This document shows positions 1 to 64,000 of a stretch of DNA of 64,000 bases, in pieces (position 1 is the stretch's first letter; each line of letters starts with the position of its first letter). The position numbers and the translations under genes were made by a program. Under the pieces are notes generated by a model that was given only the letters and a program-made list of their open reading frames with translations, had not been told where the DNA came from and searched no databases. The stretch covers positions 2,480,001-2,544,000 of the forward strand of contig NZ_JBAJII010000001.1 in NCBI RefSeq assembly GCF_036867195.1, written 5' to 3'. This DNA comes from Arthrobacter sp. Soc17.1.1.1. GTDB taxonomy: Bacteria; Actinomycetota; Actinomycetes; Actinomycetales; Micrococcaceae.

Positions 1-184
1 CCGTCTGCGACGACACGGCCGAGACGGCCCGGGTGATCGCGTTGGCATACGGCAGGGCCGCAGCGACACGCGTGCGTGCCTTGCCGATGCGAGACGTCGC
101 GATCAGCTCCATCGCCTTGAAGATCTTCCGCGTCGACGTGGTCGAGGCGATCTTCTGGCGGTAGACCCGGATCTGGGCTCCCAT
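1..184 (-). CDS. atpG: ATP synthase F1 gamma subunit, N-terminal part (cut by window edge)
   Basis: Gamma is the central rotor shaft of F1 that turns inside the alpha3-beta3 head. Only the first 61 residues are in the window; the rest lies to the left. The reading from the ATG at 184 gives [20 protein letters not shown], followed by the family-typical KAMELIA(T)S segment, which forms the N-terminal helix of the coiled coil. It lies 92 bp downstream of atpA in the same direction, as expected for the order atpB-E-F-H-A-G-D-C. Identification is secure from sequence and position. Confidence 0.95.
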
Positions 185-276
185 GCTTGTCCTTTCCTCC
201 GCCCCCGCGTCGGGGAGCGATCAGGCCAGGGTCCTGCCGCCGGGAGGGGCATGGCCCCTCCCGGCGAACAGATCCT

Positions 277-1911
277 CTAGCGCTTCTGTCGAACGATCTT
301 TTCCTGCTCGACCGAGTCGGCGTCGATGGCCTGGTACTCCTCGTGGCCCGCACCGAAACCGTCGGCACCGACCCCGAAGAAGCCCTGCTTGAAGTCCGTG
401 ATCTGGGTCTTCAGCTCCTCCGCCGTCGAGTCCTCGAGCTTGCCCGTCTGGGCGAGCGTGTTGAGGATCTGCGACTTGTGGCCGAGGTGCTCCAGGAACT
501 CCGTCTCGAAGCGGCGGATGTCCTCCACCGGCACGTCGTCCAGGTAGCCGTTCGTCCCGGCCCAGATGGACACGACCTGCTGCTCCACCGGCATCGGGGA
601 GTACTGGCCCTGCTTGAGCAGTTCCATCAGGCGTGCGCCGCGGGTCAGCTGCTGGCGTGACGCCGCATCCAGGTCCGAGGCGAACATCGCGAAAGCCTGC
701 ATGTCGCGGTACTGGGCGAGATCGAGCTTCAGGGTGCCGGAGACCTTCTTCATCGACTTCACCTGGGCGGCGCCGCCCACGCGGGACACCGACACACCGA
801 CGTCCACGGCGGGACGCTGGTTGGCGTTGAAGAGGTCCGACTGCAGGAAGATCTGGCCGTCGGTGATCGAGATGACGTTGGTCGGGATGTACGCCGAGAC
901 GTCGTTCGCCTTCGTCTCGATGAGGGGCAGGCCCGTCATCGAACCGGCACCGAGGTCGTCCGAGAGCTTCGCGCAGCGCTCGAGCAGACGGGAGTGCAGG
1001 TAGAACACGTCGCCCGGGTAGGCCTCGCGTCCCGGCGGGCGGCGGAGCAGCAGCGACACCGCACGGTAGGCCTCGGCCTGCTTGGACAGGTCGTCGAACA
1101 CGATGAGGACGTGCTTGCCGCCGTACATCCAGTGCTGGCCGATGGCCGATCCGGCGTAGGGGGCGAGGTACTTGAACCCGGCGGGGTCGGACGCGGGGGA
1201 CGCGACGATCGTCGTGTACTCCAGTGCACCCTTGTCCTCGAGGGTCTGGCGCACGGCGGCGATGGTCGACGCCTTCTGGCCGATCGCCACGTAGATGCAG
1301 CGGACCTGCTTGTTCACGTCACCCGAGGCCCAGTTGTCCCTCTGGTTGATGATCGTGTCCACGGCGATGGCGGTCTTGCCGGTCTGGCGGTCGCCGATGA
1401 TCAGCTGACGCTGGCCACGGCCGATCGGGATCATGGCGTCGATGGCCTTGAGTCCGGTCTGCATGGGCTCGTGCACCGACTTGCGCTGCGTGACGCCGGG
1501 GGCCTGGGTCTCGAGCGCACGGCGGCCCTCGGCGACGATCTCGCCCAGGTCGTCGATGGGCTGGCCCAGGGGGTCGACCACGCGGCCGAGGAACGCGTCG
1601 CCGACGGGGACCGAGAGGATCTCGCCCGTGCGGTGCACTTCCTGGCCTTCTTCGATGCCGTTGTAGTCACCGAGGACGACGACACCGATCTCGCGCGTGT
1701 CGAGGTTCTGGGCGAGTCCGAGCGTGCCGTCCTCGAACCGCAGCAGCTCGTTCGCCATGACGGAGGGAAGGCCCTCCACACGGGCGATGCCGTCGCTGGC
1801 GGTGGAGACGCGGCCGACTTCGACGCGCTCCGCATTCCCGGGCTCGTAGGACGCCGCAAAGTCGTTCAACGCACTGCGTACGTCTTCGGCGTTGATGGTC
1901 AATTCGGCCAT
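277..1911 (-). CDS. atpA: ATP synthase F1 alpha subunit
   Basis: Forms the alpha3-beta3 catalytic head on the cytoplasmic face of the membrane; alpha carries the non-catalytic nucleotide sites. The 544-residue product has the N-terminal beta-barrel (about 25-95), the P-loop GDRQTGKT at 173-180 and the conserved VGGAAQVK segment that carries an arginine finger nearby. The C-terminal 35 residues are charged and acidic, typical of actinobacterial alpha subunits. The ATG at 1911 follows a 98-bp gap from atpH. The gene is co-directional with the whole atp operon and surely co-transcribed with it. Confidence 0.98.
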
Positions 1912-2009
1912 CTCAGTCCCTGCTCTCCTGTGTTGTTGGTCTCCATGGGGTGCGTGGCGACCGGGGTGTGATTCAGTGGGTGGAACTCCGGTGGGACAGG
2001 CGCTGACGC

Positions 2010-2821
2010 CTATCCCGCCAACGTGCGGCGGAGTTCGGACAGACGCGTGATGACGGTCGAGTCGACCATCTCGTCTCCAACGCTGACACGGACTCCGCCG
2101 ATGAGTGAAGGGTCGACTTTCACGTTGACCTTGAGCTCACGGCCATACATGGCGTTGAGGCCGGACTCCAGGCGGGCGAGCTGGCTCGCCGTCAGCGGAC
2201 GGGTGACGCTGACGTTGGCGATCCAGCGCTGCTGGCGTGCGGCGACGAGTTCGAGGAAGCGCTGCACGAGGGCTGCGGGCTTGAGTCCGCGCGGGGCGCG
2301 GACGGCCTGCGCGATGAGGAGCCTGCCGGCCGCACCCGCCTGGGGTACGAGCTTCAGGCCGAGGGCGACCTTCGACTCCGGGCTGGCCTGCGCCTCCGAC
2401 AGCGCCCTCTGCAGGGCGTGGTTCGAGGCGACCACCTGGATGAAGGAGAACAGCTCGTTCTCGAGCTGGTCCAGGCCCTCCGCTCCCCGGCCCTGCTCGG
2501 CCACGGCGATGACGACGGTCGCGGCGAGCGTCTCCAGGGCGTCACCGATGTCGCGGGCGTTGGCCCAGCGTTCGTTGACGAGGTCCTTGACCACGCTCGC
2601 GGCCTCCGGCGACACCCGGCCTGCGATGAGCTGGTCCACCAGCACGGCCTTGTCCCGGCCGGTACGTGACGGATCGGTCAGCGCGCGCCGGAGACCGGCG
2701 TTGCTGTCCAGGATCGCCAGGACGCCGAACAGGTCCTCCGCGAGGGCCAGGGTGGTACCCGGCAGCCGGGCCTCCAGCCCTTCACGGACGGTGGCCAGGG
2801 AGACGCTCGATACACCTGCCA

Positions 2822-2822
<1 letters not shown>
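2010..2822 (-). CDS. atpH: ATP synthase F1 delta subunit
   Basis: Delta (OSCP-like) sits on top of F1 and ties it to the b-subunit stator stalk. The product is 270 residues, longer than the roughly 180 of E. coli and normal for Actinobacteria. The N-terminal domain is helical, and the C-terminal region ends with the typical segment around [10 protein letters not shown] and [14 protein letters not shown]. The start overlaps the atpF stop by one base (TAATG), so translation is probably coupled. Mycobacteria fuse delta to a b-like domain; here b and delta are separate genes. Confidence 0.95.
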
Positions 2823-3394
<572 letters not shown>

Positions 3395-3441
3395 TCACCC
3401 GTCTTTCTTCAACTGGTCTTCGGTCGGTCAGGGCGGCTGTG

Positions 3442-3657
3442 TCAGGCGCCGATGACGAAGGCGAAGACGAGGCCCAGGATCGCGAGGGCTTCGGTCAGTG
3501 CCAGACCGAGGAAGGCGATGGGCTGGAGGACACGCTGTGCCTCAGGCTGGCGAGCGACGCCGTTGATGTAGGCCGCGAAGACGAGACCCACACCGATACC
3601 ACCGCCGATTGCGGAGAGACCGTATCCAACGAGGTTGAGGCTACCCTGTACTTCCAT
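3442..3657 (-). CDS. atpE: ATP synthase Fo c subunit (proteolipid)
   Basis: Makes the membrane c-ring whose rotation couples proton flow to ATP synthesis. The 71-residue hairpin has two membrane helices (about 8-30 and 47-70) joined by the polar ARQPEAQ loop. The proton-carrying carboxylate is Glu56 in [12 protein letters not shown]. The first helix has the tight-packing GGGIGVG pattern. None of the extra helix-1 ligands typical of sodium-type rings stands out, so it is probably a proton ring (inference). The actinobacterial c subunit is the known target of diarylquinolines. Confidence 0.98.
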
Positions 3658-3732
3658 TGTGTTCCTTTCAAGATGCCGCTCGGATGCGACAGGTTGTTTG
3701 GGATCATCCCCGACGGGGAAGACGTGTGTGAA

Positions 3733-4554
3733 TCAGTGGGCGTCGGCGTGCAGCGCGCCTTCGATGTAGATCGCGGCGAGCAGCGTGAAGACGTAGGCCT
3801 GGAGGACCATGATCAGCGCCTCGAGCATGTACATCGCCACGGCGCCGACGAGGACCAGCACGCTGGTGCCCTGCAGGAGGATGTTGCCGGTGGAGACCAT
3901 GTACTCGATGGCGGAGCCGGCGAGGGTCACGATGAGGTGGCCGGCGAGCATCGTCGCGAAGAGTCGCAGCGAGTGGGTGACCGGACGGACGATGAAGTTC
4001 GAGATGATCTCGATCGGCACCACGATCGGCAGGATGTACCAGGGCACGCCCGACGGGACGACGGCCAGCTTGAAGTAGCGCAGGCCGTGCTTCTTGAGGC
4101 CGATGCCCACCCAGAGGAGGTAGAAGATCGCCGCGATGGCGTAGGCGCTGCCCGGGTGCGAGAAGCTCGGCAGCTGCAGGAACGGGATCGCACCGAAGAT
4201 GTTGTTCACCAGCACGAAGAAGAAGGCGGTGAAGAGCCAGGGCACGTACTTCAGGAAGTCGCGCCCACCGATGATGTCCTTGCCGATGGAGTTGCGCACG
4301 AAGCCGTACGCCGACTCGCCGAGGAACTGCATCTTGCCGGGGACCAGCTGGCCGCGCCGCGAGGCGACGAGGAAGAAGGCGGCGATGAGGACCACGGACA
4401 GGATGACCATGAGCATCTGCTTGCCGAAGCCGGGGTCGAACCAGACTCCGTAGGCGTCACCCCAGGGCAGGATGTCCCGGTAGTGGGTGTCCTCGATAGT
4501 CGGGGCTACGAATCCCTCTTCGGTAGTTGCGGCCGGGAGCGCAAGCGCGATCAA
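3733..4554 (-). CDS. atpB: ATP synthase Fo a subunit
   Basis: Membrane stator that forms the two proton half-channels against the c-ring. The 273-residue product has about five hydrophobic helices. The essential arginine lies in SLRLFATMLAGHL, and the last helix carries the Gln of VLQAYVFTLL. The start appears to be TTG at 4554, preceded by GAGGA seven bases upstream; no ATG precedes the first conserved segment. It is separated from the AtpI-like gene by 85 bp and from atpE by 75 bp, in operon order. Confidence 0.96.
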   Translation of the reverse strand: MIALALPAATTEEGFVAPTIEDTHYRDILPWGDAYGVWFDPGFGKQMLMVILSVVLIAAFFLVASRRGQLVPGKMQFLGESAYGFVRNSIGKDIIGGRDFLKYVPWLFTAFFFVLVNNIFGAIPFLQLPSFSHPGSAYAIAAIFYLLWVGIGLKKHGLRYFKLAVVPSGVPWYILPIVVPIEIISNFIVRPVTHSLRLFATMLAGHLIVTLAGSAIEYMVSTGNILLQGTSVLVLVGAVAMYMLEALIMVLQAYVFTLLAAIYIEGALHADAH

Positions 4555-4639
4555 CGCGTTTCCTCTCTGCAGTGTCCATCGTTGGGCAAGATCTGTTCGG
4601 TCGCAGCGTTACTGGTCCGACTCGTTGAGTTGTGGGGAG

Positions 4640-4960
4640 TCACTCGGGTCCGTCCTCGGCACCGGGCGTCGCCCGGGATCCGCGCTGCGGACTCGGGGTG
4701 TGGTTCCGGGTGAGGTTGTGCATGTGGGAGAGGTAGAAACCCCCTGCTGCACCTAAGAACGCTCCCGCCAGCACCAACCAGCGCGTGTCGAGGAGATTAT
4801 CCAGCCCCCAGCCTATCAAACTCCACACCGCGATCCCGCCAATCATGTAGCTGAGGACTGCTATGCCGGCGTTGTAGCCGCCGTTCGCGAGACGGGCCTG
4901 CTCGTTCTGCGCCGACGGGTCGCCGCCTGCTCCCGGCCCGGCCGCCGGACGGTCCGCCAT
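4640..4960 (-). CDS. AtpZ/AtpI-like small membrane protein
   Basis: A 106-residue protein with a polar N-terminus and two membrane helices (about 28-50 and 60-80). The GWGLDNLLDTRWLVLAGAFLG pattern, cut here to its core GWGLDNLLDTRW, is that of the AtpZ/AtpI family encoded at the head of atp operons. Family members are proposed to help c-ring assembly or ion supply and are not part of the purified enzyme. It sits just before atpB, and its ATG follows the stop of the next upstream gene by one base, so the two are co-translated. The role is by family and position only. Confidence 0.8.
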   Translation of the reverse strand: MADRPAAGPGAGGDPSAQNEQARLANGGYNAGIAVLSYMIGGIAVWSLIGWGLDNLLDTRWLVLAGAFLGAAGGFYLSHMHNLTRNHTPSPQRGSRATPGAEDGPE

Positions 4961-4961
4961 G

Positions 4962-5537
4962 TCAGCGTCCGCCCGTCGGATCGGCGGGCGAACCCTTGCC
5001 GGGACCGGCCGGCGGGGCGGCCGGAGGCGCTACCGTTCCCGCGGCCGTGCGGCCCCGTGCGACGTCGTGCTCGACGTCGTGCTCGACGTCGTAGAGGGGC
5101 GTACGGAGCCGCGAGAAGGCGAACACCTCGGCGGCCTGCCAGGCGAGGACGGTCGCGAGGGCCCCGGAGAAGAACCAGGTGCGGTCCAGCCAGCCGGGCG
5201 TGCCGAGGAGGAACAGGACCGCGGCGAATCCGACGACCTTGATGGCGTACGTGACGATGAACAGTCCGAGCGCGCCGGAGGGGTTGCTCCGCCCCGCGAA
5301 GTGTCCGATCAGGAGGCTGATCCCGAAGAAGGCGATGACGAGGGCGGCGCCGAACAGCACGCTCAGTCCTGCCGCGGGCGAGGTGGCGAGAAGGGCCGCG
5401 ACGGCGAGGACGAGCGCCACACCGGCGGATGCCGCGGCGCTCCTGGCGAGGATGCCCAGCCAGGGGGACGCGGTGGCGCCCGCTGCAGGGACGAGGTCCG
5501 TGGGGGCTCCGGTGGCCGGATGCTCCGGTCGTGGCAC
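4962..5537 (-). CDS. ATP synthase I-like membrane protein
   Basis: A 191-residue protein with a polar N-terminus, four hydrophobic segments (about 24-50, 54-75, 85-112 and 120-140) and a polar Pro/Gly-rich tail after DVEHDVEHDV. Position, size and the four-helix layout match the ATP synthase I-like gene found between wecA/rfe and atpB in many Actinobacteria, such as the mycobacterial gene in that place. The start is GTG at 5537. One base separates its stop from the next ATG. Its function is not established; a helper role in ATP synthase assembly is inference. Confidence 0.7.
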   Translation of the reverse strand: MPRPEHPATGAPTDLVPAAGATASPWLGILARSAAASAGVALVLAVAALLATSPAAGLSVLFGAALVIAFFGISLLIGHFAGRSNPSGALGLFIVTYAIKVVGFAAVLFLLGTPGWLDRTWFFSGALATVLAWQAAEVFAFSRLRTPLYDVEHDVEHDVARGRTAAGTVAPPAAPPAGPGKGSPADPTGGR

Positions 5538-5689
5538 GCGCTGTCCGCTCTGTCGACTGCGCCGTCCGGCGCACTGCTGGTCCTCTGCCGACGGCGTCGT
5601 GAGGCCTGGAACCGGGGCGGCACGACGGAGGCGTCGGTGTGCCCGGCGCCTGAAATTCTACCGCATGACGACGACGGCCACCGGGGCCC

Positions 5690-6712
5690 TCACGCCTCCG
5701 CCGGGACGCGGCGGCGCGCCAGCGCGCGGAAGATCCGCGGCGAGTACAGGTACAGGGCGACGACCGCGGCGGCGAACAGCGAGGCCGACACGGCGAGCGG
5801 CGCCGGGGCGGTGGCGGCCACGAAACCCGCGGCACCGGTGAGCGCCGACAGGACGCTGACGAACAGCGACACCTGGACGTGGCCGAGCCCGGTGTCCGTG
5901 AGGCGCTGGTACACATGCTGCCGGTGAGCGGTGTACACGGGCTCCCCGCGCCGGGCGCGCCGCACGAACGTGGTGAAGGTGTCGGCGAGGTAGATCAGCA
6001 CGGGCGAGAGCAGGTATTCGAGGTAGACCCCGGCCAGCAGGCCGGTGACGGCGATCGCCGCGATGGAGGCCCCCAGCAGGTAACTGCCCACGTCGCCGAG
6101 GAACACGAAGCCGCGGCCCAGGTTCCACGGCAGGAAGCCCGCGAACGCCGCGGCGACCACCAGGCCCGCGACCGTCAGCCAGAGCTGGTCGCTGAGGACT
6201 CCCGCGCCGGAGTAGAACAGGCCCACCACCACCCCGTGCATGCCCGAGATGCCGTTGATGCCGTCCATGAAGTTGGCGGCGTTGATGTAGGTGGCGACCG
6301 CGACCGCGCCGACGGGCACCCACCAGTAGCTGCTGTCGTCGATGGTGGTCGCGAGCGCGACGGTCCCGAGGGCTCCGACCAGGAGCTGCGCGGACGCGCG
6401 GACGCGGATCGACAGGCCCCGGAAGTCCTCGGTCCAGCCGAGCGCAGCCGCGGCCGCGATCATGACCAGGATGATCAGGATCAGCGACCGGTCCACCGCG
6501 ACGAGGCCCGTGGCGAGGGAGAGCGCCAGGGCGGCGAGGATGGCCGCCGCGACGGCCACGCCCATCCCGCGGATCACGGTGGTGGTGTGGGAGGACCGGT
6601 CGTTGGGGATGTCGATGACACCGAGGCGCTTCAGCAGGGGCTTCACGACGACGGGCAGCGCGAGCGACAGCCCGAGGGACACGAGCGCGACGAGGGCGAG
6701 GAGCGGGTTCAC
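5690..6712 (-). CDS. WecA/TagO-type undecaprenyl-phosphate sugar-1-phosphate transferase
   Basis: Integral membrane enzyme of the PNPT family. It transfers a sugar-1-phosphate from a UDP-sugar (commonly GlcNAc) to undecaprenyl or decaprenyl phosphate, the first lipid-linked step of wall glycan synthesis. The 340 residues contain about ten helices and the family motifs PNDRSSH (36-42), WTED (93-96), NFMDGINGISG (147-157), FLGDVGS (204-210) and HRQHVYQRL (263-271). The GTG start overlaps the preceding stop (GTGA), coupling it to the CapD-like gene. The exact sugar cannot be read from sequence. It stands in the place of mycobacterial wecA (rfe) upstream of atp. Confidence 0.9.
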   Translation of the reverse strand: MNPLLALVALVSLGLSLALPVVVKPLLKRLGVIDIPNDRSSHTTTVIRGMGVAVAAAILAALALSLATGLVAVDRSLILIILVMIAAAAALGWTEDFRGLSIRVRASAQLLVGALGTVALATTIDDSSYWWVPVGAVAVATYINAANFMDGINGISGMHGVVVGLFYSGAGVLSDQLWLTVAGLVVAAAFAGFLPWNLGRGFVFLGDVGSYLLGASIAAIAVTGLLAGVYLEYLLSPVLIYLADTFTTFVRRARRGEPVYTAHRQHVYQRLTDTGLGHVQVSLFVSVLSALTGAAGFVAATAPAPLAVSASLFAAAVVALYLYSPRIFRALARRRVPAEA

Positions 6713-8631
6713 GCGGACCGTCCGACGTGCGACCGGGCCACCGGGACGGTCGCCGTCGGCGGGTCCACCGTGCCCGCGGTGACCTCGCCGGCCGTCCCTG
6801 CGCCGGCGCCGATGCCGGGCCTGCCCTGCCCGAAGCCGCCCTCGGACTTCCACGCCTGGAGGCTCAGCTGCTGGGGGTCGAGGGGCGCCACGGTGGTGTG
6901 CGAGATCTTGGGGTGCAGGGGCCGGGAGTCGTTCTCGCCCTCGCCCATGAGGTCCTCGTGCATCTTCTCGCCCGGCCGGAGACCGGTGAAGACGATGTCG
7001 ATGTCCTTGCCGGACATGGCGATCATGCGCTGGGCGACGTCGAGGATGCGCACCGGCTCGCCCATGTCGAGGATGAGCACCTCCCCTCCCCTGCCGATGG
7101 CACCGGCCTGCACCACGAGCTGGCAGGCCTCGGGGATGGTCATGAAGAAGCGGGTGACCTCGGGATCGGTCACCGTGATGGGGCCGCCGTTGCGGATCTG
7201 CTCGGTGAACAGCGGCAGCATGGAGCCGCGGCTGCCGATCACGTTGCCGAACCGCACCGAGACGTACTTCTGCCCCGTACGCTCCGCGTGCCAGGAGGTG
7301 AGCTTCTCCGCGACCCGCTTGGAGTGGCCGAGGACGCTCGTGGGATCCGCCGCCTTGTCCGTCGAGATGTTGACGAAGTTGGTGACGCCGACCGCGCCGG
7401 ACGCCCGCAGGACGTTGAGGGACCCCTGGACGTTGGTCTTCCACGCCTCCTCGGGGTACTGCTCGAGCAGCGAGACGTGCTTGAGTGCCGCCGCGTGGAA
7501 CACGACCTGCGGCCTGCGGTCCTCGAAGATGTCGAGCAGGGCGTCCGCGTCGCGGATGTCGGCGAGGACGGTGTCGCGGCCGGTGAGCAGCCCGCGCCCG
7601 GTGAGGGAGATCTGCGTGGACTGCAGCCCGGTCTCGTCCCGGTCCAGCATGATGAGTTCCGCCGGCGCGAAGGTCGCGAGCTGCCGGCAGAGCTCCGAGC
7701 CGATCGACCCGCCCGCGCCGGTCACGAGGACGCGCTTGCCGGTGACGTAGCCGGCCACCTCGTCGGGGTGGATGTCCACGGGGCGCCGGCCGATGAGGTC
7801 CTCGACCGCGACCTCGCGGAAGTCGGCGATGGCGGCTCCCGCGGCGCCGAGCATGTCGCGCAGCGGGGGGAGGACGAGCACCTTGATGCCGAGGCCCGCC
7901 ACGAGGTCGGAGACGCGGCGCACCTGCGCGGCCTCGACCTCGGCGAACGCGATGACGAGGACCTGCGCCTGCGTCCTGGCGGCGATGTCCCGGAGGTCGT
8001 CGATCCGCCCGAGCACGGGCACGGCGGACAGCCGGAGGTGCTTCTTGGCGGGATCGTCGTCGACGAGGCCCACCGGGAAGTAGGGGGACTCGGGGTCCTG
8101 CATCATGCGCTTCACGAGCGAGTTGCCGAGGAAGCCGGCGCCGTAGATGAGGGTCCGCTGGGCGTCCTCCCCGGGCTTGGCCTTGCTCTCCACGTACATG
8201 CGCTTCAGGTAGCGGGTCGCGGCGAGGAACATGCACGCGAAGGGGAACGCGATGATCCCGATGCTGCGCGGCACCTCGATGACGCTGAAGAAGGCCACGC
8301 CGGTGAGCACGAGGATGACGGCGACGAGCACGGCGACGATGACCAGCAGCTTGGCCTCGTGGAAGCTGCCGAAGCTGTACCTGCCGCGGTACAGGGCGAA
8401 GCTGAGTCCCACCACCAGCTGGGCGATGACGGCCACGGCGCAGAACGCGGCGATGCCCGGGACGTTGACCTCCTTCACGAGGAGCTCGTAGCGCAGGATC
8501 AGCGCGAGGAGGATGGCGACGATCCAGGCGACGGCGTCGAGCAGGTACTGCGACCACAGCCAGATCGCAGGCTTGTCGCCTGATGGAGCCGCGGCGGTGG
8601 AGCCCGGCGGGCGGCCTTCGTTGAGTCCCAT
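6709..8631 (-). CDS. CapD/FlaA1-type nucleotide-sugar 4,6-dehydratase/epimerase
   Basis: Membrane-anchored short-chain dehydrogenase that converts a UDP-HexNAc to a 4-keto-6-deoxy or epimerised sugar for surface polysaccharide. From the ATG at 8631 the product is 640 residues. It has four membrane helices (about 28-140), a first Rossmann domain (YGAGFLGN, 163-170) and a second, catalytic SDR domain with GAGGSIGSE (306-314). STDKAADP replaces the usual Ser-Tyr catalytic pattern, as in the FlaA1/CapD group, and LRPGEKMHEDL lies near the end. The C-terminal 60 residues are low-complexity. AGGA precedes the ATG. It overlaps the WecA-like gene and probably supplies its sugar. Confidence 0.9.
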   Translation of the reverse strand: MGLNEGRPPGSTAAAPSGDKPAIWLWSQYLLDAVAWIVAILLALILRYELLVKEVNVPGIAAFCAVAVIAQLVVGLSFALYRGRYSFGSFHEAKLLVIVAVLVAVILVLTGVAFFSVIEVPRSIGIIAFPFACMFLAATRYLKRMYVESKAKPGEDAQRTLIYGAGFLGNSLVKRMMQDPESPYFPVGLVDDDPAKKHLRLSAVPVLGRIDDLRDIAARTQAQVLVIAFAEVEAAQVRRVSDLVAGLGIKVLVLPPLRDMLGAAGAAIADFREVAVEDLIGRRPVDIHPDEVAGYVTGKRVLVTGAGGSIGSELCRQLATFAPAELIMLDRDETGLQSTQISLTGRGLLTGRDTVLADIRDADALLDIFEDRRPQVVFHAAALKHVSLLEQYPEEAWKTNVQGSLNVLRASGAVGVTNFVNISTDKAADPTSVLGHSKRVAEKLTSWHAERTGQKYVSVRFGNVIGSRGSMLPLFTEQIRNGGPITVTDPEVTRFFMTIPEACQLVVQAGAIGRGGEVLILDMGEPVRILDVAQRMIAMSGKDIDIVFTGLRPGEKMHEDLMGEGENDSRPLHPKISHTTVAPLDPQQLSLQAWKSEGGFGQGRPGIGAGAGTAGEVTAGTVDPPTATVPVARSHVGRSA

Positions 8632-8850
8632 GATTCCTAACGGTGTCAGGCAGCCACCGTGTCCGGCACCGGATCCGCCTGCCGCTGCCGGGGTGCTCCG
8701 GTACCGGCGCGGCCGGTGCCCGGTCCGGCGGGGCTGGTCCGGCGGGTGCTGGAACACGGTGTAATAGACTGCTGTTACCCGAGAATACTAGCCGCCCCGC
8801 CCGTGACAGGCCCGTTGCGCACCGCGCTGGCGCGGCCCGGAAGGACCACG

Positions 8851-9825
8851 TTGCACGCCACCGACGCCGGCAGTCCGCGCGTGTTCATCGTCATCACCAC
8901 CTTCAACCGGGCCGACCACCTGCGGGACCTCCTCGCGTCGATCGACGCCATGGACCCGGCACCGTCGGGCGTGATCGTCGTCGACAACGCGAGCACCGAC
9001 GGCACCCCTGAGCTCCTGGCGGCCCTCGCGCCGCGCGTGCCGGTCCTCGTGCACCGCCTCCCGGTTAACGTCGGCGGGTCCGGCGGCTTCGCGGCCGGCG
9101 TGTCGCGCGGCCTCGAGGAGGGCGCCGAGTGGCTGTGGCTGATGGACGACGACGTCGTGGTGCTGCCCGACGCCCTCGCGTCCTTCCGTCCCTGGCTGGA
9201 CCGCTACTCCTGCATCCACGGGCGCCGGTACGACCACGCCGGTGAACCGTTCTTCTGGCAGCACATCCTCAACGAGTCCCTCGGCGTGCACCTGCCGGTG
9301 CGCGGGGACGTCTTCGCGCGGTCCCGGGTCTTCCACACCAACGTGGGCTGCTTCGAGGGCATGCTCGTGGCCGCGGACGTGGTCCGGGAGATCGGGCTGC
9401 CCGACGCCCGGTTCTTCCTCAACGGCGACGACCTCACCTACGGCTGGCTGATCTCCCGGCGGTACCCCGTGGCGTACGTCGACGCCTTCGTGCTCCGGAA
9501 GACGCGTGCCCAGCGGCAGGTGGACCTCGGCGTGCGGCACCTCAACGACTCCAGCGACCTCTCGCGCTTCTGCGGCATGCGCAACCGGGGGCACCTCGCC
9601 CGCTACCTGCGCCTGCACGGCCGCTTCAGTCCGGTGGGGTTCGGCCTCGGGACGCTCCTCTCGGCCGGGAAGGAGCTCGTGCGCCTCGTCGCCGTCGAGC
9701 GGTCCCTTTCCGGCGCGGGCGCCCTCTGGCGGGGCTGGCGCGCCGCGCGAGCCATCCTGCGCGATCCCCTCTGGCAGCCCGAGCCGCCACTGGCGGAGCG
9801 TGCGCATACCGGGGGAACGCGGTGA
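8851..9825 (+). CDS. GT2 family glycosyltransferase (GlfT1-like)
   Basis: Cytoplasmic GT-A fold transferase. The domain starts VFIVITTFNRAD (11-22), with VDNASTDG (45-52), the LGGSGGF-like VGGSGGF (74-80), and the metal/nucleotide-binding triplet in LWLMDDDV (DDD 99-101). The later NVGCFEGM and FFLNGDDLTYGW segments resemble actinobacterial galactofuranosyl/rhamnosyl transferases of the GlfT1 kind; acceptor and donor are not certain. I prefer the TTG start at 8851 because GGAAGGA lies five bases upstream; an in-frame GTG at 8803 lacks a ribosome-binding site. It overlaps the next gene by GTGA and is divergent from the CapD-like gene. Confidence 0.85.
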   Translation: MHATDAGSPRVFIVITTFNRADHLRDLLASIDAMDPAPSGVIVVDNASTDGTPELLAALAPRVPVLVHRLPVNVGGSGGFAAGVSRGLEEGAEWLWLMDDDVVVLPDALASFRPWLDRYSCIHGRRYDHAGEPFFWQHILNESLGVHLPVRGDVFARSRVFHTNVGCFEGMLVAADVVREIGLPDARFFLNGDDLTYGWLISRRYPVAYVDAFVLRKTRAQRQVDLGVRHLNDSSDLSRFCGMRNRGHLARYLRLHGRFSPVGFGLGTLLSAGKELVRLVAVERSLSGAGALWRGWRAARAILRDPLWQPEPPLAERAHTGGTR

Positions 9826-10766
9826 CCTGGCTCGTGGTCGGCGGTTCCGGGTTCGTCGGCTCCTCGGTGCTGCGCGCCCTGGGCGCCGCGGGGATCGATG
9901 CCCGGGGGCTGCCCGCCCCGCGTCTGGCGGCCTCCGCGCAGACCCCGGCCGCGCTCCTGGAGGCGGCAGCCGCCACGGACGTCCCCGGCCTGGTGGCTGC
10001 GCTGCAGGGGCACGACGTCGTCGTCAACGCCGCCGGGCTCGCCACCCCTTCCGCGCCCGAGGGGGCGGATCTGCTCGGCGCCAACGCCCTGCTCCCCGCC
10101 GTCCTGGCCCGCGCCGCGGTGAGAGCCGGGACGGGTCGCCTCGTCCACCTCAGCAGCGCGGCGGTGCAGGGCCGGACGGACAGGCTCGACGAGTCGCGGA
10201 CCGTCCGCCCGTTCTCCGCCTACTCGCGCAGCAAGGCGCTCGGCGAGCAGGCGCTGGCACTCGCGGCGGACGCGGCGCCCGGACTGTCCGTGGTGACGGT
10301 CCGCGCCACCTCGGTGCAGGGCCCGGCCCGCCTGACGACCGCGGCGCTCGTGCGGCTCGCGCACTCGCCGCTCGCCTCGGTGGCCTCCCCCGGCACGGCG
10401 CGGTCGCCGGTCACCTCCGTGGACGCCCTGGCGGGCCTCGTCCTCGCCGTCGGACGCCACCGCGGCGCAGTGCCGGGCATCGTCCTCCAGCCGTGGGAGG
10501 GCCTCACCGTCCGCACCGTCCTCGAGGCGGCCGGCGGACGGCCGCGCGTCCTGCCGGCCGCGCTCTGCCGCGCCGCCGTCGTCGGCGGCTATGCGGTGTC
10601 CTCGGTCCTCCGCGGGCGCCTCGACGGCCACGTGCGCCGCGTGGAACTGATGTGGTTCGGCCAGGACCAGGTGCCCGGCTGGGCCGTGGAGCAGGAGCTC
10701 GCACCCGCGCCCCGCGTGCGGGAGGTCCTGGCGCAGGCGGACGGACACCGGTCCGCTCCTGCCTGA
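9822..10766 (+). CDS. NAD(P)-dependent sugar epimerase/reductase (extended SDR family)
   Basis: A 314-residue Rossmann protein starting VTWLVVGGSGFVGSSVL, with the GxxGxxG dinucleotide motif at 8-14. The active site looks like VHLSSAAVQG for the Ser region and YSRSKALGE for the Tyr-x-x-x-Lys region. The extended-SDR architecture suggests a nucleotide-sugar epimerase or 4-keto reductase. The GTG start overlaps the glycosyltransferase stop by four bases, so the pair is co-translated and likely acts on the same glycan. The substrate is unknown. The gene ends close to a tandem-repeat tract that separates it from the convergent Sua5 gene. Confidence 0.82.
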   Translation: MTWLVVGGSGFVGSSVLRALGAAGIDARGLPAPRLAASAQTPAALLEAAAATDVPGLVAALQGHDVVVNAAGLATPSAPEGADLLGANALLPAVLARAAVRAGTGRLVHLSSAAVQGRTDRLDESRTVRPFSAYSRSKALGEQALALAADAAPGLSVVTVRATSVQGPARLTTAALVRLAHSPLASVASPGTARSPVTSVDALAGLVLAVGRHRGAVPGIVLQPWEGLTVRTVLEAAGGRPRVLPAALCRAAVVGGYAVSSVLRGRLDGHVRRVELMWFGQDQVPGWAVEQELAPAPRVREVLAQADGHRSAPA

Positions 10767-10768
10767 GG

Positions 10769-10835
10769 GCGGTCAGGCCAAGCGGTCAGGCCAAGCGATC
10801 AGGCGGAGGGCGGGGCCAAGCGGTCAGGCGGAGGG
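10769..10835. repeat. Tandem repeat between convergent genes (13-bp units)
   Basis: Starting three bases after the epimerase stop, the plus strand has two exact copies of GCGGTCAGGCCAA, then a variant GCGATCAGGCGGA, a spacer GGGCGGGGCCAA, and another GCGGTCAGGCGGA. On the minus strand the same unit carries the TGA stop codon of Sua5, so the repeat overlaps that gene's end. It looks like slippage duplication of the 3' end rather than a designed site. Confidence 0.85.
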
Positions 10836-11579
10836 CGCCCCGGCGTCGTGATCGGCCGGTGCGCCGTCAGATCCCTCTGCGCCGCCTGCGCCGTCAGATC
10901 CGTCGACTCCGTCCGCGCCGCCTGCGCCGTCCACCCCGACGACGCCCGGGACCACCTCGCGCAGCCGCTCAAGCGGGAGGGTGCCCTGGCGGACGACCCT
11001 GAGGGTCTCCCCCGTCGCATCGACGATGGTGGAGCCGGTCCCGTCGGCCGCGGTCCGCGGGCCCGCGTCGAGATACACCGCCACCGATTCGGCGAGCTGA
11101 CCGGCGGCGTCGGCCGCGGTGGTCGCTGCGGGCCGGCCCGTCCGGTTGGCCGACGACACCGCGAGCGGTCCCGTCAGGGTGAGCAGCTCGAGCGCGACGT
11201 CGTCGTCGGGCATGCGCAGTGCGACGGTCCCCAGGGTGTCGCCGAGGTCCCAGGTCAGGGACGGCTGCGCATGGCAGATGAGCGTGAGGCCGCCGGGCCA
11301 GAAGGCCTCGGCGAGGACCCGCGCGTCCGGGTGCACGTCGGTGGCGAGCCCGTCGAGCGTCTGGATCCGCGGGATCAGCACGGGCGGCGGCATGTTCCGG
11401 CCGCGGCCCTTGGAGGCGAGCAGCGTCGCGACGGCCTGGGGCGAGAAGGCGTCGGCGCCGATCCCGTAGACGGTGTCCGTCGGCAGGACGACGCACTGCT
11501 TGAGCGAGACGGCGCGCTGGGCGGCGGCCAGGCCCTCGCGGCGCTGGGCGGGGTCGGAGCAGTCGTAGCTGGTGGTCAC
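10824..11579 (-). CDS. tsaC: L-threonylcarbamoyladenylate synthase (Sua5/YrdC/YwlC)
   Basis: Makes threonylcarbamoyl-AMP from threonine, bicarbonate and ATP, the first step of t6A37 modification of tRNAs reading ANN codons. The 251 residues include the YrdC signature PTDTVYGIGADA (33-44), the KGRGRN loop (57-62), WPGGLTLI and the SSANRTGRPA nucleotide-binding segment. GTG at 11579 is chosen because GGAAGGA lies seven bases upstream; longer readings have no support. The last 40 residues are a low-complexity Gly/Asp/Ala repeat absent from typical family members. It lies next to prmC-prfA, its common neighbours in Actinobacteria, with a glycosyltransferase inserted between. Confidence 0.93.
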   Translation of the reverse strand: MTTSYDCSDPAQRREGLAAAQRAVSLKQCVVLPTDTVYGIGADAFSPQAVATLLASKGRGRNMPPPVLIPRIQTLDGLATDVHPDARVLAEAFWPGGLTLICHAQPSLTWDLGDTLGTVALRMPDDDVALELLTLTGPLAVSSANRTGRPAATTAADAAGQLAESVAVYLDAGPRTAADGTGSTIVDATGETLRVVRQGTLPLERLREVVPGVVGVDGAGGADGVDGSDGAGGAEGSDGAPADHDAGAPSA

Positions 11580-11654
11580 CGGATCATCCTTCCACTGCCG
11601 GGCGCGCCCGCGCACATCGGCGTGGGACGGCACACCCGATCAGGGGCGCCGGGA

Positions 11655-12638
11655 TCACGACGGCGGGGGCCCGAAGCCGGTGCCCCGCAGCCCGGCGGAG
11701 TAGGCAGCGAACCAGGCGCGCAGCCCCCGGAGGTCGCGCCGGGTGAGGAAGTAGTAGGGGAAGCCGATGACATCGGCCCCGAACCAGCGCAGGTTGCGGT
11801 ACTTGCGCGCGTTGTACGCGCGGTTGCGGAAGTAGGAGAACCGCTTGAACTCGCCCTCGGGGATGACCGGCGTGATGAACCCGCCGAAGATCGGCTTCAT
11901 CTCCGACCAGGTGGCCGGGTGCCGGACGGCGACGCTTGCCACGGTGCCGTACCTGAGGCCGGCCTTGCGCACGCGCGCCAGGAAGTCCACCTCGTCGCCG
12001 CGGATGAAGTACTTCATGTCCGGCAGCCCGATCTTCGAGAACACCTCCGCGCGGATGAGGGCACCGTTGAAGAAATGCACCATGCCGGGCAGGTAGCCGA
12101 GCGGTTCGAGGGTCGCGCGGTCGTTGGTGAGCAGCCCGTTGATGCGGAAGTTGAAGGACAGGCGTGTGGGATCCTCCGTCGCGGCGACGAGCGGGCTCAC
12201 CACGTCGAGGTCGTGCTCGTGGGCCGCACGGAGCAGTTCGGCCAGGCAGTGCTCGTCCTCGGGATGGCCGTCGTCGTCCATGAGCCAGATCCAGCGGGCA
12301 CCGCTCGCGAGGGCCGCGAGGATGGCGAAGGCGAAGCCGCCCGCCCCGCCGAGATTGGCCTCCGAGCGCAGGTAGTGAATGGCACCTCCCGCCGCGGCGG
12401 CCGCGTCCACGACGCCGGTGGCGGGCTTCGTCCCCGAGTCCACGAGGGCCACGCGCGTGATCGGCGCGGTCTGGGCCGCGAGGGAACGCAGGAGCTGCGC
12501 GAGCTCCTCGTGCCGGTCGTACGTCACGGCGGCGACGGCGACGGTGTCCTTCGCCGTTTCCGTGCCCGGATCCGTTGCCGCTTCCGTGGCCCGCTCCGTT
12601 GCCGCAGCGGGTCCGGTCTGCGTGCTGTGCTCCGTCAT
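11655..12638 (-). CDS. GT2 family glycosyltransferase
   Basis: A 327-residue GT-A glycosyltransferase. After a Thr/Ala/Glu-rich N-terminus (1-32) it shows VAVAAVTYDRHEEL, NLGGAGGFAFA (96-106) and the metal-binding WLMDDDGHPEDE (DDD 121-123), then the acceptor-region segments NGALIRAEVF and FIRGDEVDFLAR. It shares layout with the GT2 at 8851 and may be a distant paralogue. The ATG at 12638 overlaps the prmC stop (ATGA), so it has joined the prfA-prmC transcription unit. The 75-bp gap to Sua5 makes co-transcription with that gene likely too. Sugar and acceptor are unknown; surface galactan or rhamnan synthesis is plausible. Confidence 0.85.
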   Translation of the reverse strand: MTEHSTQTGPAAATERATEAATDPGTETAKDTVAVAAVTYDRHEELAQLLRSLAAQTAPITRVALVDSGTKPATGVVDAAAAAGGAIHYLRSEANLGGAGGFAFAILAALASGARWIWLMDDDGHPEDEHCLAELLRAAHEHDLDVVSPLVAATEDPTRLSFNFRINGLLTNDRATLEPLGYLPGMVHFFNGALIRAEVFSKIGLPDMKYFIRGDEVDFLARVRKAGLRYGTVASVAVRHPATWSEMKPIFGGFITPVIPEGEFKRFSYFRNRAYNARKYRNLRWFGADVIGFPYYFLTRRDLRGLRAWFAAYSAGLRGTGFGPPPS

Positions 12639-13498
12639 CGTGCCTCTTCCGTCGTCGTCGGTCCCCCGGCCGCACGCACCGCGCTCGTCGCGCGGTCCCG
12701 GCCGCCGAGGTCCTGGTGGGTCGTCACCGCGCTCCAGCCGCCCGTCTGCCCGAGGAACGCGGCGATCCAGGGCGCCTGCACCTCCGCGTGCTCCATCACG
12801 AAGTAGCCGCCGGGTCGGAGCAGGCGCGCGGCCGAGCGGGCGGCGGCACGCGGCAGGTCCATGCCGTCCGATCCCCCGCCGTACAGGGCCATGCGCGGAT
12901 CGTGCTCGGCCACCTCGGGGTCCAGCGGTACGGCGTCCGCCGGGATGTAGGGCGGGTTGGACACGACGACGTCGAACGAGCCGTCGTGCTCGGGCAGCGC
13001 GGTCGCGAGGTCGCCCTGGACGAGGTGGACGCCGAAGGGCTCGAGGTTGGGTCCGGCCCACGCGAGGGCCAGGTCGCTGAGTTCGACGGCGAACACGACC
13101 GCTCCCGGTACCTCGTCCGCGACGGCCGCGGCGATCGCCCCGCTGCCGGTGCCGAGGTCCACGATCCTCGGCTCGTCGAGGCCCGTGGCGCGGTCGATCA
13201 CGAGCTGTGCCACCGTCTCCGTCTCGGGCCGCGGGACGAAGACCCCGGGCCCGACGGACAGCTCGATGCGGCGGAAGGACGCCCTGCCGGTGAGGTGCTG
13301 CAGGGGGACGCGCCGGGCACGCTCGTCCACGAGGGCCGTGTACCCCTCGGGGACGGGTGCACCGGTGAGGGCCAGTGCGCGCAGCCGGCCGCGCGAGACG
13401 CCCAGCAGGTGCGCGGCCAGCAGTTCGGCGTCGACGCGGGGGCTGGGCACGCCGGCGTCCCGGAGCTGCCGTTCGGCGGCCCGCAGGGCTTCCTCCAC
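12635..13498 (-). CDS. prmC: Release factor glutamine N5-methyltransferase
   Basis: Methylates the glutamine of the GGQ motif in RF1/RF2 using SAM, raising termination efficiency. The 287-residue product has a helical N-terminal domain that binds the release factor, PRPETE (89-94), the SAM loop DLGTGSG (114-120) and the catalytic NPPY (181-184). The start is GTG at 13498, two bases after the prfA stop, and the end overlaps the next gene, so it is encoded directly behind its own substrate. Confidence 0.95.
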   Translation of the reverse strand: MEEALRAAERQLRDAGVPSPRVDAELLAAHLLGVSRGRLRALALTGAPVPEGYTALVDERARRVPLQHLTGRASFRRIELSVGPGVFVPRPETETVAQLVIDRATGLDEPRIVDLGTGSGAIAAAVADEVPGAVVFAVELSDLALAWAGPNLEPFGVHLVQGDLATALPEHDGSFDVVVSNPPYIPADAVPLDPEVAEHDPRMALYGGGSDGMDLPRAAARSAARLLRPGGYFVMEHAEVQAPWIAAFLGQTGGWSAVTTHQDLGGRDRATSAVRAAGGPTTTEEAR

Positions 13499-13500
13499 GG

Positions 13501-14580
13501 CTACTCGTCCGCGCCGATGGCGTCCAGGCGTGCCTGCTCGTCCATCTCGATGGCGGACTGCACCACGGGTTCCAGGTCGCCGTTCATCACGGCGTCGAGG
13601 TTGTACGCCTTATAGCCCGTGCGGTGGTCCGCGATCCGGTTCTCCGGGTAGTTGTAGGTCCGGATGCGCTCGGAGCGGTCCATCGTGCGGATCTGCGACT
13701 TCCGGATGTCGGAGTTCGCGGCGTCGATCTTCTCCTGCTCGTGGGCGAGGATGCGCGAGCGGAGCACGCGCATGGCCGCCTCGCGGTTCTGCAGCTGCGA
13801 CTTCTCGTTCTGCATCGCCACCACGATGCCGGTGGGCAGGTGCGTGATGCGGACGGCGGAGTCGGTGGTGTTGACCGACTGCCCGCCGGGCCCGGAGGAC
13901 CGGTACACGTCGATCTTGAGGTCGTTCTGACTGATCTCGACCTCCTCCGGCTCGTCGACCTCGGGCAGCACGAGGACGCCCGCGGCGGAGGTGTGGATGC
14001 GGCCCTGCGACTCGGTGACGGGGACGCGCTGCACGCGGTGCACACCGCCCTCGAACTTGAGCCGGGCGTAGACACCCTCGGCGGGATCGTTCGAGGACCC
14101 CTTGATGGCCATCTGCACGTCCTTGTACCCGCCGAGGTCGGACTCGTTGGCCGAGATGAGCTCGGTCTTCCAGCCCCGGGACTCGGCGTAGCGCGCGTAC
14201 ATCCGCAGCAGGTCGCCCGCGAACAGGGCGGCCTCGTCGCCGCCCTCGCCGCCCTTGACCTCGATGATCACGTTGCGGCTGTCGTTGGGGTCACGCGGGA
14301 TCAGCAGCCGGCGGAGCCGCTCCTGCGCCGTGGCGAGCTGCTCCTCCAGGACGGGCACCTCGGCCGCGAACTCGGGGTCCTCGGAGGCCATCTCGCGGGC
14401 CGCCTGGAGGTCGTCGTCGAGCGCGCTCCAGCGGTTGTGCGCATCGACGATGCGCCCGAGCTCCGCGTATCGGCGGCCGAGCCTGCGCGCCAGGGCCTGG
14501 TCGGCGTGGACCGCGGGATCGGCGAGCTGGTCCTGCAGCTCGGAGTGTTCGTCGAGCAGTCCCTGGATGGACTCAAACAT
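13501..14580 (-). CDS. prfA: Peptide chain release factor 1
   Basis: Reads UAA and UAG stop codons and triggers peptide release. The 359-residue product begins [12 protein letters not shown]. It carries the stop-codon recognition tripeptide in RVPVTESQG (PVT 187-189) and the peptidyl-transferase-centre motif [12 protein letters not shown] (GGQ 232-234). The ATG at 14580 is set by AGAGG eight bases upstream; the longer open frame has no homology-like content. It is followed after two bases by prmC, which methylates Gln234. The 134-bp gap from rho contains a strong hairpin. Confidence 0.97.
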
Positions 14581-14667
14581 CGGGTGTACCTCTTTCGGCT
14601 TGTGCAGCCAGTCTACGAAGGTCGGGAGGGCAGGGACGACCGCCCCGGTTAACGGACGAAGCCGCCC

Positions 14668-14699
14668 GGGAGGGGCCGGCCAGATGGCCGGCCCGTCCC
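14668..14699 (-). terminator. Hairpin after rho
   Basis: A 14-bp GC stem with one mismatch (14668-14681 with 14686-14699) around an AGAT loop, starting 16 bases downstream of the rho stop on the minus strand. No clear U-run follows, as is usual in high-GC Actinobacteria. It probably ends or attenuates rho transcripts before prfA. Confidence 0.6.
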
Positions 14700-14714
14700 G
14701 AACGGCTGCCGTTG

Positions 14715-16883
14715 CTAGTCGGAGTCCTTGGAGCCCAGCGTGGTCTTCTGGACCTGCATGAGGAACTCGACGTTGGACTGCGTCTCCCGGATCTTGTTGG
14801 TGAGCAGCTCGAGTGCCTGCTGGGTCTCCAGACCCGACAGCACGCGGCGCAGCTTCCACATGATCTTGACCTCGTCGGGCGAGAGCAGGTTCTCCTCGCG
14901 CCGCGTACCGGACGCGTTGACGTCCACGGCGGGGAAGATGCGCTTGTCGGCGAGGCTGCGCGAGAGGCGGAGCTCCATGTTGCCGGTGCCCTTGAACTCC
15001 TCGAAGATGACCTCGTCCATCTTGGACCCGGTTTCCACGAGTGCCGTGGCGAGGATGGTGAGCGAGCCACCGTTCTCGATGTTGCGTGCGGCACCGAAGA
15101 AGCGCTTCGGCGGGTACAACGCCGCCGAGTCGACGCCACCGGAGAGGATGCGGCCCGACGCCGGCGCTGCCAGGTTGTAGGCACGGCCCAGTCGCGTCAT
15201 GGAGTCGAGGAGCACGACGACGTCCATGCCCATCTCCACGAGGCGCTTGGCACGCTCGATGGAGAGTTCGGCGACCGTGGTGTGGTCGTCGGCGGGACGG
15301 TCGAAGGTCGAGGCGATGACCTCGCCCTTGACGGTCCGCTGCATGTCGGTGACTTCTTCGGGACGCTCGTCGACCAGGACCATCATGAGGTGGACCTCAG
15401 GGTTGTTGATCGTGATGGCGTTCGCGATCGCCTGGAGGATGAGCGTCTTGCCGGCCTTCGGCGGCGAGACGATCAGGCCGCGCTGGCCCTTGCCGATCGG
15501 GGCCACCAGGTCGATGACACGGGGGCCGATCTTCTTCGGGTCCGTCTCGAGGCGCAGGCGGTCCGAGGGGTAGAGCGGCACGAGCTTCGCGAACTCCACG
15601 CGGTCCTTGAAGTCCTCGGCGGGCTTGCCGTTGACCGAGGTGACGCGCACCAGGGCGTTGAACTTCTGGCGTGCGCTGGCCTGGGTCTCGCCCTCGCGGG
15701 GAGCGCGGATGGCACCGACGACGGCGTCGCCCTTGCGCAGGTTGTGCTTCTTCACCTGGGCGAGCGAGACGTACACGTCGTTCGGGCCCGGCAGGTAGCC
15801 GGAGGTGCGCACGAACGCGTAGTTCTCGAGGACGTCCAGGATGCCGGCGACAGGCAGCAGGACGTCGTCCTCGGTGACCTCGACGTCGTCGACGTCGGGC
15901 TGGTTGCGTCCGCGGCGGCGCTCGTTGCGGTCGTTCCGGTCGTTGCGGTCGCGGAAGCGGCTGCTGCGGTCCTCGGGACCGTTGCCCCCGGGGCCGCCGT
16001 TGCGGTTCGCGCGGTTGCGGCGGTTGCGTCCGCGGCCGTCGTCGTCGTTGGCACCGTTGTTGCCGTTGCCGCGGTTGTCGCTGCGCTCGCTGCCGTTGCG
16101 GCCGTTGTCGAACTGGGTGTCGCTGCCCGAGCCGTTCCCGTTAGAGCCGTTCGAGCCGTTCGAGCGATCGTCGTCGCGTCCGTTGCGGGACCGGGTGCGG
16201 CGCTCGTTGCGGTCGCTGCGTCCCTCGCCCTGCTGGCCGGACTGCGCGTCGGCCTGGGACTCGCCCTGGCCGCCGTTCTGCGCCTCGCCCTGCGAGCCGT
16301 TCACGTCGGCCTGCACCGGCTGCGCGTCCGAGCGGTCCTCGCCGCGGCGGTTGCGGCGGTTGCGCTGGCCGCGTCCGCCGTTGTCGCGGTCGCCGCGGTC
16401 CTGCTGCTCGTCGGAGGAGGTGTCGTCGGAGGCGTCGCGGGACGGTGCCTCGGCCTGCTCGCCCTGGACGACGGCGTCCTGGCCGGGGGCGGAGACGACG
16501 CCGTCGCTGCCTGCGCGGCGGTTGCGGTTGCGGGTCCGCGGCTGGCGCTCCGCCGGGGCGGACTGGTCGTCCTGCGGCCGGTCGTCGGACGCGGCGGGGG
16601 TGCCGGCGACGGCGGGGCGCTCGGCGTCCGCGCTGCGCTCGCTGCGGACGCTCGGCGCCTTCTGGCGGTCGGCGACGGCGGAACCGCGCTGGTGGTCCGA
16701 GATCGCGGACACGAGGTCGCTCTTGCGCATCCTCGAGCCGCCGGTGATACCGAGCTGGCCGGCAAGGGCCTGGAGCTGGGCGAGCTTCAGGCCTGCGAGG
16801 CCGCTGCTCTTGGAAGTTGTTGCGCCGGTTGCTTCAGCGTCTTGGGTGGCCACACCTGGTAACAGGTCAGTGGTTTCAGTCAC
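14715..16883 (-). CDS. rho: Transcription termination factor Rho
   Basis: Hexameric RNA helicase that ends untranslated transcripts. The 722-residue product is far longer than the E. coli protein (419). After a Rho N-domain (about 24-55, [14 protein letters not shown]) there is an insertion of roughly 250 residues rich in Arg, Asn, Asp, Gly and Gln. Then come the RNA-binding cold-shock-like domain ([13 protein letters not shown]) and the ATPase with SPPKAGKT and the R-loop region ([12 protein letters not shown]). GTG at 16883 is preceded by GAAGGA six bases upstream. Such insertions are known in Actinobacteria, for example Micrococcus, and bind RNA strongly. Confidence 0.96.
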
Positions 16884-17203
16884 GAAGGATCCTTCCCCCT
16901 CGTCGGGCGGCCACCTGATCGGTGGTCCGCGGTGGTTTGCCCCGTGCCGCATGGGAAGCAGGCGGGGTTCAGTCGGGTCGGATGCGATCCGGCACAGACT
17001 GGGTGTGCTGGAAGCCTGAGGATGTCGTTGTGCGGGAGGTGGGTCCGCACGCACAAAGATAAGATCGGAGGCTACACCGGAGGTTGTTCTACTGCTGTGG
17101 ACCTGCAGATTCGCGGCGGTCCAGAGAGACGGCCAGTTCACCAGCACGCACTGCCTGCTGGAACACACTGGTTCCGATGGGCGCATGATACGCCCGGCGG
17201 TTC
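16884..17203. other. Non-coding interval between thrB and rho
   Basis: This 320-bp stretch holds no convincing gene. It should contain the rho promoter and leader on the minus strand. A -10-like TATCTT lies at 17061-17056 (minus) but I see no matching -35 at 17 bp. The long leader (about 170 nt) would suit Rho autoregulation, which is known in other bacteria. I found no strong thrB terminator hairpin. Confidence 0.4.
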
Positions 17204-18193
17204 CTACCCTTGGTGCACTCCCACTTTAGCACCTTCCCGCTGCACGGCGAGCCTGACGATCCGCCACATCCCCGGCGTGTCGCCCCGTCCGAGCAGGTCG
17301 CGGAGCGCTTCCTCAGCCGCCAGGGCCCCGGTCTCCCCGACGGCGAGGGTCAGGACGCTGGGACCCGCCCCCGAGATGGTGCTCGCGAAGCCGGCGGACC
17401 GGAGCGAGCGCAGCAGCGTGGCACTCGGCAGCATGGCCTGTGCACGGTAGTCCTGGTGCAGCGCGTCCTGCGTGGCGGCGAACAGCAGGGACGGGTCGGA
17501 CCCGAGAGCATGCACGAGGAGCGCGGCGCGGCCCGCGTTCGCGGCGGCGCTGCGGTGGGACACCGAGGCCGGCAGGAGCGCGCGGGCGCTGTCCGTGGAG
17601 AGGGCGAGGTCCGGGACGGCGAGGACGGGGACGATGTCCGGGCTCACCTCCACGCGCGTGCTGTGGAAGGCGTGGCCGCTCTCCCAGGAGATCGCGAGCG
17701 AGCCCTGGAGCGCCGGTGCCACATTGTCGGGGTGGCCCTCGATGGATGCCGCCCACTGCAGCAGGTGCGCCGCGTCGAACTGCTCCGCGGCGGGCAGCAG
17801 CGCGTTGGCGGCGAGGACACCGGCCACGATCGCGGCGGCGGAGGAACCCATGCCGCGGCCGTGCGGGATGACGTTCACGGTGTCGAGCTCGAGCCCGGGT
17901 GCCCGCCGTCCGGCGTGGTGGAGCGTGCTGATCAGCGACTTCGCGACGAGGTGCCGCTCGTCGGTCGGCAGACCCTCCACCCCCTCCCCGGTGGCCCGCA
18001 CCACGGTGGTGCCCGACGTCGTCGTGCGCACGCGCACGGTGTCCTGCAGCGTCAGGGCGAGTCCGAGCGAGTCGAAGCCGGGGCCGAGGTTCGCACTCGT
18101 GGCGGGGACCCGCAGCTGGACGTCCTGTCCGGCGTCGACGGCCGGGAGGTCGAGCGCCTCCGCGGGCAGCGGTGCGGCGTGCAGACCGGCCAC
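17204..18193 (-). CDS. thrB: Homoserine kinase
   Basis: Phosphorylates homoserine to O-phosphohomoserine, the substrate of ThrC. It is a GHMP-family kinase of 329 residues, starting with a short extension and then VRVPATSANLGPGFDSLGLAL-type motif 1 (core PATSANLGPGFDS). The ATP loop is PHGRGMGSSAAAI, and motif 3 is in TISGAGPSVLTL near the C-terminus. The GTG start at 18193 follows the thrC stop by one base, making it the last gene of the argS-lysA-hom-thrC-thrB run. Confidence 0.97.
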   Translation of the reverse strand: MAGLHAAPLPAEALDLPAVDAGQDVQLRVPATSANLGPGFDSLGLALTLQDTVRVRTTTSGTTVVRATGEGVEGLPTDERHLVAKSLISTLHHAGRRAPGLELDTVNVIPHGRGMGSSAAAIVAGVLAANALLPAAEQFDAAHLLQWAASIEGHPDNVAPALQGSLAISWESGHAFHSTRVEVSPDIVPVLAVPDLALSTDSARALLPASVSHRSAAANAGRAALLVHALGSDPSLLFAATQDALHQDYRAQAMLPSATLLRSLRSAGFASTISGAGPSVLTLAVGETGALAAEEALRDLLGRGDTPGMWRIVRLAVQREGAKVGVHQG

Positions 18194-18194
18194 G

Positions 18195-19298
18195 TCAGTC
18201 CTCGAGCCCGAGCGCGGCGGCCACGCTGACGACGTCGAAGTCGACCTTGGTGGGCTCGACGTCCGAGCCGTCCGCCATGCGCAGTGCCCACTGCGGGTCC
18301 TTCAGGCCGTGACCCGTGACCGTGATGACGATCGTCTTGCCGGCGGGCACGAGGCCCTCCGCGTGCTTCTTGATGAGCCCCGCGACACCGGCCGCGGAGG
18401 CGGGCTCCACGAAGACGCCCTCCCGGGAGGACAGCCAGCGGTGGGCGTCGAGGATCTCCTCGTCCGTCACGGCCTCGATGAGCCCGCCGGACTCGTCGCG
18501 CGCGGCGACGGCGAAGTCCCAGGACGCGGGGTTGCCGATGCGGATGGCGGTCGCGATGGTGTCCGGTTCCGTGACGGGGTGGCCCTTGACGAGCGGGGAT
18601 GCGCCCTCGGCCTGGAAGCCCCACATGATGGGCGTGCGCGTGGCGACGGCGGGGAGCTCGCCGGCGTGCATCGAGGCGTAGGGTGCCGCGTACTCCTTAT
18701 AGCCCTTCCAGTACGCGCTGATGTTGCCGGCGTTGCCCACCGGCATGAGGTGGTAGTCCGGGGCGTCGCCGAGGGTGTCGACCACCTCGAACGCCGCGGT
18801 CTTCTGGCCCTCGAGCCGGGCGGGGTTGACCGAGTTCACGAGGAAGACGGGGTACGCCTCGGCGAGCTTCCGTGCCACGTCGAGGCAGTTGTCGAAGTTC
18901 CCGTTGACCTGGAGGAGCTGCGCACCGTGGGCGATGGCCTGGCTGAGCTTGCCCATGGAGATCTTGCCGTCCGGCACCAGCACGGCGCAGGTGATACCCG
19001 CCTGGGTGGCGTAGGCGGCGGCGGACGCGGAGGTGTTGCCCGTCGACGCGCAGACCACGGCCTTCGCACCGGCGGCGACCGCGGCGGTCATCGCCATCGT
19101 CATGCCCCGGTCCTTGAAGGAGCCGGTGGGGTTCATGCCCTCGACCTTGAGGTAGACGGCGGATCCCGTCAGCTCGGACAGGTGCCTGGCATGCACGAGG
19201 GGTGTTCCCCCCTCACCGAGGGTGATGACCTCGGTGGCGTCGGTGACGGGCAGGCGGTCGGCGTATTCGCGGATGACTCCGCGCCACTGGTGGGCCAT
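18195..19298 (-). CDS. thrC: Threonine synthase
   Basis: PLP enzyme converting O-phosphohomoserine to threonine. The 367-residue product matches the short actinobacterial type. The PLP lysine lies in [11 protein letters not shown], and the phosphate-binding glycine-rich loop in [28 protein letters not shown] is the substrate-binding asparagine loop. The ATG at 19298 directly follows the hom stop (TGA then ATG, no gap), and the stop lies one base before thrB, so the three threonine genes are co-translated. Confidence 0.97.
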
Positions 19299-20627
19299 TC
19301 AGATTCCCTCTACTCGGAGCACGGACGAGACGGCGGTGATGACCTCGAGCGCGGCGACCTGCTCGACGGTCGCAGCGAGGGAGCCCTCCGGCGCCCGGTG
19401 GGTGACGATCCGCAGTTCGGCGGTGGTCCCGCCGTCGTGCCCGCCCTGGTGGATGCGCTGGCGCATGGTCTCGATGGAGACGCCGTTCTCGGCGAAGATC
19501 TGCGCGATCCGCGCGAGGACGCCGGGCTGGTCGGCCACCTCGAGGCGGATGCAGTAACTCGTGCGGACGGTGTCGATGCTCAGCGCGGGCACGTGGCCCG
19601 TGGTGGTCTCGGTGCGGCCCGGACCTCCGAGCACCATGCGCCGGGCGGCGCTGATCACGTCGCCGAGCACGGCGGACGCCGTCGGCGTCCCGCCTGCGCC
19701 CTGGCCGTAGAACATCAGCTCGCCGGCGTTCTCCGCCTCGATGAACACGGCGTTGAACGCACCGCGGACCGCGGCCAGCGGGTGGGAGCGCGGCAGCAGC
19801 GTGGGGTGCACGCGGACACCGACGCCCGCCTCGCCGGCCTCGTCGGTGAGCATCTCCGCGATGGCCAGCAGCTTGATGACGTAGCCGTCCTCGGCCGCGG
19901 CCGCGATGTCGTCGGCCGTGACGGTCGTGATGCCCTCGCAGTAGACGGAGTCGAGGGCGAACCGCGTGTGGAAGGACAGGGAGGCGAGGATGGCGGCCTT
20001 CGCGGCGGCATCGTGGCCCTCGACGTCGGCCGTCGGGTCCGCCTCCGCGTAGCCGAGGTCCTGCGCAGCCTTCAGTGCGTCCGCGAAGGATGCGCCCGTG
20101 GAGTCCATCTGGTCGAGGATGTAGTTGGTGGTGCCGTTGACGATCCCGAGCACGCGCGTGATCCGGTCGCCGGAGAGGCTGTCGCGGATGGGCCGGAGGA
20201 TCGGGATGGCCCCCGCCACCGCGGCCTCGTAGGAGAGCTGCACGCCTGCGGCGTCGGCCTGCTCGTAGAGCTCGGGGCCGTCCAGCGCGAAGAGCGCCTT
20301 GTTGCCGCTGACCACGGTGGCGCCGTGACCGATCGCGCGGAGGATGAGGGACTTCGCCGGCTCGATCCCTCCCATGAGCTCGATCACGATGTCGGCGTCC
20401 TCGACGAGCGTCTCGGCGTCCGTGGTGAGGAGCCCCGCCGGCAGGTCGACGTCGCGCCGTGCGTCGAGGCTGCGGACGGCGACGCCGGTGAGCTGGAGCG
20501 GCGCGCCGGCACGGCGGCCGAGGTTCTCCGCGTCCTCGAGCAGGATGCGGGCCACCTGGGACCCGACGTTGCCGCAGCCGAGCAGGGCTACGCGCAGGGG
20601 TCGCGCGGAGGGTTCTGGTGAGTTCAT
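19299..20627 (-). CDS. hom: Homoserine dehydrogenase
   Basis: Reduces aspartate semialdehyde to homoserine with NAD(P)H, the branch point to threonine and methionine. The 442-residue product has an N-terminal Rossmann domain (VALLGCGNVGSQV), the catalytic domain with NGTTNYILDQM and AEADPTADVEG, and a C-terminal ACT regulatory domain (VADQPGVLARIAQIF) of the kind that gives threonine feedback inhibition. Its ATG overlaps the lysA stop (ATGA), and its stop abuts the thrC start. Confidence 0.97.
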   Translation of the reverse strand: MNSPEPSARPLRVALLGCGNVGSQVARILLEDAENLGRRAGAPLQLTGVAVRSLDARRDVDLPAGLLTTDAETLVEDADIVIELMGGIEPAKSLILRAIGHGATVVSGNKALFALDGPELYEQADAAGVQLSYEAAVAGAIPILRPIRDSLSGDRITRVLGIVNGTTNYILDQMDSTGASFADALKAAQDLGYAEADPTADVEGHDAAAKAAILASLSFHTRFALDSVYCEGITTVTADDIAAAAEDGYVIKLLAIAEMLTDEAGEAGVGVRVHPTLLPRSHPLAAVRGAFNAVFIEAENAGELMFYGQGAGGTPTASAVLGDVISAARRMVLGGPGRTETTTGHVPALSIDTVRTSYCIRLEVADQPGVLARIAQIFAENGVSIETMRQRIHQGGHDGGTTAELRIVTHRAPEGSLAATVEQVAALEVITAVSSVLRVEGI

Positions 20628-22174
20628 GCTGTGCGGGCTCCTGGATCCGTGGCGGGCGCTGCGTTGCCTGGCGAGGCGGGCTCGCGCTGGACGTCCCTGC
20701 GGAACAGGTCCTCCTCGGTCTCGCCGCGCACGATCAGGCGCGCGACGCCGTCGACGACCGCCACGACGGGCGGACGCGTCAGGTAGTTGTAGTTGCTCGA
20801 GAGCACCCAGCAGTAGGCCCCGGTGCCCGGGACGGCGAGGAGGTCACCGGCCCCGGTGTCCTCGGGGAGGTAGACGTCCCGCACCACGATGTCACCGCTC
20901 TCGCAGTGTTTGCCAACCACGCGGGAGAGCACGGGTGCCGCCTCGGGGGTCCGGGACGCCAGGACGGCCGAGTAATCCGCGCCGTAGAGCACCGGGCGGG
21001 GGTTGTCGCTCATGCCGCCGTCCACCGACACATAGCGCCGCGGATGCGTAACGGAGGTGTCCTGCACCACCTCGGAGCCGTTGGCCGCGGCGTCCACGCG
21101 CACGGTCTTGGTGGTCCCGGCGGTGTAGAGGGTGAAGGTGCTCGGACCCACGATGGCCCGGCCCGGCTCGATCGAGATGCGGGGCACGGACAGTCCCAGC
21201 TCCCGGCAGGTCGTCCCGACGACGGCGGCCATGGCCTGCGCGATCTCCGTTGCGGGGCGCGGCTCGTCCGCCTCCGTGTACGCGATCCCGTAGCCGCCGC
21301 CGAGATCGAGCTCCGGCAGTTCGACGCCGTGCCGGTCGCGGACGCCGGCGAGGAAGCCCAGCAGGCGCTGCGCCGCGAGCTCGAAGCCCTCCGGCTCGAA
21401 GATCTGCGACCCGATGTGGCAGTGCACGCCGAGGAGGTTGATGCCGGGGTGCGCGAGGGCGTCCGCGACGGCGCGGGCTGCCGGCGAGGCGCCACCGTCC
21501 TGGCCGCCGTCCTGGCCCGGGCCCTGGTCGGTGGTCAGGGAGAGGCCGAACTTCTGGTCCTCGTGCGCCGTGGCGATGAACTCGTGCGTGTGCGCGTGGA
21601 CGCCCGGGGTGAGGCGGAGCATGACGTTGGCGGTGCGTCCGCGCTGTACGGCCAGGTCGCCGACGAGCGCCACCTCCTGGATGCTGTCGACGACGATCCG
21701 GCCGAGGTCGGCGTCGATGGCCCGCGTGATCTCGGCGGCGGACTTGTTGTTGCCGTGCAGTCCGAGCTTCGCACCGGGCAGCCCGGCGCGCAGGGCGACG
21801 GCGAGTTCCCCGCCGGAGCAGGTGTCGAGGCCGAGGCCCTCCTCCCGGACCCAGTGGGCCACCTCGGTGCAGAGGAAGGACTTGCCCGCGTAGAACACGT
21901 CCACTCCCCCGCACAGGTCGGCGAAGGCCTCGTCGAACGCATCGCGGAACGTCGCTGCGCGCGTGCGGAAGTCCTGCTCCGACACGACGAACAGCGGGGT
22001 GCCGTACTGCTCGGCGAGGTCGGTCACGGACACGCCGTCGATGCGCAGGACACCGTCGGTGCCCCGTTCGACGTCCTCGGCCCACAGTTTCGCGTCGAGC
22101 CGGGCAGACTCGGCGGGCACGGACAGCCACTCGGGCGCGAGCGGCGATGCTGGGGCGGATCCCGTCACCGTCAC
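20624..22174 (-). CDS. lysA: Diaminopimelate decarboxylase
   Basis: PLP-dependent last step of lysine synthesis, decarboxylating meso-diaminopimelate. The 516-residue product has the fold-III alanine-racemase-like barrel. The PLP lysine is in VFYAGKSF (Lys98), followed by DLGGGYGIAYTEADE and the active-site CESGDIV loop. An Ala/Gly/Gln-rich insert (about residues 218-230, DQGPGQDGGQDGG) makes it longer than most. GTG at 22174, with GAGAGGA seven bases upstream, lies three bases past the argS stop. It is co-directional with argS and hom. Confidence 0.95.
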   Translation of the reverse strand: MTVTGSAPASPLAPEWLSVPAESARLDAKLWAEDVERGTDGVLRIDGVSVTDLAEQYGTPLFVVSEQDFRTRAATFRDAFDEAFADLCGGVDVFYAGKSFLCTEVAHWVREEGLGLDTCSGGELAVALRAGLPGAKLGLHGNNKSAAEITRAIDADLGRIVVDSIQEVALVGDLAVQRGRTANVMLRLTPGVHAHTHEFIATAHEDQKFGLSLTTDQGPGQDGGQDGGASPAARAVADALAHPGINLLGVHCHIGSQIFEPEGFELAAQRLLGFLAGVRDRHGVELPELDLGGGYGIAYTEADEPRPATEIAQAMAAVVGTTCRELGLSVPRISIEPGRAIVGPSTFTLYTAGTTKTVRVDAAANGSEVVQDTSVTHPRRYVSVDGGMSDNPRPVLYGADYSAVLASRTPEAAPVLSRVVGKHCESGDIVVRDVYLPEDTGAGDLLAVPGTGAYCWVLSSNYNYLTRPPVVAVVDGVARLIVRGETEEDLFRRDVQREPASPGNAAPATDPGARTA

Positions 22175-22176
22175 CG

Positions 22177-23817
22177 CTACATCCTCTCCGGCGCCGAGAC
22201 GCCGAGGAGGTCGAGTCCGTTGGCGAGGACCTGCTGCGTGGCGTTGTTCAGCCAGAGGCGCGAACGGTGGACGTCCTCGACCGGCGCGTCGCCGAGCGGC
22301 GCGACACGGCAGGCGTCGTACCACCGGTGGTAGGTGCCGGCGACGACCTCGAGGTGGCGGGCCACGCGGTGCGGTTCGCGGAAGGTCGCGGACTGCGCGA
22401 CGACGCCGGGGAACTGCCCGAGGGCGGCCAGGAGCTCACCCTCGGTGGGGTGCGAGAGCGAGGTCGCGTCGAAGGTGCTGGTGTCCACCCCGGCCGAGAC
22501 GGCGTTGCGGCCGACGGCGTGGGTCCTGGCGTGGGCGTACTGGACATAGAACACGGGGTTCTCGTTGGTGTTCTTCCGCAGCAGCTCGGGGTCGATGGAC
22601 ATGGCCGAATCGGCTGGCGAGCGTCCCAGCGAGTAGCGCAGCGCGTCCTTGCCGAGCCAGTCCAGCAGGTCGCGCAGTTCGATGATGTTCCCCGCGCGCT
22701 TGGACAGGCGGGCACCGTTCACGGACACCATCTGGCCGATGAGGACCTGGATGTTCTGCTCCATGTCGTCGCCGGCGCAGGCTGCGATGGCCTTCAGTCG
22801 GCCGATGTAGCCGTGATGGTCCGCACCGAGCAGGTAGATCTTCTCGGGGAAGCCGCGGTCCTTCTTGGAGAGGTAGTAGGCGGCGTCGGAGGCGAAGTAG
22901 GTGGGCTCCCCGTTGGCCCGGATGAGGACGCGGTCCTTGTCGTCGCCGAAGTCGGTGGTGCGCAGCCAGACGGCGCCGTCCTCGTCGAAGACGTGGCCCT
23001 GCTCGCGCAGGCGGTCGACCGCCTGCGCGACCGCACCGCCGTCGTGCAGGGCGGACTCGGAGAAGAACACGTCGAAGTGGACGCCGAAGTCCGCCAGCGT
23101 CTCCTCGATGTCGGCCATCTGTGCCTCGTAGGCGAGGGCGCGCACGATCGGGAGGGCTGCGGCGTCCTCGAGGTCCGCCACGTCCGGGCGGGCGGTGAGC
23201 ACCGCGCGGCCGAGCTCGGCGATGTACTCGCCGGGGTAGCCGCCCTCGGGCGTCGGGCGTCCCTTGATGGTCGCGAGGACGGACGCCGCGAAGTTGTTCA
23301 TCTGCGTACCGGCGTCGTTGATGTAGTACTCGGTGGTCACCTGCGCGCCGCTGGCACGCAGGACGCGGGCGATGGAATCGCCGAGGGCCGCCCAGCGCGT
23401 GTGCGCCAGGTGCAGCGGGCCCGTCGGATTGGCGGAGACGAACTCCATGTTGATGGTGTGGCCGGCGAGCGCCTCGTTGGTGCCGTAGGCCCGGCCCGCG
23501 TCGACGATGGTGCGGGCCAGCTCCCCCGCAGCCCAGGCGTCGAGCGTGATGTTGAGGAAGCCGGGACCGGCGATGTCCACGCTCTTGACGCCGTCGATGC
23601 CCGCGAGGCGCTCACTGAGGAGCTGGGCGAAGTCGCGCGGGTTCATGCCGGCCTTCTTGCCGAGCTGCAGGGCGATGTTCGTCGCCCAGTCGCCGTGGTC
23701 CCGGTTCTTCGGTCGCTCGACGCGCACCTCCGAGGGGAGGTCGAGGCGGAGGTCACCGTCCTCGACGGCGGCCCTCAGGCAGGCGGAAATAGCGGCAGAG
23801 AGTTCTTCGGGAGTCAC
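22177..23817 (-). CDS. argS: Arginyl-tRNA synthetase
   Basis: Class I synthetase charging tRNA-Arg. The 546-residue product has the N-terminal Add1 domain, the HIGH-type signature in NPTGPLHLAHT (HLAH 136-139), a KMSKS-like loop ARLSKRAGN, and a helical anticodon-binding domain with the DALB motif, ending GLDLLGVSAPERM, where the terminal Met is characteristic. It is the first gene of the argS-lysA-hom-thrC-thrB run, a linkage also seen in corynebacteria (argS-lysA). The 239-bp divergent region to the flavin operon should hold its promoter. Confidence 0.97.
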   Translation of the reverse strand: MTPEELSAAISACLRAAVEDGDLRLDLPSEVRVERPKNRDHGDWATNIALQLGKKAGMNPRDFAQLLSERLAGIDGVKSVDIAGPGFLNITLDAWAAGELARTIVDAGRAYGTNEALAGHTINMEFVSANPTGPLHLAHTRWAALGDSIARVLRASGAQVTTEYYINDAGTQMNNFAASVLATIKGRPTPEGGYPGEYIAELGRAVLTARPDVADLEDAAALPIVRALAYEAQMADIEETLADFGVHFDVFFSESALHDGGAVAQAVDRLREQGHVFDEDGAVWLRTTDFGDDKDRVLIRANGEPTYFASDAAYYLSKKDRGFPEKIYLLGADHHGYIGRLKAIAACAGDDMEQNIQVLIGQMVSVNGARLSKRAGNIIELRDLLDWLGKDALRYSLGRSPADSAMSIDPELLRKNTNENPVFYVQYAHARTHAVGRNAVSAGVDTSTFDATSLSHPTEGELLAALGQFPGVVAQSATFREPHRVARHLEVVAGTYHRWYDACRVAPLGDAPVEDVHRSRLWLNNATQQVLANGLDLLGVSAPERM

Positions 23818-24056
23818 CTAACCAGCATAGCGGCGCGTACCTCGGCGCCCCGATTCCCGTGACGCAGCCGACGCGACGTCGGGCACTGCTGCAGCCACGG
23901 GCCGCTTGTGCTCCACGGAACAGTCCGATGTGCTGGGGGAAACGAATCACGCAGTGGAACGTTGGACGGAACAGGCACGTTAGTTCGAGCTTCAACCTTC
24001 GCATCGGTATCGGGCCGTCCCGCCCGGTCCCGTCCCGCCGACCCCAGGAGCACCCA

Positions 24057-24680
24057 ATGACCGTCCGCCTCCCCGATGCCCTCCCGGCATCGACCTCCGC
24101 TTCCCCCTCCTCTCCCTCTGCTTCCGCTCCGGCTTCTCCCTCTTCCTCCGCCCGGACGAACGCTCCGACGACCGGCAGGGCAGCGTCCCCGCTCCCCCGG
24201 CGGGTCCTGACGGCCCTCGCGGCGGTCTCGATCCTGGGGGCAGCGGGCTGCGCCGGGGCCGAGGCCGAGCCTCCCGCCCCGGAGTCCCAGGCCGCGGCCC
24301 CGGCGGAGTCCCCGGCAGGGACCGGCGAGGCACCGGCGACGACGGAGGCCGGCGACGCCGCGGGTCCGGCCGCCGCAGACCAGGTGTACGAGGACGGCAC
24401 CTACACGGAGACCGGCTCCTACCAGTCCCCGGCCGGCCCGGAGGAGGTGGGCGTGACCATGACGCTCGAGGCCGACGTCGTGACCGCCGTCGAGGTGGAG
24501 CCCATGCCCGACAACCCGACCACCACCATGTACCAGGAACGTTTCGCGGGAGGCATCACGGACGCCATCGTGGGCAGGAAGCTCGACGACCTCACGGTCG
24601 ACAAGGTGGCCGGGTCCTCCCTGACCAGCGGTGGCTTCAACGAGGCGGCCGACAAGATCAAGAGCGAAGCCCAGCTCTAG
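24057..24680 (+). CDS. FMN-binding domain lipoprotein (flavinylated electron carrier)
   Basis: A 207-residue exported protein. An unusually long Ser/Ala/Pro-rich n-region (1-47) precedes a membrane segment and a weak lipobox ending in Cys65 (LGAAGC). An Ala/Pro/Glu linker follows, then a C-terminal FMN_bind domain (about 105-207) starting YEDGTYTETGSYQSPAG. The flavinylation site should be in GSSLTSGGF (186-194), with Thr190 or a neighbouring Ser as FMN acceptor. ApbE, encoded next, makes that bond in characterised systems. The ATG at 24057 has AGGAG seven bases upstream. Inferred role: extracytoplasmic electron carrier. Confidence 0.85.
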   Translation: MTVRLPDALPASTSASPSSPSASAPASPSSSARTNAPTTGRAASPLPRRVLTALAAVSILGAAGCAGAEAEPPAPESQAAAPAESPAGTGEAPATTEAGDAAGPAAADQVYEDGTYTETGSYQSPAGPEEVGVTMTLEADVVTAVEVEPMPDNPTTTMYQERFAGGITDAIVGRKLDDLTVDKVAGSSLTSGGFNEAADKIKSEAQL

Positions 24681-24686
24681 GTCCCC

Positions 24687-25547
24687 GTGGCGGACTCCTT
24701 CAGCTTCGGGGCGATCGGCACCCGCTGGCGTGTCGACAGCGCCGCGGCGCTCCTGTCCGGGCACCGCGCTGACCTCCTGCGCCTCGCCGAGGAGTACGAC
24801 GCCCTCTACTCGCGCTTCCGCGAGGACTCCGGTGTCACGGCGCTCGCGTCGACGGGAGGATTCCTGCCGCTGCCGGACCACGGCGCCGGGCTCGGCCGGC
24901 TGCTGCGTTCCCTCCACGACGCCACAGGCGGCGGGGTCTCGCCGCTGGTCGGCGAGCGCCTGGCCGCCCTGGGGTACGACGCCGGGTACTCGTTCGTGCC
25001 CACCGCGGCACCGGAGCCCTCCCGCGCCTGGCAGGGCCTGCTCGACTGGACGGAGGACGGCGTCGCCCTGAGCGCACCCGCACTCCTCGACGTCGGCGCC
25101 GCGGGCAAGGGGCAGCTCGTCGACCTGATGCTGGAGTACCTCGTGTCCGAGGGGCACGACGACGTGCTCGTGGATGCGAGCGGTGACATGCGACGGACCG
25201 GCACCGGTACGATCACGGTCGCCCTGGAGCACCCCTATGATCCGACGTCGGCCATCGGGACGGTGCGGCTCGGGTCGGGGGCCCTGTGCGCGTCCGCCTC
25301 CAACCGCCGCGTATGGGGCGACGGACTGCACCACGTCCTCGACGCCCGGACGGGGCGGTGCATCGACACCGTCGTCGCCACCTGGGTCCTCGCCCCCGAC
25401 GCGATGACCGCCGACGGCCTGTGCACGGCCCTGTTCGTCGCCGACCCCGCCGATCTCACCCCGGACTTCGACTTCGACTACGTCATCGTGTACTCGGACG
25501 GTCGCGCCCGCTCGTCCGCCGCACTCCAAGGAGCCCTGTTCTCATGA
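24687..25547 (+). CDS. apbE: ApbE-family FMN transferase
   Basis: Transfers FMN from FAD to a Ser or Thr of a target protein, forming a phosphoester-linked flavin. The 286-residue product carries the family motifs LLDVGAAGKGQLVDL (the DxGxxxKG pattern), DASGDMR, HHVLDARTG and the metal-binding ADGLCTAL segment. It lacks an obvious signal peptide; known ApbE proteins may be exported or cytoplasmic, and how it would meet the lipoprotein is not clear from sequence. GTG at 24687 lies six bases after the FMN-binding gene, and its stop overlaps the next ATG (ATGA). Confidence 0.92.
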   Translation: MADSFSFGAIGTRWRVDSAAALLSGHRADLLRLAEEYDALYSRFREDSGVTALASTGGFLPLPDHGAGLGRLLRSLHDATGGGVSPLVGERLAALGYDAGYSFVPTAAPEPSRAWQGLLDWTEDGVALSAPALLDVGAAGKGQLVDLMLEYLVSEGHDDVLVDASGDMRRTGTGTITVALEHPYDPTSAIGTVRLGSGALCASASNRRVWGDGLHHVLDARTGRCIDTVVATWVLAPDAMTADGLCTALFVADPADLTPDFDFDYVIVYSDGRARSSAALQGALFS

Positions 25548-27052
25548 CCGCAGTACTCGACGGCCTGCTCGGCCGCATGACCATGTACCGGCTGACGCTG
25601 ACCCTGCTCCTGGTCCTCACCGCCGAGGCGTTCGTCCTGTCGGTGGCGGGGCTCCTCGCCTACACGCCGGCCGAGCTCGGCGGGACACTCGTGGCCGCGG
25701 TGGGCGGGACGATCGTCGGCACCCGGCTAATGGCCCTGATCCTGCGGCTCCGACCGCACAGCGAGTCCTCCCTCATCACGGGGCTGATCGTGTTCCTCAT
25801 CATGTTCCCGTCGAGCACCGCCGCCGGCCTCGGGGGGATCCTCGTGGCCGGGGTGGCAGCCGGCGCGTCGAAGTTCCTCCTGGCCTTCCGCGGGCGCCAC
25901 GTCTTCAACCCTGCCGCGGCCGGCGCCGTCGTCGCCACGCTCCTCGGGGTCGGTGCGGCCGCCTGGTGGGTCGCCAACGCGTACATGCTGCCCGTCGTCG
26001 CGGTGGGAGCCGCCCTGCTCCTCTACCGCACGCGGAAGCTGTCCATGGGGGTGGTCTTCCTCGTCGTGGCGCTCGGACTCCTCCTGGTGGGCCTCGTGCA
26101 GGGCGGCATGGCGCCCGGCGCCGGCCTCCAGCTGGTCCTGACCTCCTACCCCGTCCTGTTCCTGCTCGGCTTCATGATGACCGAACCGCTCACGCTGCCC
26201 CCGCTGCGCCGGCAGCAATGGCTCTTCGCGGCCGTCGTGGCCGTCGTGTTCGCGCTCCAGCCCTCCCTCGGCCCGGTGTTCCTCGGTCCCGAGTTCGCGC
26301 TCGTCATCGGCAACGCCGTCGCGTTCCTCATGGGGCAGCGGCGGGGCGTCCGGCTGTCCTTCGCGGGCTCGCGGCGGCTCACGCCGACCAGCACCGAACT
26401 GGTCTTCGCGCCGGCGAAGCCCGTACGGTTCCGCGCGGGCCAGTACATGGAGCTGAGCCTGCCGCACCGCGGCGCGGACGGCCGCGGCAGCCGGAGGGTC
26501 TTCAGCATCACCTCCGCACCCCAGCAGGACGACGTCACCTTCGGGCTGCGCACCACGGAGTCCGGCAGCTCGTTCAAGAAGGCGCTGCTCGACCTGCCGC
26601 GGGACGCACGGATCACCGGCACCCTCGTGGGCGGTGACTTCTGCCTGCCGCGCGACCCGTCCGTCCCGCTGCTGCTCGCCGCGGGCGGCATCGGCGTGAC
26701 CCCGTTCATCAGCCAGCTCAGGGACCTCGCCGCGCGGGGCGAGGTCCGCGACGTCGTCCTGGTCTACGTGGTGCGCGACGCACGGGAGATCGCGTACCGC
26801 GACGAGCTGGCCGAGCTCGGCACCCGGGTGGTGCTCTTCCTGCCCGCCGGGAGCGACGTCCCCCCGCTGCCCGGGGCATGGACGCTCGCGGGGGCGGAGC
26901 CTTCGGCGGAGAATCTCCTGGCCGCCGTACCGGACCTCGGCGGCCGCACCGTGCTCGTCTCGGGCTCACCGGCGTTCATCGGCGGCTTCCGCGCGGCGGT
27001 GCGTTCAGCGGGCGTGTCGCGGGTGAGGACGGACGCCTTCCTGGGCTACTGA
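25544..27052 (+). CDS. RnfD/NqrB-like membrane domain fused to ferredoxin-NADP-reductase-like domain
   Basis: A 502-residue fusion. Residues about 15-265 form eight to ten membrane helices with the RnfD/NqrB-type patches GRHVFNPAAAG (118-127) and TEPLTLPP (213-220). Residues about 270-502 form a cytoplasmic flavoreductase with the FAD motif RVFSITSAP (318-326), the NAD(P) motif AAGGIGVTPF (379-388), and a C-terminal SGSPAFIGG-type segment. No 2Fe-2S cysteines are seen. It would take electrons from NAD(P)H and pass them across the membrane, presumably to the flavinylated lipoprotein two genes upstream. The ATG overlaps the apbE stop, so the three genes form one operon. Confidence 0.88.
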   Translation: MTAVLDGLLGRMTMYRLTLTLLLVLTAEAFVLSVAGLLAYTPAELGGTLVAAVGGTIVGTRLMALILRLRPHSESSLITGLIVFLIMFPSSTAAGLGGILVAGVAAGASKFLLAFRGRHVFNPAAAGAVVATLLGVGAAAWWVANAYMLPVVAVGAALLLYRTRKLSMGVVFLVVALGLLLVGLVQGGMAPGAGLQLVLTSYPVLFLLGFMMTEPLTLPPLRRQQWLFAAVVAVVFALQPSLGPVFLGPEFALVIGNAVAFLMGQRRGVRLSFAGSRRLTPTSTELVFAPAKPVRFRAGQYMELSLPHRGADGRGSRRVFSITSAPQQDDVTFGLRTTESGSSFKKALLDLPRDARITGTLVGGDFCLPRDPSVPLLLAAGGIGVTPFISQLRDLAARGEVRDVVLVYVVRDAREIAYRDELAELGTRVVLFLPAGSDVPPLPGAWTLAGAEPSAENLLAAVPDLGGRTVLVSGSPAFIGGFRAAVRSAGVSRVRTDAFLGY

Positions 27053-27079
27053 CGCGGCCCTCGAGGGTCCCCGCGTTTT
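27052..27079 (+). terminator. Rho-independent terminator of the flavin operon
   Basis: ACGCGG (27052-27057) pairs with CCGCGT (27071-27076). An inner CCC-TCGA-GGG mini-hairpin lies between them, and a TTTT run at 27076-27079 follows. It starts at the stop codon of the fusion gene and lies before the tRNA, so it separates the two units. Confidence 0.55.
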
Positions 27080-27142
27080 CCCCGACCGGGCTCACCTGCT
27101 AAGCTCGACACGTCTCCAATCAGCACGGAAAGTCCCGTGTCT

Positions 27143-27215
27143 GCCTTCGTAGCTCAGGGGATAGAGCGTCTGCCTCCGGAGCAGAAGGTCGTAGGTTCGA
27201 ATCCTATCGAGGGCA
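27143..27215 (+). tRNA. tRNA-Arg (anticodon CCG)
   Basis: A 73-nt cloverleaf. The acceptor stem GCCTTCG pairs with CGAGGGC (one G-U), with discriminator A. The D-arm GCTC...GAGC, anticodon stem TCTGC/GCAGA with loop CTCCGGA (anticodon CCG, reading CGG), and T-arm GTAGG-TTCGAAT-CCTAT are all intact. CCA is not encoded. CGG is a common arginine codon in this GC-rich genome. Confidence 0.96.
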
Positions 27216-27311
27216 CACCGACTCACGCAGAGTCCACCGCCGTCGGCCATCAGGCCGGCGGCGGTTCTGCTTTTGGTAGGCTCTCCAGCACGCGGTCCCG
27301 GGGGCCGTACC

Positions 27312-27355
27312 GGCACCGAGACGGCACCGAGACGGCATCGAGACGGCATCGAACT
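27312..27355. repeat. 11-bp tandem repeat upstream of the DUF4129 gene
   Basis: Four head-to-tail 11-bp units: GGCACCGAGAC twice, GGCATCGAGAC, then GGCATCGAACT, with a partial fifth (GGCACC). The tract ends about 22 bp before the GTG start at 27378, just ahead of its ribosome-binding site, so copy number could alter the leader of the MoxR/DUF58 operon. Confidence 0.9.
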
Positions 27356-27377
27356 GGCACCTACCGGCAGGGGACGC

Positions 27378-28106
27378 GTGGCGACGAAGCTCAGGCCGCG
27401 ACGCGCGTCCGGTACACCCGTCGGCGCCGCCCTGACGGTGATCATGCTGGTCCTCGCCGTCCTCGCCGCGGGCTTCGTCGGCGACTTCTCGGCGGATCCC
27501 GTCGTGGAGGCACCGGCCGCCGTACGGGAACAGCCGAGCGCTCCCCCGCCGACCGCCACCGGCACCCCTGAACCCCAGCCCGACGGCGAGCGCGTCGAGA
27601 TCGCCGGTGACTGGGCCGTCGCGGCACTGCTGGTCCTGGCGATGGCGGGGCTCGCCCTGCTGGTGCGCTTCCTCCTGCGGTTCCGCGCGCAGCGGGAGGC
27701 GGAGGACGGCGTGTCCGAGCAGACCGACCCGCAGCAGCACGATCCGCGCTCCCTTGCCGCCGACGCCCTGCCTGCCTGGACGGACGCCGCACAGGCGCTC
27801 CTGGCCTCGGATGCGGACACCTCCGACGTCGTCATCCGGTGCTGGCTCGGCTTCGAGCGCCTGTGCGCCGCGGCGGGCGTGGCGAGGACCCGGGCCCAGA
27901 CGACGTCGGACTTCGCGACCGTCGCAGCCAAGGCCCTCGACCTGCCCCGTGATCCCCTGGCCGTCCTGACACGCCTCTACCAGCGCGCCCGCTTCGGCCG
28001 GGGAGAGCCCGCCTCGCCGCTGGGCCGGGACGACCGGGAACGGGCGCTCACCGCGGTCCGGGAACTCTCGGCCGCCCTGCCCTCCCGCCGCACGGAGGCC
28101 CCGTGA
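27378..28106 (+). CDS. DUF4129 domain membrane protein
   Basis: A 242-residue protein with two membrane helices (about 15-35 and 75-97) separated by a Pro/Thr/Glu-rich extracytoplasmic loop. The cytoplasmic C-terminal DUF4129 domain ends in LYQRARFGRGE and an arginine-rich helix. DUF4129 proteins are regularly encoded with MoxR ATPases and DUF58 proteins and often resemble membrane-linked transglutaminase partners, but here no protease-like domain is present. GTG at 27378 has AGGGGA five bases upstream. The stop overlaps the next GTG start. Function unknown; a partner in a MoxR-driven membrane complex is inferred. Confidence 0.8.
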   Translation: MATKLRPRRASGTPVGAALTVIMLVLAVLAAGFVGDFSADPVVEAPAAVREQPSAPPPTATGTPEPQPDGERVEIAGDWAVAALLVLAMAGLALLVRFLLRFRAQREAEDGVSEQTDPQQHDPRSLAADALPAWTDAAQALLASDADTSDVVIRCWLGFERLCAAAGVARTRAQTTSDFATVAAKALDLPRDPLAVLTRLYQRARFGRGEPASPLGRDDRERALTAVRELSAALPSRRTEAP

Positions 28107-28573
28107 AGCGCTCGGCGTGGGTCATCACCGCCGCCCTGGTCGTCCTGGCCGTCGCGGCGGGATGGTTCTTCGGCCTCGATGCGCGCCATGCCGTCGTGCT
28201 CGTCGGGGTGGCGGTCGCGGCCGGCGTCGCGAACGGGCTCCTCGAGGCGGTCGACGTCCCGCGCGCCGTCCTGCCACCGCTCCCCGAACCGGCGCACGGT
28301 CTCGCCGACGTCCACGCGCTCGAGTTCTCGCTGGCGTCGGCGGAGCCCGGGGCACGCGCCGTCCTCGAGGTGCATGCGCTCGCGGTCCTGGTGGCCGCGG
28401 CCCGGCCGGACGCTCCACGCAGCGACGCCCTCCGCGCGTTCACCGCGCAGCCCCATCCCCTCGCGCCGACGGCCCGTGAGCTCCGCGCCGTCGTCGACGA
28501 ACTCGAGACGCTCGTCCTCACCCCCGGCCCATCGCCGGCACCACCTGCCCCGCATCCCCAGGAGACCGCATGA
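28103..28573 (+). CDS. Small membrane protein of the MoxR/DUF58 cluster
   Basis: A 156-residue protein with two closely spaced hydrophobic segments (about 6-26 and 30-45) and then a soluble, mostly helical Ala/Leu/Glu-rich domain ending in a Pro-rich tail. I do not recognise a named domain. GTG at 28103 overlaps the previous stop (GTGA), and its stop overlaps the next ATG (ATGA), so it is translated as part of the cluster and is probably a structural partner of the DUF4129 and DUF58 proteins. Confidence 0.7.
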   Translation: MKRSAWVITAALVVLAVAAGWFFGLDARHAVVLVGVAVAAGVANGLLEAVDVPRAVLPPLPEPAHGLADVHALEFSLASAEPGARAVLEVHALAVLVAAARPDAPRSDALRAFTAQPHPLAPTARELRAVVDELETLVLTPGPSPAPPAPHPQETA

Positions 28574-29637
28574 GCACCATCGATCCCGACGCTCCCGCCC
28601 CGGAGGCCAGCCCGGACACTGCGCCTGACACTGCGCCTGACACTGCGCCTGACACGGCGTGGGGCACCGCCGGGGTGTCCGGTCCCGAGGCCGCCGCCCG
28701 GCTGGGCCGGGAGGTGCTGCACCGCACGGGCACCGTCGTCGTCGGTGCCGAGGGCGCGCTCCGCCTCGCGCTCGCAGCGGTCCTCGCCGGCGGCCATGTG
28801 CTCTTCGAGGACCTCCCCGGACTCGGGAAGACGCTCGCGGCCAAGACCCTCGCCCAGGCGCTCGGGCTCGACTTCCGGCGCCTGCAGTTCACGCCCGATC
28901 TGCTGCCCTCGGACGTCACCGGGTCCTCCATCTTCAATCCGGCCACGCGCGAGTTCGAGTTCAAGCCGGGTCCGATCTTCACGGGGCTGTTCCTCGCCGA
29001 CGAGATCAACAGGACCTCCCCCAAGACGCAGTCCGCGCTGCTGGAGGCCATGGCGGAGGCGCAGGTGTCGGTGGAAGGCACCACCCTGCGGCTGCAGCGG
29101 CCGTTCCACGTCTTCGCGACGTCGAACCCGATCGAGTTCGAGGGCACCTACCCGCTGCCCGAGGCGCAATTGGACCGCTTCCTCGTGCGCCTGCGGTTCG
29201 GGTATCCCGGCCCCGGCGGTGAGCAGGACATCATCGCCCGGCGCCTCGCCCGGCGGCAGGACGGGACACGGGTGGCGAACGTGACCACGGCTGACGGACT
29301 GGTGCGCCTCCAGGCCGCCGTGGAGGCGGTGGGCGTGGACGACGACGTCATCGACTACGCGGTGCGCCTCACCGCGGCGACGCGCCGCCACCCCGATGTG
29401 GAGGTGGGTGCCTCGCCGCGCGGATCCCAGGCACTCGTGCTCCTCGGCCGCGCCCTCGCCGTCCTCGACGGGCGCACCTACGTCCTGCCCGAGGACATCA
29501 AGGAGGGTGCCGTGGCGGTCCTCGCGCACCGGCTCACCCTCACGCCGTCGTCCTGGGCGCAGGGGGTGGCTGCCGAGCGCGTGGTGCGCGACGTGCTGGC
29601 CGAGGTGCCCACGCCGTCGACGGTGCCCCATGGGTAG
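28570..29637 (+). CDS. MoxR-family AAA+ ATPase
   Basis: A 355-residue AAA+ ATPase of the MoxR group, chaperone-like machines that assemble or activate partner complexes. Walker A is EDLPGLGKT (80-88), Walker B FLADEINR (141-148), sensor-1 lies in FATSNPIEFEG, and the arginine-rich lid helices follow. The N-terminus has an in-frame repeat of Asp-Thr-Ala-Pro (about residues 16-28) from a 12-bp DNA repeat. It overlaps both neighbours (ATGA upstream, 8 bp downstream). MoxR with DUF58 is a conserved pair; DUF58 proteins carry a VWA-like fold that MoxR may act on. Confidence 0.93.
   Translation: MSTIDPDAPAPEASPDTAPDTAPDTAPDTAWGTAGVSGPEAAARLGREVLHRTGTVVVGAEGALRLALAAVLAGGHVLFEDLPGLGKTLAAKTLAQALGLDFRRLQFTPDLLPSDVTGSSIFNPATREFEFKPGPIFTGLFLADEINRTSPKTQSALLEAMAEAQVSVEGTTLRLQRPFHVFATSNPIEFEGTYPLPEAQLDRFLVRLRFGYPGPGGEQDIIARRLARRQDGTRVANVTTADGLVRLQAAVEAVGVDDDVIDYAVRLTAATRRHPDVEVGASPRGSQALVLLGRALAVLDGRTYVLPEDIKEGAVAVLAHRLTLTPSSWAQGVAAERVVRDVLAEVPTPSTVPHG
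28616..28659. repeat. In-frame 12-bp repeat in the MoxR gene
   Basis: About three and a half copies of CTGACACTGCGC encode Asp-Thr-Ala-Pro units in the disordered N-terminus of the MoxR ATPase. The 12-bp period keeps the frame, so copy changes would only alter linker length. Confidence 0.85.
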
Positions 29638-31108
29638 GGGCAGGGCCGGGAGCAGGGCCGGCGGACCCACCCGGTCCCCAGGCGCGGCCCTGGCGGTCAT
29701 CGTGGCGCTGGTGTGCGTGGTGGCGGGGTTCGTCGCCGGCCGGCCGGACGCCGTCGCGCTCGCAGCGCCGTTCGCCCTCCTGGCCCTCGCCGGGCGCCCC
29801 GCACTGCCCGCCGGGGAGGAGACACCCGTCGGCATAGCTGCCGACAGGCGGGCCGATCCGCGGGCGGAGGGACAGGGCTCCCGGCTGCGACTGCTCCTCA
29901 CCACAGGGCCGGCCGGCGGGACGTCCGACGATCTCGTCGCGACCGTCCTGGCCGCACCCGGGTGCCCGCCGGACGCGCTCGTGCTGGGAGCCGGGGAGGA
30001 GTGCCCGCTGCTGGTCCGGGCACCGTACTCGGGCGAGCGCGACGTGCTGTCCTACGGTGCGGCCGGCCTCACCGCCGACGTCGTCCGGTCCTCGCCCTTC
30101 CTGGCCCGTCCGCCGGTCCGCGTGAGCGTCCTCCCACCGATCGGCGCCCTCCTCGCGCGGCCTGCCTCCCGCCGCCTCGTCGGACTCGCCGGCACCCACG
30201 CGTCGAGGCGGCCGGGCGAGGGCGGGGAGCTGCGGTCCGTCGCACCGCTGCAGGCGGGCGATGCGCTGCGGCGGATCGACTGGCGCGCCACTGCCCGCCG
30301 CTCCACCGACCAGGACCGGCTCATGGTGCGGCGTTCCTACGCCGACGCCGAGGCCTCCATCGTCCTGGTGGTCGACCAGGCGCACGACCTGCCGGCGTCG
30401 ACCGCCGACTGGTTCGCCGCTGGGCCGCGACGCCCGGGTCCGGGGTCCCTCCACGTGGCGCGCGGAGCGGCGGCCACGGTGGCGGCGTCGTTCCTGGCCG
30501 GCGGGGACCGGGTGGGACTGCACGACCTGTCCGGTACCCGGCGCCCCCTGCGCTCCGCGGGCGGGGCGCGGCACCTCGAGCAGATCCGGACCCGGCTGGC
30601 GGGGATGGCGGTGGTCCCGCGGAAGCGGCGCAGCCGTGATCCGGTACCGCCGCCCGGCACCGTCGTCGTCGTGTTCTCGGCCTTCCTCGACGCGGAGCCC
30701 GCACGCCTGCTGCGCCTGTGGCATGCGCAGGGCCACCTCGTGGCCGCCGTGGACTGCGTGCCCCCGCTGCGGCCGGGAGGGACGACGACGGCCCAGGCGG
30801 AGGCGGTGCGGCTGACGCTCCTGCGGCGCCGCCTGCTGCTCGAAGCCCTGCAGGACGACGGCATCCCGGTGTTCGTCGGCACCCCGGCGGACGCGCTGCC
30901 CGGGCCGGGACCGCGCGGCCGGGACATGCCGGCCTCCTCCACCGCGGGTACGGACCTCTACGCCACGACCGGTTCCGACCTCGCGTCCGGCCTCCGGCTG
31001 CTGGCCCGGCAGGCCGCACGGCGGGGCGGGAGCCGTGGGGGCAGCCGTGGTGGGGCCACCCCCGACTCCGGCACCCCTGTCGCCCCGGCCGGGAGCGGGA
31101 TCCCATGA
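29630..31108 (+). CDS. DUF58 domain protein
   Basis: A 492-residue protein. Two membrane helices lie near the N-terminus (about 18-37 and 40-57), then an extracytoplasmic-looking beta domain. The DUF58 core has APLQAGDALRRIDWRATARR, and a VWA-like region starts IVLVVDQAHDLP (a MIDAS-like pattern; the full DxSxS is not kept). The C-terminal tail is Ser/Gly/Arg repeat-rich. The ATG at 29630 overlaps the moxR end by eight bases. In known clusters DUF58 works with MoxR; the process is not defined for Actinobacteria. Confidence 0.85.
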   Translation: MGRGRAGSRAGGPTRSPGAALAVIVALVCVVAGFVAGRPDAVALAAPFALLALAGRPALPAGEETPVGIAADRRADPRAEGQGSRLRLLLTTGPAGGTSDDLVATVLAAPGCPPDALVLGAGEECPLLVRAPYSGERDVLSYGAAGLTADVVRSSPFLARPPVRVSVLPPIGALLARPASRRLVGLAGTHASRRPGEGGELRSVAPLQAGDALRRIDWRATARRSTDQDRLMVRRSYADAEASIVLVVDQAHDLPASTADWFAAGPRRPGPGSLHVARGAAATVAASFLAGGDRVGLHDLSGTRRPLRSAGGARHLEQIRTRLAGMAVVPRKRRSRDPVPPPGTVVVVFSAFLDAEPARLLRLWHAQGHLVAAVDCVPPLRPGGTTTAQAEAVRLTLLRRRLLLEALQDDGIPVFVGTPADALPGPGPRGRDMPASSTAGTDLYATTGSDLASGLRLLARQAARRGGSRGGSRGGATPDSGTPVAPAGSGIP

Positions 31109-31689
31109 GGCTCCCCCTGCCGGCCCGCCCGGCCGGCGGTTCTGGGGGGCGGTTTGGTGCGGGGGTGCCTGGTGCGGGGCGGCCTGGTGCGGCGGACCGC
31201 GCCGTCCCCGACCGGGGCGGGCTCGTCCCGCTGGCCGTGGTGCGGGGCGCGACGGCGCTGCTGGCCGTCCTGCTCGGGGCCGTGGTGTGGGACGGCTCCG
31301 CCTGGATCGCGGTGCCCGTCCTGGTGGCGGTCGGCGCGGCGGTGCTCCCGTCGATCGGTTTCGCGTTCGTGTCCCTGATGCTGCTCGTGGTGGCGTATGC
31401 GGTGAATCTGCCCGCCGGCTCACCCTGGCTCCCGGTCTTCGTCGCCGGGCTCCACGCGGTGTTCGTGCTCTACCTCCTGCTCGCCCACCTCCCCCTCCGC
31501 GGGTGGATCAGTGTGGGTGCGTTGCGTGGGCTCGCGCGCGCCTTCCTCCGCATCCAGCTCGTCGCGCAGCCCGTGGCCCTGCTCGCACTGCTGCTGGGCG
31601 ATGCCGGCTCGAGCCTCCCGGTGGTGGTCGGAGGAGTAGCGGGGTTCTGCTGCTGGGTGCTCTGGCTGGTGGGACGGGGACGCGCGTAG
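31105..31689 (+). CDS. Four- to six-helix membrane protein of the MoxR/DUF58 cluster
   Basis: A 194-residue protein. A Gly/Pro/Arg-rich N-terminus (1-45), containing imperfect GAGVPGAGRPGAA repeats, is followed by hydrophobic segments at about 46-66, 68-92, 95-120, 140-160 and 165-188. No family is recognised. The ATG overlaps the DUF58 stop (ATGA), so it is the last gene of the five-gene cluster. It may be the membrane anchor or channel part of the complex; that is inference from position alone. Confidence 0.7.
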   Translation: MRLPLPARPAGGSGGRFGAGVPGAGRPGAADRAVPDRGGLVPLAVVRGATALLAVLLGAVVWDGSAWIAVPVLVAVGAAVLPSIGFAFVSLMLLVVAYAVNLPAGSPWLPVFVAGLHAVFVLYLLLAHLPLRGWISVGALRGLARAFLRIQLVAQPVALLALLLGDAGSSLPVVVGGVAGFCCWVLWLVGRGRA

Positions 31690-31690
31690 G

Positions 31691-31731
31691 GCGGGGGCCC
31701 CTCGGGCAGGCCGGACGGGGCCCTCCCGCCG
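31691..31731 (+). terminator. GC-rich hairpin after the MoxR/DUF58 cluster
   Basis: GGCGGGGGCCCC just after the stop pairs imperfectly with GGGGCCCTCCCGCC (a two-base bulge), leaving a 14-nt loop. There is no U-run, so this is a possible Rho-aided or intrinsic high-GC terminator. Confidence 0.35.
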
Positions 31732-31817
31732 TCGACCCGGGTCCTCCGTCCGCGAGCCGGACCGATCGGCGCGCGGGACCCCTACCGGGGCACGCGGCGC
31801 CGCTGTAGCGTGATGGC

Positions 31818-32684
31818 GTGATCGTCCCCGCCATCTCCCAGGACGCCGCAGCGGTCGCGGACCACTACGACGGCCTCGACCCGATCTATCGCGGCGTGTG
31901 GGGCGAGCATGTCCATCACGGGCTGTGGACGACGGGTCGCGAGACGTCCACCCAGGCGGTCGAGGCGCTGAGCCAAGCGGTCGGCGAGCGGCTGCGCCTC
32001 ACGCCGGGCGAGGCGTGCGTCGACATCGGCTGCGGCTACGGCTCCACCGCACGGCTGCTCGCGGCCACCCACGGGGTCCGCGTCACGGGTCTGACCCTCT
32101 CCGCGGAACAGGCCCGCTACGCCGCCGCGCACCCGGTACCCGGCGTGGACGTCCACGTGCGCGACTGGCTCGTCAACGGGCTGCCCGATGCCTCGGCCGA
32201 CGCCGCCTGGGCGATCGAGTCGAGCGAACACATGGTCGACAAGCCCGCGTTCTTCGCCGAGGCGCACCGCGTGCTGGTCCCCGGTGGCCGCTTCGTCATC
32301 TGCGCGTGGCTCGCCGAGACCGATGCCCGCGCATGGAAGGTACGCCACCTGCTCGAACCGATCTGCCGGGACGGACGGCTGCCGTCGATGGGCACGCGCG
32401 AGGACTACGAGGCGATGGCGGTGGCGGCGGGCTTCACGGTCACGGACTACGAGGACGTCAGCCGCCGCGTCGCCCGCACGTGGACGATCTGCGCCGCCCG
32501 GCTCGTGAAGGCCGTGCTCGTCGACCGCGAGGCCCGCCGTGTCGCCCGCAGCCGCATCTCCCTCCTCATCCTGCCCCGCATGATCCTGGCCTACCGCACC
32601 GGTGCGATGCGCTACGGGATCTTCACGCTGTCGACAGCGGACCACGACCGGGTGCCGCGCGAGCCCGGAACCGGTCCGCGATAG
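31818..32684 (+). CDS. SAM-dependent methyltransferase (tocopherol/sterol methyltransferase-like)
   Basis: A 288-residue class I methyltransferase. The N-terminal DHYDGLDPIYRGVWGEHVHHG is abbreviated here to its core YRGVWGEHVHHGLW, typical of the gamma-tocopherol / SMT-like group. The SAM loop is VDIGCGYGSTARLL (GCGYG 71-75), then WAIESSEHMVDK and HRVLVPGGRF as motifs II-III. The acceptor is likely a lipophilic or quinone-type compound, which is inference. The GTG at 31818 is the first usable start, since an ATG seven bases earlier runs into a stop. The gene looks monocistronic; the next gene starts 39 bp downstream. Confidence 0.85.
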   Translation: MIVPAISQDAAAVADHYDGLDPIYRGVWGEHVHHGLWTTGRETSTQAVEALSQAVGERLRLTPGEACVDIGCGYGSTARLLAATHGVRVTGLTLSAEQARYAAAHPVPGVDVHVRDWLVNGLPDASADAAWAIESSEHMVDKPAFFAEAHRVLVPGGRFVICAWLAETDARAWKVRHLLEPICRDGRLPSMGTREDYEAMAVAAGFTVTDYEDVSRRVARTWTICAARLVKAVLVDREARRVARSRISLLILPRMILAYRTGAMRYGIFTLSTADHDRVPREPGTGPR

Positions 32685-32723
32685 CGGACCGTTCCCGTCC
32701 GCGATCGACCGTACCGTTGGACC

Positions 32724-33725
32724 ATGATCGAGACGTCGGCACGCCTCCTGCAGCTCCTCTCGCTCCTCCAGCTGAGGCGTGAGTGGACCGGACCGGCCCT
32801 CGCGCAGCGCATGGAGGTGACCGAGCGGACGGTCCGGCGGGACATCGGCAAGCTGCGCACGCTGGGGTATCCCATCAATGCCTCGCCCGGCGTGGCCGGC
32901 GGCTACCAGCTCGGCGCCGGCGCCCAGCTCCCACCGCTGCTGCTCGACGACGACGAGGCGCTCGCCGTCGCGATCGGCCTCACGGCGGTCACGGCGAGCC
33001 CCGTCTCCGGCGTCGGCGAGGCGTCCGTCCGGGCCCTCACGAAACTGGAGCAGGTGCTCCCGGCCCGCCTCCGCCCCCGCTTCTCCGGCCTCCGCTCCGC
33101 GGTGACCCGCATGGCGGCGGTGAGCACGCCCGTGAACCCCGAGGTCCTGACGGCGTTCTCGGCGGCCATCACCGAGCACCGCTGCGTGGCCTTCCGCTAC
33201 GAACGGCACGACGGCGAGTCCTCCCGGCGCATCGTGGAGCCGTACCGCCTCGTGGACACGGGACGGCGCTGGTACCTCGTGGCGTTCGACCGCTCGCGGG
33301 AGGACTGGCGGACCTTCCGCGTGGACCGCTGCCACAGCGTCCCGGTGGCCCGCGACCGCTTCGCGCCCCGCCCCCTGCCGGCTCCGGACCTCGCCGCCTA
33401 CGTGCAGGAGTCCATCACGCGTTCACCGTTCTCCTACGACGCCGTCATCCGCTTCCACGCGCCCCTGCACGAGCTGGAGTCGCGGGTGCCCTCGACCACG
33501 GGGACCCTCGAGGCGGACGGCGAGCACGCCACGCTGCTGCGGGCCGGCTTCGACTCGCTCGACTTCCCCCTCGCCTACCTGGCGAGCTGGGACGTGGACT
33601 TCGAGGTGCTCGAGCCGGCGGCGATGCGCGAGCGCGCCGTCGTCGTCGCCGACCGCCTGCGCCGCTCCGCAGGGGCGCCCGCCCGCCCGGACGACGCCGC
33701 CGGGCCGGAGCCCAGCCCTCAGTGA
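32724..33725 (+). CDS. WYL-domain transcriptional regulator
   Basis: A 333-residue regulator with an N-terminal HTH_11-type winged helix (RLLQLLSLLQLRREW, then TERTVRRDIGKLRTLGYPI, about 1-60) and a WYL ligand-sensing domain. The name motif is in GRRWYLVAFD (about 174-183), followed by a C-terminal WCX region. Related actinobacterial proteins bind DNA and respond to nucleic acid or nucleotide ligands. It starts 39 bp after the methyltransferase in the same direction and may regulate it. Confidence 0.9.
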   Translation: MIETSARLLQLLSLLQLRREWTGPALAQRMEVTERTVRRDIGKLRTLGYPINASPGVAGGYQLGAGAQLPPLLLDDDEALAVAIGLTAVTASPVSGVGEASVRALTKLEQVLPARLRPRFSGLRSAVTRMAAVSTPVNPEVLTAFSAAITEHRCVAFRYERHDGESSRRIVEPYRLVDTGRRWYLVAFDRSREDWRTFRVDRCHSVPVARDRFAPRPLPAPDLAAYVQESITRSPFSYDAVIRFHAPLHELESRVPSTTGTLEADGEHATLLRAGFDSLDFPLAYLASWDVDFEVLEPAAMRERAVVVADRLRRSAGAPARPDDAAGPEPSPQ

Positions 33726-33771
33726 ACGCCCGCCTGCGGTCCGGCACGAGCAACTAGACTGGCAGGCAACC

Positions 33772-36700
33772 ATGACACTGACAATCTCCTACCCCGCGGA
33801 CCTCCCTGTCTCGGAACGCCGGGCCGACATCATGGCCGCGATCGCGGCCAACCAGGTCACCATCATCGCCGGCGAGACCGGGTCCGGGAAGACGACGCAG
33901 ATCCCCAAGATGTGCCTCGAGCTCGGCCTGGCGGAGCGCGGCCTGATCGGCCACACCCAGCCGCGGCGCCTCGCTGCCCGCACCGTGGCCGAGCGCATCG
34001 CCGAGGAGCTGCAGGTCCCGCTCGGCGAGGAGGTGGGCTACCAGGTCCGCTTCACTGGCTCGGTGGGCCGGAAGACCAAGATCAAGCTCATGACGGACGG
34101 CATCCTGCTCGCCGAGATCCAGCACGACCGGATGCTGCGCAAGTACAGCACCATCATCATCGACGAGGCGCACGAGCGCAGCCTGAACATCGACTTCATC
34201 CTCGGCTACCTCCGGCGGATCCTGCCCGAGCGGCCGGACCTGAAGGTCATCATCACCTCGGCCACCATCGACCCCGAGCGGTTCGCCGCGCACTTCGCCG
34301 CCGACGCCGCCGTCGCGGACACCTCCCCCGCACCGATCATCGAGGTCTCGGGGCGCACCTATCCGGTGGAGATCCGCTACCGGCCGCTCGACCAGCTGCC
34401 GGGCGGGATCGACGACGGCGACGGCGGTGCGGACAGCGAGCTCGAGGAGGAACGCGACCCCCTGGACGCCGTCTGCGACGCCGTGGACGAACTGTCCCTC
34501 GAGGCGCCGGGCGACATCCTCGTCTTCTTCTCCGGCGAGCGCGAGATCCGCGACGCCGCGGACGCGCTCCGGGCGAGGATCCAGTCCACCACGCGCCTGC
34601 GCGGCACCGAGGTGCTGCCCCTGTTCGCGCGCCTGTCCCTCGAGGAGCAGCACCGCGTCTTCCGCCCCACGGGCAACCACCGCCGCATCGTGCTGGCCAC
34701 GAACGTCGCCGAGACGTCGCTGACCGTACCCGGTATCAAGTACGTGATCGACACGGGGACCGCCCGCATCTCGCGCTACTCCCACCGCACGAAGGTGCAG
34801 CGCCTGCCGATCGAGCGCGTCTCGCAGGCGTCCGCGAACCAGCGGTCGGGCCGCAGCGGCCGCGTCTCCAACGGCATCGCGATCCGTCTCTACTCGGAGG
34901 AGGACTTCGAGTCCCGCCGGCCGTTCACCGAGCCGGAGATCCTCCGCACGAGCCTCGCCGCGGTCATCCTGCAGATGGCCGCCATGGGCGTCACGCGCAG
35001 CCCCAAGGACATCGCGGAGTTCCCGTTCGTGGAACCTCCCGAGACCAAGGCCATCAACGACGGCGTGGCCCTGCTGCGCGAGCTCGGCGCGCTGAAGGAC
35101 GACGGCGGGCTCTCCGCCGTCGGACGCAAGCTCGCGCAGCTCCCCGTGGACCCCCGGCTGGGACGCATGATCGTCGAGGCCGGCTCGCGCGGCGCCGTCA
35201 AGGAGGTCATGGTCCTCGCGGCCGCACTGACCATCCAGGACCCCCGCGAGCGGCCCTCGGCCGACCAGCCGGCGAAGCAGCAGCAGGCCGCGGAGAAGCA
35301 CAAGCGCTTCGTCGACGAGAACTCCGACTTCACGGCCTACCTCAACCTGTGGCGCTACCTGCAGGAGAAGCAGGACGAGCTGTCCTCGACGCAGTTCCGG
35401 AAGCTCTGCAAGGCGGAGTTCATCAACTACCTGCGTGTGCGGGAGTGGCAGGACCTCTTCCAGCAGCTGCGCCAGCTCGCGAAGCCGCTCGGCATCACGC
35501 TGCCCGCCGGACCCGTTGACCCCGTGGGCCTGCACGAGCAGATCCATGTCAGCCTGCTCTCCGGCCTGCTCAGCAACATCGGCCTCTACGACCAGCGCAA
35601 GCGCGAGTACGCCGGTGCCCGCGGGACCCGGTTCGCGGTCTTCCCCGGGTCGGCGCTGTTCAAGAAGTCGCCCGACTGGGTCATGGCCGCCGAACTGGTG
35701 GAGACCTCGCGGCTGTGGGCCCGGGTGGTCGCCCGCATCGACCCCCTGTGGGCCGAACAGGTGGCGCCGCACCTCGTGAAGCGCACCTACAGCGAGCCGC
35801 ACTGGTCGAGGAAGATGGGCTCGGTCATGGCCTACGAGAAGGTCACGCTCTACGGCGTGCCGATCGTGCCCCAGCGCCGCATCAACTACGGGCGGATCGA
35901 CCGGGACGTGGCCCGCGAGCTGTTCATCCGGCACGCCCTCGTGGAGGGCGACTGGAAGACGCACCACACCTTCTTCAGCCGCAACCAGGCCCGCCTCGCC
36001 GAGGTGGAGGAGCTCGAGAACCGGTTGCGCCGGCGTGACCTGCGGGTCGACGACGAGACGCTCTTCGAGTTCTACGACCAGCGCATCGGCCCCGACGTCG
36101 TCTCGGAACGGCACTTCGACTCCTGGTGGAAGCAGGCCCGCCAGGACCATCCCGACCTGCTCGACTTCGACCCGGAGCAGCTGCTCAGCGAGGACGCGGC
36201 GGAACTCGACGAGGCGGCGTTCCCGAGCGTCTGGCACCAGGCGGGCTTCGAGCTGCCGCTGACGTACGAGTTCTCGCCCCTCACCCCCGAGGCGCACGAC
36301 GGCGTGACCGTCACCATCCCGGTGCTGTTCCTCAACCAGCTCGAGCCGAAGCCGTTCCGCTGGCAGATCCCCGGCCAGCGCGTGGAACTGGTCACCGCGC
36401 TCATCAAGTCCCTGCCCAAGCAGGTCCGGAAGAACTTCGTGCCCGCGCCGGACGTCGCCCGGGCCGCCGTCGCCGCGCTCGCCGCCGACTTCGACCCCGC
36501 CGAGGACGATCTCGAGGCGTCGCTCGAACTCGCGCTGCGCCGCCTGCGCGGGCACGTCATCCCGCCGGGCTCGTGGAACTGGTCGGCCGTCCCGCAGCAC
36601 CTGCTGATGATGTTCCGCATCGTCGACGCCGGCGGGCGGGTGCTCGACGAGTCGCGGGACCTCGAGGCGCTCAAGGAGTCGCTCGCGCCCGCGGTCAGCC

Positions 36701-37818
36701 GTGCCATCGCGCAGTCCCTCGGCGCCACGCCCGGCAGCACGCGGCCCTCGGGAGGACCCGGCCGGGGCGGCCGCGGCGGCGGCACAGGCCCCGCCGGACG
36801 CGACGAGGGACGGCCCGCCTCCGGGCGGGGCGGCCGCGGTGCGCCCGCAGCCGGCGCCCCCGCCGACGCACCCCGGACGGGCGGGCGCTCCGGCGCGGCT
36901 CCTGCCTCCCGCGGCGGGATCGCCGTCGCCGAGGCACCGGCCGTCGCCGAACGCACGGGAGAGAAGACCTGGGTCTTCGGTGCCGTCGAGCGTGAGGTGT
37001 CCCGCACCGTCGCCGGACACCGGATCACGGGCTTCCCCGCCATCGTGGACGAGGGCACCTCCGTGGGCCTGAAGGTCTTCCCCGACGCCGGCCAGCAGGC
37101 CACGGTCATGCGCGCGGGTGTCATCCGGCTCCTGGCGCTGCGCATCCCGAGCCCGGCGAAGTACGTCCTCGAGCACCTCAGCAACACCGAGAAGCTCACC
37201 TTCAGCCAGAACCCGCACGGCAGCGTCGCGGAGCTGATCAGGGACTGCTCGCTCGCGGCGATCGACAAGCTCGTGCCCGAGGAGCTGCCCTGGACCGGGG
37301 AGGCCTTCGACCGGCTGTACGAGAACGTCCGCGCCGAGCTGATCGACACCGTGTTCACGGTGACCGCGACTGTCGAGCGCGTGCTGTCCAGCAACCGCCG
37401 GATCCAGAAGCAGCTCAAGGGCACCACGAGCCTCGCGCTCATCACGGCCCTGAACGACGTCCGGAGCCAGCTCGAGCACCTCGTGTACCCCGGGTTCGTC
37501 GCGGCGACGGGCTACGCGCAGCTGGCGCACCTCCCCCGGTACCTGAAGGCCATCGAGGTCAGGCTGGAGAAGCTGCCCACGAACGTGCAGCGCGACGGTC
37601 TCGCCACCGCGGTGATCCAGCGGCTCGAGGACGAGTACGACGACGCCGTGGCGTCCCTCGCCGCGGGGCGTCACCGCCCCGCCGCGCTCCGGCGCGTGCG
37701 CTGGATGATCGAGGAGCTGCGCGTGAGCCTGTTCGCGCAGGACCTCGGGACGGCGTACTCGGTGTCCGAGAAGCGCGTGCGGACCGCCCTCAACGAGGCG
37801 CTGGCAGCGACGCGGTAG
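33772..37818 (+). CDS. hrpA: ATP-dependent RNA helicase HrpA
   Basis: A DEAH-box 3'-5' RNA helicase of 1348 residues, close to E. coli HrpA (1300). Walker A is GETGSGKT (34-41), DEAH at 131-134, SATIDPERF motif III, and motif VI in QRSGRSGRVSNG. HA2 and OB-like regions follow, then the long DUF3418 C-terminal half typical of HrpA. A Gly/Arg-rich RGG-like linker (about residues 990-1045) interrupts that region, a possible added RNA-binding tail. HrpA rescues stalled ribosomes on mRNA in E. coli. The stop codon lies in the first unit of a tandem repeat. Confidence 0.96.
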   Translation: MTLTISYPADLPVSERRADIMAAIAANQVTIIAGETGSGKTTQIPKMCLELGLAERGLIGHTQPRRLAARTVAERIAEELQVPLGEEVGYQVRFTGSVGRKTKIKLMTDGILLAEIQHDRMLRKYSTIIIDEAHERSLNIDFILGYLRRILPERPDLKVIITSATIDPERFAAHFAADAAVADTSPAPIIEVSGRTYPVEIRYRPLDQLPGGIDDGDGGADSELEEERDPLDAVCDAVDELSLEAPGDILVFFSGEREIRDAADALRARIQSTTRLRGTEVLPLFARLSLEEQHRVFRPTGNHRRIVLATNVAETSLTVPGIKYVIDTGTARISRYSHRTKVQRLPIERVSQASANQRSGRSGRVSNGIAIRLYSEEDFESRRPFTEPEILRTSLAAVILQMAAMGVTRSPKDIAEFPFVEPPETKAINDGVALLRELGALKDDGGLSAVGRKLAQLPVDPRLGRMIVEAGSRGAVKEVMVLAAALTIQDPRERPSADQPAKQQQAAEKHKRFVDENSDFTAYLNLWRYLQEKQDELSSTQFRKLCKAEFINYLRVREWQDLFQQLRQLAKPLGITLPAGPVDPVGLHEQIHVSLLSGLLSNIGLYDQRKREYAGARGTRFAVFPGSALFKKSPDWVMAAELVETSRLWARVVARIDPLWAEQVAPHLVKRTYSEPHWSRKMGSVMAYEKVTLYGVPIVPQRRINYGRIDRDVARELFIRHALVEGDWKTHHTFFSRNQARLAEVEELENRLRRRDLRVDDETLFEFYDQRIGPDVVSERHFDSWWKQARQDHPDLLDFDPEQLLSEDAAELDEAAFPSVWHQAGFELPLTYEFSPLTPEAHDGVTVTIPVLFLNQLEPKPFRWQIPGQRVELVTALIKSLPKQVRKNFVPAPDVARAAVAALAADFDPAEDDLEASLELALRRLRGHVIPPGSWNWSAVPQHLLMMFRIVDAGGRVLDESRDLEALKESLAPAVSRAIAQSLGATPGSTRPSGGPGRGGRGGGTGPAGRDEGRPASGRGGRGAPAAGAPADAPRTGGRSGAAPASRGGIAVAEAPAVAERTGEKTWVFGAVEREVSRTVAGHRITGFPAIVDEGTSVGLKVFPDAGQQATVMRAGVIRLLALRIPSPAKYVLEHLSNTEKLTFSQNPHGSVAELIRDCSLAAIDKLVPEELPWTGEAFDRLYENVRAELIDTVFTVTATVERVLSSNRRIQKQLKGTTSLALITALNDVRSQLEHLVYPGFVAATGYAQLAHLPRYLKAIEVRLEKLPTNVQRDGLATAVIQRLEDEYDDAVASLAAGRHRPAALRRVRWMIEELRVSLFAQDLGTAYSVSEKRVRTALNEALAATR

Positions 37819-37853
37819 GGACGCGGTAGGAACGCGGTAGGAACGCGGGTAGG
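37809..37853. repeat. 11-bp tandem repeat spanning the hrpA stop codon
   Basis: Four units: GACGCGGTAGG twice, AACGCGGTAGG, then AACGCGGGTAGG. The first copy contains the hrpA TAG (37816-37818), so the repeats grew from the gene's 3' end into the 59-bp gap before the convergent HIT gene. Confidence 0.92.
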
Positions 37854-37877
37854 GCGGCCGGACCGCCGTGGGCCCGC

Positions 37878-38303
37878 CTACCCCGGGACGTGGGCGCCGT
37901 GCCCCGCCTCCCGGAGGGCGGTGCGCAGGGCGTCGGCGACGCGGTCCATCGCGTCCGGGTCGGGGTCGTGGTCGACGCGCCGGACGTCGAAGTCCTGCGG
38001 CGACTGCGTGGGCCAGACGTGGACGTGGAGGTGGGGCACCTCGTAGCCCTCGAGCAGGACCCCCACGCGTCGCGCCCCGAAGGCCTTCTCCTGCGCCCGG
38101 CCGATCGTCTGCGCGACTGCCATCACGGTGGCCAGGGTGTCGGTGTCGGCCTCGAGCCAGTGCTCGATCTCCCGGCGGGGCACCACGAGCGTGTGTCCCG
38201 GCGTGATCGGGGCGATGGTCAGGAACGCGACGACGTCGTCGTCCTGCCAGACGAACCGGCCCGGGATCTCGCCGTCGATGATCCTCGTGAACAGCGTGGG
38301 CAT
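37878..38303 (-). CDS. HIT family nucleotide hydrolase/transferase
   Basis: A 141-residue histidine-triad protein starting MPTLFTRIIDGEIPGRFVW. The triad HLHVHVWP holds the catalytic middle histidine, which forms a covalent AMP intermediate. Proteins of this type hydrolyse AMP-linked compounds such as adenosine phosphoramidate or Ap4A; the natural substrate is unknown. The start at 38303 is set by AGGAGG six bases upstream; the longer open frame has no family similarity. It lies convergent to hrpA. Confidence 0.93.
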   Translation of the reverse strand: MPTLFTRIIDGEIPGRFVWQDDDVVAFLTIAPITPGHTLVVPRREIEHWLEADTDTLATVMAVAQTIGRAQEKAFGARRVGVLLEGYEVPHLHVHVWPTQSPQDFDVRRVDHDPDPDAMDRVADALRTALREAGHGAHVPG

Positions 38304-38478
38304 CGTGCCTCCTGGGGTTGCGGCTGGTCGGGCGCCGGCGTGCGGCGACGCGTCGGGCAGTGTCACGCGGCCGTGCAGGGGCGGTGGCACGGGGCGTCCT
38401 GGGGTCATGCCCCGACGCTACCCGAGCAACCCGGGGCGGACCAGCGACGGGGTGCCGTCGGACCGCCCCTGCACCGGG

Positions 38479-39306
38479 TCAGGCGCCCGTCACGACCGGG
38501 AGGCCCGGCGTCGTGGACCACTGCGACCACGAGCCCGGGAACAGCGAGGCGTCGATGCCCGCGATGTCCAGGGCTGCGATCTCGTGGGCTGCCGTGATGC
38601 CGGAGCCGCAGTAGACCGCGACGCGTCCGCGGTCGGCCCCGAGGGCCCCGAAACGGCGCCGGAGTTCGTCGGCGGTGCGGAAGCGCCGGTCCGCCGCGAG
38701 ATTGTCCGCCGTCGGGGCACTGACGGCGCCGGGGATGTGGCCGGCCTGCGGATCCACGGGCTCCTGCTCGCCCCGGAAACGCTCGCCTGCGCGGGCGTCG
38801 AGCAGGACGTCGACCGCCGATCCGTCGAGGACGTCCGGGACCGAGACGACCGGCATGTGGCCCGGGGTGAGGTGCACGGAGCCCACGCAGTGGCGCTCCT
38901 CCCCGCCCTCGACGTCGAACCCGGCGGCGCGCCACGCCGTCAGGCCGCCGTCGAGCAGGCTGACCGACGGAACGCCGGCGTCACGCAGGAGCCACCACAG
39001 GCGGGCGGCCGCGAGGTTCCCCGAGTCGTCGTAGGCGACCACGACGTCGCCGTCGTTCAGGCCCCACTGGCGGGCGGCCTCCTGCAGCGCCTCGGCCGTG
39101 GGCAGCGGGTGGCGGCCGAGGCCCGGACCGCCGGGGGAACAGAGCTGGGTCTCCATGTCCACGTACACGGCGCCGGGTATGTGGGCTGCGCGGTAGTGCT
39201 CGTGGCCGTGGGGGTCGCCCAGGGACCAGCGCACGTCGAGCAGGATGGTCTGCCGGCCGGAGGTCATCCGCTCCTGCAGTTCCTGCACATCCATCAGAGT
39301 CTTCAT
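38479..39306 (-). CDS. Two-domain rhodanese (thiosulfate / 3-mercaptopyruvate sulfurtransferase)
   Basis: Transfers sulfane sulfur to cyanide or thiols. The 275-residue product has two rhodanese domains (about 5-130 inactive, 150-275 active). The catalytic cysteine loop is VYCGSGITAAH, where the CGSGxTA form is closer to mercaptopyruvate sulfurtransferases than to the CRKGVT loop of classical rhodaneses. AGGAGA lies about five bases before the ATG at 39306. No operon partner is evident; it is 122 bp from the next minus-strand gene. Confidence 0.93.
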   Translation of the reverse strand: MKTLMDVQELQERMTSGRQTILLDVRWSLGDPHGHEHYRAAHIPGAVYVDMETQLCSPGGPGLGRHPLPTAEALQEAARQWGLNDGDVVVAYDDSGNLAAARLWWLLRDAGVPSVSLLDGGLTAWRAAGFDVEGGEERHCVGSVHLTPGHMPVVSVPDVLDGSAVDVLLDARAGERFRGEQEPVDPQAGHIPGAVSAPTADNLAADRRFRTADELRRRFGALGADRGRVAVYCGSGITAAHEIAALDIAGIDASLFPGSWSQWSTTPGLPVVTGA

Positions 39307-39428
39307 CGAGATCTCCTGTCGGGACGGGCGGCCGGACTGCGGCGGTCACCGCGGCCGGCCCTGATGCAGGCCAGTCCACCACACGCCGGTCCGGGCACCA
39401 AGGACCCGGGGCGTCCGGGTGGCGCCCG

Positions 39429-40115
39429 TCAGACCTCGACGCCCTCGCGGACCCCCAGGTGGCGGAACGCGGTCCCGTAGCGCCCACCGAGCCGGGTGAC
39501 GTGGCCCTCGACCATGCCGAGCCCGGTCTCGTTCAGCAGTGCGTCGTGGATCTGGAACGCACGGGGCGCACGCACGGAGGCCACGAAGTCCACCACCTCC
39601 GCGAGCTTCGACCAGGGCGCGTGGACGGGGACGAGCAGCGTCCCGACGTCGGTGCCGTCGGGGACCACGAAGGAGTCGCCCGGGTGGTAGACCGATCCCC
39701 CGGCTCCCCCGGATCCCCCGGCTCCCCGGACGAGGAAGCCCACGTTGGCGATCATCGGGATGAGGGGATGGATCAGCGCGTGCTGTCCGCCGAACGTCCG
39801 GACGTCGAAGCCGGCGGCGGAGAACTCCTCGCCACCGGCGACGGCGTGGATCCGGTCGCCCGCGGCGTCACCGAGGCCCCGGGTCACGGCATCGGCGACA
39901 CCGGACGGAGCCCAGAGGTGCAGGGAACGGTCCGCCGCGAGCACGGCGACCACCCGGTCCAGATCGATGTGGTCGGGGTGCTCGTGCGTGACGAGGATCG
40001 CCGCAGCGCCCTCGAGGGCCTCCTCGACCTCCGAGAAGGACCCCGGATCGATGACGAGCACGGAGCCGTCCTGCTCGAGACGCACGCACGAGTGCGAGAA
40101 CTTGGTCAGCAGCAT
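39429..40115 (-). CDS. Metallo-beta-lactamase-fold hydrolase (UlaG-like)
   Basis: A 228-residue MBL-fold protein beginning MLLTKFSHSCVRLEQDG, with the zinc motif THEHPDHID (HxHxDH), further ligand candidates in GGQHALIHPLIP and YHPGDSFVVPDG. It fits the small UlaG / L-ascorbate-6-phosphate lactonase-like or general MBL group; the substrate is unknown. A GAGGSGGAGG insert (near residue 150) from a short DNA repeat lengthens a loop. It is divergent from the zur-like gene with an 80-bp shared upstream region, so zinc control is conceivable but unproven. Confidence 0.85.
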   Translation of the reverse strand: MLLTKFSHSCVRLEQDGSVLVIDPGSFSEVEEALEGAAAILVTHEHPDHIDLDRVVAVLAADRSLHLWAPSGVADAVTRGLGDAAGDRIHAVAGGEEFSAAGFDVRTFGGQHALIHPLIPMIANVGFLVRGAGGSGGAGGSVYHPGDSFVVPDGTDVGTLLVPVHAPWSKLAEVVDFVASVRAPRAFQIHDALLNETGLGMVEGHVTRLGGRYGTAFRHLGVREGVEV

Positions 40116-40195
40116 GCGCCCAGACTACCCGCGGCCACGCTGATAATCTTGACCCTGGTCCAGGGCACGTCCGGTGCCCTCGGGAAGGTTGGAAC

Positions 40196-40663
40196 ATGAC
40201 GCCTGAGGCGACATCCGAGGCAGGGCCCACGGTGGGAACAGTGGGAACGGCGGGAACGGGAGGCGCGCAGCGCGTCACGCGCCAGCGCCGTGCGGTCAGT
40301 GCCGCCCTCGACGACCTCGACGACTTCGTCAGCACCCAGGAGCTCCATCGGCTGCTCCACGACCGCGGCGAGTCGGTCTCGCTGGCGACGACGTACAGGA
40401 TCCTGCAGTCCATGGCCGACGACGGCCTCGTGGACGTACTGCGCAGCGGCGACAACGAGGCCGTCTACCGCCGATGCGCCGTCGAGCACCACCACCATCA
40501 CCTGCTGTGCAGGAACTGCGGCCGGGCCGTGGAGATCGAGGCTCCCGCCGTCGAGCAGTGGGCCGCGCGCATCGCGGCCGAGCACGGCTTCACCGATACC
40601 GCACACACGGTCGAGATCCACGGGCTGTGCCCGGAGTGCTCGGCATCGGCCCGCCGGTCCTGA
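40196..40663 (+). CDS. zur: Fur-family metal regulator, probably Zur
   Basis: A 155-residue repressor. After a flexible Thr/Gly-rich N-terminus (1-25, from a 9-bp DNA repeat) comes the winged helix with TTYRILQSMADDGLV, then the sensory domain with EHHHHHLLCRNCGR and CPEC. The two CxxC pairs (105-108, 145-148) form the structural zinc site. The five-histidine run and small size favour Zur over Fur. GGAAGG lies seven bases before the ATG. The zinc-type ABC importer 1.3 kb downstream is its likely target. Confidence 0.85.
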   Translation: MTPEATSEAGPTVGTVGTAGTGGAQRVTRQRRAVSAALDDLDDFVSTQELHRLLHDRGESVSLATTYRILQSMADDGLVDVLRSGDNEAVYRRCAVEHHHHHLLCRNCGRAVEIEAPAVEQWAARIAAEHGFTDTAHTVEIHGLCPECSASARRS

Positions 40664-40757
40664 TGTGCCGCCGCGAGTGCCTACCCCATCCGCCGTGCGC
40701 GGCGATATGGCCTCCGTCCGGGGACGACGGCGGCCGTCCTCGACTACGCTGATTCCT

Positions 40758-41327
40758 GTGCCACCCCCCGATCCCCGCGTCCCTCCCGCCGCGGTCCCGA
40801 CAGCGGACCGGCAGGCCGCCGGTCCCGGTGCGGAGCGCCTCGAGGAACTGATCGACGCCGTGCGGCGCTACCGGACCGCGGAGATCGCGATGCGCGGCCG
40901 GAGCAGGGACTCCATGCACCTCGGACGGTCGGACATGACGGCGCTGCGCCTCCTGCTCCGCGCCGGGCAGGCGGGCACGCCGCTGACCGCCGCGGCCCTC
41001 GCGCGGGAGCTCGGCATCTCGACGGCGGCGACGACGGTCCTCGTCGACCGCCTGGCGAAGAGCGGCCACGCCGAGCGCCGCCCGAGTGCCACCGACCGGC
41101 GGGCCGTCGAGATCTGGCCCACCGTCGCGACGGACGAGGAGGTCCGCGCCACCATGGGGACCCTGCACGAACGCATGATGGCTGCCGTGAACGCGCTCTC
41201 CCCCGCGGAGAGCGCCGTGATCCATCGGTTCCTCGGCGACCTGGGGCGTGCGGTGTCGGGTCTCCGGTTCCCGGTGGAGCCCGGCGCGGCCGCATCGCAG
41301 GACGCTGTGCCGCCGGGTTCGGAGTAA
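40758..41327 (+). CDS. MarR-family transcriptional regulator (paralogue 1)
   Basis: A 189-residue winged-helix regulator. A Pro-rich N-terminus precedes the core MTALRLLLRAGQAGTPLTAAALARE (shown in part: PLTAAALARELGISTAAT) and the wing ATDRRAVEIWPT. GTG at 40758 is preferred: TACGCT seven bases upstream resembles a -10 box placed for leaderless translation, and no ribosome-binding site is visible. An ATG at 40710 is an alternative. It is about 50 bp before a second, clearly related MarR gene, suggesting a tandem duplication. The ligand is unknown. Confidence 0.8.
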   Translation: MPPPDPRVPPAAVPTADRQAAGPGAERLEELIDAVRRYRTAEIAMRGRSRDSMHLGRSDMTALRLLLRAGQAGTPLTAAALARELGISTAATTVLVDRLAKSGHAERRPSATDRRAVEIWPTVATDEEVRATMGTLHERMMAAVNALSPAESAVIHRFLGDLGRAVSGLRFPVEPGAAASQDAVPPGSE

Positions 41328-41356
41328 TCCGGACGGTAGCTAGAGGGATTGACTAC

Positions 41357-41367
41357 TAGATGATCTA
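41357..41367. promoter_or_regulatory. Candidate MarR operator at the second MarR promoter
   Basis: Perfect inverted repeat TAGAT-G-ATCTA, 11 bases before the ATG at 41378. It overlaps the -10-like TAAGCT (41366-41371), which would give a nearly leaderless transcript. The form fits autorepression by the MarR dimer; binding is inferred, not shown. Confidence 0.5.
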
Positions 41368-41377
41368 AGCTAAAGAC

Positions 41378-41929
41378 ATGAAGTCCTCGGATGCGCAGCA
41401 GGGAGCGGGCTACTGGTACCCGCCGGGCGGCGCTGACGCGTCCGCGCCGCCGGCCGACCGGGGCGCCACCGGCGTCGACGTCCTCAACGCTTTGCGTGCG
41501 TACCGCACCCTGGAGAACGACCTGCGCCGGCGCCTCAGCCGGCAGCTCAGCGTCAACGAGACGGACCTGAGCGCGCTGCGCTATCTGCTCTCGGTCTGGC
41601 AGCGCGAGGAAGGGGCGAGCCCGAAGGAGCTCGCGCTGGCCCTCGGGATCTCGAGCGCGTCCACCACCCTCGTGATCGACAGGCTCGAGAGGGCCGGGTT
41701 CATCCGCCGCCGGCGTCATCCCGTGGACCGCCGCGCCGTGATCATCGAGCCCGGCGAGAAGGCGACCGAGGAGTTCCGCGCCGCCTTCGACGTCGAGAAG
41801 CGCGGGGTCCTCGTCGCGGCCGACCGCCTCACCGACGCGGAGACCGAGACGGTCACGCGTTTCCTGCGCAGCATGGAACAGGCCCTGACCGACGCGGTCG
41901 AGCAGGCGGACCGGCCCCCGGAGCCCTAG
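41378..41929 (+). CDS. MarR-family transcriptional regulator (paralogue 2)
   Basis: A 183-residue regulator with the MarR core LRAYRTLENDLRRRL, SPKELALALGISSASTT (recognition region) and wing HPVDRRAVIIEPG. It aligns along its length with the preceding gene, including the RYRT/AYRT start and DRRAV wing, so the two are paralogues. A palindrome overlaps its likely promoter. Its TAG stop shares the palindrome CTAG with the stop of the convergent ABC permease gene. Possible targets are its own promoter and the neighbour. Confidence 0.88.
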   Translation: MKSSDAQQGAGYWYPPGGADASAPPADRGATGVDVLNALRAYRTLENDLRRRLSRQLSVNETDLSALRYLLSVWQREEGASPKELALALGISSASTTLVIDRLERAGFIRRRRHPVDRRAVIIEPGEKATEEFRAAFDVEKRGVLVAADRLTDAETETVTRFLRSMEQALTDAVEQADRPPEP

Positions 41930-42816
41930 GCCCGCGCCGCCACACCCTGCGGGAGGCCCTCCGTGCGCGATCGAGCCGCCGCCCGGCGTGAACCGACCAC
42001 CCGGCACAGCAGGTAGATCACGAAGGAGATCGTGGTGACATAGGGGCTGATCGGGATGCGTCCGCCCAGCGCGAGGAGGATGCCGCCCACCACCGACGTA
42101 CACGCGAACAGCACGCTCAGCAGGACCACGAGTCCCGGCGCCGAGGTGACCTTGAGGGCCGCCGCCGCGGGGGTGATGAGCAGGGCCAGCACCAGCAGGG
42201 CACCGACCACCTGGATGGACAGGGCCACCGAGATCCCCAGCAGGACCATGAAGAGGATCGAGAGCCCGCGCACGGGCACGCCGCGCGCCTCGGCGAGGTC
42301 GGCGTCCGCGCTGGCGAAGGTCAGGGGGCGCCAGATGGCGGCGAGGGCGACGATGACGACGGCGGCGCACCCCACGAGCAGGTTCAGCTGCACGTCGTCC
42401 ACCGAGACGATCTGCCCGGTGAGGAGGCCGAACTTGTTGGCGGCGCGCCCCTCGTAGAGCGCGAGGAACAGGATGCCGAGCCCGAGGCCGAACGGCATGA
42501 CCACACCGATGATCGAGTTGCGGTCGCGTGCCCGGATCCCCATGAACCCGAGCACCAGCGCCGCGAGCACCGATCCCACGAGCGAGCCGGCCACGACATT
42601 GGCCCCGACGAGCAGCGCGAATGCCGCCCCGGCGAACGAGAGCTCCGCGATGCCGTGCACCGCGAAGGCGAGGTCACGCATCATCACGAAGGTCCCGATG
42701 AGTCCGCCCAGCAGGCCGAGGACGGCTCCGGCGATGAGGGAGTTCTGCACCAGCGGGAGCAGCTGGGCGTAGTTGTCGAAGGTGAAGATCGCCTCCACGA
42801 TCCCGGAGAAGTCCAT
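41926..42816 (-). CDS. znuB: Zinc/manganese-type ABC transporter permease
   Basis: Inner-membrane permease of the ABC-3 family (ZnuB/MntB type). The 296 residues form eight to nine helices, with SLIAGAVLGLLGGLIGTFVM at the front (core GLLGGLIGTFV), HGIAELSFAGAAFALL, and the ALLVLALLITPAAAAL segment near the end, all typical. The ATG at 42816 is taken; a GTG at 42822 overlaps the ATPase stop by GTGA and is an alternative. It is translated with the ATPase and binding-protein genes. The substrate is assigned zinc from the His-rich binding protein and nearby zur. Confidence 0.88.
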   Translation of the reverse strand: MDFSGIVEAIFTFDNYAQLLPLVQNSLIAGAVLGLLGGLIGTFVMMRDLAFAVHGIAELSFAGAAFALLVGANVVAGSLVGSVLAALVLGFMGIRARDRNSIIGVVMPFGLGLGILFLALYEGRAANKFGLLTGQIVSVDDVQLNLLVGCAAVVIVALAAIWRPLTFASADADLAEARGVPVRGLSILFMVLLGISVALSIQVVGALLVLALLITPAAAALKVTSAPGLVVLLSVLFACTSVVGGILLALGGRIPISPYVTTISFVIYLLCRVVGSRRAAARSRTEGLPQGVAARA

Positions 42817-42818
42817 GC

Positions 42819-43721
42819 TCACGCGCTCTCGTGGTGGTGGGTGGTGGCGTCGGGCAGGCCCACGACGACGATCCGGCCGTTGCTGTGCAGCACCTCGACG
42901 GGGCTGTCGTAGAGGTCGGAGAGGACCTCGCTCGTCATGACCTCCGCGGGCGCCCCGACCCGGAACCGTCCGTCGGCGAGGTAGAGGACGCGGTCCACGT
43001 AGTCGATGACGGGATTGATCTCGTGCGTCACGAAGACCACGGCGCTGTTCTTCTCGTGGCACTGCCGGTTGATGAGCGAGCTCACGGCCTGCTGGTGGTT
43101 CAGGTCGAGCGACAGCAGGGGCTCGTCGCACAGGAGGACGGTCGGGTCGGTGGCCAGGGCCTGCGCGGCCCGCAGCCGCTGCTGCTCACCGCCGGAGAGG
43201 AGCCCCACGGGGGCGTCGGCGTAGGACGCGGCGCCGACGTCCTGCAGGAGGCCGTCCACGCGCTCGCGGTACGCCCGCCCGTGCAGCCGCAGCCCCCACC
43301 GGTGGCCGTCCACGCCGAGTCCCACCAGGTCGCGCGCGCGCAGCGGTGTCTCGGGCGGGAAGGATTTCTGCTGCGGGATGTAGCCGAGGTCGCGGCTGCC
43401 GCGCGTGATCGGTCGGCCGTTGATCGTCGCGGTCCCCGTGTCGAGCGGCTGCAGCCCGAGCAGCACCTTCAGGAAGCTGGTCTTGCCCGATCCGTTCGGT
43501 CCGAGGACGGCGAAGAACTCACCGGGCATGATGTCGAGGTCGAGGCCCTCCCACAGCGTGCGCCGGCCGAAGGAGAGTGCCGCGCCGCGCAGGCTGATCG
43601 CCGGGCCCGTGCCGTCCGGGGACTGCGCGGAGCGCGGGGTCGTCGAGGTCATGCGGAGCGGCTCCCAGTCCGTCGGGGGCGCACCGGGACCGGACGCCGA
43701 GAGCGCCGAGCGTGAACTCAC
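42819..43721 (-). CDS. znuC: Zinc/manganese-type ABC transporter ATPase
   Basis: The ATP-hydrolysing subunit driving metal import. Walker A is GPNGSGKT (74-81), Q-loop YIPQQKS, signature LLSGGEQQR, Walker B VLLCDEP, and the switch histidine in FVTHEINP. The 300-residue reading uses the GTG at 43721 that overlaps the binding-protein stop (GTGA). An ATG at 43652 would remove 23 disordered residues and is equally possible. The C-terminus ends in a His-rich tail (DATTHHHESA), a mild metal-binding hint. Confidence 0.9.
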   Translation of the reverse strand: MSSRSALSASGPGAPPTDWEPLRMTSTTPRSAQSPDGTGPAISLRGAALSFGRRTLWEGLDLDIMPGEFFAVLGPNGSGKTSFLKVLLGLQPLDTGTATINGRPITRGSRDLGYIPQQKSFPPETPLRARDLVGLGVDGHRWGLRLHGRAYRERVDGLLQDVGAASYADAPVGLLSGGEQQRLRAAQALATDPTVLLCDEPLLSLDLNHQQAVSSLINRQCHEKNSAVVFVTHEINPVIDYVDRVLYLADGRFRVGAPAEVMTSEVLSDLYDSPVEVLHSNGRIVVVGLPDATTHHHESA

Positions 43722-44710
43722 GAGCCGAGCGCCGCCTCGATGCTATCGGTGTTGGCGCTCATCCAGGAAACGTAGTCCTCGCCGTCGGGCAGCGTCTCGG
43801 TGAAGACGAGCACGGGCAGGCCCGCGCCCTCGGCGGCCGAGCGCACCGCCTCGGTCTGCGATCCCTCGGTCTGGTCGTTGTAGGCGAGGAAGGCGAGCGT
43901 CCCGCCGGTCACGAGCGACTTCATGTCCTCGAGGACCGCGACGGGGACCTCCGATTCCTCCTCGATGGCCTCGGTGAACTCCTCGGGGGTGGCGTCGGTG
44001 AGGCCCGCGTCCTCGAGCAGGTACGCGGGGACCGGCTCGGTGACGGCGACCCGGCCGCCGGGTCCGTCCGCAGCCAGTGCGGCCAGGCGGTCCTGGATGG
44101 CCTGCAGTTCTGCGGTGAAGGCATCGGCCCGCTCCTGGTACGCGTCGGCGTTCGCCTCGTCCAGCCGGCCGAGTTCCCCCGCGATGGCGTCGGCGAGGGC
44201 CGTCATGGCGGGCAGGTCGTACCAGACGTGCTCGTTGAAGGCGCCGTGCCCATGGCCGTCCTCGCCGGCCGCGTCGTCGTGCGCCTCGCCGGACGCCTCC
44301 TCGGAGTGTCCCTCCTCGGAGTGACCCTCCTCGAGGCCGGAGAGCTCGACGGCGCTGAGTACCGCTTCAACGCCCGTCTCCTCGGCGAGGCGGCCGAGGA
44401 AGACGTCGTAGCCGCCCCCGTTCTCGATGACGAGATCCGCCTCGGAGACGGACAGCTTGTCCTGCACGGTTGCCTCGTACGAGTGGGGATCCTGGCTGAG
44501 GCTGTCGACGATCGCCGTCACCTCGACGTCGTCGCCGCCCACGGCCGAGGCGATGTCCCCGTACACGTTGGTGGCGGTGACGATGCTGAGCGCCCCGTCG
44601 CCGGCAGCGTCCGCGGCCTGCGCCCCCGAGCCGCCGTCACCGCAGGCGGCGAGCCCGACGGCGGAGGCGGCCAGGAGGGCGGGAACGGCGAGACGGCGGG
44701 ACAGGCGCAT
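43718..44710 (-). CDS. znuA: Zinc ABC transporter substrate-binding lipoprotein
   Basis: Captures zinc outside the membrane and hands it to the permease. The 330-residue product has a lipoprotein signal with lipobox LAAC (Cys23). It is a cluster A-I binding protein with DPHSYEA (His76) and a His/Glu-rich loop at about 127-161 holding six histidines, as in zinc-specific ZnuA proteins, followed by NEHVWYD with the second ligand histidine. It is the first gene of znuA-znuC-znuB, with a candidate operator 17 bp upstream of its ATG. Confidence 0.92.
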   Translation of the reverse strand: MRLSRRLAVPALLAASAVGLAACGDGGSGAQAADAAGDGALSIVTATNVYGDIASAVGGDDVEVTAIVDSLSQDPHSYEATVQDKLSVSEADLVIENGGGYDVFLGRLAEETGVEAVLSAVELSGLEEGHSEEGHSEEASGEAHDDAAGEDGHGHGAFNEHVWYDLPAMTALADAIAGELGRLDEANADAYQERADAFTAELQAIQDRLAALAADGPGGRVAVTEPVPAYLLEDAGLTDATPEEFTEAIEEESEVPVAVLEDMKSLVTGGTLAFLAYNDQTEGSQTEAVRSAAEGAGLPVLVFTETLPDGEDYVSWMSANTDSIEAALGS

Positions 44711-44726
44711 GGGACCTCGATCTGGC

Positions 44727-44747
44727 TAATGAGAACTGTTTACGTTA
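44727..44747. promoter_or_regulatory. Candidate Zur operator upstream of znuA
   Basis: Imperfect 21-bp inverted repeat TAATGAGAAC-T-GTTTACGTTA (7 of 10 positions match). It lies nine bases downstream of a -10-like TATGCT (44761-44756, minus strand), so it would cover the transcription start. The AT-rich island in GC-rich DNA and its place fit a zinc-responsive repressor site. Confidence 0.55.
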
Positions 44748-44769
44748 GGAGATCGAGCATAGCCTAGAC

Positions 44770-44782
44770 GCGAACGGTTCGC
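44770..44782. promoter_or_regulatory. Palindrome GCGAAC-G-GTTCGC
   Basis: A perfect 6-1-6 palindrome lying where the -35 region of the znuA promoter would be. It could be a second operator or part of the end of the upstream CNNM transcript. No regulator can be named. Confidence 0.4.
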
Positions 44783-44804
44783 ATTGCTGGCGCGGGGACC
44801 CGTG

Positions 44805-45893
44805 TCAGCGGACCGGCGCCTCCGCGCCGCCTGCGCCCTCCCCGGTCCGCCGGACGCCCTGGTTCTGGGTGGCGTCCCGGATCTCGCCGATGAGCTGCTC
44901 GATCACGTCCTCGAGGAAGAGCACGCCCCGCGTGGAACCGTCGGGTCCGAGGACACGCGCGAGGTGCGACCCCGTCCGCTGCATCACGGCGAGCGCGTCC
45001 TCGATCTCGTCGCTGAGCGACAGGTTCACGAGCGTGCGCACCTTGTTCTCCGTGATGGGGCGCCGGTACATGGCCTGCGGCATGGACATGACGTCCTTCA
45101 GGTGCATGTAGCCCGTGAGGTTACCGGAGTCGTCCACCATGACGAACCGGGAGAACCCGGTGCGGCCCACGGCCCGCTCGAAGTCCTCGGGGGTCGCGTC
45201 GGTGCGGACGGTGACCAGTTCCTCGAGGGGCACCATCGTCGTCTCGGCCGTCTGGCCGGAGAACTCGAGGGCGCTGGTGATCAGGCCGGACTCGTCGTCC
45301 ACGAGTCCGCTCCTCGTGGACTCCTCCACGATTGACTGGACCTCCTCGAGCGTGTACGTCGAGGACACCTCGTCCTTCGGCTCCACCTTGAGGGCCCGGA
45401 GGATGTGGTTCGCGGTCCAGTTGAGTGTCGAGATCACCGGGTTGACCACCCGCGCGACCATCACGAGCGGCGGGGCCAGGAGGAGCGCCGCCTTGTCGGC
45501 CACGGAGACCGAGATGTTCTTCGGCACCATCTCGCCGAACGTCACGTGCAGGAAGGTCACGAGGACCAGCGCCAGCGCGAACGCGACCCCGTCCGCGAGG
45601 CCCTCGGGGATGCCGACGGCCTCGAACGGCACCACGAACAGGTGGTGGATGGCCGGTTCGGCAACCTGCAGGATCAGCAGGGAGCAGACGGTGATGCCCA
45701 GCTGCGAGCAGGCGAGCATGAGGGAGACGTGCTCCATGGCCCAGATGGTGGTCCGGGCGCGCTTCGACCCAGCCTCGGCCAGCGGCTCGATCTGGCTCCG
45801 GCGCGCCGACATGATGGCGAACTCCGAGCCGACGAAGAACGCGTTGCCCATCAGGAGGACCACGAGCCAGACGATTCCTGCCCAGTCGCTCAT
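44805..45893 (-). CDS. CNNM/CorC-family membrane protein with CBS domains (second of pair)
   Basis: A 362-residue protein: DUF21/CNNM membrane domain with three to four helices (about 5-150; GNAFFVGSEFAIMSARRSQIE and FGEMVPKNISV patterns), then paired CBS domains (about 205-330, MVPLEELVTV and GVLFLEDVIEQLIGE). Unlike its neighbour it lacks the C-terminal CorC/HlyC transport-associated domain. CNNM/CorC proteins handle magnesium or other divalent cations. The ATG overlaps the neighbour's stop (ATGA), so the two paralogues are co-translated and may form a heterodimer. Confidence 0.9.
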   Translation of the reverse strand: MSDWAGIVWLVVLLMGNAFFVGSEFAIMSARRSQIEPLAEAGSKRARTTIWAMEHVSLMLACSQLGITVCSLLILQVAEPAIHHLFVVPFEAVGIPEGLADGVAFALALVLVTFLHVTFGEMVPKNISVSVADKAALLLAPPLVMVARVVNPVISTLNWTANHILRALKVEPKDEVSSTYTLEEVQSIVEESTRSGLVDDESGLITSALEFSGQTAETTMVPLEELVTVRTDATPEDFERAVGRTGFSRFVMVDDSGNLTGYMHLKDVMSMPQAMYRRPITENKVRTLVNLSLSDEIEDALAVMQRTGSHLARVLGPDGSTRGVLFLEDVIEQLIGEIRDATQNQGVRRTGEGAGGAEAPVR

Positions 45894-47329
45894 CGGTCGG
45901 CCTTCCTGACGGCGGTGCTGCCCGCGAGGGCAGGGCGGGCGCCGGGGCGCGGGGCGGTGTCGTGCGAGCCCGTCCCCAGCGGCACGGACTGGTGCTCGGG
46001 GACCACGGCCTCGTCGGGCGCGTCACCGGCGGGGACGGGCGCGGGGCGGAAGTGGACGCGGTCGATGCGCCGTCCGTCCATCCGCTCCACGGTGAGGGTG
46101 CCCTCGGGCACCTCGACGCGGTCGCCCGGGGCGGCGACGCGCCCGAGCTCGGCCATGATGAAGCCGGCCACGGTCTCGTACCCGGCCTCGTCGGGCACCA
46201 CGAGGCCGGGGATCTGCAGGGTGACCTCGTCCGGGCGCAGGAGGCCGGGGAAGAACCAGTCCCCCGCCGCGCTCTGCAGCACGCCGGGCTTCAGCTTGTC
46301 GTGCTCGTCCTTGACCTCGCCGACGATCTCCTCCACGAGGTCCTCGAGGGTCGCCACGCCGGCCGTGCCGCCGTACTCGTCCAGCACGACGGCGAGCTGG
46401 AGGTTGGCCTCGCGGAGCTCGCTGAGGAGGGAGTCCAGGTGCACGGTCTCGGGCACGCGGAGCACGTCGGTCATGATGGTGCCGGCCGGGAGGTCGGCGC
46501 GCTTGTGGCGCGGCACGGCGACGGCCTTCTTGACGTGCACCACGCCGCGGATGTCGTCGGCGGAATCGCCGATGAGGGGGAAGCGGGAGAAGCCGGTGCG
46601 CCGCGCCGCCTCGACGACGTCGGCCACGGTCTGCTCGGAATCGATGACCTCCATGCGGATGCGCGGGGTCATGACGTCGGCGGCCGTCCGCTCCGAGAAG
46701 CTGAAGGTCCGCGCCAGGAAGTTCGCCGTCCCCTGGTCCAGGGTGCCCATCTCCGCCGAGCGGCGCACGAGCGATGAGAGCTCCGACGGCGTCCTGGCCC
46801 CGGAGATCTCCTCCTTGGCCTCCAGGCCGAAGATGTTGAGGATCCGGTTGGAGAAACCGTTGAGCACGATGATGGCCGGCTTGAAGACGGCGGTGAAGAC
46901 GAGCTGCGGGCGGGCGAGCGCCTTGCCCACCCGGAAGGGCAGCGCGATGGACAGGTTCTTGGGGACGAGCTCCCCGATGAGCATGGAGAGCAGCGTCGCC
47001 AGGATCATCGCGATGATGATCGAGGTCGAGGCGACGAGGGCCTCCGACAGGCCGAGATCGGCCAGCGGCCCCTCGAGGAGCTTCCCCACGGAGGGCTCCA
47101 TGACGTACCCGGTGAGCAGCGTGGTGAGGGTGATGCCGAGCTGGCAGCTCGACAGCTGCGTGGACAGCGACTTCAGGCACCGCAGCAGCGGCTCGGCCTT
47201 CGTATCGCCGTCGTCCACCGCGCGCTGCACGTAGGTCTGGTCGAGTGCGACGAGGGCGAACTCGACGGCCACGAAGAACCCCGTCCCGAGGACGAGGAGC
47301 AGGCCGACGACCAGGTAGATCCACTCCAC
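45890..47329 (-). CDS. CNNM/CorC-family membrane protein with CBS and CorC_HlyC domains (first of pair)
   Basis: A 479-residue protein: N-terminal CNNM membrane domain (about 1-190, TGFFVAVEFALVALDQTYVQ, IGELVPKNLSIALP), two CBS domains (about 215-340, MTPRIRMEVIDSEQTVADVV and TLEDLVEEIVGEV), and a CorC_HlyC domain (about 355-440). The tail is Ala/Pro-rich. The family supports Mg2+ homeostasis, sodium-coupled export in the homologues studied. GTG at 47329 is the only start near the first helix. It overlaps the following paralogue. Confidence 0.9.
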   Translation of the reverse strand: MEWIYLVVGLLLVLGTGFFVAVEFALVALDQTYVQRAVDDGDTKAEPLLRCLKSLSTQLSSCQLGITLTTLLTGYVMEPSVGKLLEGPLADLGLSEALVASTSIIIAMILATLLSMLIGELVPKNLSIALPFRVGKALARPQLVFTAVFKPAIIVLNGFSNRILNIFGLEAKEEISGARTPSELSSLVRRSAEMGTLDQGTANFLARTFSFSERTAADVMTPRIRMEVIDSEQTVADVVEAARRTGFSRFPLIGDSADDIRGVVHVKKAVAVPRHKRADLPAGTIMTDVLRVPETVHLDSLLSELREANLQLAVVLDEYGGTAGVATLEDLVEEIVGEVKDEHDKLKPGVLQSAAGDWFFPGLLRPDEVTLQIPGLVVPDEAGYETVAGFIMAELGRVAAPGDRVEVPEGTLTVERMDGRRIDRVHFRPAPVPAGDAPDEAVVPEHQSVPLGTGSHDTAPRPGARPALAGSTAVRKADR

Positions 47330-47599
47330 CGCTTATTTCCCCTCCCCGATCAGCACGGGCAGGGGGTGCAGCGGTCCGCGTCTGAGGGGGTCCGCCGCGT
47401 CGGGGAGGGCCGCGTCCGAACCGGCGTCGACAGAGCGCTCCGCATCGGTTCCGGGCAACGCATGGGCAAGAGGTGAGGGGATGCCGGCATCGAGCCGGCC
47501 CCTGGAAGGACTGTCCATAAGGAGGCCCAGTTTACCGGCTCGGGCTCGCCCGTGACCGAGGACTTTCTCCGCGGGCGGAACCGTGCCCCCTCGGGGGCC

Positions 47600-49225
<1,626 letters not shown>

Positions 49226-49299
49226 TCAGACGCGGCTTCTCGGCCGATCGTGCCGCCCGCATCGCGCTCAGGGCAACTTACGGAAGAGGCGTATACCAA

Positions 49300-52200
49300 G
49301 TGCCAGAACAAACCAGCCATCGCCTGCCTGAAGAATTCGGCGGGAACGAGTGGCTCGTTGATGAACTCTACGAACAGTTCCAAAAGGACCGCCACTCGGT
49401 CGACCGGAAGTGGTGGGACCTCTTCGATTCGTTCGACGCGGAGAAGGCGCCGAACGGACGCAGCTCGGCAGCGGACCGGCCCGCAGGCGCCGCTCCTGCA
49501 GCACCCGCCGCCCCTCCGGCCGCGCCCGGGGGCAACGGCACCTCCGCCGCCACCCCGACGCCCCCCACGAAGGAACTGCCGGTCGTGAAGACCGAGGCCC
49601 CGGCACCCAAGGCATCGGGTGAGAGCCCGGCCAGCACCCAGCAGGACGGCACGCCGCCCGTGGCGAAGGAGCCCGCACCGGCGAAGAAGGCCGAGAGCTC
49701 GCGCGAGGAGAAGCCCGCCGCGAAGCCCATCCCGGCCCAGCTGCCGGCCTCCGACCGCAACGGCGAGATGGAGGAGAACCGCGTCAGCGTGCTGCGCGGT
49801 CCCGCCAAGGCGATCTCCACCAACATGGAGGCCAGCCTCAGCGTCCCCACGGCCACGAGTGTCCGCGCCATCCCGGCGAAGCTGCTCATCGACAACCGCG
49901 TGGTCATCAACAGCAACCTCGCCCGCGCCCGGGGCGGCAAAGTCTCCTTCACGCACCTGATCGGCTACGCGATCATCCGCGCCCTCGCCCAGTTCCCGTC
50001 GCAGAACGTCTACTACGACGTCGTCGACGGCAAGCCCTCCGCGATCCAGCCGGCGCACGTGAACTTCGGCCTGGCCATCGACATGCCGAAGCCCGACGGC
50101 ACGCGCTCGCTCGTGGTGCCGAACATCAAGAAGGCCGAGACCATGAACTTCTCGGAGTTCTGGCACGCCTACGAGGACCTCGTGAAGAAGGCCCGTGCGG
50201 GCAAGCTCGGCGCGGACGACTACGCCGGCACCACGGTGTCCCTGACCAACCCGGGCGGCATCGGGACGGTCCACTCCGTGCCCCGCCTCTCCAAGGGACA
50301 GGCCTGCATCATCGGCGCCGGCGCCCTCGAGTACCCCGCGGAGTTCCAGGGCTCGAGCGAGAAGACGCTCGCCAAGCACGCGATCAGCAAGACCATCACG
50401 CTGACCTCCACCTATGACCACCGCGTCATCCAGGGTGCCGGCAGCGGCGAGTTCCTGCGTATCATCCACCAGCTGCTGCTGGGTGAGCAGGGCTTCTACG
50501 ACGAGATCTTCGAGTCGCTGCGGATCCCCTACGAGCCCGTGCGCTGGAGCGCCGACATCCAGGTCGACCCGGTGGACCAGATCAACAAGGTCGCCCGGAT
50601 CCAGCAGCTCATCCACGCGTACCGCGTCCGCGGGCACCTCATGGCGGACACGAACCCGCTCGAGTACGTCCAGCGCAAGCACGCCGACCTCGACATCCGC
50701 ACGCACGGCCTCACGCTGTGGGACCTCGACCGCGAGTGGCCCACCGGTGGCTTCGGCGGGCAGCCGATGCTCAAGTTCCGCGACATGCTCGGCGTCCTGC
50801 GCGACGCCTACTGCCGCACCACCGGCATCGAGTACATGCACCTCCAGGACCCCGCCGAGCGGCAGTGGTTCCAGGACGAGCTGGAACACCCCTACTCCAA
50901 GCCGAGCCGCGAGGAGCAGCTGCGCATCCTGCACAAGCTCAACTCCGCGGAGGCCTTCGAGACGTTCCTGCAGACGAAGTTCGTCGGCCAGAAGCGCTTC
51001 TCCCTGGAGGGCGGCGAATCGCTGATCCCGCTGCTCGACGCCGTGATCTCCGGTGCGGCCGACGACGGGCTCGACGAGGTCGCGATCGGCATGGCCCACC
51101 GCGGCCGCCTGAACGTCCTCACGAACATCGCCGGCAAGACCTACGCCCAGGTGTTCCGCGAGTTCGAAGGCACCCAGGACCCCCGCTCCGTGCAGGGCTC
51201 CGGCGACGTCAAGTACCACCTCGGCACCGAGGGCACGTTCACGTCCGACGCCGGCAACGAGACCAAGGTCTACCTCGCCGCGAACCCGTCCCACCTCGAG
51301 GCCGTGGATCCCGTGCTCGAGGGCATCGTCCGCGCCAAGCAGGACCTCCTCGACCAGGGCGACACCTTCCCGGTGCTGCCGATCCTCATCCACGGCGATG
51401 CGGCGTTCGCCGGGCAGGGCGTGGTGGCGGAGACGCTCAACCTCTCGCAGCTGCGCGGCTACCGCACGGGTGGCACCATCCACGTCATCGTGAACAACCA
51501 GGTCGGCTTCACCACGAGTCCCACGTCCTCGCGCTCCTCCGTGTACTCCACGGACGTCGCGAAGATGGTCCAGGCACCGGTGTTCCACGTCAACGGCGAC
51601 GATCCGGAGGCCGTGGTCCGCGTGGCCCAGATGGCGTACCAGTTCCGCCAGCGGTTCAACAAGGACGTCGTCATCGACATGGTCTGCTACCGCCGGCGCG
51701 GCCACAACGAGGGCGACGACCCCTCGATGACGCAGCCCATGATGTACAACCTCATCGAGGCCAAGCGCTCCGTCCGGAAGCTCTACACCGAGGCCCTGAT
51801 CGGCCGCGGCGACATCACGCAGGAGGAGGCCGAGCAGGCCCTGCGCGACTACCAGGAGCGCCTCGAGCGCGTCTTCGCCGAGACGCACGCGGCGCAGACC
51901 TCGCCGATCCCCGTCGTCACGCGTGACCCGCAGGCGGTGTCCGACCTCGAACGCCCCTACGCGCAGCAGGCGGACGGCGGACGCGGCGACGCGCCGCAGA
52001 CGGCGATCAGCGCCGAGACGCTCGCGCACATCGGTGCGGCCCACACCTCGATCCCCGAGGGCTTCACGGTCCACCCGAAGCTCAAGGCCCTGCTCGAGAA
52101 GCGCGAGCAGATGTCCCGCGAGGGCGGCATCGACTGGGGCTTCGGCGAGATCGCCGCGTTCGGGTCCCTGCTCATGGAGGGCGTGCCCGTGCGGCTCGCC

Positions 52201-53154
52201 GGCCAGGACTCGCGCCGCGGGACCTTCGTGCAGCGCCACGCGGTGTTCCACGACCGCGCGACCGGCCACGAGTGGCTGCCGCTCGACGACCTCAGCACGG
52301 ACCAGGCGAAGTTCTGGGTCTACGACTCCCTGCTCAGCGAGTACGCGGCCATGGGGTTCGAGTACGGCTACTCCGTGGAGCGCCCGGACGCCCTGGTGAT
52401 CTGGGAGGCGCAGTTCGGCGACTTCGTCAACGGCGCGCAGACCATCATCGACGAGTTCATCAGCTCCGCGGAGCAGAAGTGGGGCCAGCGCTCCTCCCTC
52501 GTCCTGATGCTGCCCCACGGCTACGAGGGCCAGGGCCCCGACCACTCCTCCGCCCGGATCGAGCGCTTCCTGCAGATGTGCGCCGAGGAGAACATGGTCG
52601 TGGCCAACCCGAGCTCGGCCGCGTCGCACTTCCACCTGCTGCGGCGGCACGCGTACACGCGTCCGCGGAAGCCGCTGGTCATCTTCACGCCCAAGCAGCT
52701 GCTGCGCCTGAAGGCGGCGGCGAGCCCCGTCGAGGACTTCACGCAGGGCACGTTCCGTCCGGTCATCCCCGACACGCTCGGGACCTCGGGCAGCGACGTC
52801 GAGCGCGTGATCCTCGTGTCCGGCCGCCTGTACTACGACCTCCTGTCCACGCGCCAGAAGCTCGACGACACCCGGACCGCCATCGTGCGCGTGGAGCAGC
52901 TGTACCCGCTCCCCGTGGACGAGATCAGGGCTGCACTCGCCACGTATCCCGACGCGGAGATCGTCTGGGCGCAGGACGAGCCGGCGAACCAGGGGCCCTG
53001 GCCGTTCATCGGCCTGAACCTCCCGCAGGAGCTGGACCGGCCCGTCCGCCTGGCCTCGCGTCCGGCGTCGGCCTCGACGGCCACCGGTTCTGCGAAGAAC
53101 CACGCCATCGAGCAGGAACTCCTCATCAAGAAGGCGTTCGGCCGGCAGCAGTAG
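49300..53154 (+). CDS. kgd: Multifunctional 2-oxoglutarate dehydrogenase E1/E2-like protein
   Basis: Oxidises or decarboxylates 2-oxoglutarate in the TCA cycle. The 1284-residue product has the actinobacterial fusion layout: an N-terminal helical segment ([21 protein letters not shown]), a Pro/Ala/Lys linker, an E2 acyltransferase-like domain with TYDHRVIQG (DHR 373-375), then the TPP-dependent E1 with [14 protein letters not shown] (His600) and the [10 protein letters not shown] metal/TPP site (about 698). No lipoyl domain is present; the partner E2 supplies it. GTG at 49300 has GGAAGAGG about ten bases upstream. Mycobacterial homologues are controlled by GarA/OdhI. Confidence 0.97.
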
Positions 53155-53160
53155 GTCTAT

Positions 53161-53237
53161 GGCAGGCCAGTGGCAGGTCAGAGGCTGACCAGTAGCAGGT
53201 CGGTGGCAGGCCAGTGGCAGGCCAGTAGTAAGCCATC
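53161..53237. repeat. 11-bp tandem repeat after kgd
   Basis: Seven head-to-tail 11-bp units begin six bases after the kgd stop: GGCAGGCCAGT, GGCAGGTCAGA, GGCTGACCAGT, AGCAGGTCGGT, then GGCAGGCCAGT twice, and a decayed AGTAAGCCATC. It ends ten bases before a strong hairpin. Confidence 0.92.
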
Positions 53238-53246
53238 AGTATGATG

Positions 53247-53273
53247 TCAGGTGGGGCCCGAGGCCCCACCTGA
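53247..53273 (+). terminator. Terminator-like hairpin after kgd
   Basis: A perfect 12-bp stem TCAGGTGGGGCC / GGCCCCACCTGA with a CGA loop. Weaker pairing extends it by four more base pairs on each side. The U content after it is low (TGTCTTT). It likely ends the kgd transcript before the SGNH-like gene. Confidence 0.7.
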
Positions 53274-53351
53274 TGTCTTTAAGGGCACGAACGGCCGCGC
53301 GCCGTTCCGGGTGCCCTGCTCCTTTTCGACGACCAGCACACCGAGGGACCA

Positions 53352-53951
53352 GTGGAACAACGCAGAATCCGGCTAGCAGCAGTGGGCGACGAACTCCTCG
53401 CGGGGCTCGGTGATCCGCGCGCTCTGGGGTGGTTCGGGCGTGTGATGGCGCGGACCCGTCCGGACAGCGCGAGCGTGGAGGCATACAGCCTCCCGGCACC
53501 CGGCGAGGGCACCGAGGCCCTCGCGAACCGCTGGCTGCAGGAGGTCGGCCGCCGCTTCGAGGCCGGCTTCGAGAACCGCCTCGTGATCGGCCTGTCCGAC
53601 CGGGATCTCGACCTCGACCTGTCCACGGCACGGAGCCGCCTGAACCTGGCGAACATCCTCGACGGCGCCTCGCAGATGAGCGTGAAGGTGCTCGTCGTCG
53701 GGCCCCCGCCGGGCCTCGACGCCGAACGCAACCGCCGCCTCGCGGATCTGTCCGCCGCGTTCGGCGACGTAACGACGCGCCGCAAGCATGTCTTCGTCGA
53801 CACCTTCACGCCCCTGCTCGCGCACGAGCAGTGGCGGCACGACCTCGCCTCCAACGGCGGCACTCCCGGCCAGGCGGGCTACGGACTCGTGGCGTGGCTC
53901 GTCCTGCACCGCGGCTGGTTCCAGTGGCTCGAAGTGCCGGCGCCGGAGTAG
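53352..53951 (+). CDS. SGNH/GDSL-like protein lacking the catalytic serine and histidine
   Basis: A 199-residue protein with the outline of an SGNH hydrolase: block I is AVGDELLAGLGDPRALGW, where the GDSL serine is replaced by Glu (GDEL 12-15). A block V-like segment NGGTPGQAGYGLVAWLVL has Thr where the catalytic DxxH histidine should be. The middle shows VIGLSDRDLDLDLS instead of GxND. The fold seems kept but hydrolysis unlikely. GTG at 53352 has GAGGG upstream. No signal peptide is visible. The role is unknown; a binding or regulatory function is possible. Confidence 0.75.
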   Translation: MEQRRIRLAAVGDELLAGLGDPRALGWFGRVMARTRPDSASVEAYSLPAPGEGTEALANRWLQEVGRRFEAGFENRLVIGLSDRDLDLDLSTARSRLNLANILDGASQMSVKVLVVGPPPGLDAERNRRLADLSAAFGDVTTRRKHVFVDTFTPLLAHEQWRHDLASNGGTPGQAGYGLVAWLVLHRGWFQWLEVPAPE

Positions 53952-53981
53952 GCGCCAGAATAGGGCACCGGCGGCCTGCGG

Positions 53982-54015
53982 AGCCCCGGGGACACGCCGT
54001 TCCCCGGGGCTTTTT
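53982..54015 (+). terminator. Rho-independent terminator
   Basis: AGCCCCGGGGA (53982-53992) pairs with TCCCCGGGGCT (54001-54011) around CACGCCGT, followed by TTTTT. This is the clearest intrinsic terminator in the window, closing the SGNH-like gene before the peptide transporter operon. Confidence 0.9.
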
Positions 54016-54192
54016 GATTGCTCAGAGACCTTATATTTCAGCGAGGTAACAAATGGGTTATCAAAGGTTCACTGAGTGTCCGGGGGCAACGATCCTTCGC
54101 TATGCTGTCCGAGTGTGATTGCCGTCACTGCAGCAATCCGCCTCGTGGGGCGCCCCTTCGCCCCTCGCGCCAAGCACAGTAAGGACTATTCA

Positions 54193-55977
54193 ATGCGTAA
54201 TAAGCGCACTATGACGCTCGCCGCACTGTCCATCGGAGCGCTCATGCTGAGCGCCTGTGGATCGGCGGGCGGAACGGCCGAGACCCCCGCATCGGAAGGT
54301 GCCGCGGAGAACCTCGCCTCGACGATCAACATCGCGATCAGCCAGGCGCCCACGGGCTACAACGGCAACACCGCGGCCACGAACTCCGTGTACAACGGCT
54401 ACGTCGACAACCTCACCTCGAGCGGCTTCGCGGCCTTCACGGCGGCCGGGGAACTCGAGGCCAACCCCGACTTCGGCACCTACGAGAAGACCAGCGACGA
54501 CCCGCTGACGATCAAGTACACCATCGACGAAGATGCTGTCTGGTCCGACGGCGTGCCCATCGACTACGACGACGTGCTGCTCGCCTGGTCGGCCTACTCG
54601 GGGACGACCCCCAGCGGTGTCACCGACCCGGAGTCGGGCGCGGAGTCCGATCTCTTCCTGGCGGCCTCGACCAACGGCTTCGCCCAGACGAAGATGATCG
54701 AGGGCGAGCCCGGCGACAAGGAGTTCGAGCTCGTGTTCGACGAGCCGTACGCCGACTGGGAAGCCCTCCTGACCGGCGGGGTCTTCATGCCCGCGCACAT
54801 CGCCGCGGAGCAGGGCGGGCTGTCCACCGAGGGTGACGGCGCCGCGCTGGTCGACGCCCTCAAGAACAAGGACGTCGCCGCGCTCACGCCGGTCGCCGAG
54901 TTCTGGAACACGGGCTGGGACTACGAGGCGGACCTGCCGACCCTCCCCGACACGGCCCTGCTGCCCTCCTCCGGCCCGTACAAGCTGGACAACGCCACGA
55001 ACGGCACCCTCACCCTCGTCAAGAACGACGAGTACTGGGGCGAGGAGCGCGCCGGCAAGACCGACACCATCGTCTTCAAGACGATCGCCGACGAGGAGGC
55101 CGTCCAGGCGCTCCAGAACGGCGACGTCGACGTGATCGACCCCTCGAGCCCCTCGGTCGACACCAAGGCCGCCCTTGAGCAGATCGGTGAGACCGTCACG
55201 GTGGACGCCGGGACCTCGCTTACCTTCTCGCACGTCGACCTCGACCAGCGCCCCGGCGCCGTCTTCGAGGACGTCAAGGTACGCCAGGCGTTCAACGCAT
55301 GCGTCCCCCGCGCCGACATGGTCGACAAGTTCGTGACCCCGATCGATCCCGAGGGAACGGTCATGAACCTGCGCGAATACCAGCCCGGTCAGCCCGACTA
55401 CGAGACGGTCCTCGAGGGCGCTCCCGCAGCCCAGGGTGACGGCACCGCCGACATCGACGGCGCCAAGGAGCTCCTGACCGAGGCCGGCAAGACCGAGCCC
55501 GTCAAGGTCAGCCTCATGTACGCCGCCACGAGCCAGCTCCGCGCCGACATGGTGGCCCTGATCAAGGACTCCTGCGACAAGGCCGGCTTCGAGATCGTCC
55601 CGCAGCCCGAGGCCGAGTGGAGCGCCAAGCTCTCGCAGCCCGGCGCCTGGGACGCCGTCCTGTTCGGCTGGTCCGGATCCGGACTCGTCGCCTCCGGCCA
55701 GTCGATCTACGTCTCCGGTGGCGAGCAGAACTTCGGCGGCTACGCCGACGAGGAGGTCGACCGCCTCTGGACCGAGATCGCGACCACCACGGACGCCGAC
55801 AAGGTGCCCGAACTGAAGACCGAGCTCGAGCAGCGCCTCGCCGAGACCCAGTACAACGTGGTGCTCTACGCGAACGCCGACATCATCGGGTACTCCTCCA
55901 AGCTCGAGGGCGTGGAACTGAACCCGACGCAGACCGGCATCACCTGGAATGCCTACAGCTGGACGAAGCAGAACTGA
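54193..55977 (+). CDS. Peptide/oligopeptide ABC transporter substrate-binding lipoprotein
   Basis: Family 5 extracellular solute-binding protein of 594 residues. The signal MRNKRTMTLAALSIGALMLS is followed by lipobox LSAC (Cys22). The mature part shows the OppA/DppA pattern: YTIDEDAVWSDGVPIDYDDV, SSGPYKLDN, then VRQAFNACVPRADMVDKF. The ATG at 54193 has AAGGA seven bases upstream. It heads a complete importer with two permeases and a fused double ATPase. The ligand is likely a peptide but cannot be read from sequence. Confidence 0.92.
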   Translation: MRNKRTMTLAALSIGALMLSACGSAGGTAETPASEGAAENLASTINIAISQAPTGYNGNTAATNSVYNGYVDNLTSSGFAAFTAAGELEANPDFGTYEKTSDDPLTIKYTIDEDAVWSDGVPIDYDDVLLAWSAYSGTTPSGVTDPESGAESDLFLAASTNGFAQTKMIEGEPGDKEFELVFDEPYADWEALLTGGVFMPAHIAAEQGGLSTEGDGAALVDALKNKDVAALTPVAEFWNTGWDYEADLPTLPDTALLPSSGPYKLDNATNGTLTLVKNDEYWGEERAGKTDTIVFKTIADEEAVQALQNGDVDVIDPSSPSVDTKAALEQIGETVTVDAGTSLTFSHVDLDQRPGAVFEDVKVRQAFNACVPRADMVDKFVTPIDPEGTVMNLREYQPGQPDYETVLEGAPAAQGDGTADIDGAKELLTEAGKTEPVKVSLMYAATSQLRADMVALIKDSCDKAGFEIVPQPEAEWSAKLSQPGAWDAVLFGWSGSGLVASGQSIYVSGGEQNFGGYADEEVDRLWTEIATTTDADKVPELKTELEQRLAETQYNVVLYANADIIGYSSKLEGVELNPTQTGITWNAYSWTKQN

Positions 55978-56078
55978 TTGCTCCTTCCGGATCACGCATG
56001 AGGACGGGCAGGCCCTCGGGCCTGCCCGTCCCTGTGCCCGGCACCGCGACAGCCTGCACCGTTTCCTAGGAGCCCCAC

Positions 56079-57611
<1,533 letters not shown>

Positions 57612-57620
57612 GACATCCCC

Positions 57621-58655
57621 ATGAGCAATCACGAGAACCCGCGGGACGACTCCCGCGCCTCCCTGGAACTGTCCGAGATGACGCTGCAGAGCCAGGACAC
57701 CGACATCGCCACGGCGATCCCCACGAGGGACCAGACCGACCGCATCCGCACCACCGAGGCGAAGAGCCAGGGACGCCTGATCCGGGAGCGGTTCTTCCGC
57801 CACAAGGGGGCACTGGCCGGCATCGCGCTGCTGGTGCTCATCGTGCTCCTGGCCTTCACCTCGATCGGCTTCGCCGGCATCCCCGGCTGGTGGAACAAGG
57901 ACTACGACGTCCTGGCCGCACGCTTCAACGAGGGCAAGCCCACGCTCACCCTGTGGCCCTTCAGCCTCGGCGAGCACCCGTTCGGCCAGGACGTCCTCGG
58001 CCGGGACTACTTCGCCCTGACGATGCGCGGCATCCAGACCTCGCTCATCATCGCGTTCGTCGTCGGGCTCGTGGCCATGGTCATCGGCACCACCGTCGGC
58101 GCCTTCGCCGGGTACTTCCGCGGCTGGACCGAGGCGTTCCTCATGCGGATCACCGATGTCGTCATCACCATCCCGACCGTCGTCATCGCGGCAGCCGTCG
58201 CCGGCATCGTCGCGAAGTACGGGATCATCCCCTTCGCCCTGTTCCTCGGCGCCGTGACCTGGACGGGACTCGCGCGGCTCGTCCGCGGCGAGTTCCTCTC
58301 ACTGCGCGAGAAGGAGTTCGTCGAGTCGGCGAAGTCGGTCGGAGCGAGCTCGGCCCGCATCATCTTCCGCCACATCCTGCCGAACACGGTCGGCGTCATC
58401 ATCGTCTCGACGACGCTGGCCATCTCGGGTGCCATCCTGCTGGAGACCGGCCTCAGCTTCCTGGGCCTCGGGGTCACGTCCCCCGACACCTCCCTCGGGA
58501 AGGCCATCAACGACAACCGCTCGGCCCTCACCGTACGCCCGTGGCTGTTCCTGTGGCCGGGCGTGTTCATCATCGGCATCGCCCTCGCGGTCAACTTCAT
58601 CGGAGACGGCCTGCGTGACGCGTTCGACCCCAAGCAGACAAGGGTGAAGCAGTAA
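57621..58655 (+). CDS. Peptide ABC transporter permease, OppC/DppC type
   Basis: A 344-residue permease. A polar N-terminus (1-50) is followed by the OppC_N helix (GALAGIALLVLIVLLAFTSI, about 62-81), then a BPD transport core with GQDVLGRDYFALTMRGIQTS, the EAA-loop KEFVESAKSVGASSARIIFR and a terminal GDGLRDAFDPK. Size and motifs are normal. Its TAA stop overlaps the ATG of the ATPase gene (TAATG), so the three transporter proteins are co-translated. Confidence 0.94.
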   Translation: MSNHENPRDDSRASLELSEMTLQSQDTDIATAIPTRDQTDRIRTTEAKSQGRLIRERFFRHKGALAGIALLVLIVLLAFTSIGFAGIPGWWNKDYDVLAARFNEGKPTLTLWPFSLGEHPFGQDVLGRDYFALTMRGIQTSLIIAFVVGLVAMVIGTTVGAFAGYFRGWTEAFLMRITDVVITIPTVVIAAAVAGIVAKYGIIPFALFLGAVTWTGLARLVRGEFLSLREKEFVESAKSVGASSARIIFRHILPNTVGVIIVSTTLAISGAILLETGLSFLGLGVTSPDTSLGKAINDNRSALTVRPWLFLWPGVFIIGIALAVNFIGDGLRDAFDPKQTRVKQ

Positions 58656-60436
58656 TGAGTTCACGTTCCGTCATCATCTCGGATGAGCAGGCAGCACCCG
58701 GCAACGGTCCCATCCTCGCGGTCAGCAACCTCGGCGTGGAGTTCAACGTCGACAACGAGTGGGTCATGGCCGCCGAGGAGGTCTCCTACGAGATCCACCC
58801 CGGCGAGATCCTCGCGATCGTCGGTGAGTCGGGGTCCGGCAAGAGCATGTCCTCCATGGCCCTGCTCGGTCTCCTGCCCCGCAACGGCCGCTCCTCGGGC
58901 AGCGCGAAGATGCTCGGCAAGGAGCTGATCGGTGCGTCGCAGGGCACGCTCCGCCGCGTGCGCGGCAACGAGATCGCCATGATCTTCCAGGAGCCCATGA
59001 CCGCACTCAATCCCGTGCTGACGGTCGGCGAGCAGATCCGCGAGGCGGTCGAACAGCACACCGAGCTCTCCCCCGCCCAGGCGAAGACGCGGGCCATCGA
59101 GCTGCTGCGCATGGTGGAGATCCCCGAACCGGAGCGGCGCTACGACAACTTCCCGCACCAGTTCTCGGGCGGCCAGCGCCAGCGCGCCATGATCGCGATC
59201 GCCCTCGCCAACGACCCCATGCTGCTCATCGCGGACGAACCCACGACGGCGCTCGACGTCACCGTGCAGGCCGAGGTCCTGGACCTGCTGCGCAAGCTCA
59301 ACAAGCGCCTGAACAGCGCGGTACTCCTCATCACCCACGACATGGGCGTGGTCGCCGACCTCGCCGACCACGTGGTGGTCATGGAGCGCGGGCGCATCGT
59401 CGAGGCGGCGCCCACGGCGCAGCTGTTCGCCGCCCCCGCCGAGGCGTACACGAAGCAGCTCCTCGGGGCGGTCCCGCACCTCGGCTCGAAGGTCGGCGGG
59501 GTGCTCACCGACGTCGAGGTGGTGGACGGGCACGCGACCATCCACCGGGAGTACGCGGAGGCGGCGCTCCGTGCCCAGGAGACGCACACCGCGTCCGGCG
59601 TCGTCCCCGCCCTCGAGCTCCGGGACGTGGACATCGAGTACCCGGGGCGTTTCCGCCAGCCGGCCTTCAAGGCCGTCTCCGGCGTCTCGTTCACCATCAA
59701 CCCCGGCGAGGTCCTCGGCCTCGTCGGCGAGTCCGGGTCGGGGAAGTCCACCATCGCGCGTGCCGTCACGGGCCTGATCAGGACCTCCGGCGGCCGGGTC
59801 AGCATCGGGGGCACCGACATCACCGAGCTCAGCGCCCGTCAGCTGCTGCCGCTGCGCAAGAAGTTCGCGATCGTGTTCCAGGACCCGGCGGCCTCCCTGA
59901 ACCCGAGGCTGTCCATCGGCGACAGCATCGGCGAGCCGCTGCTGCTGCACGAGAAGCCGGGCCGCGCCGAGCTGGACAAGCGCGTGGCGTCCCTGCTCGA
60001 GGACGTCCAGCTGCCCGTCGCCTTCCGCAACCGGTACCCGCACGAGCTCTCCGGCGGGCAGCGCCAGCGCGTCGGGATCGCCCGTGCGCTGTCGCTGCGG
60101 CCGGACCTCCTCGTCGCGGACGAGCCCACCTCGGCGCTCGATGTCTCGGTGCAGGCGAAGGTCCTGGAGCTGCTGCAGGACCTCCAGCGCGAACGCGGGT
60201 TCGCCTGCCTGTTCGTGAGCCACGACCTCGCCGTCGTGGAGCTCCTCGCCAGCCACGTCGCGGTGCTCAACAAGGGCACCCTCGTGGAACAGGGAACCAC
60301 CGAGCAGATCCTGAAGTACCCGCGCGATCCCTACACGCGCCGGCTGCTCGCCGCGGCGCCGGTGCCGGACCCGGCGCACCAGGCACTGCGCCGGGAGCAG
60401 CGCTCGGCCCTCATGGCGGCCGGAGCCGTCGACTAG
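58655..60436 (+). CDS. Peptide ABC transporter ATPase, fused OppD-OppF type
   Basis: A 593-residue fusion of two nucleotide-binding domains that energise the importer. Domain 1 (about 20-290) has GESGSGKS (58-65), signature QFSGGQRQRAMI, and Walker B LLIADEPTTALD. Domain 2 (about 320-580) has GESGSGKST (about 358-366), ELSGGQRQRVGI and LLVADEPTSALD. Both switch histidines are kept. The oligopeptide/dipeptide C-terminal segment occurs at the end of both halves (PYTRRLLAAAPVPDP). It is the last gene before a 19-bp terminator stem. Confidence 0.95.
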   Translation: MSSRSVIISDEQAAPGNGPILAVSNLGVEFNVDNEWVMAAEEVSYEIHPGEILAIVGESGSGKSMSSMALLGLLPRNGRSSGSAKMLGKELIGASQGTLRRVRGNEIAMIFQEPMTALNPVLTVGEQIREAVEQHTELSPAQAKTRAIELLRMVEIPEPERRYDNFPHQFSGGQRQRAMIAIALANDPMLLIADEPTTALDVTVQAEVLDLLRKLNKRLNSAVLLITHDMGVVADLADHVVVMERGRIVEAAPTAQLFAAPAEAYTKQLLGAVPHLGSKVGGVLTDVEVVDGHATIHREYAEAALRAQETHTASGVVPALELRDVDIEYPGRFRQPAFKAVSGVSFTINPGEVLGLVGESGSGKSTIARAVTGLIRTSGGRVSIGGTDITELSARQLLPLRKKFAIVFQDPAASLNPRLSIGDSIGEPLLLHEKPGRAELDKRVASLLEDVQLPVAFRNRYPHELSGGQRQRVGIARALSLRPDLLVADEPTSALDVSVQAKVLELLQDLQRERGFACLFVSHDLAVVELLASHVAVLNKGTLVEQGTTEQILKYPRDPYTRRLLAAAPVPDPAHQALRREQRSALMAAGAVD

Positions 60437-60464
60437 CCCTCGACCAGCCGACGGCCGTCCGATC

Positions 60465-60506
60465 CACGAGAGGAGACCCTCCGCCAGCGGGGGGTCTCCT
60501 CTCGTG
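60465..60506. terminator. Bidirectional terminator between convergent genes
   Basis: A 19-bp stem (60465-60483 with 60488-60506, one G-U) around a CCAG loop. It lies between the transporter operon (plus) and the quinone-reductase-like gene (minus), so it can serve both. U-runs are poor on both sides. Confidence 0.8.
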
Positions 60507-60546
60507 TATCGGGCTGCTCGGGCTGCTCGGGCTTCCGCAGGCCTCC

Positions 60547-61512
60547 TCAGTGGCGGAAGACGATCTTCCCGAACACGTCGCCGTCGAGCATGCGCCGGAA
60601 GCCCTCCGCGGCGTCGTCGAGGGGCAGCACCGCGTCGATGACGGGCCGGACGCCGGTGGCCACGAGGAAGCGCGTGAGCCGCTCGAGTTCCTCGCGGGTG
60701 CCCATGGTCGAGCCCAGCACCCGCAGCTGGAGGAAGAACACCCGGTTCAGGTCCGCGGACGGAGCGGGCCCGCTCGTCGCCCCGCACGTCACCACGGTCC
60801 CGCCCGGCACGAGCGACTTCAGGGAGTGCGCCCACGTGGCCTCGCCGACGGAGTCGAAGACGACGTCCACGCGCTCGGGCAGCCTTGCGCCGGCGTCGAA
60901 CGCCTGCTCGGCGCCGAGGTCGAGCGCACGCTGCCGCTTGTCCTCGCTGCGGCTCGTGGCCCATACGCGGTAGCCCGCCGCCGCGGCGAGCGTGATGAGC
61001 GCGGTGGCGACGCCGCCGCCCGCCCCCTGGACGAGCACGGTGGAGCCCGGAGCCGCCGGGGAGACGGTGAAGAGCATGCGGTACGCGGTGAGCCACGCCG
61101 TGGGCAGGCACGCCGCCTCCTCGAAGGAGAGCTCCGGCGGCTTGGGCACGAGGTTCCGCTCCGGCACCCACACGTAGTCCGCCATCGTGCCCGGGTACCG
61201 CTCGGACAGGAGGGACCGCCGTGGGTCCAGGGTCTCGTCGCCGCGCCAGTCGGGCGAGGACACGACGCCGTGGACGATCACCTCGGCGCCGTCGTCGTCG
61301 ATCCCGGCGGCGTCGCAGCCGAGCACCATGGGCAGCCGCTCCTGCGGCAGCCCCACGCCCCTGAGCGACCAGAGGTCGTGGTGGTTCAGGCAGGACGCCA
61401 CGACCCGCACCCGGCGGAAGCCGTCGGGTGCGTCGGGTAGCTCCACGTCCCCCACCGTGAGGCCGGCGAGCGGATCGTCCGTGGACTGGGTGGCTGCGTA
61501 GGCGGCGCGCAT
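60547..61512 (-). CDS. Zinc-type alcohol dehydrogenase/quinone oxidoreductase family protein (MDR)
   Basis: A 321-residue medium-chain dehydrogenase/reductase. The GroES-like front has ASCLNHHDLWSLRGVG and VLGCDAAGI. The Rossmann domain has VLVQGAGGGVATALI, and the family loop FDSVGEATWAHSLKSLVPGG follows. The structural-zinc cysteine cluster is missing. It ends DGDVFGKIVFRH, as in NAD(P)H-quinone reductase-like enzymes. ATG at 61512 has AAGGAG six bases upstream. The substrate is unknown. Confidence 0.88.
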   Translation of the reverse strand: MRAAYAATQSTDDPLAGLTVGDVELPDAPDGFRRVRVVASCLNHHDLWSLRGVGLPQERLPMVLGCDAAGIDDDGAEVIVHGVVSSPDWRGDETLDPRRSLLSERYPGTMADYVWVPERNLVPKPPELSFEEAACLPTAWLTAYRMLFTVSPAAPGSTVLVQGAGGGVATALITLAAAAGYRVWATSRSEDKRQRALDLGAEQAFDAGARLPERVDVVFDSVGEATWAHSLKSLVPGGTVVTCGATSGPAPSADLNRVFFLQLRVLGSTMGTREELERLTRFLVATGVRPVIDAVLPLDDAAEGFRRMLDGDVFGKIVFRH

Positions 61513-61658
61513 GCATAAGCTCCTTCGGTCATGGCTGGTCGCCCTCATCCTAAGCACGGGCCCCCGGGCGGGTCCTGTTTAGGCGGGGCAGGCCGCCGTA
61601 TGGGAGACTGGGGACGAGTTCTGCACGACTGCAGTGCCTGAAGAAGAAGGAGGCAGCC

Positions 61659-61733
61659 ATGAGCAAGCGAGCACGCAAGCGCCGCGACCGGAAGCGTGGA
61701 GGCGCGAACCACGGTAAGCGCCCCAACACCTGA
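61659..61733 (+). CDS. 50S ribosomal protein bL37
   Basis: A 24-residue basic peptide starting MSKRARKRRDRKRGGANHGK and ending RPNT. It matches the tiny actinobacterial ribosomal protein bL37 first seen in mycobacterial 50S structures. A strong AAGGAGG lies six bases before the ATG, and a large terminator hairpin follows. It stands alone next to rsrA-sigR (convergent). The length is below usual gene-calling limits, so it is often missed. Confidence rests on the near-exact family pattern and the ribosome-binding site. Confidence 0.92.
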   Translation: MSKRARKRRDRKRGGANHGKRPNT

Positions 61734-61744
61734 GTCCAGGCGTC

Positions 61745-61801
61745 ACGTACGAACGGAAGAACCTCCGGCCCAGCGGGCCGGAGGTTCTTCTGTTCGTACG
61801 T
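61745..61801. terminator. 27-bp terminator stem between bL37 and rsrA
   Basis: Positions 61745-61771 pair with 61775-61801 over 27 consecutive base pairs (one G-U) around an AGC loop. This is the longest stem in the window. It begins 12 bp after the bL37 stop and ends 22 bp from the rsrA stop, so it should terminate both convergent transcripts. Confidence 0.93.
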
Positions 61802-61822
61802 CGTGACCGCGCTACCGGTCCG

Positions 61823-62083
61823 TCAGTGGTCCACGGACTGGAGGTGGCTGATGCGGTCCAGGATGCTGGCCTTCAGGGTCGACGGCGCGACCTCCGTGCA
61901 GGACCGCTTCACGACCGACCTGATGACGCACTCGAGGTCGTGCTCCTCGGCGCACTGGGGGCACCCGTCCAGGTGGTCCTTGATCTCCACGAGGTCCTGG
62001 TGGGACAGTGCCCCGTCGAGGTACTCGTACAGCCGCTCGATCCTCGAGTCGGCGCAGTCTCCCAAACTCCCGCAATCGCTCAT
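61823..62083 (-). CDS. rsrA: Mycothiol-system anti-sigma factor RsrA
   Basis: An 86-residue zinc-binding anti-sigma factor that holds SigR under reducing conditions and lets go upon disulfide stress. The ZAS motif HLDGCPQC gives His and two Cys ligands, with further cysteines at CGSLGDC near the start and at [10 protein letters not shown] near the end. ATG at 62083 overlaps the sigR stop (ATGA), so the two are made together. Family members typically number about 80-105 residues. Confidence 0.95.
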
Positions 62084-62775
62084 TTCTTCATCTCCTGTTC
62101 CTTGCCCGCTGCACCTGCGGTGACCGGGGTCTTGGCACCAGCACCGATGGTGGTGCCCAGTCCCCGCTCGTGCGCGTACTCGGCGAGCAGTTCCCGCAGC
62201 AGCTTGCGGCCGCGATGCAGCCGGGACATGACGGTCCCGATGGGCGTGTTCATGATTTCCGATATTTCCTTGTACGCGAAGCCCTCCACGTCGGAGAAGT
62301 ACACGGCGAGCCTGAACTCCTCCGGGATCGCCTGCAGCGCGCTCTTCACGTCGGAGTCGGGCAGGTGGTCCAGCGCCTCGGCCTCCGCCGACCGCAGTCC
62401 CGTCGAGGTGTGCTCGGCCGCCTTCGCGAGCTGCCAGTCCTCGATGGTGTCCGAGTGGGACTGCAGGGGCTCGCGCTGCCGCTTGCGGTAGAGGTTGATG
62501 TACGTGTTGGTGAGGATCCGGTACAGCCACGCCTTCAGGTTGGTTCCCGGCTTGTACTGGTGGAAGGCGGAGAACGCCTTGGTGTAGGCCTCCTGCACCA
62601 GGTCCTCGGCGTCGCTCGGGTTCCGGGCCATGCGCATCGCCGCGGAGTAGAGCTGGTCCACGTACTGCATGGCGTCACGCTCGAAGCGCGCCTTACGGTC
62701 CGCCTCGGACTCCGTCGACACGTCCAACTCTGCATCTTCGGCCTGGCTGCTGCCTGCGGGGGCTGTGGTATTCAT
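62080..62775 (-). CDS. sigR: ECF sigma factor SigR (SigH-type)
   Basis: Disulfide-stress sigma factor controlling mycothiol, thioredoxin and related genes. The 231-residue product has sigma region 2 ([38 protein letters not shown]) and region 4 ([38 protein letters not shown]). The first 30 residues and a Thr/Ala-rich tail are flexible. ATG at 62775. The gene overlaps rsrA by four bases. No clear GGAAT-N18-GTT autoregulatory promoter is seen right upstream; a GGGATT about 95 bp before the start is only a partial match. Confidence 0.95.
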
Positions 62776-63110
62776 CGTGCCAAAGTCTACGCGCCGAACC
62801 CGCGCGCGCCCCGTGGGGGCGTCGAGCTTGACCGTCGTCGTGAGCTGGAATCCCGGTCTGTCGACCGTCCTGTCGACCGTCGCGGTCCGTGCACCTGTCA
62901 TCCGTGCGTCCCCTCTCGCCTGCCGTTCCCTTACCCCCTCTCCAACCTGCCCGCGGCCCCTTCTATTCCTGTTGCCGGCCTGCCGGCCGGCAGTTTCCGG
63001 ATCGCCCCGTGCCGCACGGCATGCAAAACTGGACCCAGCGTGCTGAGTACTTCCCTGACGCAGTCCCGAACCGATGTCCGGCGTACCCCGCCGGCACCCA
63101 GGAGGCAGTT

Positions 63111-63659
63111 GTGACCCTTGTCCGCGTAATCGCCCGACCCCTGCTCGCCAGCAGCTTCGTGTTCTCCGGCGTCGACCGGGTCCGCACGGCCGGTGCCACG
63201 GCCCCGCAGCTCAAGCCCGTCCTGGCGGGCGTCACCAAGGTGGTCCCGTCCGCCGCCGCACTCACGAGCAACGAGAAGCTCGTGGGCCAGGTCCTCGGCG
63301 CCACGCAGGTCGGTGCGGCACTCCTGCTCGGCATCGGGCGGTTCTCCCGCGTCGCGGCACTGCTGCTGACCGTGACCGCGACGGTCAACGCCCTCGTCGA
63401 CTACCGCGCGGCGGACGCCTCGACGCCGGCGGCCAAGAAGGCCCGCCGCGCGCAGCTGCTCAAGCACCTCTCGCTCATCGGTGCCGTCCTGCTCGCCGCC
63501 GTGGACACCAACGGCCGCCCGGGCATCGCCTGGCGCGCCGAGCACCTCGCCCTGGATGCGAAGAAGAACGCCGCCGGCTTCCGTAAGGACGCCCGCAAGC
63601 AGCTGAAGAAGGCCGACCAGGCCGTGCGCAAGACCGCCGCCGACGTCGTCGGTTCCTGA
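63111..63659 (+). CDS. DoxX family membrane protein
   Basis: A 182-residue protein with the DoxX four-helix layout: [20 protein letters not shown] at the start, helices near 58-75, 80-98 and 120-135. The C-terminal 40 residues are an Ala/Lys-rich amphipathic tail ([20 protein letters not shown]). DoxX-like proteins are linked to thiosulfate oxidation or redox-stress membrane complexes in some bacteria; in mycobacteria a DoxX partners SseA and SodA. GTG at 63111 has AGGAGG six bases upstream. aroA starts six bases downstream, so the two may share a transcript. Confidence 0.85.
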
Positions 63660-63664
63660 CCGAC

Positions 63665-64000
63665 ATGACCGTCACCTCAGGCGGGGTGTCCGACCAGGCT
63701 CTGTGGCGGGCGCCCCGCCTGATGCGTCCCGTGGACGCCGAGGTCTCCGTCCCCGGCTCGAAATCGCTCACCAACCGCTACCTCGTCCTCGCGGCCCTGG
63801 CCGACGGCCCGTGCCTCATCCGGCGGCCCCTCCACTCGCGTGACTCCGCACTGATGGTGGGCGCCCTGCGGGCACTCGGCGCCGTCATCGAGGAGGTGCC
63901 GGGCGACGGCGGCTTCGGCCCGGACCTCCGCGTCACCCCCCTGCAGGCCGGCGCCGGCACGCCGGCGGACCGGGCCGTCGACTGCGGGCTCGCCGGCACG
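63665..64000 (+). CDS. aroA: 3-phosphoshikimate 1-carboxyvinyltransferase (EPSP synthase), N-terminal part
   Basis: Shikimate pathway enzyme that joins phosphoenolpyruvate to shikimate-3-phosphate. The window contains only the first 112 residues; the rest lies to the right. The signature PGSKSLTNRYLVLAALADG (active-site Lys) follows a short N-terminus, and RDSALMVGALRALGA is the second conserved block. ATG at 63665 is the natural start, five bases after the DoxX gene. Position beside sigR/rsrA is common in Actinobacteria. Confidence 0.95.
   Translation, partial: MTVTSGGVSDQALWRAPRLMRPVDAEVSVPGSKSLTNRYLVLAALADGPCLIRRPLHSRDSALMVGALRALGAVIEEVPGDGGFGPDLRVTPLQAGAGTPADRAVDCGLAGT

What the first reader, a model, noticed from the sequence alone, without database searches (positions are those of the whole stretch)
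24057..27052. Three-gene flavin electron-export module with an RnfD-FNR fusion
An FMN-binding lipoprotein, ApbE, and one protein joining an RnfD/NqrB-like membrane domain to a flavoreductase domain form a tight operon (6-bp gap, then ATGA overlap, with a terminator behind). Together these parts could move electrons from NAD(P)H across the membrane to a covalently flavinylated surface protein without the multi-subunit Rnf or Nqr complex. ApbE-linked extracytosolic flavoproteins are known as a theme; the exact substrates and acceptor here are not.
Basis: partly seen in the sequence, partly recalled or inferred. Interest (0 to 1): 0.8.

Follow-up and report, generated by a model that had tools for sequence, protein, structure and literature searches.

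The report
Minimal NQR/RNF-like flavin electron-export operon
This Arthrobacter operon encodes a compact machine predicted to carry electrons from NAD(P)H inside the cell to a flavin-bearing protein outside it; the machine type is already described, but its flavin-attaching enzyme appears to stay inside the cell while its target goes outside, which raises a testable question.

The parts
24057..24680 (+). FMN_bind lipoprotein, 207 aa; lipobox-like ILGAAGC (Cys65), predicted flavin site Ser188 (Thr190 as alternative)
   Evidence: 63 of 68 aligned members match PF04205; profile hits FMN-binding domain 8p2a at 1.3e-15
24687..25547 (+). ApbE, FAD:protein FMN transferase, 286 aa; no room for an export signal (in-frame TAG begins 9 bp upstream of the GTG)
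   Evidence: (PF02424 107.5 bits, cut-off 25.6)
25544..27052 (+). Fusion: RnfD/NqrB-like membrane domain (about residues 1-265) plus FAD/NAD(P)H reductase domain (about 266-502)
   Evidence: (PF00175 27.5 bits, cut-off 22)
23938..23964 (+). Promoter-like block GGAAAC-N16-CGTTG upstream of the operon, kept with small changes within the close Arthrobacter clade
   Evidence: alignment of 20 upstream regions, read by eye; not found outside that clade (2 of 39 loci)
27053..27079 (+). Weak terminator-like hairpin followed by TTTT
   Evidence: z -1.2; not distinguished from shuffles
27236..27265 (+). Strong terminator-like hairpin, behind tRNA-Arg (27143-27216)
   Evidence: z -5.5

Best explanation
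A self-contained NQR/RNF-like electron-export module. NAD(P)H reduces FAD in the cytosolic reductase domain of the fusion; electrons cross the membrane through the RnfD/NqrB-like domain, which keeps that fold but lacks its covalent-FMN threonine and so presumably holds flavin non-covalently; they reach FMN covalently attached to the surface lipoprotein, which passes them to an outside acceptor. ApbE attaches the FMN, and since it has no export signal it most likely does so in the cytosol before or during export of the lipoprotein. The acceptor is most likely a metal such as ferric iron, or another envelope oxidant. Shown by sequence and model: gene content, folds, site conservation, synteny, lack of an ApbE signal. 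Inferred: flavin occupancy, electron direction, flavinylation compartment, acceptor.
Against: No biochemical evidence. The window's lipoprotein is below the FMN_bind cut-off, its motif (D-K-V-A-G-S-S) departs from D-x-x-[ST]-G-A-[ST] at two positions, and the whole protein also gave a sub-threshold DUF7537 match (PF24381, 15.6 of 31.7 bits; two relatives carry that label), which goes once the N-terminal part is removed. The window's own membrane domain does not hit PF03116. No metal gene adjoins the operon here: the five flanking genes scanned are a decarboxylase, argS, DUF4129, an unassigned one and a MoxR-type ATPase. No DtxR/IdeR-like box near it. 8 of 90 loci have the fusion without an adjacent ApbE. 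9 of 80 partner proteins fall below the hydrophobicity threshold. No signal predictor and no complex prediction could be run.
Confidence: 0.8

Rival explanations
1. Same module, but its physiological role is envelope repair or stress defence (reducing oxidised envelope proteins or quinones) rather than metal reduction.
For: A promoter-like GGAAAC-N16-CGTTG block, which resembles ECF stress-sigma promoters as I recall them, is kept in the close Arthrobacter clade. No metal gene among the five window flanking genes scanned nor among the five conserved Arthrobacter neighbours scanned. Two-component genes lie within the flanks of about ten distant loci and touch the operon in a few (one pair confirmed by Pfam).
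Against: The block is confined to the close clade (2 of 39 wider loci); no repair-enzyme gene was found beside the operon among the genes scanned.
Confidence: 0.3
2. ApbE reaches the outside without a classical signal and flavinylates the lipoprotein there, as in other systems.
For: ApbE of characterised systems typically acts outside the cytosol (PMC12052999, passages).
Against: 0 of 78 trio ApbEs with a visible start have a hydrophobic N-terminus. In the window an in-frame stop 9 bp upstream forbids extension. Read-through from the lipoprotein is not conserved: same frame in only 26 of 81 loci.
Confidence: 0.15
3. Electrons run inward: the module oxidises an outside donor and reduces NAD(P)+, as the return arm of Rnf/Nqr does.
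For: In Rnf and Nqr one of the two paths carries electrons from the outer FMN back to a cytosolic substrate (PMC8238504, passages); that RnfD/NqrB serves this return path is recalled.
Against: No outside donor or oxidase gene stood out among the neighbours scanned; published proposals for this class run outward (PMC8238504, PMC11334425, passages).
Confidence: 0.1

Closest known systems
NQR/RNF-like flavinylation system (Meheust et al. 2021, PMC8238504; Huang et al. 2024, PMC11334425)
   Same: Same parts and fusion: NqrB/RnfD-type membrane domain plus PF00175 reductase domain, FMN-binding extracytosolic subunit, ApbE; same lineages (Actinobacteria, candidate phyla, Ktedonobacter); covalent-FMN threonine of RnfD/NqrB not kept.
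   Different: Divergent enough that PF03116 and PF04205 miss this member at their cut-offs; the signal-less ApbE is pointed out here and I did not see it stated in the passages read.
Rnf and Na+-NQR complexes
   Same: Fold of RnfD/NqrB and NqrF-type FAD domain; FMN-bearing outer subunit (as RnfG/NqrC).
   Different: The operon holds none of the other Rnf/Nqr subunits; no ferredoxin-domain match in the fusion; one-way path expected and no known ion pumping.
MsrQ-like actinobacterial flavinylation system (PMC8238504)
   Same: ApbE plus FMN-binding protein, actinobacterial.
   Different: Uses a haem membrane protein (PF01794); none detected in this genome.

Membership tests
[quoted passage not shown]
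NQR/RNF-like system | C-terminal NAD-binding domain (PF00175) in the same protein | tested here: met
   27.5 bits, cut-off 22; 40 of 40 members of A1 match at E 1 or better
NQR/RNF-like system | FMN-binding extracytosolic protein in the cluster | tested here: met
   Window itself below cut-off (18.2 of 22 bits), but 63 of 68 aligned members match PF04205, profile hits 8p2a at 1.3e-15, S/T at the site in 91 of 91 rows
NQR/RNF-like system | ApbE in the cluster | tested here: met
   PF02424 107.5 bits; adjacent in 82 of 90 fusion loci
NQR/RNF-like system | Signal peptide or lipidation site on a target gene | tested here: inconclusive
   Lipobox-like ILGAAGC; hydrophobic N-terminus in 71 of 80 partners, lipobox-like pattern in 47 of 80; no signal predictor was available
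NQR/RNF-like system | Covalent-FMN threonine of NqrB/RnfD not conserved | tested here: met
   Window residues 144-147 are A-N-A-Y where RnfD 7zc6 has GETS in a weak alignment; a Thr at 145 occurs in 53 of 90 rows but not here
NQR/RNF-like system | NAD(P)H to FMN electron transfer across the membrane | not testable with these tools
   Needs biochemistry
Rnf/Nqr complex | Multi-subunit complex with canonical RnfD/NqrB | tested here: not met
   PF03116 0 hits in the genome though it rings in 4 of 14 controls; only the fusion matches A2 in the genome
MsrQ-like system | PF01794 membrane protein in the cluster | tested here: not met
   0 hits in the whole genome

The most novel reading that the evidence does not exclude
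In this system class the flavin is attached inside the cell: a signal-less ApbE modifies the lipoprotein precursor in the cytosol, where FAD is made, and the already flavinylated protein is then exported. This reverses the accepted order (export, then flavinylation by an exported ApbE) and would hold from Actinomycetota to Patescibacteria.
Probability: 0.5. Interest if true: 0.6.

Novelty: new member of a known kind. Interest (0 to 1): 0.38.

Why it matters
It gives a small, apparently sole flavinylation set in one aerobic actinobacterium (aerobic lifestyle recalled for Arthrobacter), so a single apbE deletion should abolish ApbE-type flavinylation and expose the module's role. The missing ApbE signal raises a sharp question about where extracytosolic flavoproteins get their flavin. 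Pfam models often miss this branch (PF03116 is precomputed for 3 of the 120 listed relatives), so Pfam-based counts of such systems (127 clusters in PMC8238504) are probably too low; 33 of 35 same-genus genomes alone carry the fusion.

Tried and rejected
Single-sequence Pfam and NCBIfam for the membrane domain: no hit, overcome with family alignments. Fold search of the whole fusion was filled by reductase-domain matches; repeated with the membrane domain alone. Profile of the whole fusion against PDB listed only reductase-type matches in the 60 of 183 rows shown. IdeR/DtxR-like box: 4 hits in the window against 6.6 expected, none near the operon. The promoter-like block sought outside the close clade: 2 of 39 loci (background 13 of 949 windows), so not general. 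Stop-codon read-through joining lipoprotein and ApbE: same frame in 26 of 81 loci, rejected. Tat export as the answer: RR motif in 10 of 80 partners, including the window (PRRVLTAL), so possible here but not conserved. Metal P-type ATPase neighbours: a cluster in 10 loci, of which three were scanned and were of mixed kinds (L066 heavy-metal type; L045 and L084), so weak evidence. Phylum-wide search: 59 of 296 genomes match the membrane profile, only 5 (own included) below E 1e-70; the rest are weaker and were not followed up. Iron link from the Bifidobacterium apbE mutant paper (PMC5449479, passages) concerns another cluster and was not used. The tree (82 of 90 fusions, 8 near-copies dropped) is midpoint-rooted; transfer is suggested, not shown. 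Neighbour annotation covered chosen ORFs only: 40 ORFs. ApbE counts: of 82 adjacent ApbEs, 4 (L025, L033, L047, L074) have no visible domain start and were dropped to give 78, of which 66 are outside the 12 closest relatives. Control ApbEs were the 30 best-scoring loci of the phylum sample; L107 and a second fragment of L114 were dropped because their matches start late, and L116, L119 and L128 do not pass.

Full report
Observation. The host is an Arthrobacter by the names of near relatives (P0005 90%, P0006 89% identical). The operon lies between argS on the other strand (Pfam-confirmed) and tRNA-Arg(ccg) at 27143-27216, followed by DUF4129 and MoxR-type ATPase genes. The terminator directly behind is weak; the strong one is beyond the tRNA.

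Lipoprotein. The window protein is below the FMN_bind cut-off, but 63 of 68 aligned members match PF04205 at E 0.01 or better, and their profile hits solved FMN-binding domains 8p2a (1.3e-15), 8p2b and 3o6u (both 1.6e-4; that 3o6u is an FMN-bind structure is stated in PMC11334425, passage). Patescibacteria members carry a canonical SGAT motif. Here the motif reads D-K-V-A-G-S-S, so Ser188 is the expected flavin residue. [quoted passage not shown]

ApbE. PF02424 at 107.5 bits. The frame is closed by a stop 9 bp upstream of the GTG, so no signal peptide can precede it. Measuring the most hydrophobic 15-residue stretch before the domain (threshold 1.8 Kyte-Doolittle), 0 of 78 trio ApbEs with a visible start pass (highest 1.46; 82 before dropping four without a visible start), 71 of 80 partner proteins pass, and 26 of 29 top-scoring ApbEs from the phylum sample pass; 0 of 14 further ApbEs that I picked from that sample pass. 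The longest possible reading frame was used, which favours finding a signal. So lack of a signal is not special to this operon but is shared by ApbEs of several lineages, including the Mesorhizobium copy L093. In the passages I read, cytosolic ApbEs are given for a soluble fumarate reductase of Klebsiella and for two protists. Three text searches did not turn up a statement on signal-less ApbE acting on exported proteins; I read listings and passages only, and subscription papers and figures are not covered.

Distribution. 33 of 35 same-genus genomes, own included, hold the fusion (one split over two contigs); with the single sequence none of 22 genomes from other families of the order does over its full length. 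With the membrane profile, one of those 22 (G054) has a weak partial match and another genome of the order (G310) a strong one. A Mesorhizobium plasmid record carries the trio beside a divergent cytochrome b and VIT family gene pair. Of 93 loci examined, 90 hold the fusion; 82 of these have ApbE just upstream and 80 the full trio. Of the other eight, six have the FMN protein directly upstream without ApbE (two of them carry an ApbE elsewhere in the stretch) and two have neither within the stretch held. In the tree, 43 of 44 rows labelled Actinomycetota group with two Saccharibacteria rows (100/99, midpoint root), while other Saccharibacteria rows fall elsewhere, which hints at exchange between lineages.

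Function. Six loci have metal-transport genes close by: VIT1 19 bp behind in L082 and in the divergent pair of L165, NRAMP 21 bp behind in L068 and L084 and 136 bp behind in L056, ZnuA 16 bp behind in L069. Only chosen ORFs were annotated, so no rate can be given. Meheust et al. also report VIT1 in six such clusters. This favours metal reduction in those lineages. In the window no metal gene was found among five flanking genes, nor among five conserved Arthrobacter neighbours scanned, so the acceptor stays open.

Verdict. The finding is real and correctly read, and belongs to a published system class (PMC8238504 section 'NQR/RNF-like systems', passages). Its value lies in a clean, apparently sole flavinylation set and in the unexplained location of ApbE.

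Noticed in passing
24678-24687: Lipoprotein and ApbE genes are in the same reading frame, parted by one TAG; this holds in 26 of 81 loci only, so read-through is unlikely to be a feature.
   Followed up: yes
23938-23964: GGAAAC-N16-CGTTG block kept with small changes in the close Arthrobacter clade upstream of the operon; resembles an ECF-sigma promoter as recalled.
   Followed up: partly
L129-L142: None of 14 further ApbEs that I picked from the phylum sample has a hydrophobic N-terminus, so signal-less ApbE may be common in this phylum.
   Followed up: partly
L132:517-2119: Open frame with three FMN_bind-like domains carrying SGATYTS motifs directly before a signal-less ApbE, in an unnamed same-class genome.
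   Followed up: no
L039, L054: Two Saccharibacteria fusions group with the actinobacterial ones in the tree and share their 'AIGT' ApbE start, which some other Patescibacteria also have; possible exchange between the lineages.
   Followed up: partly
L165:5997-10428: Mesorhizobium plasmid pB2-1-1 carries the trio next to VIT family and cytochrome b genes, in a stretch with pseudoazurin and NnrS genes.
   Followed up: partly
protein P0014: A protein 84% identical to the fusion is labelled Vibrio cholerae on a 59-kb contig; probably a contaminated or mislabelled record.
   Followed up: no
NZ_CP081947.1 8521-9945: A 19-kb record labelled Pseudomonas sp. DR48 plasmid holds a 49.5% identical fusion; possibly actinobacterial contamination.
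   Followed up: no
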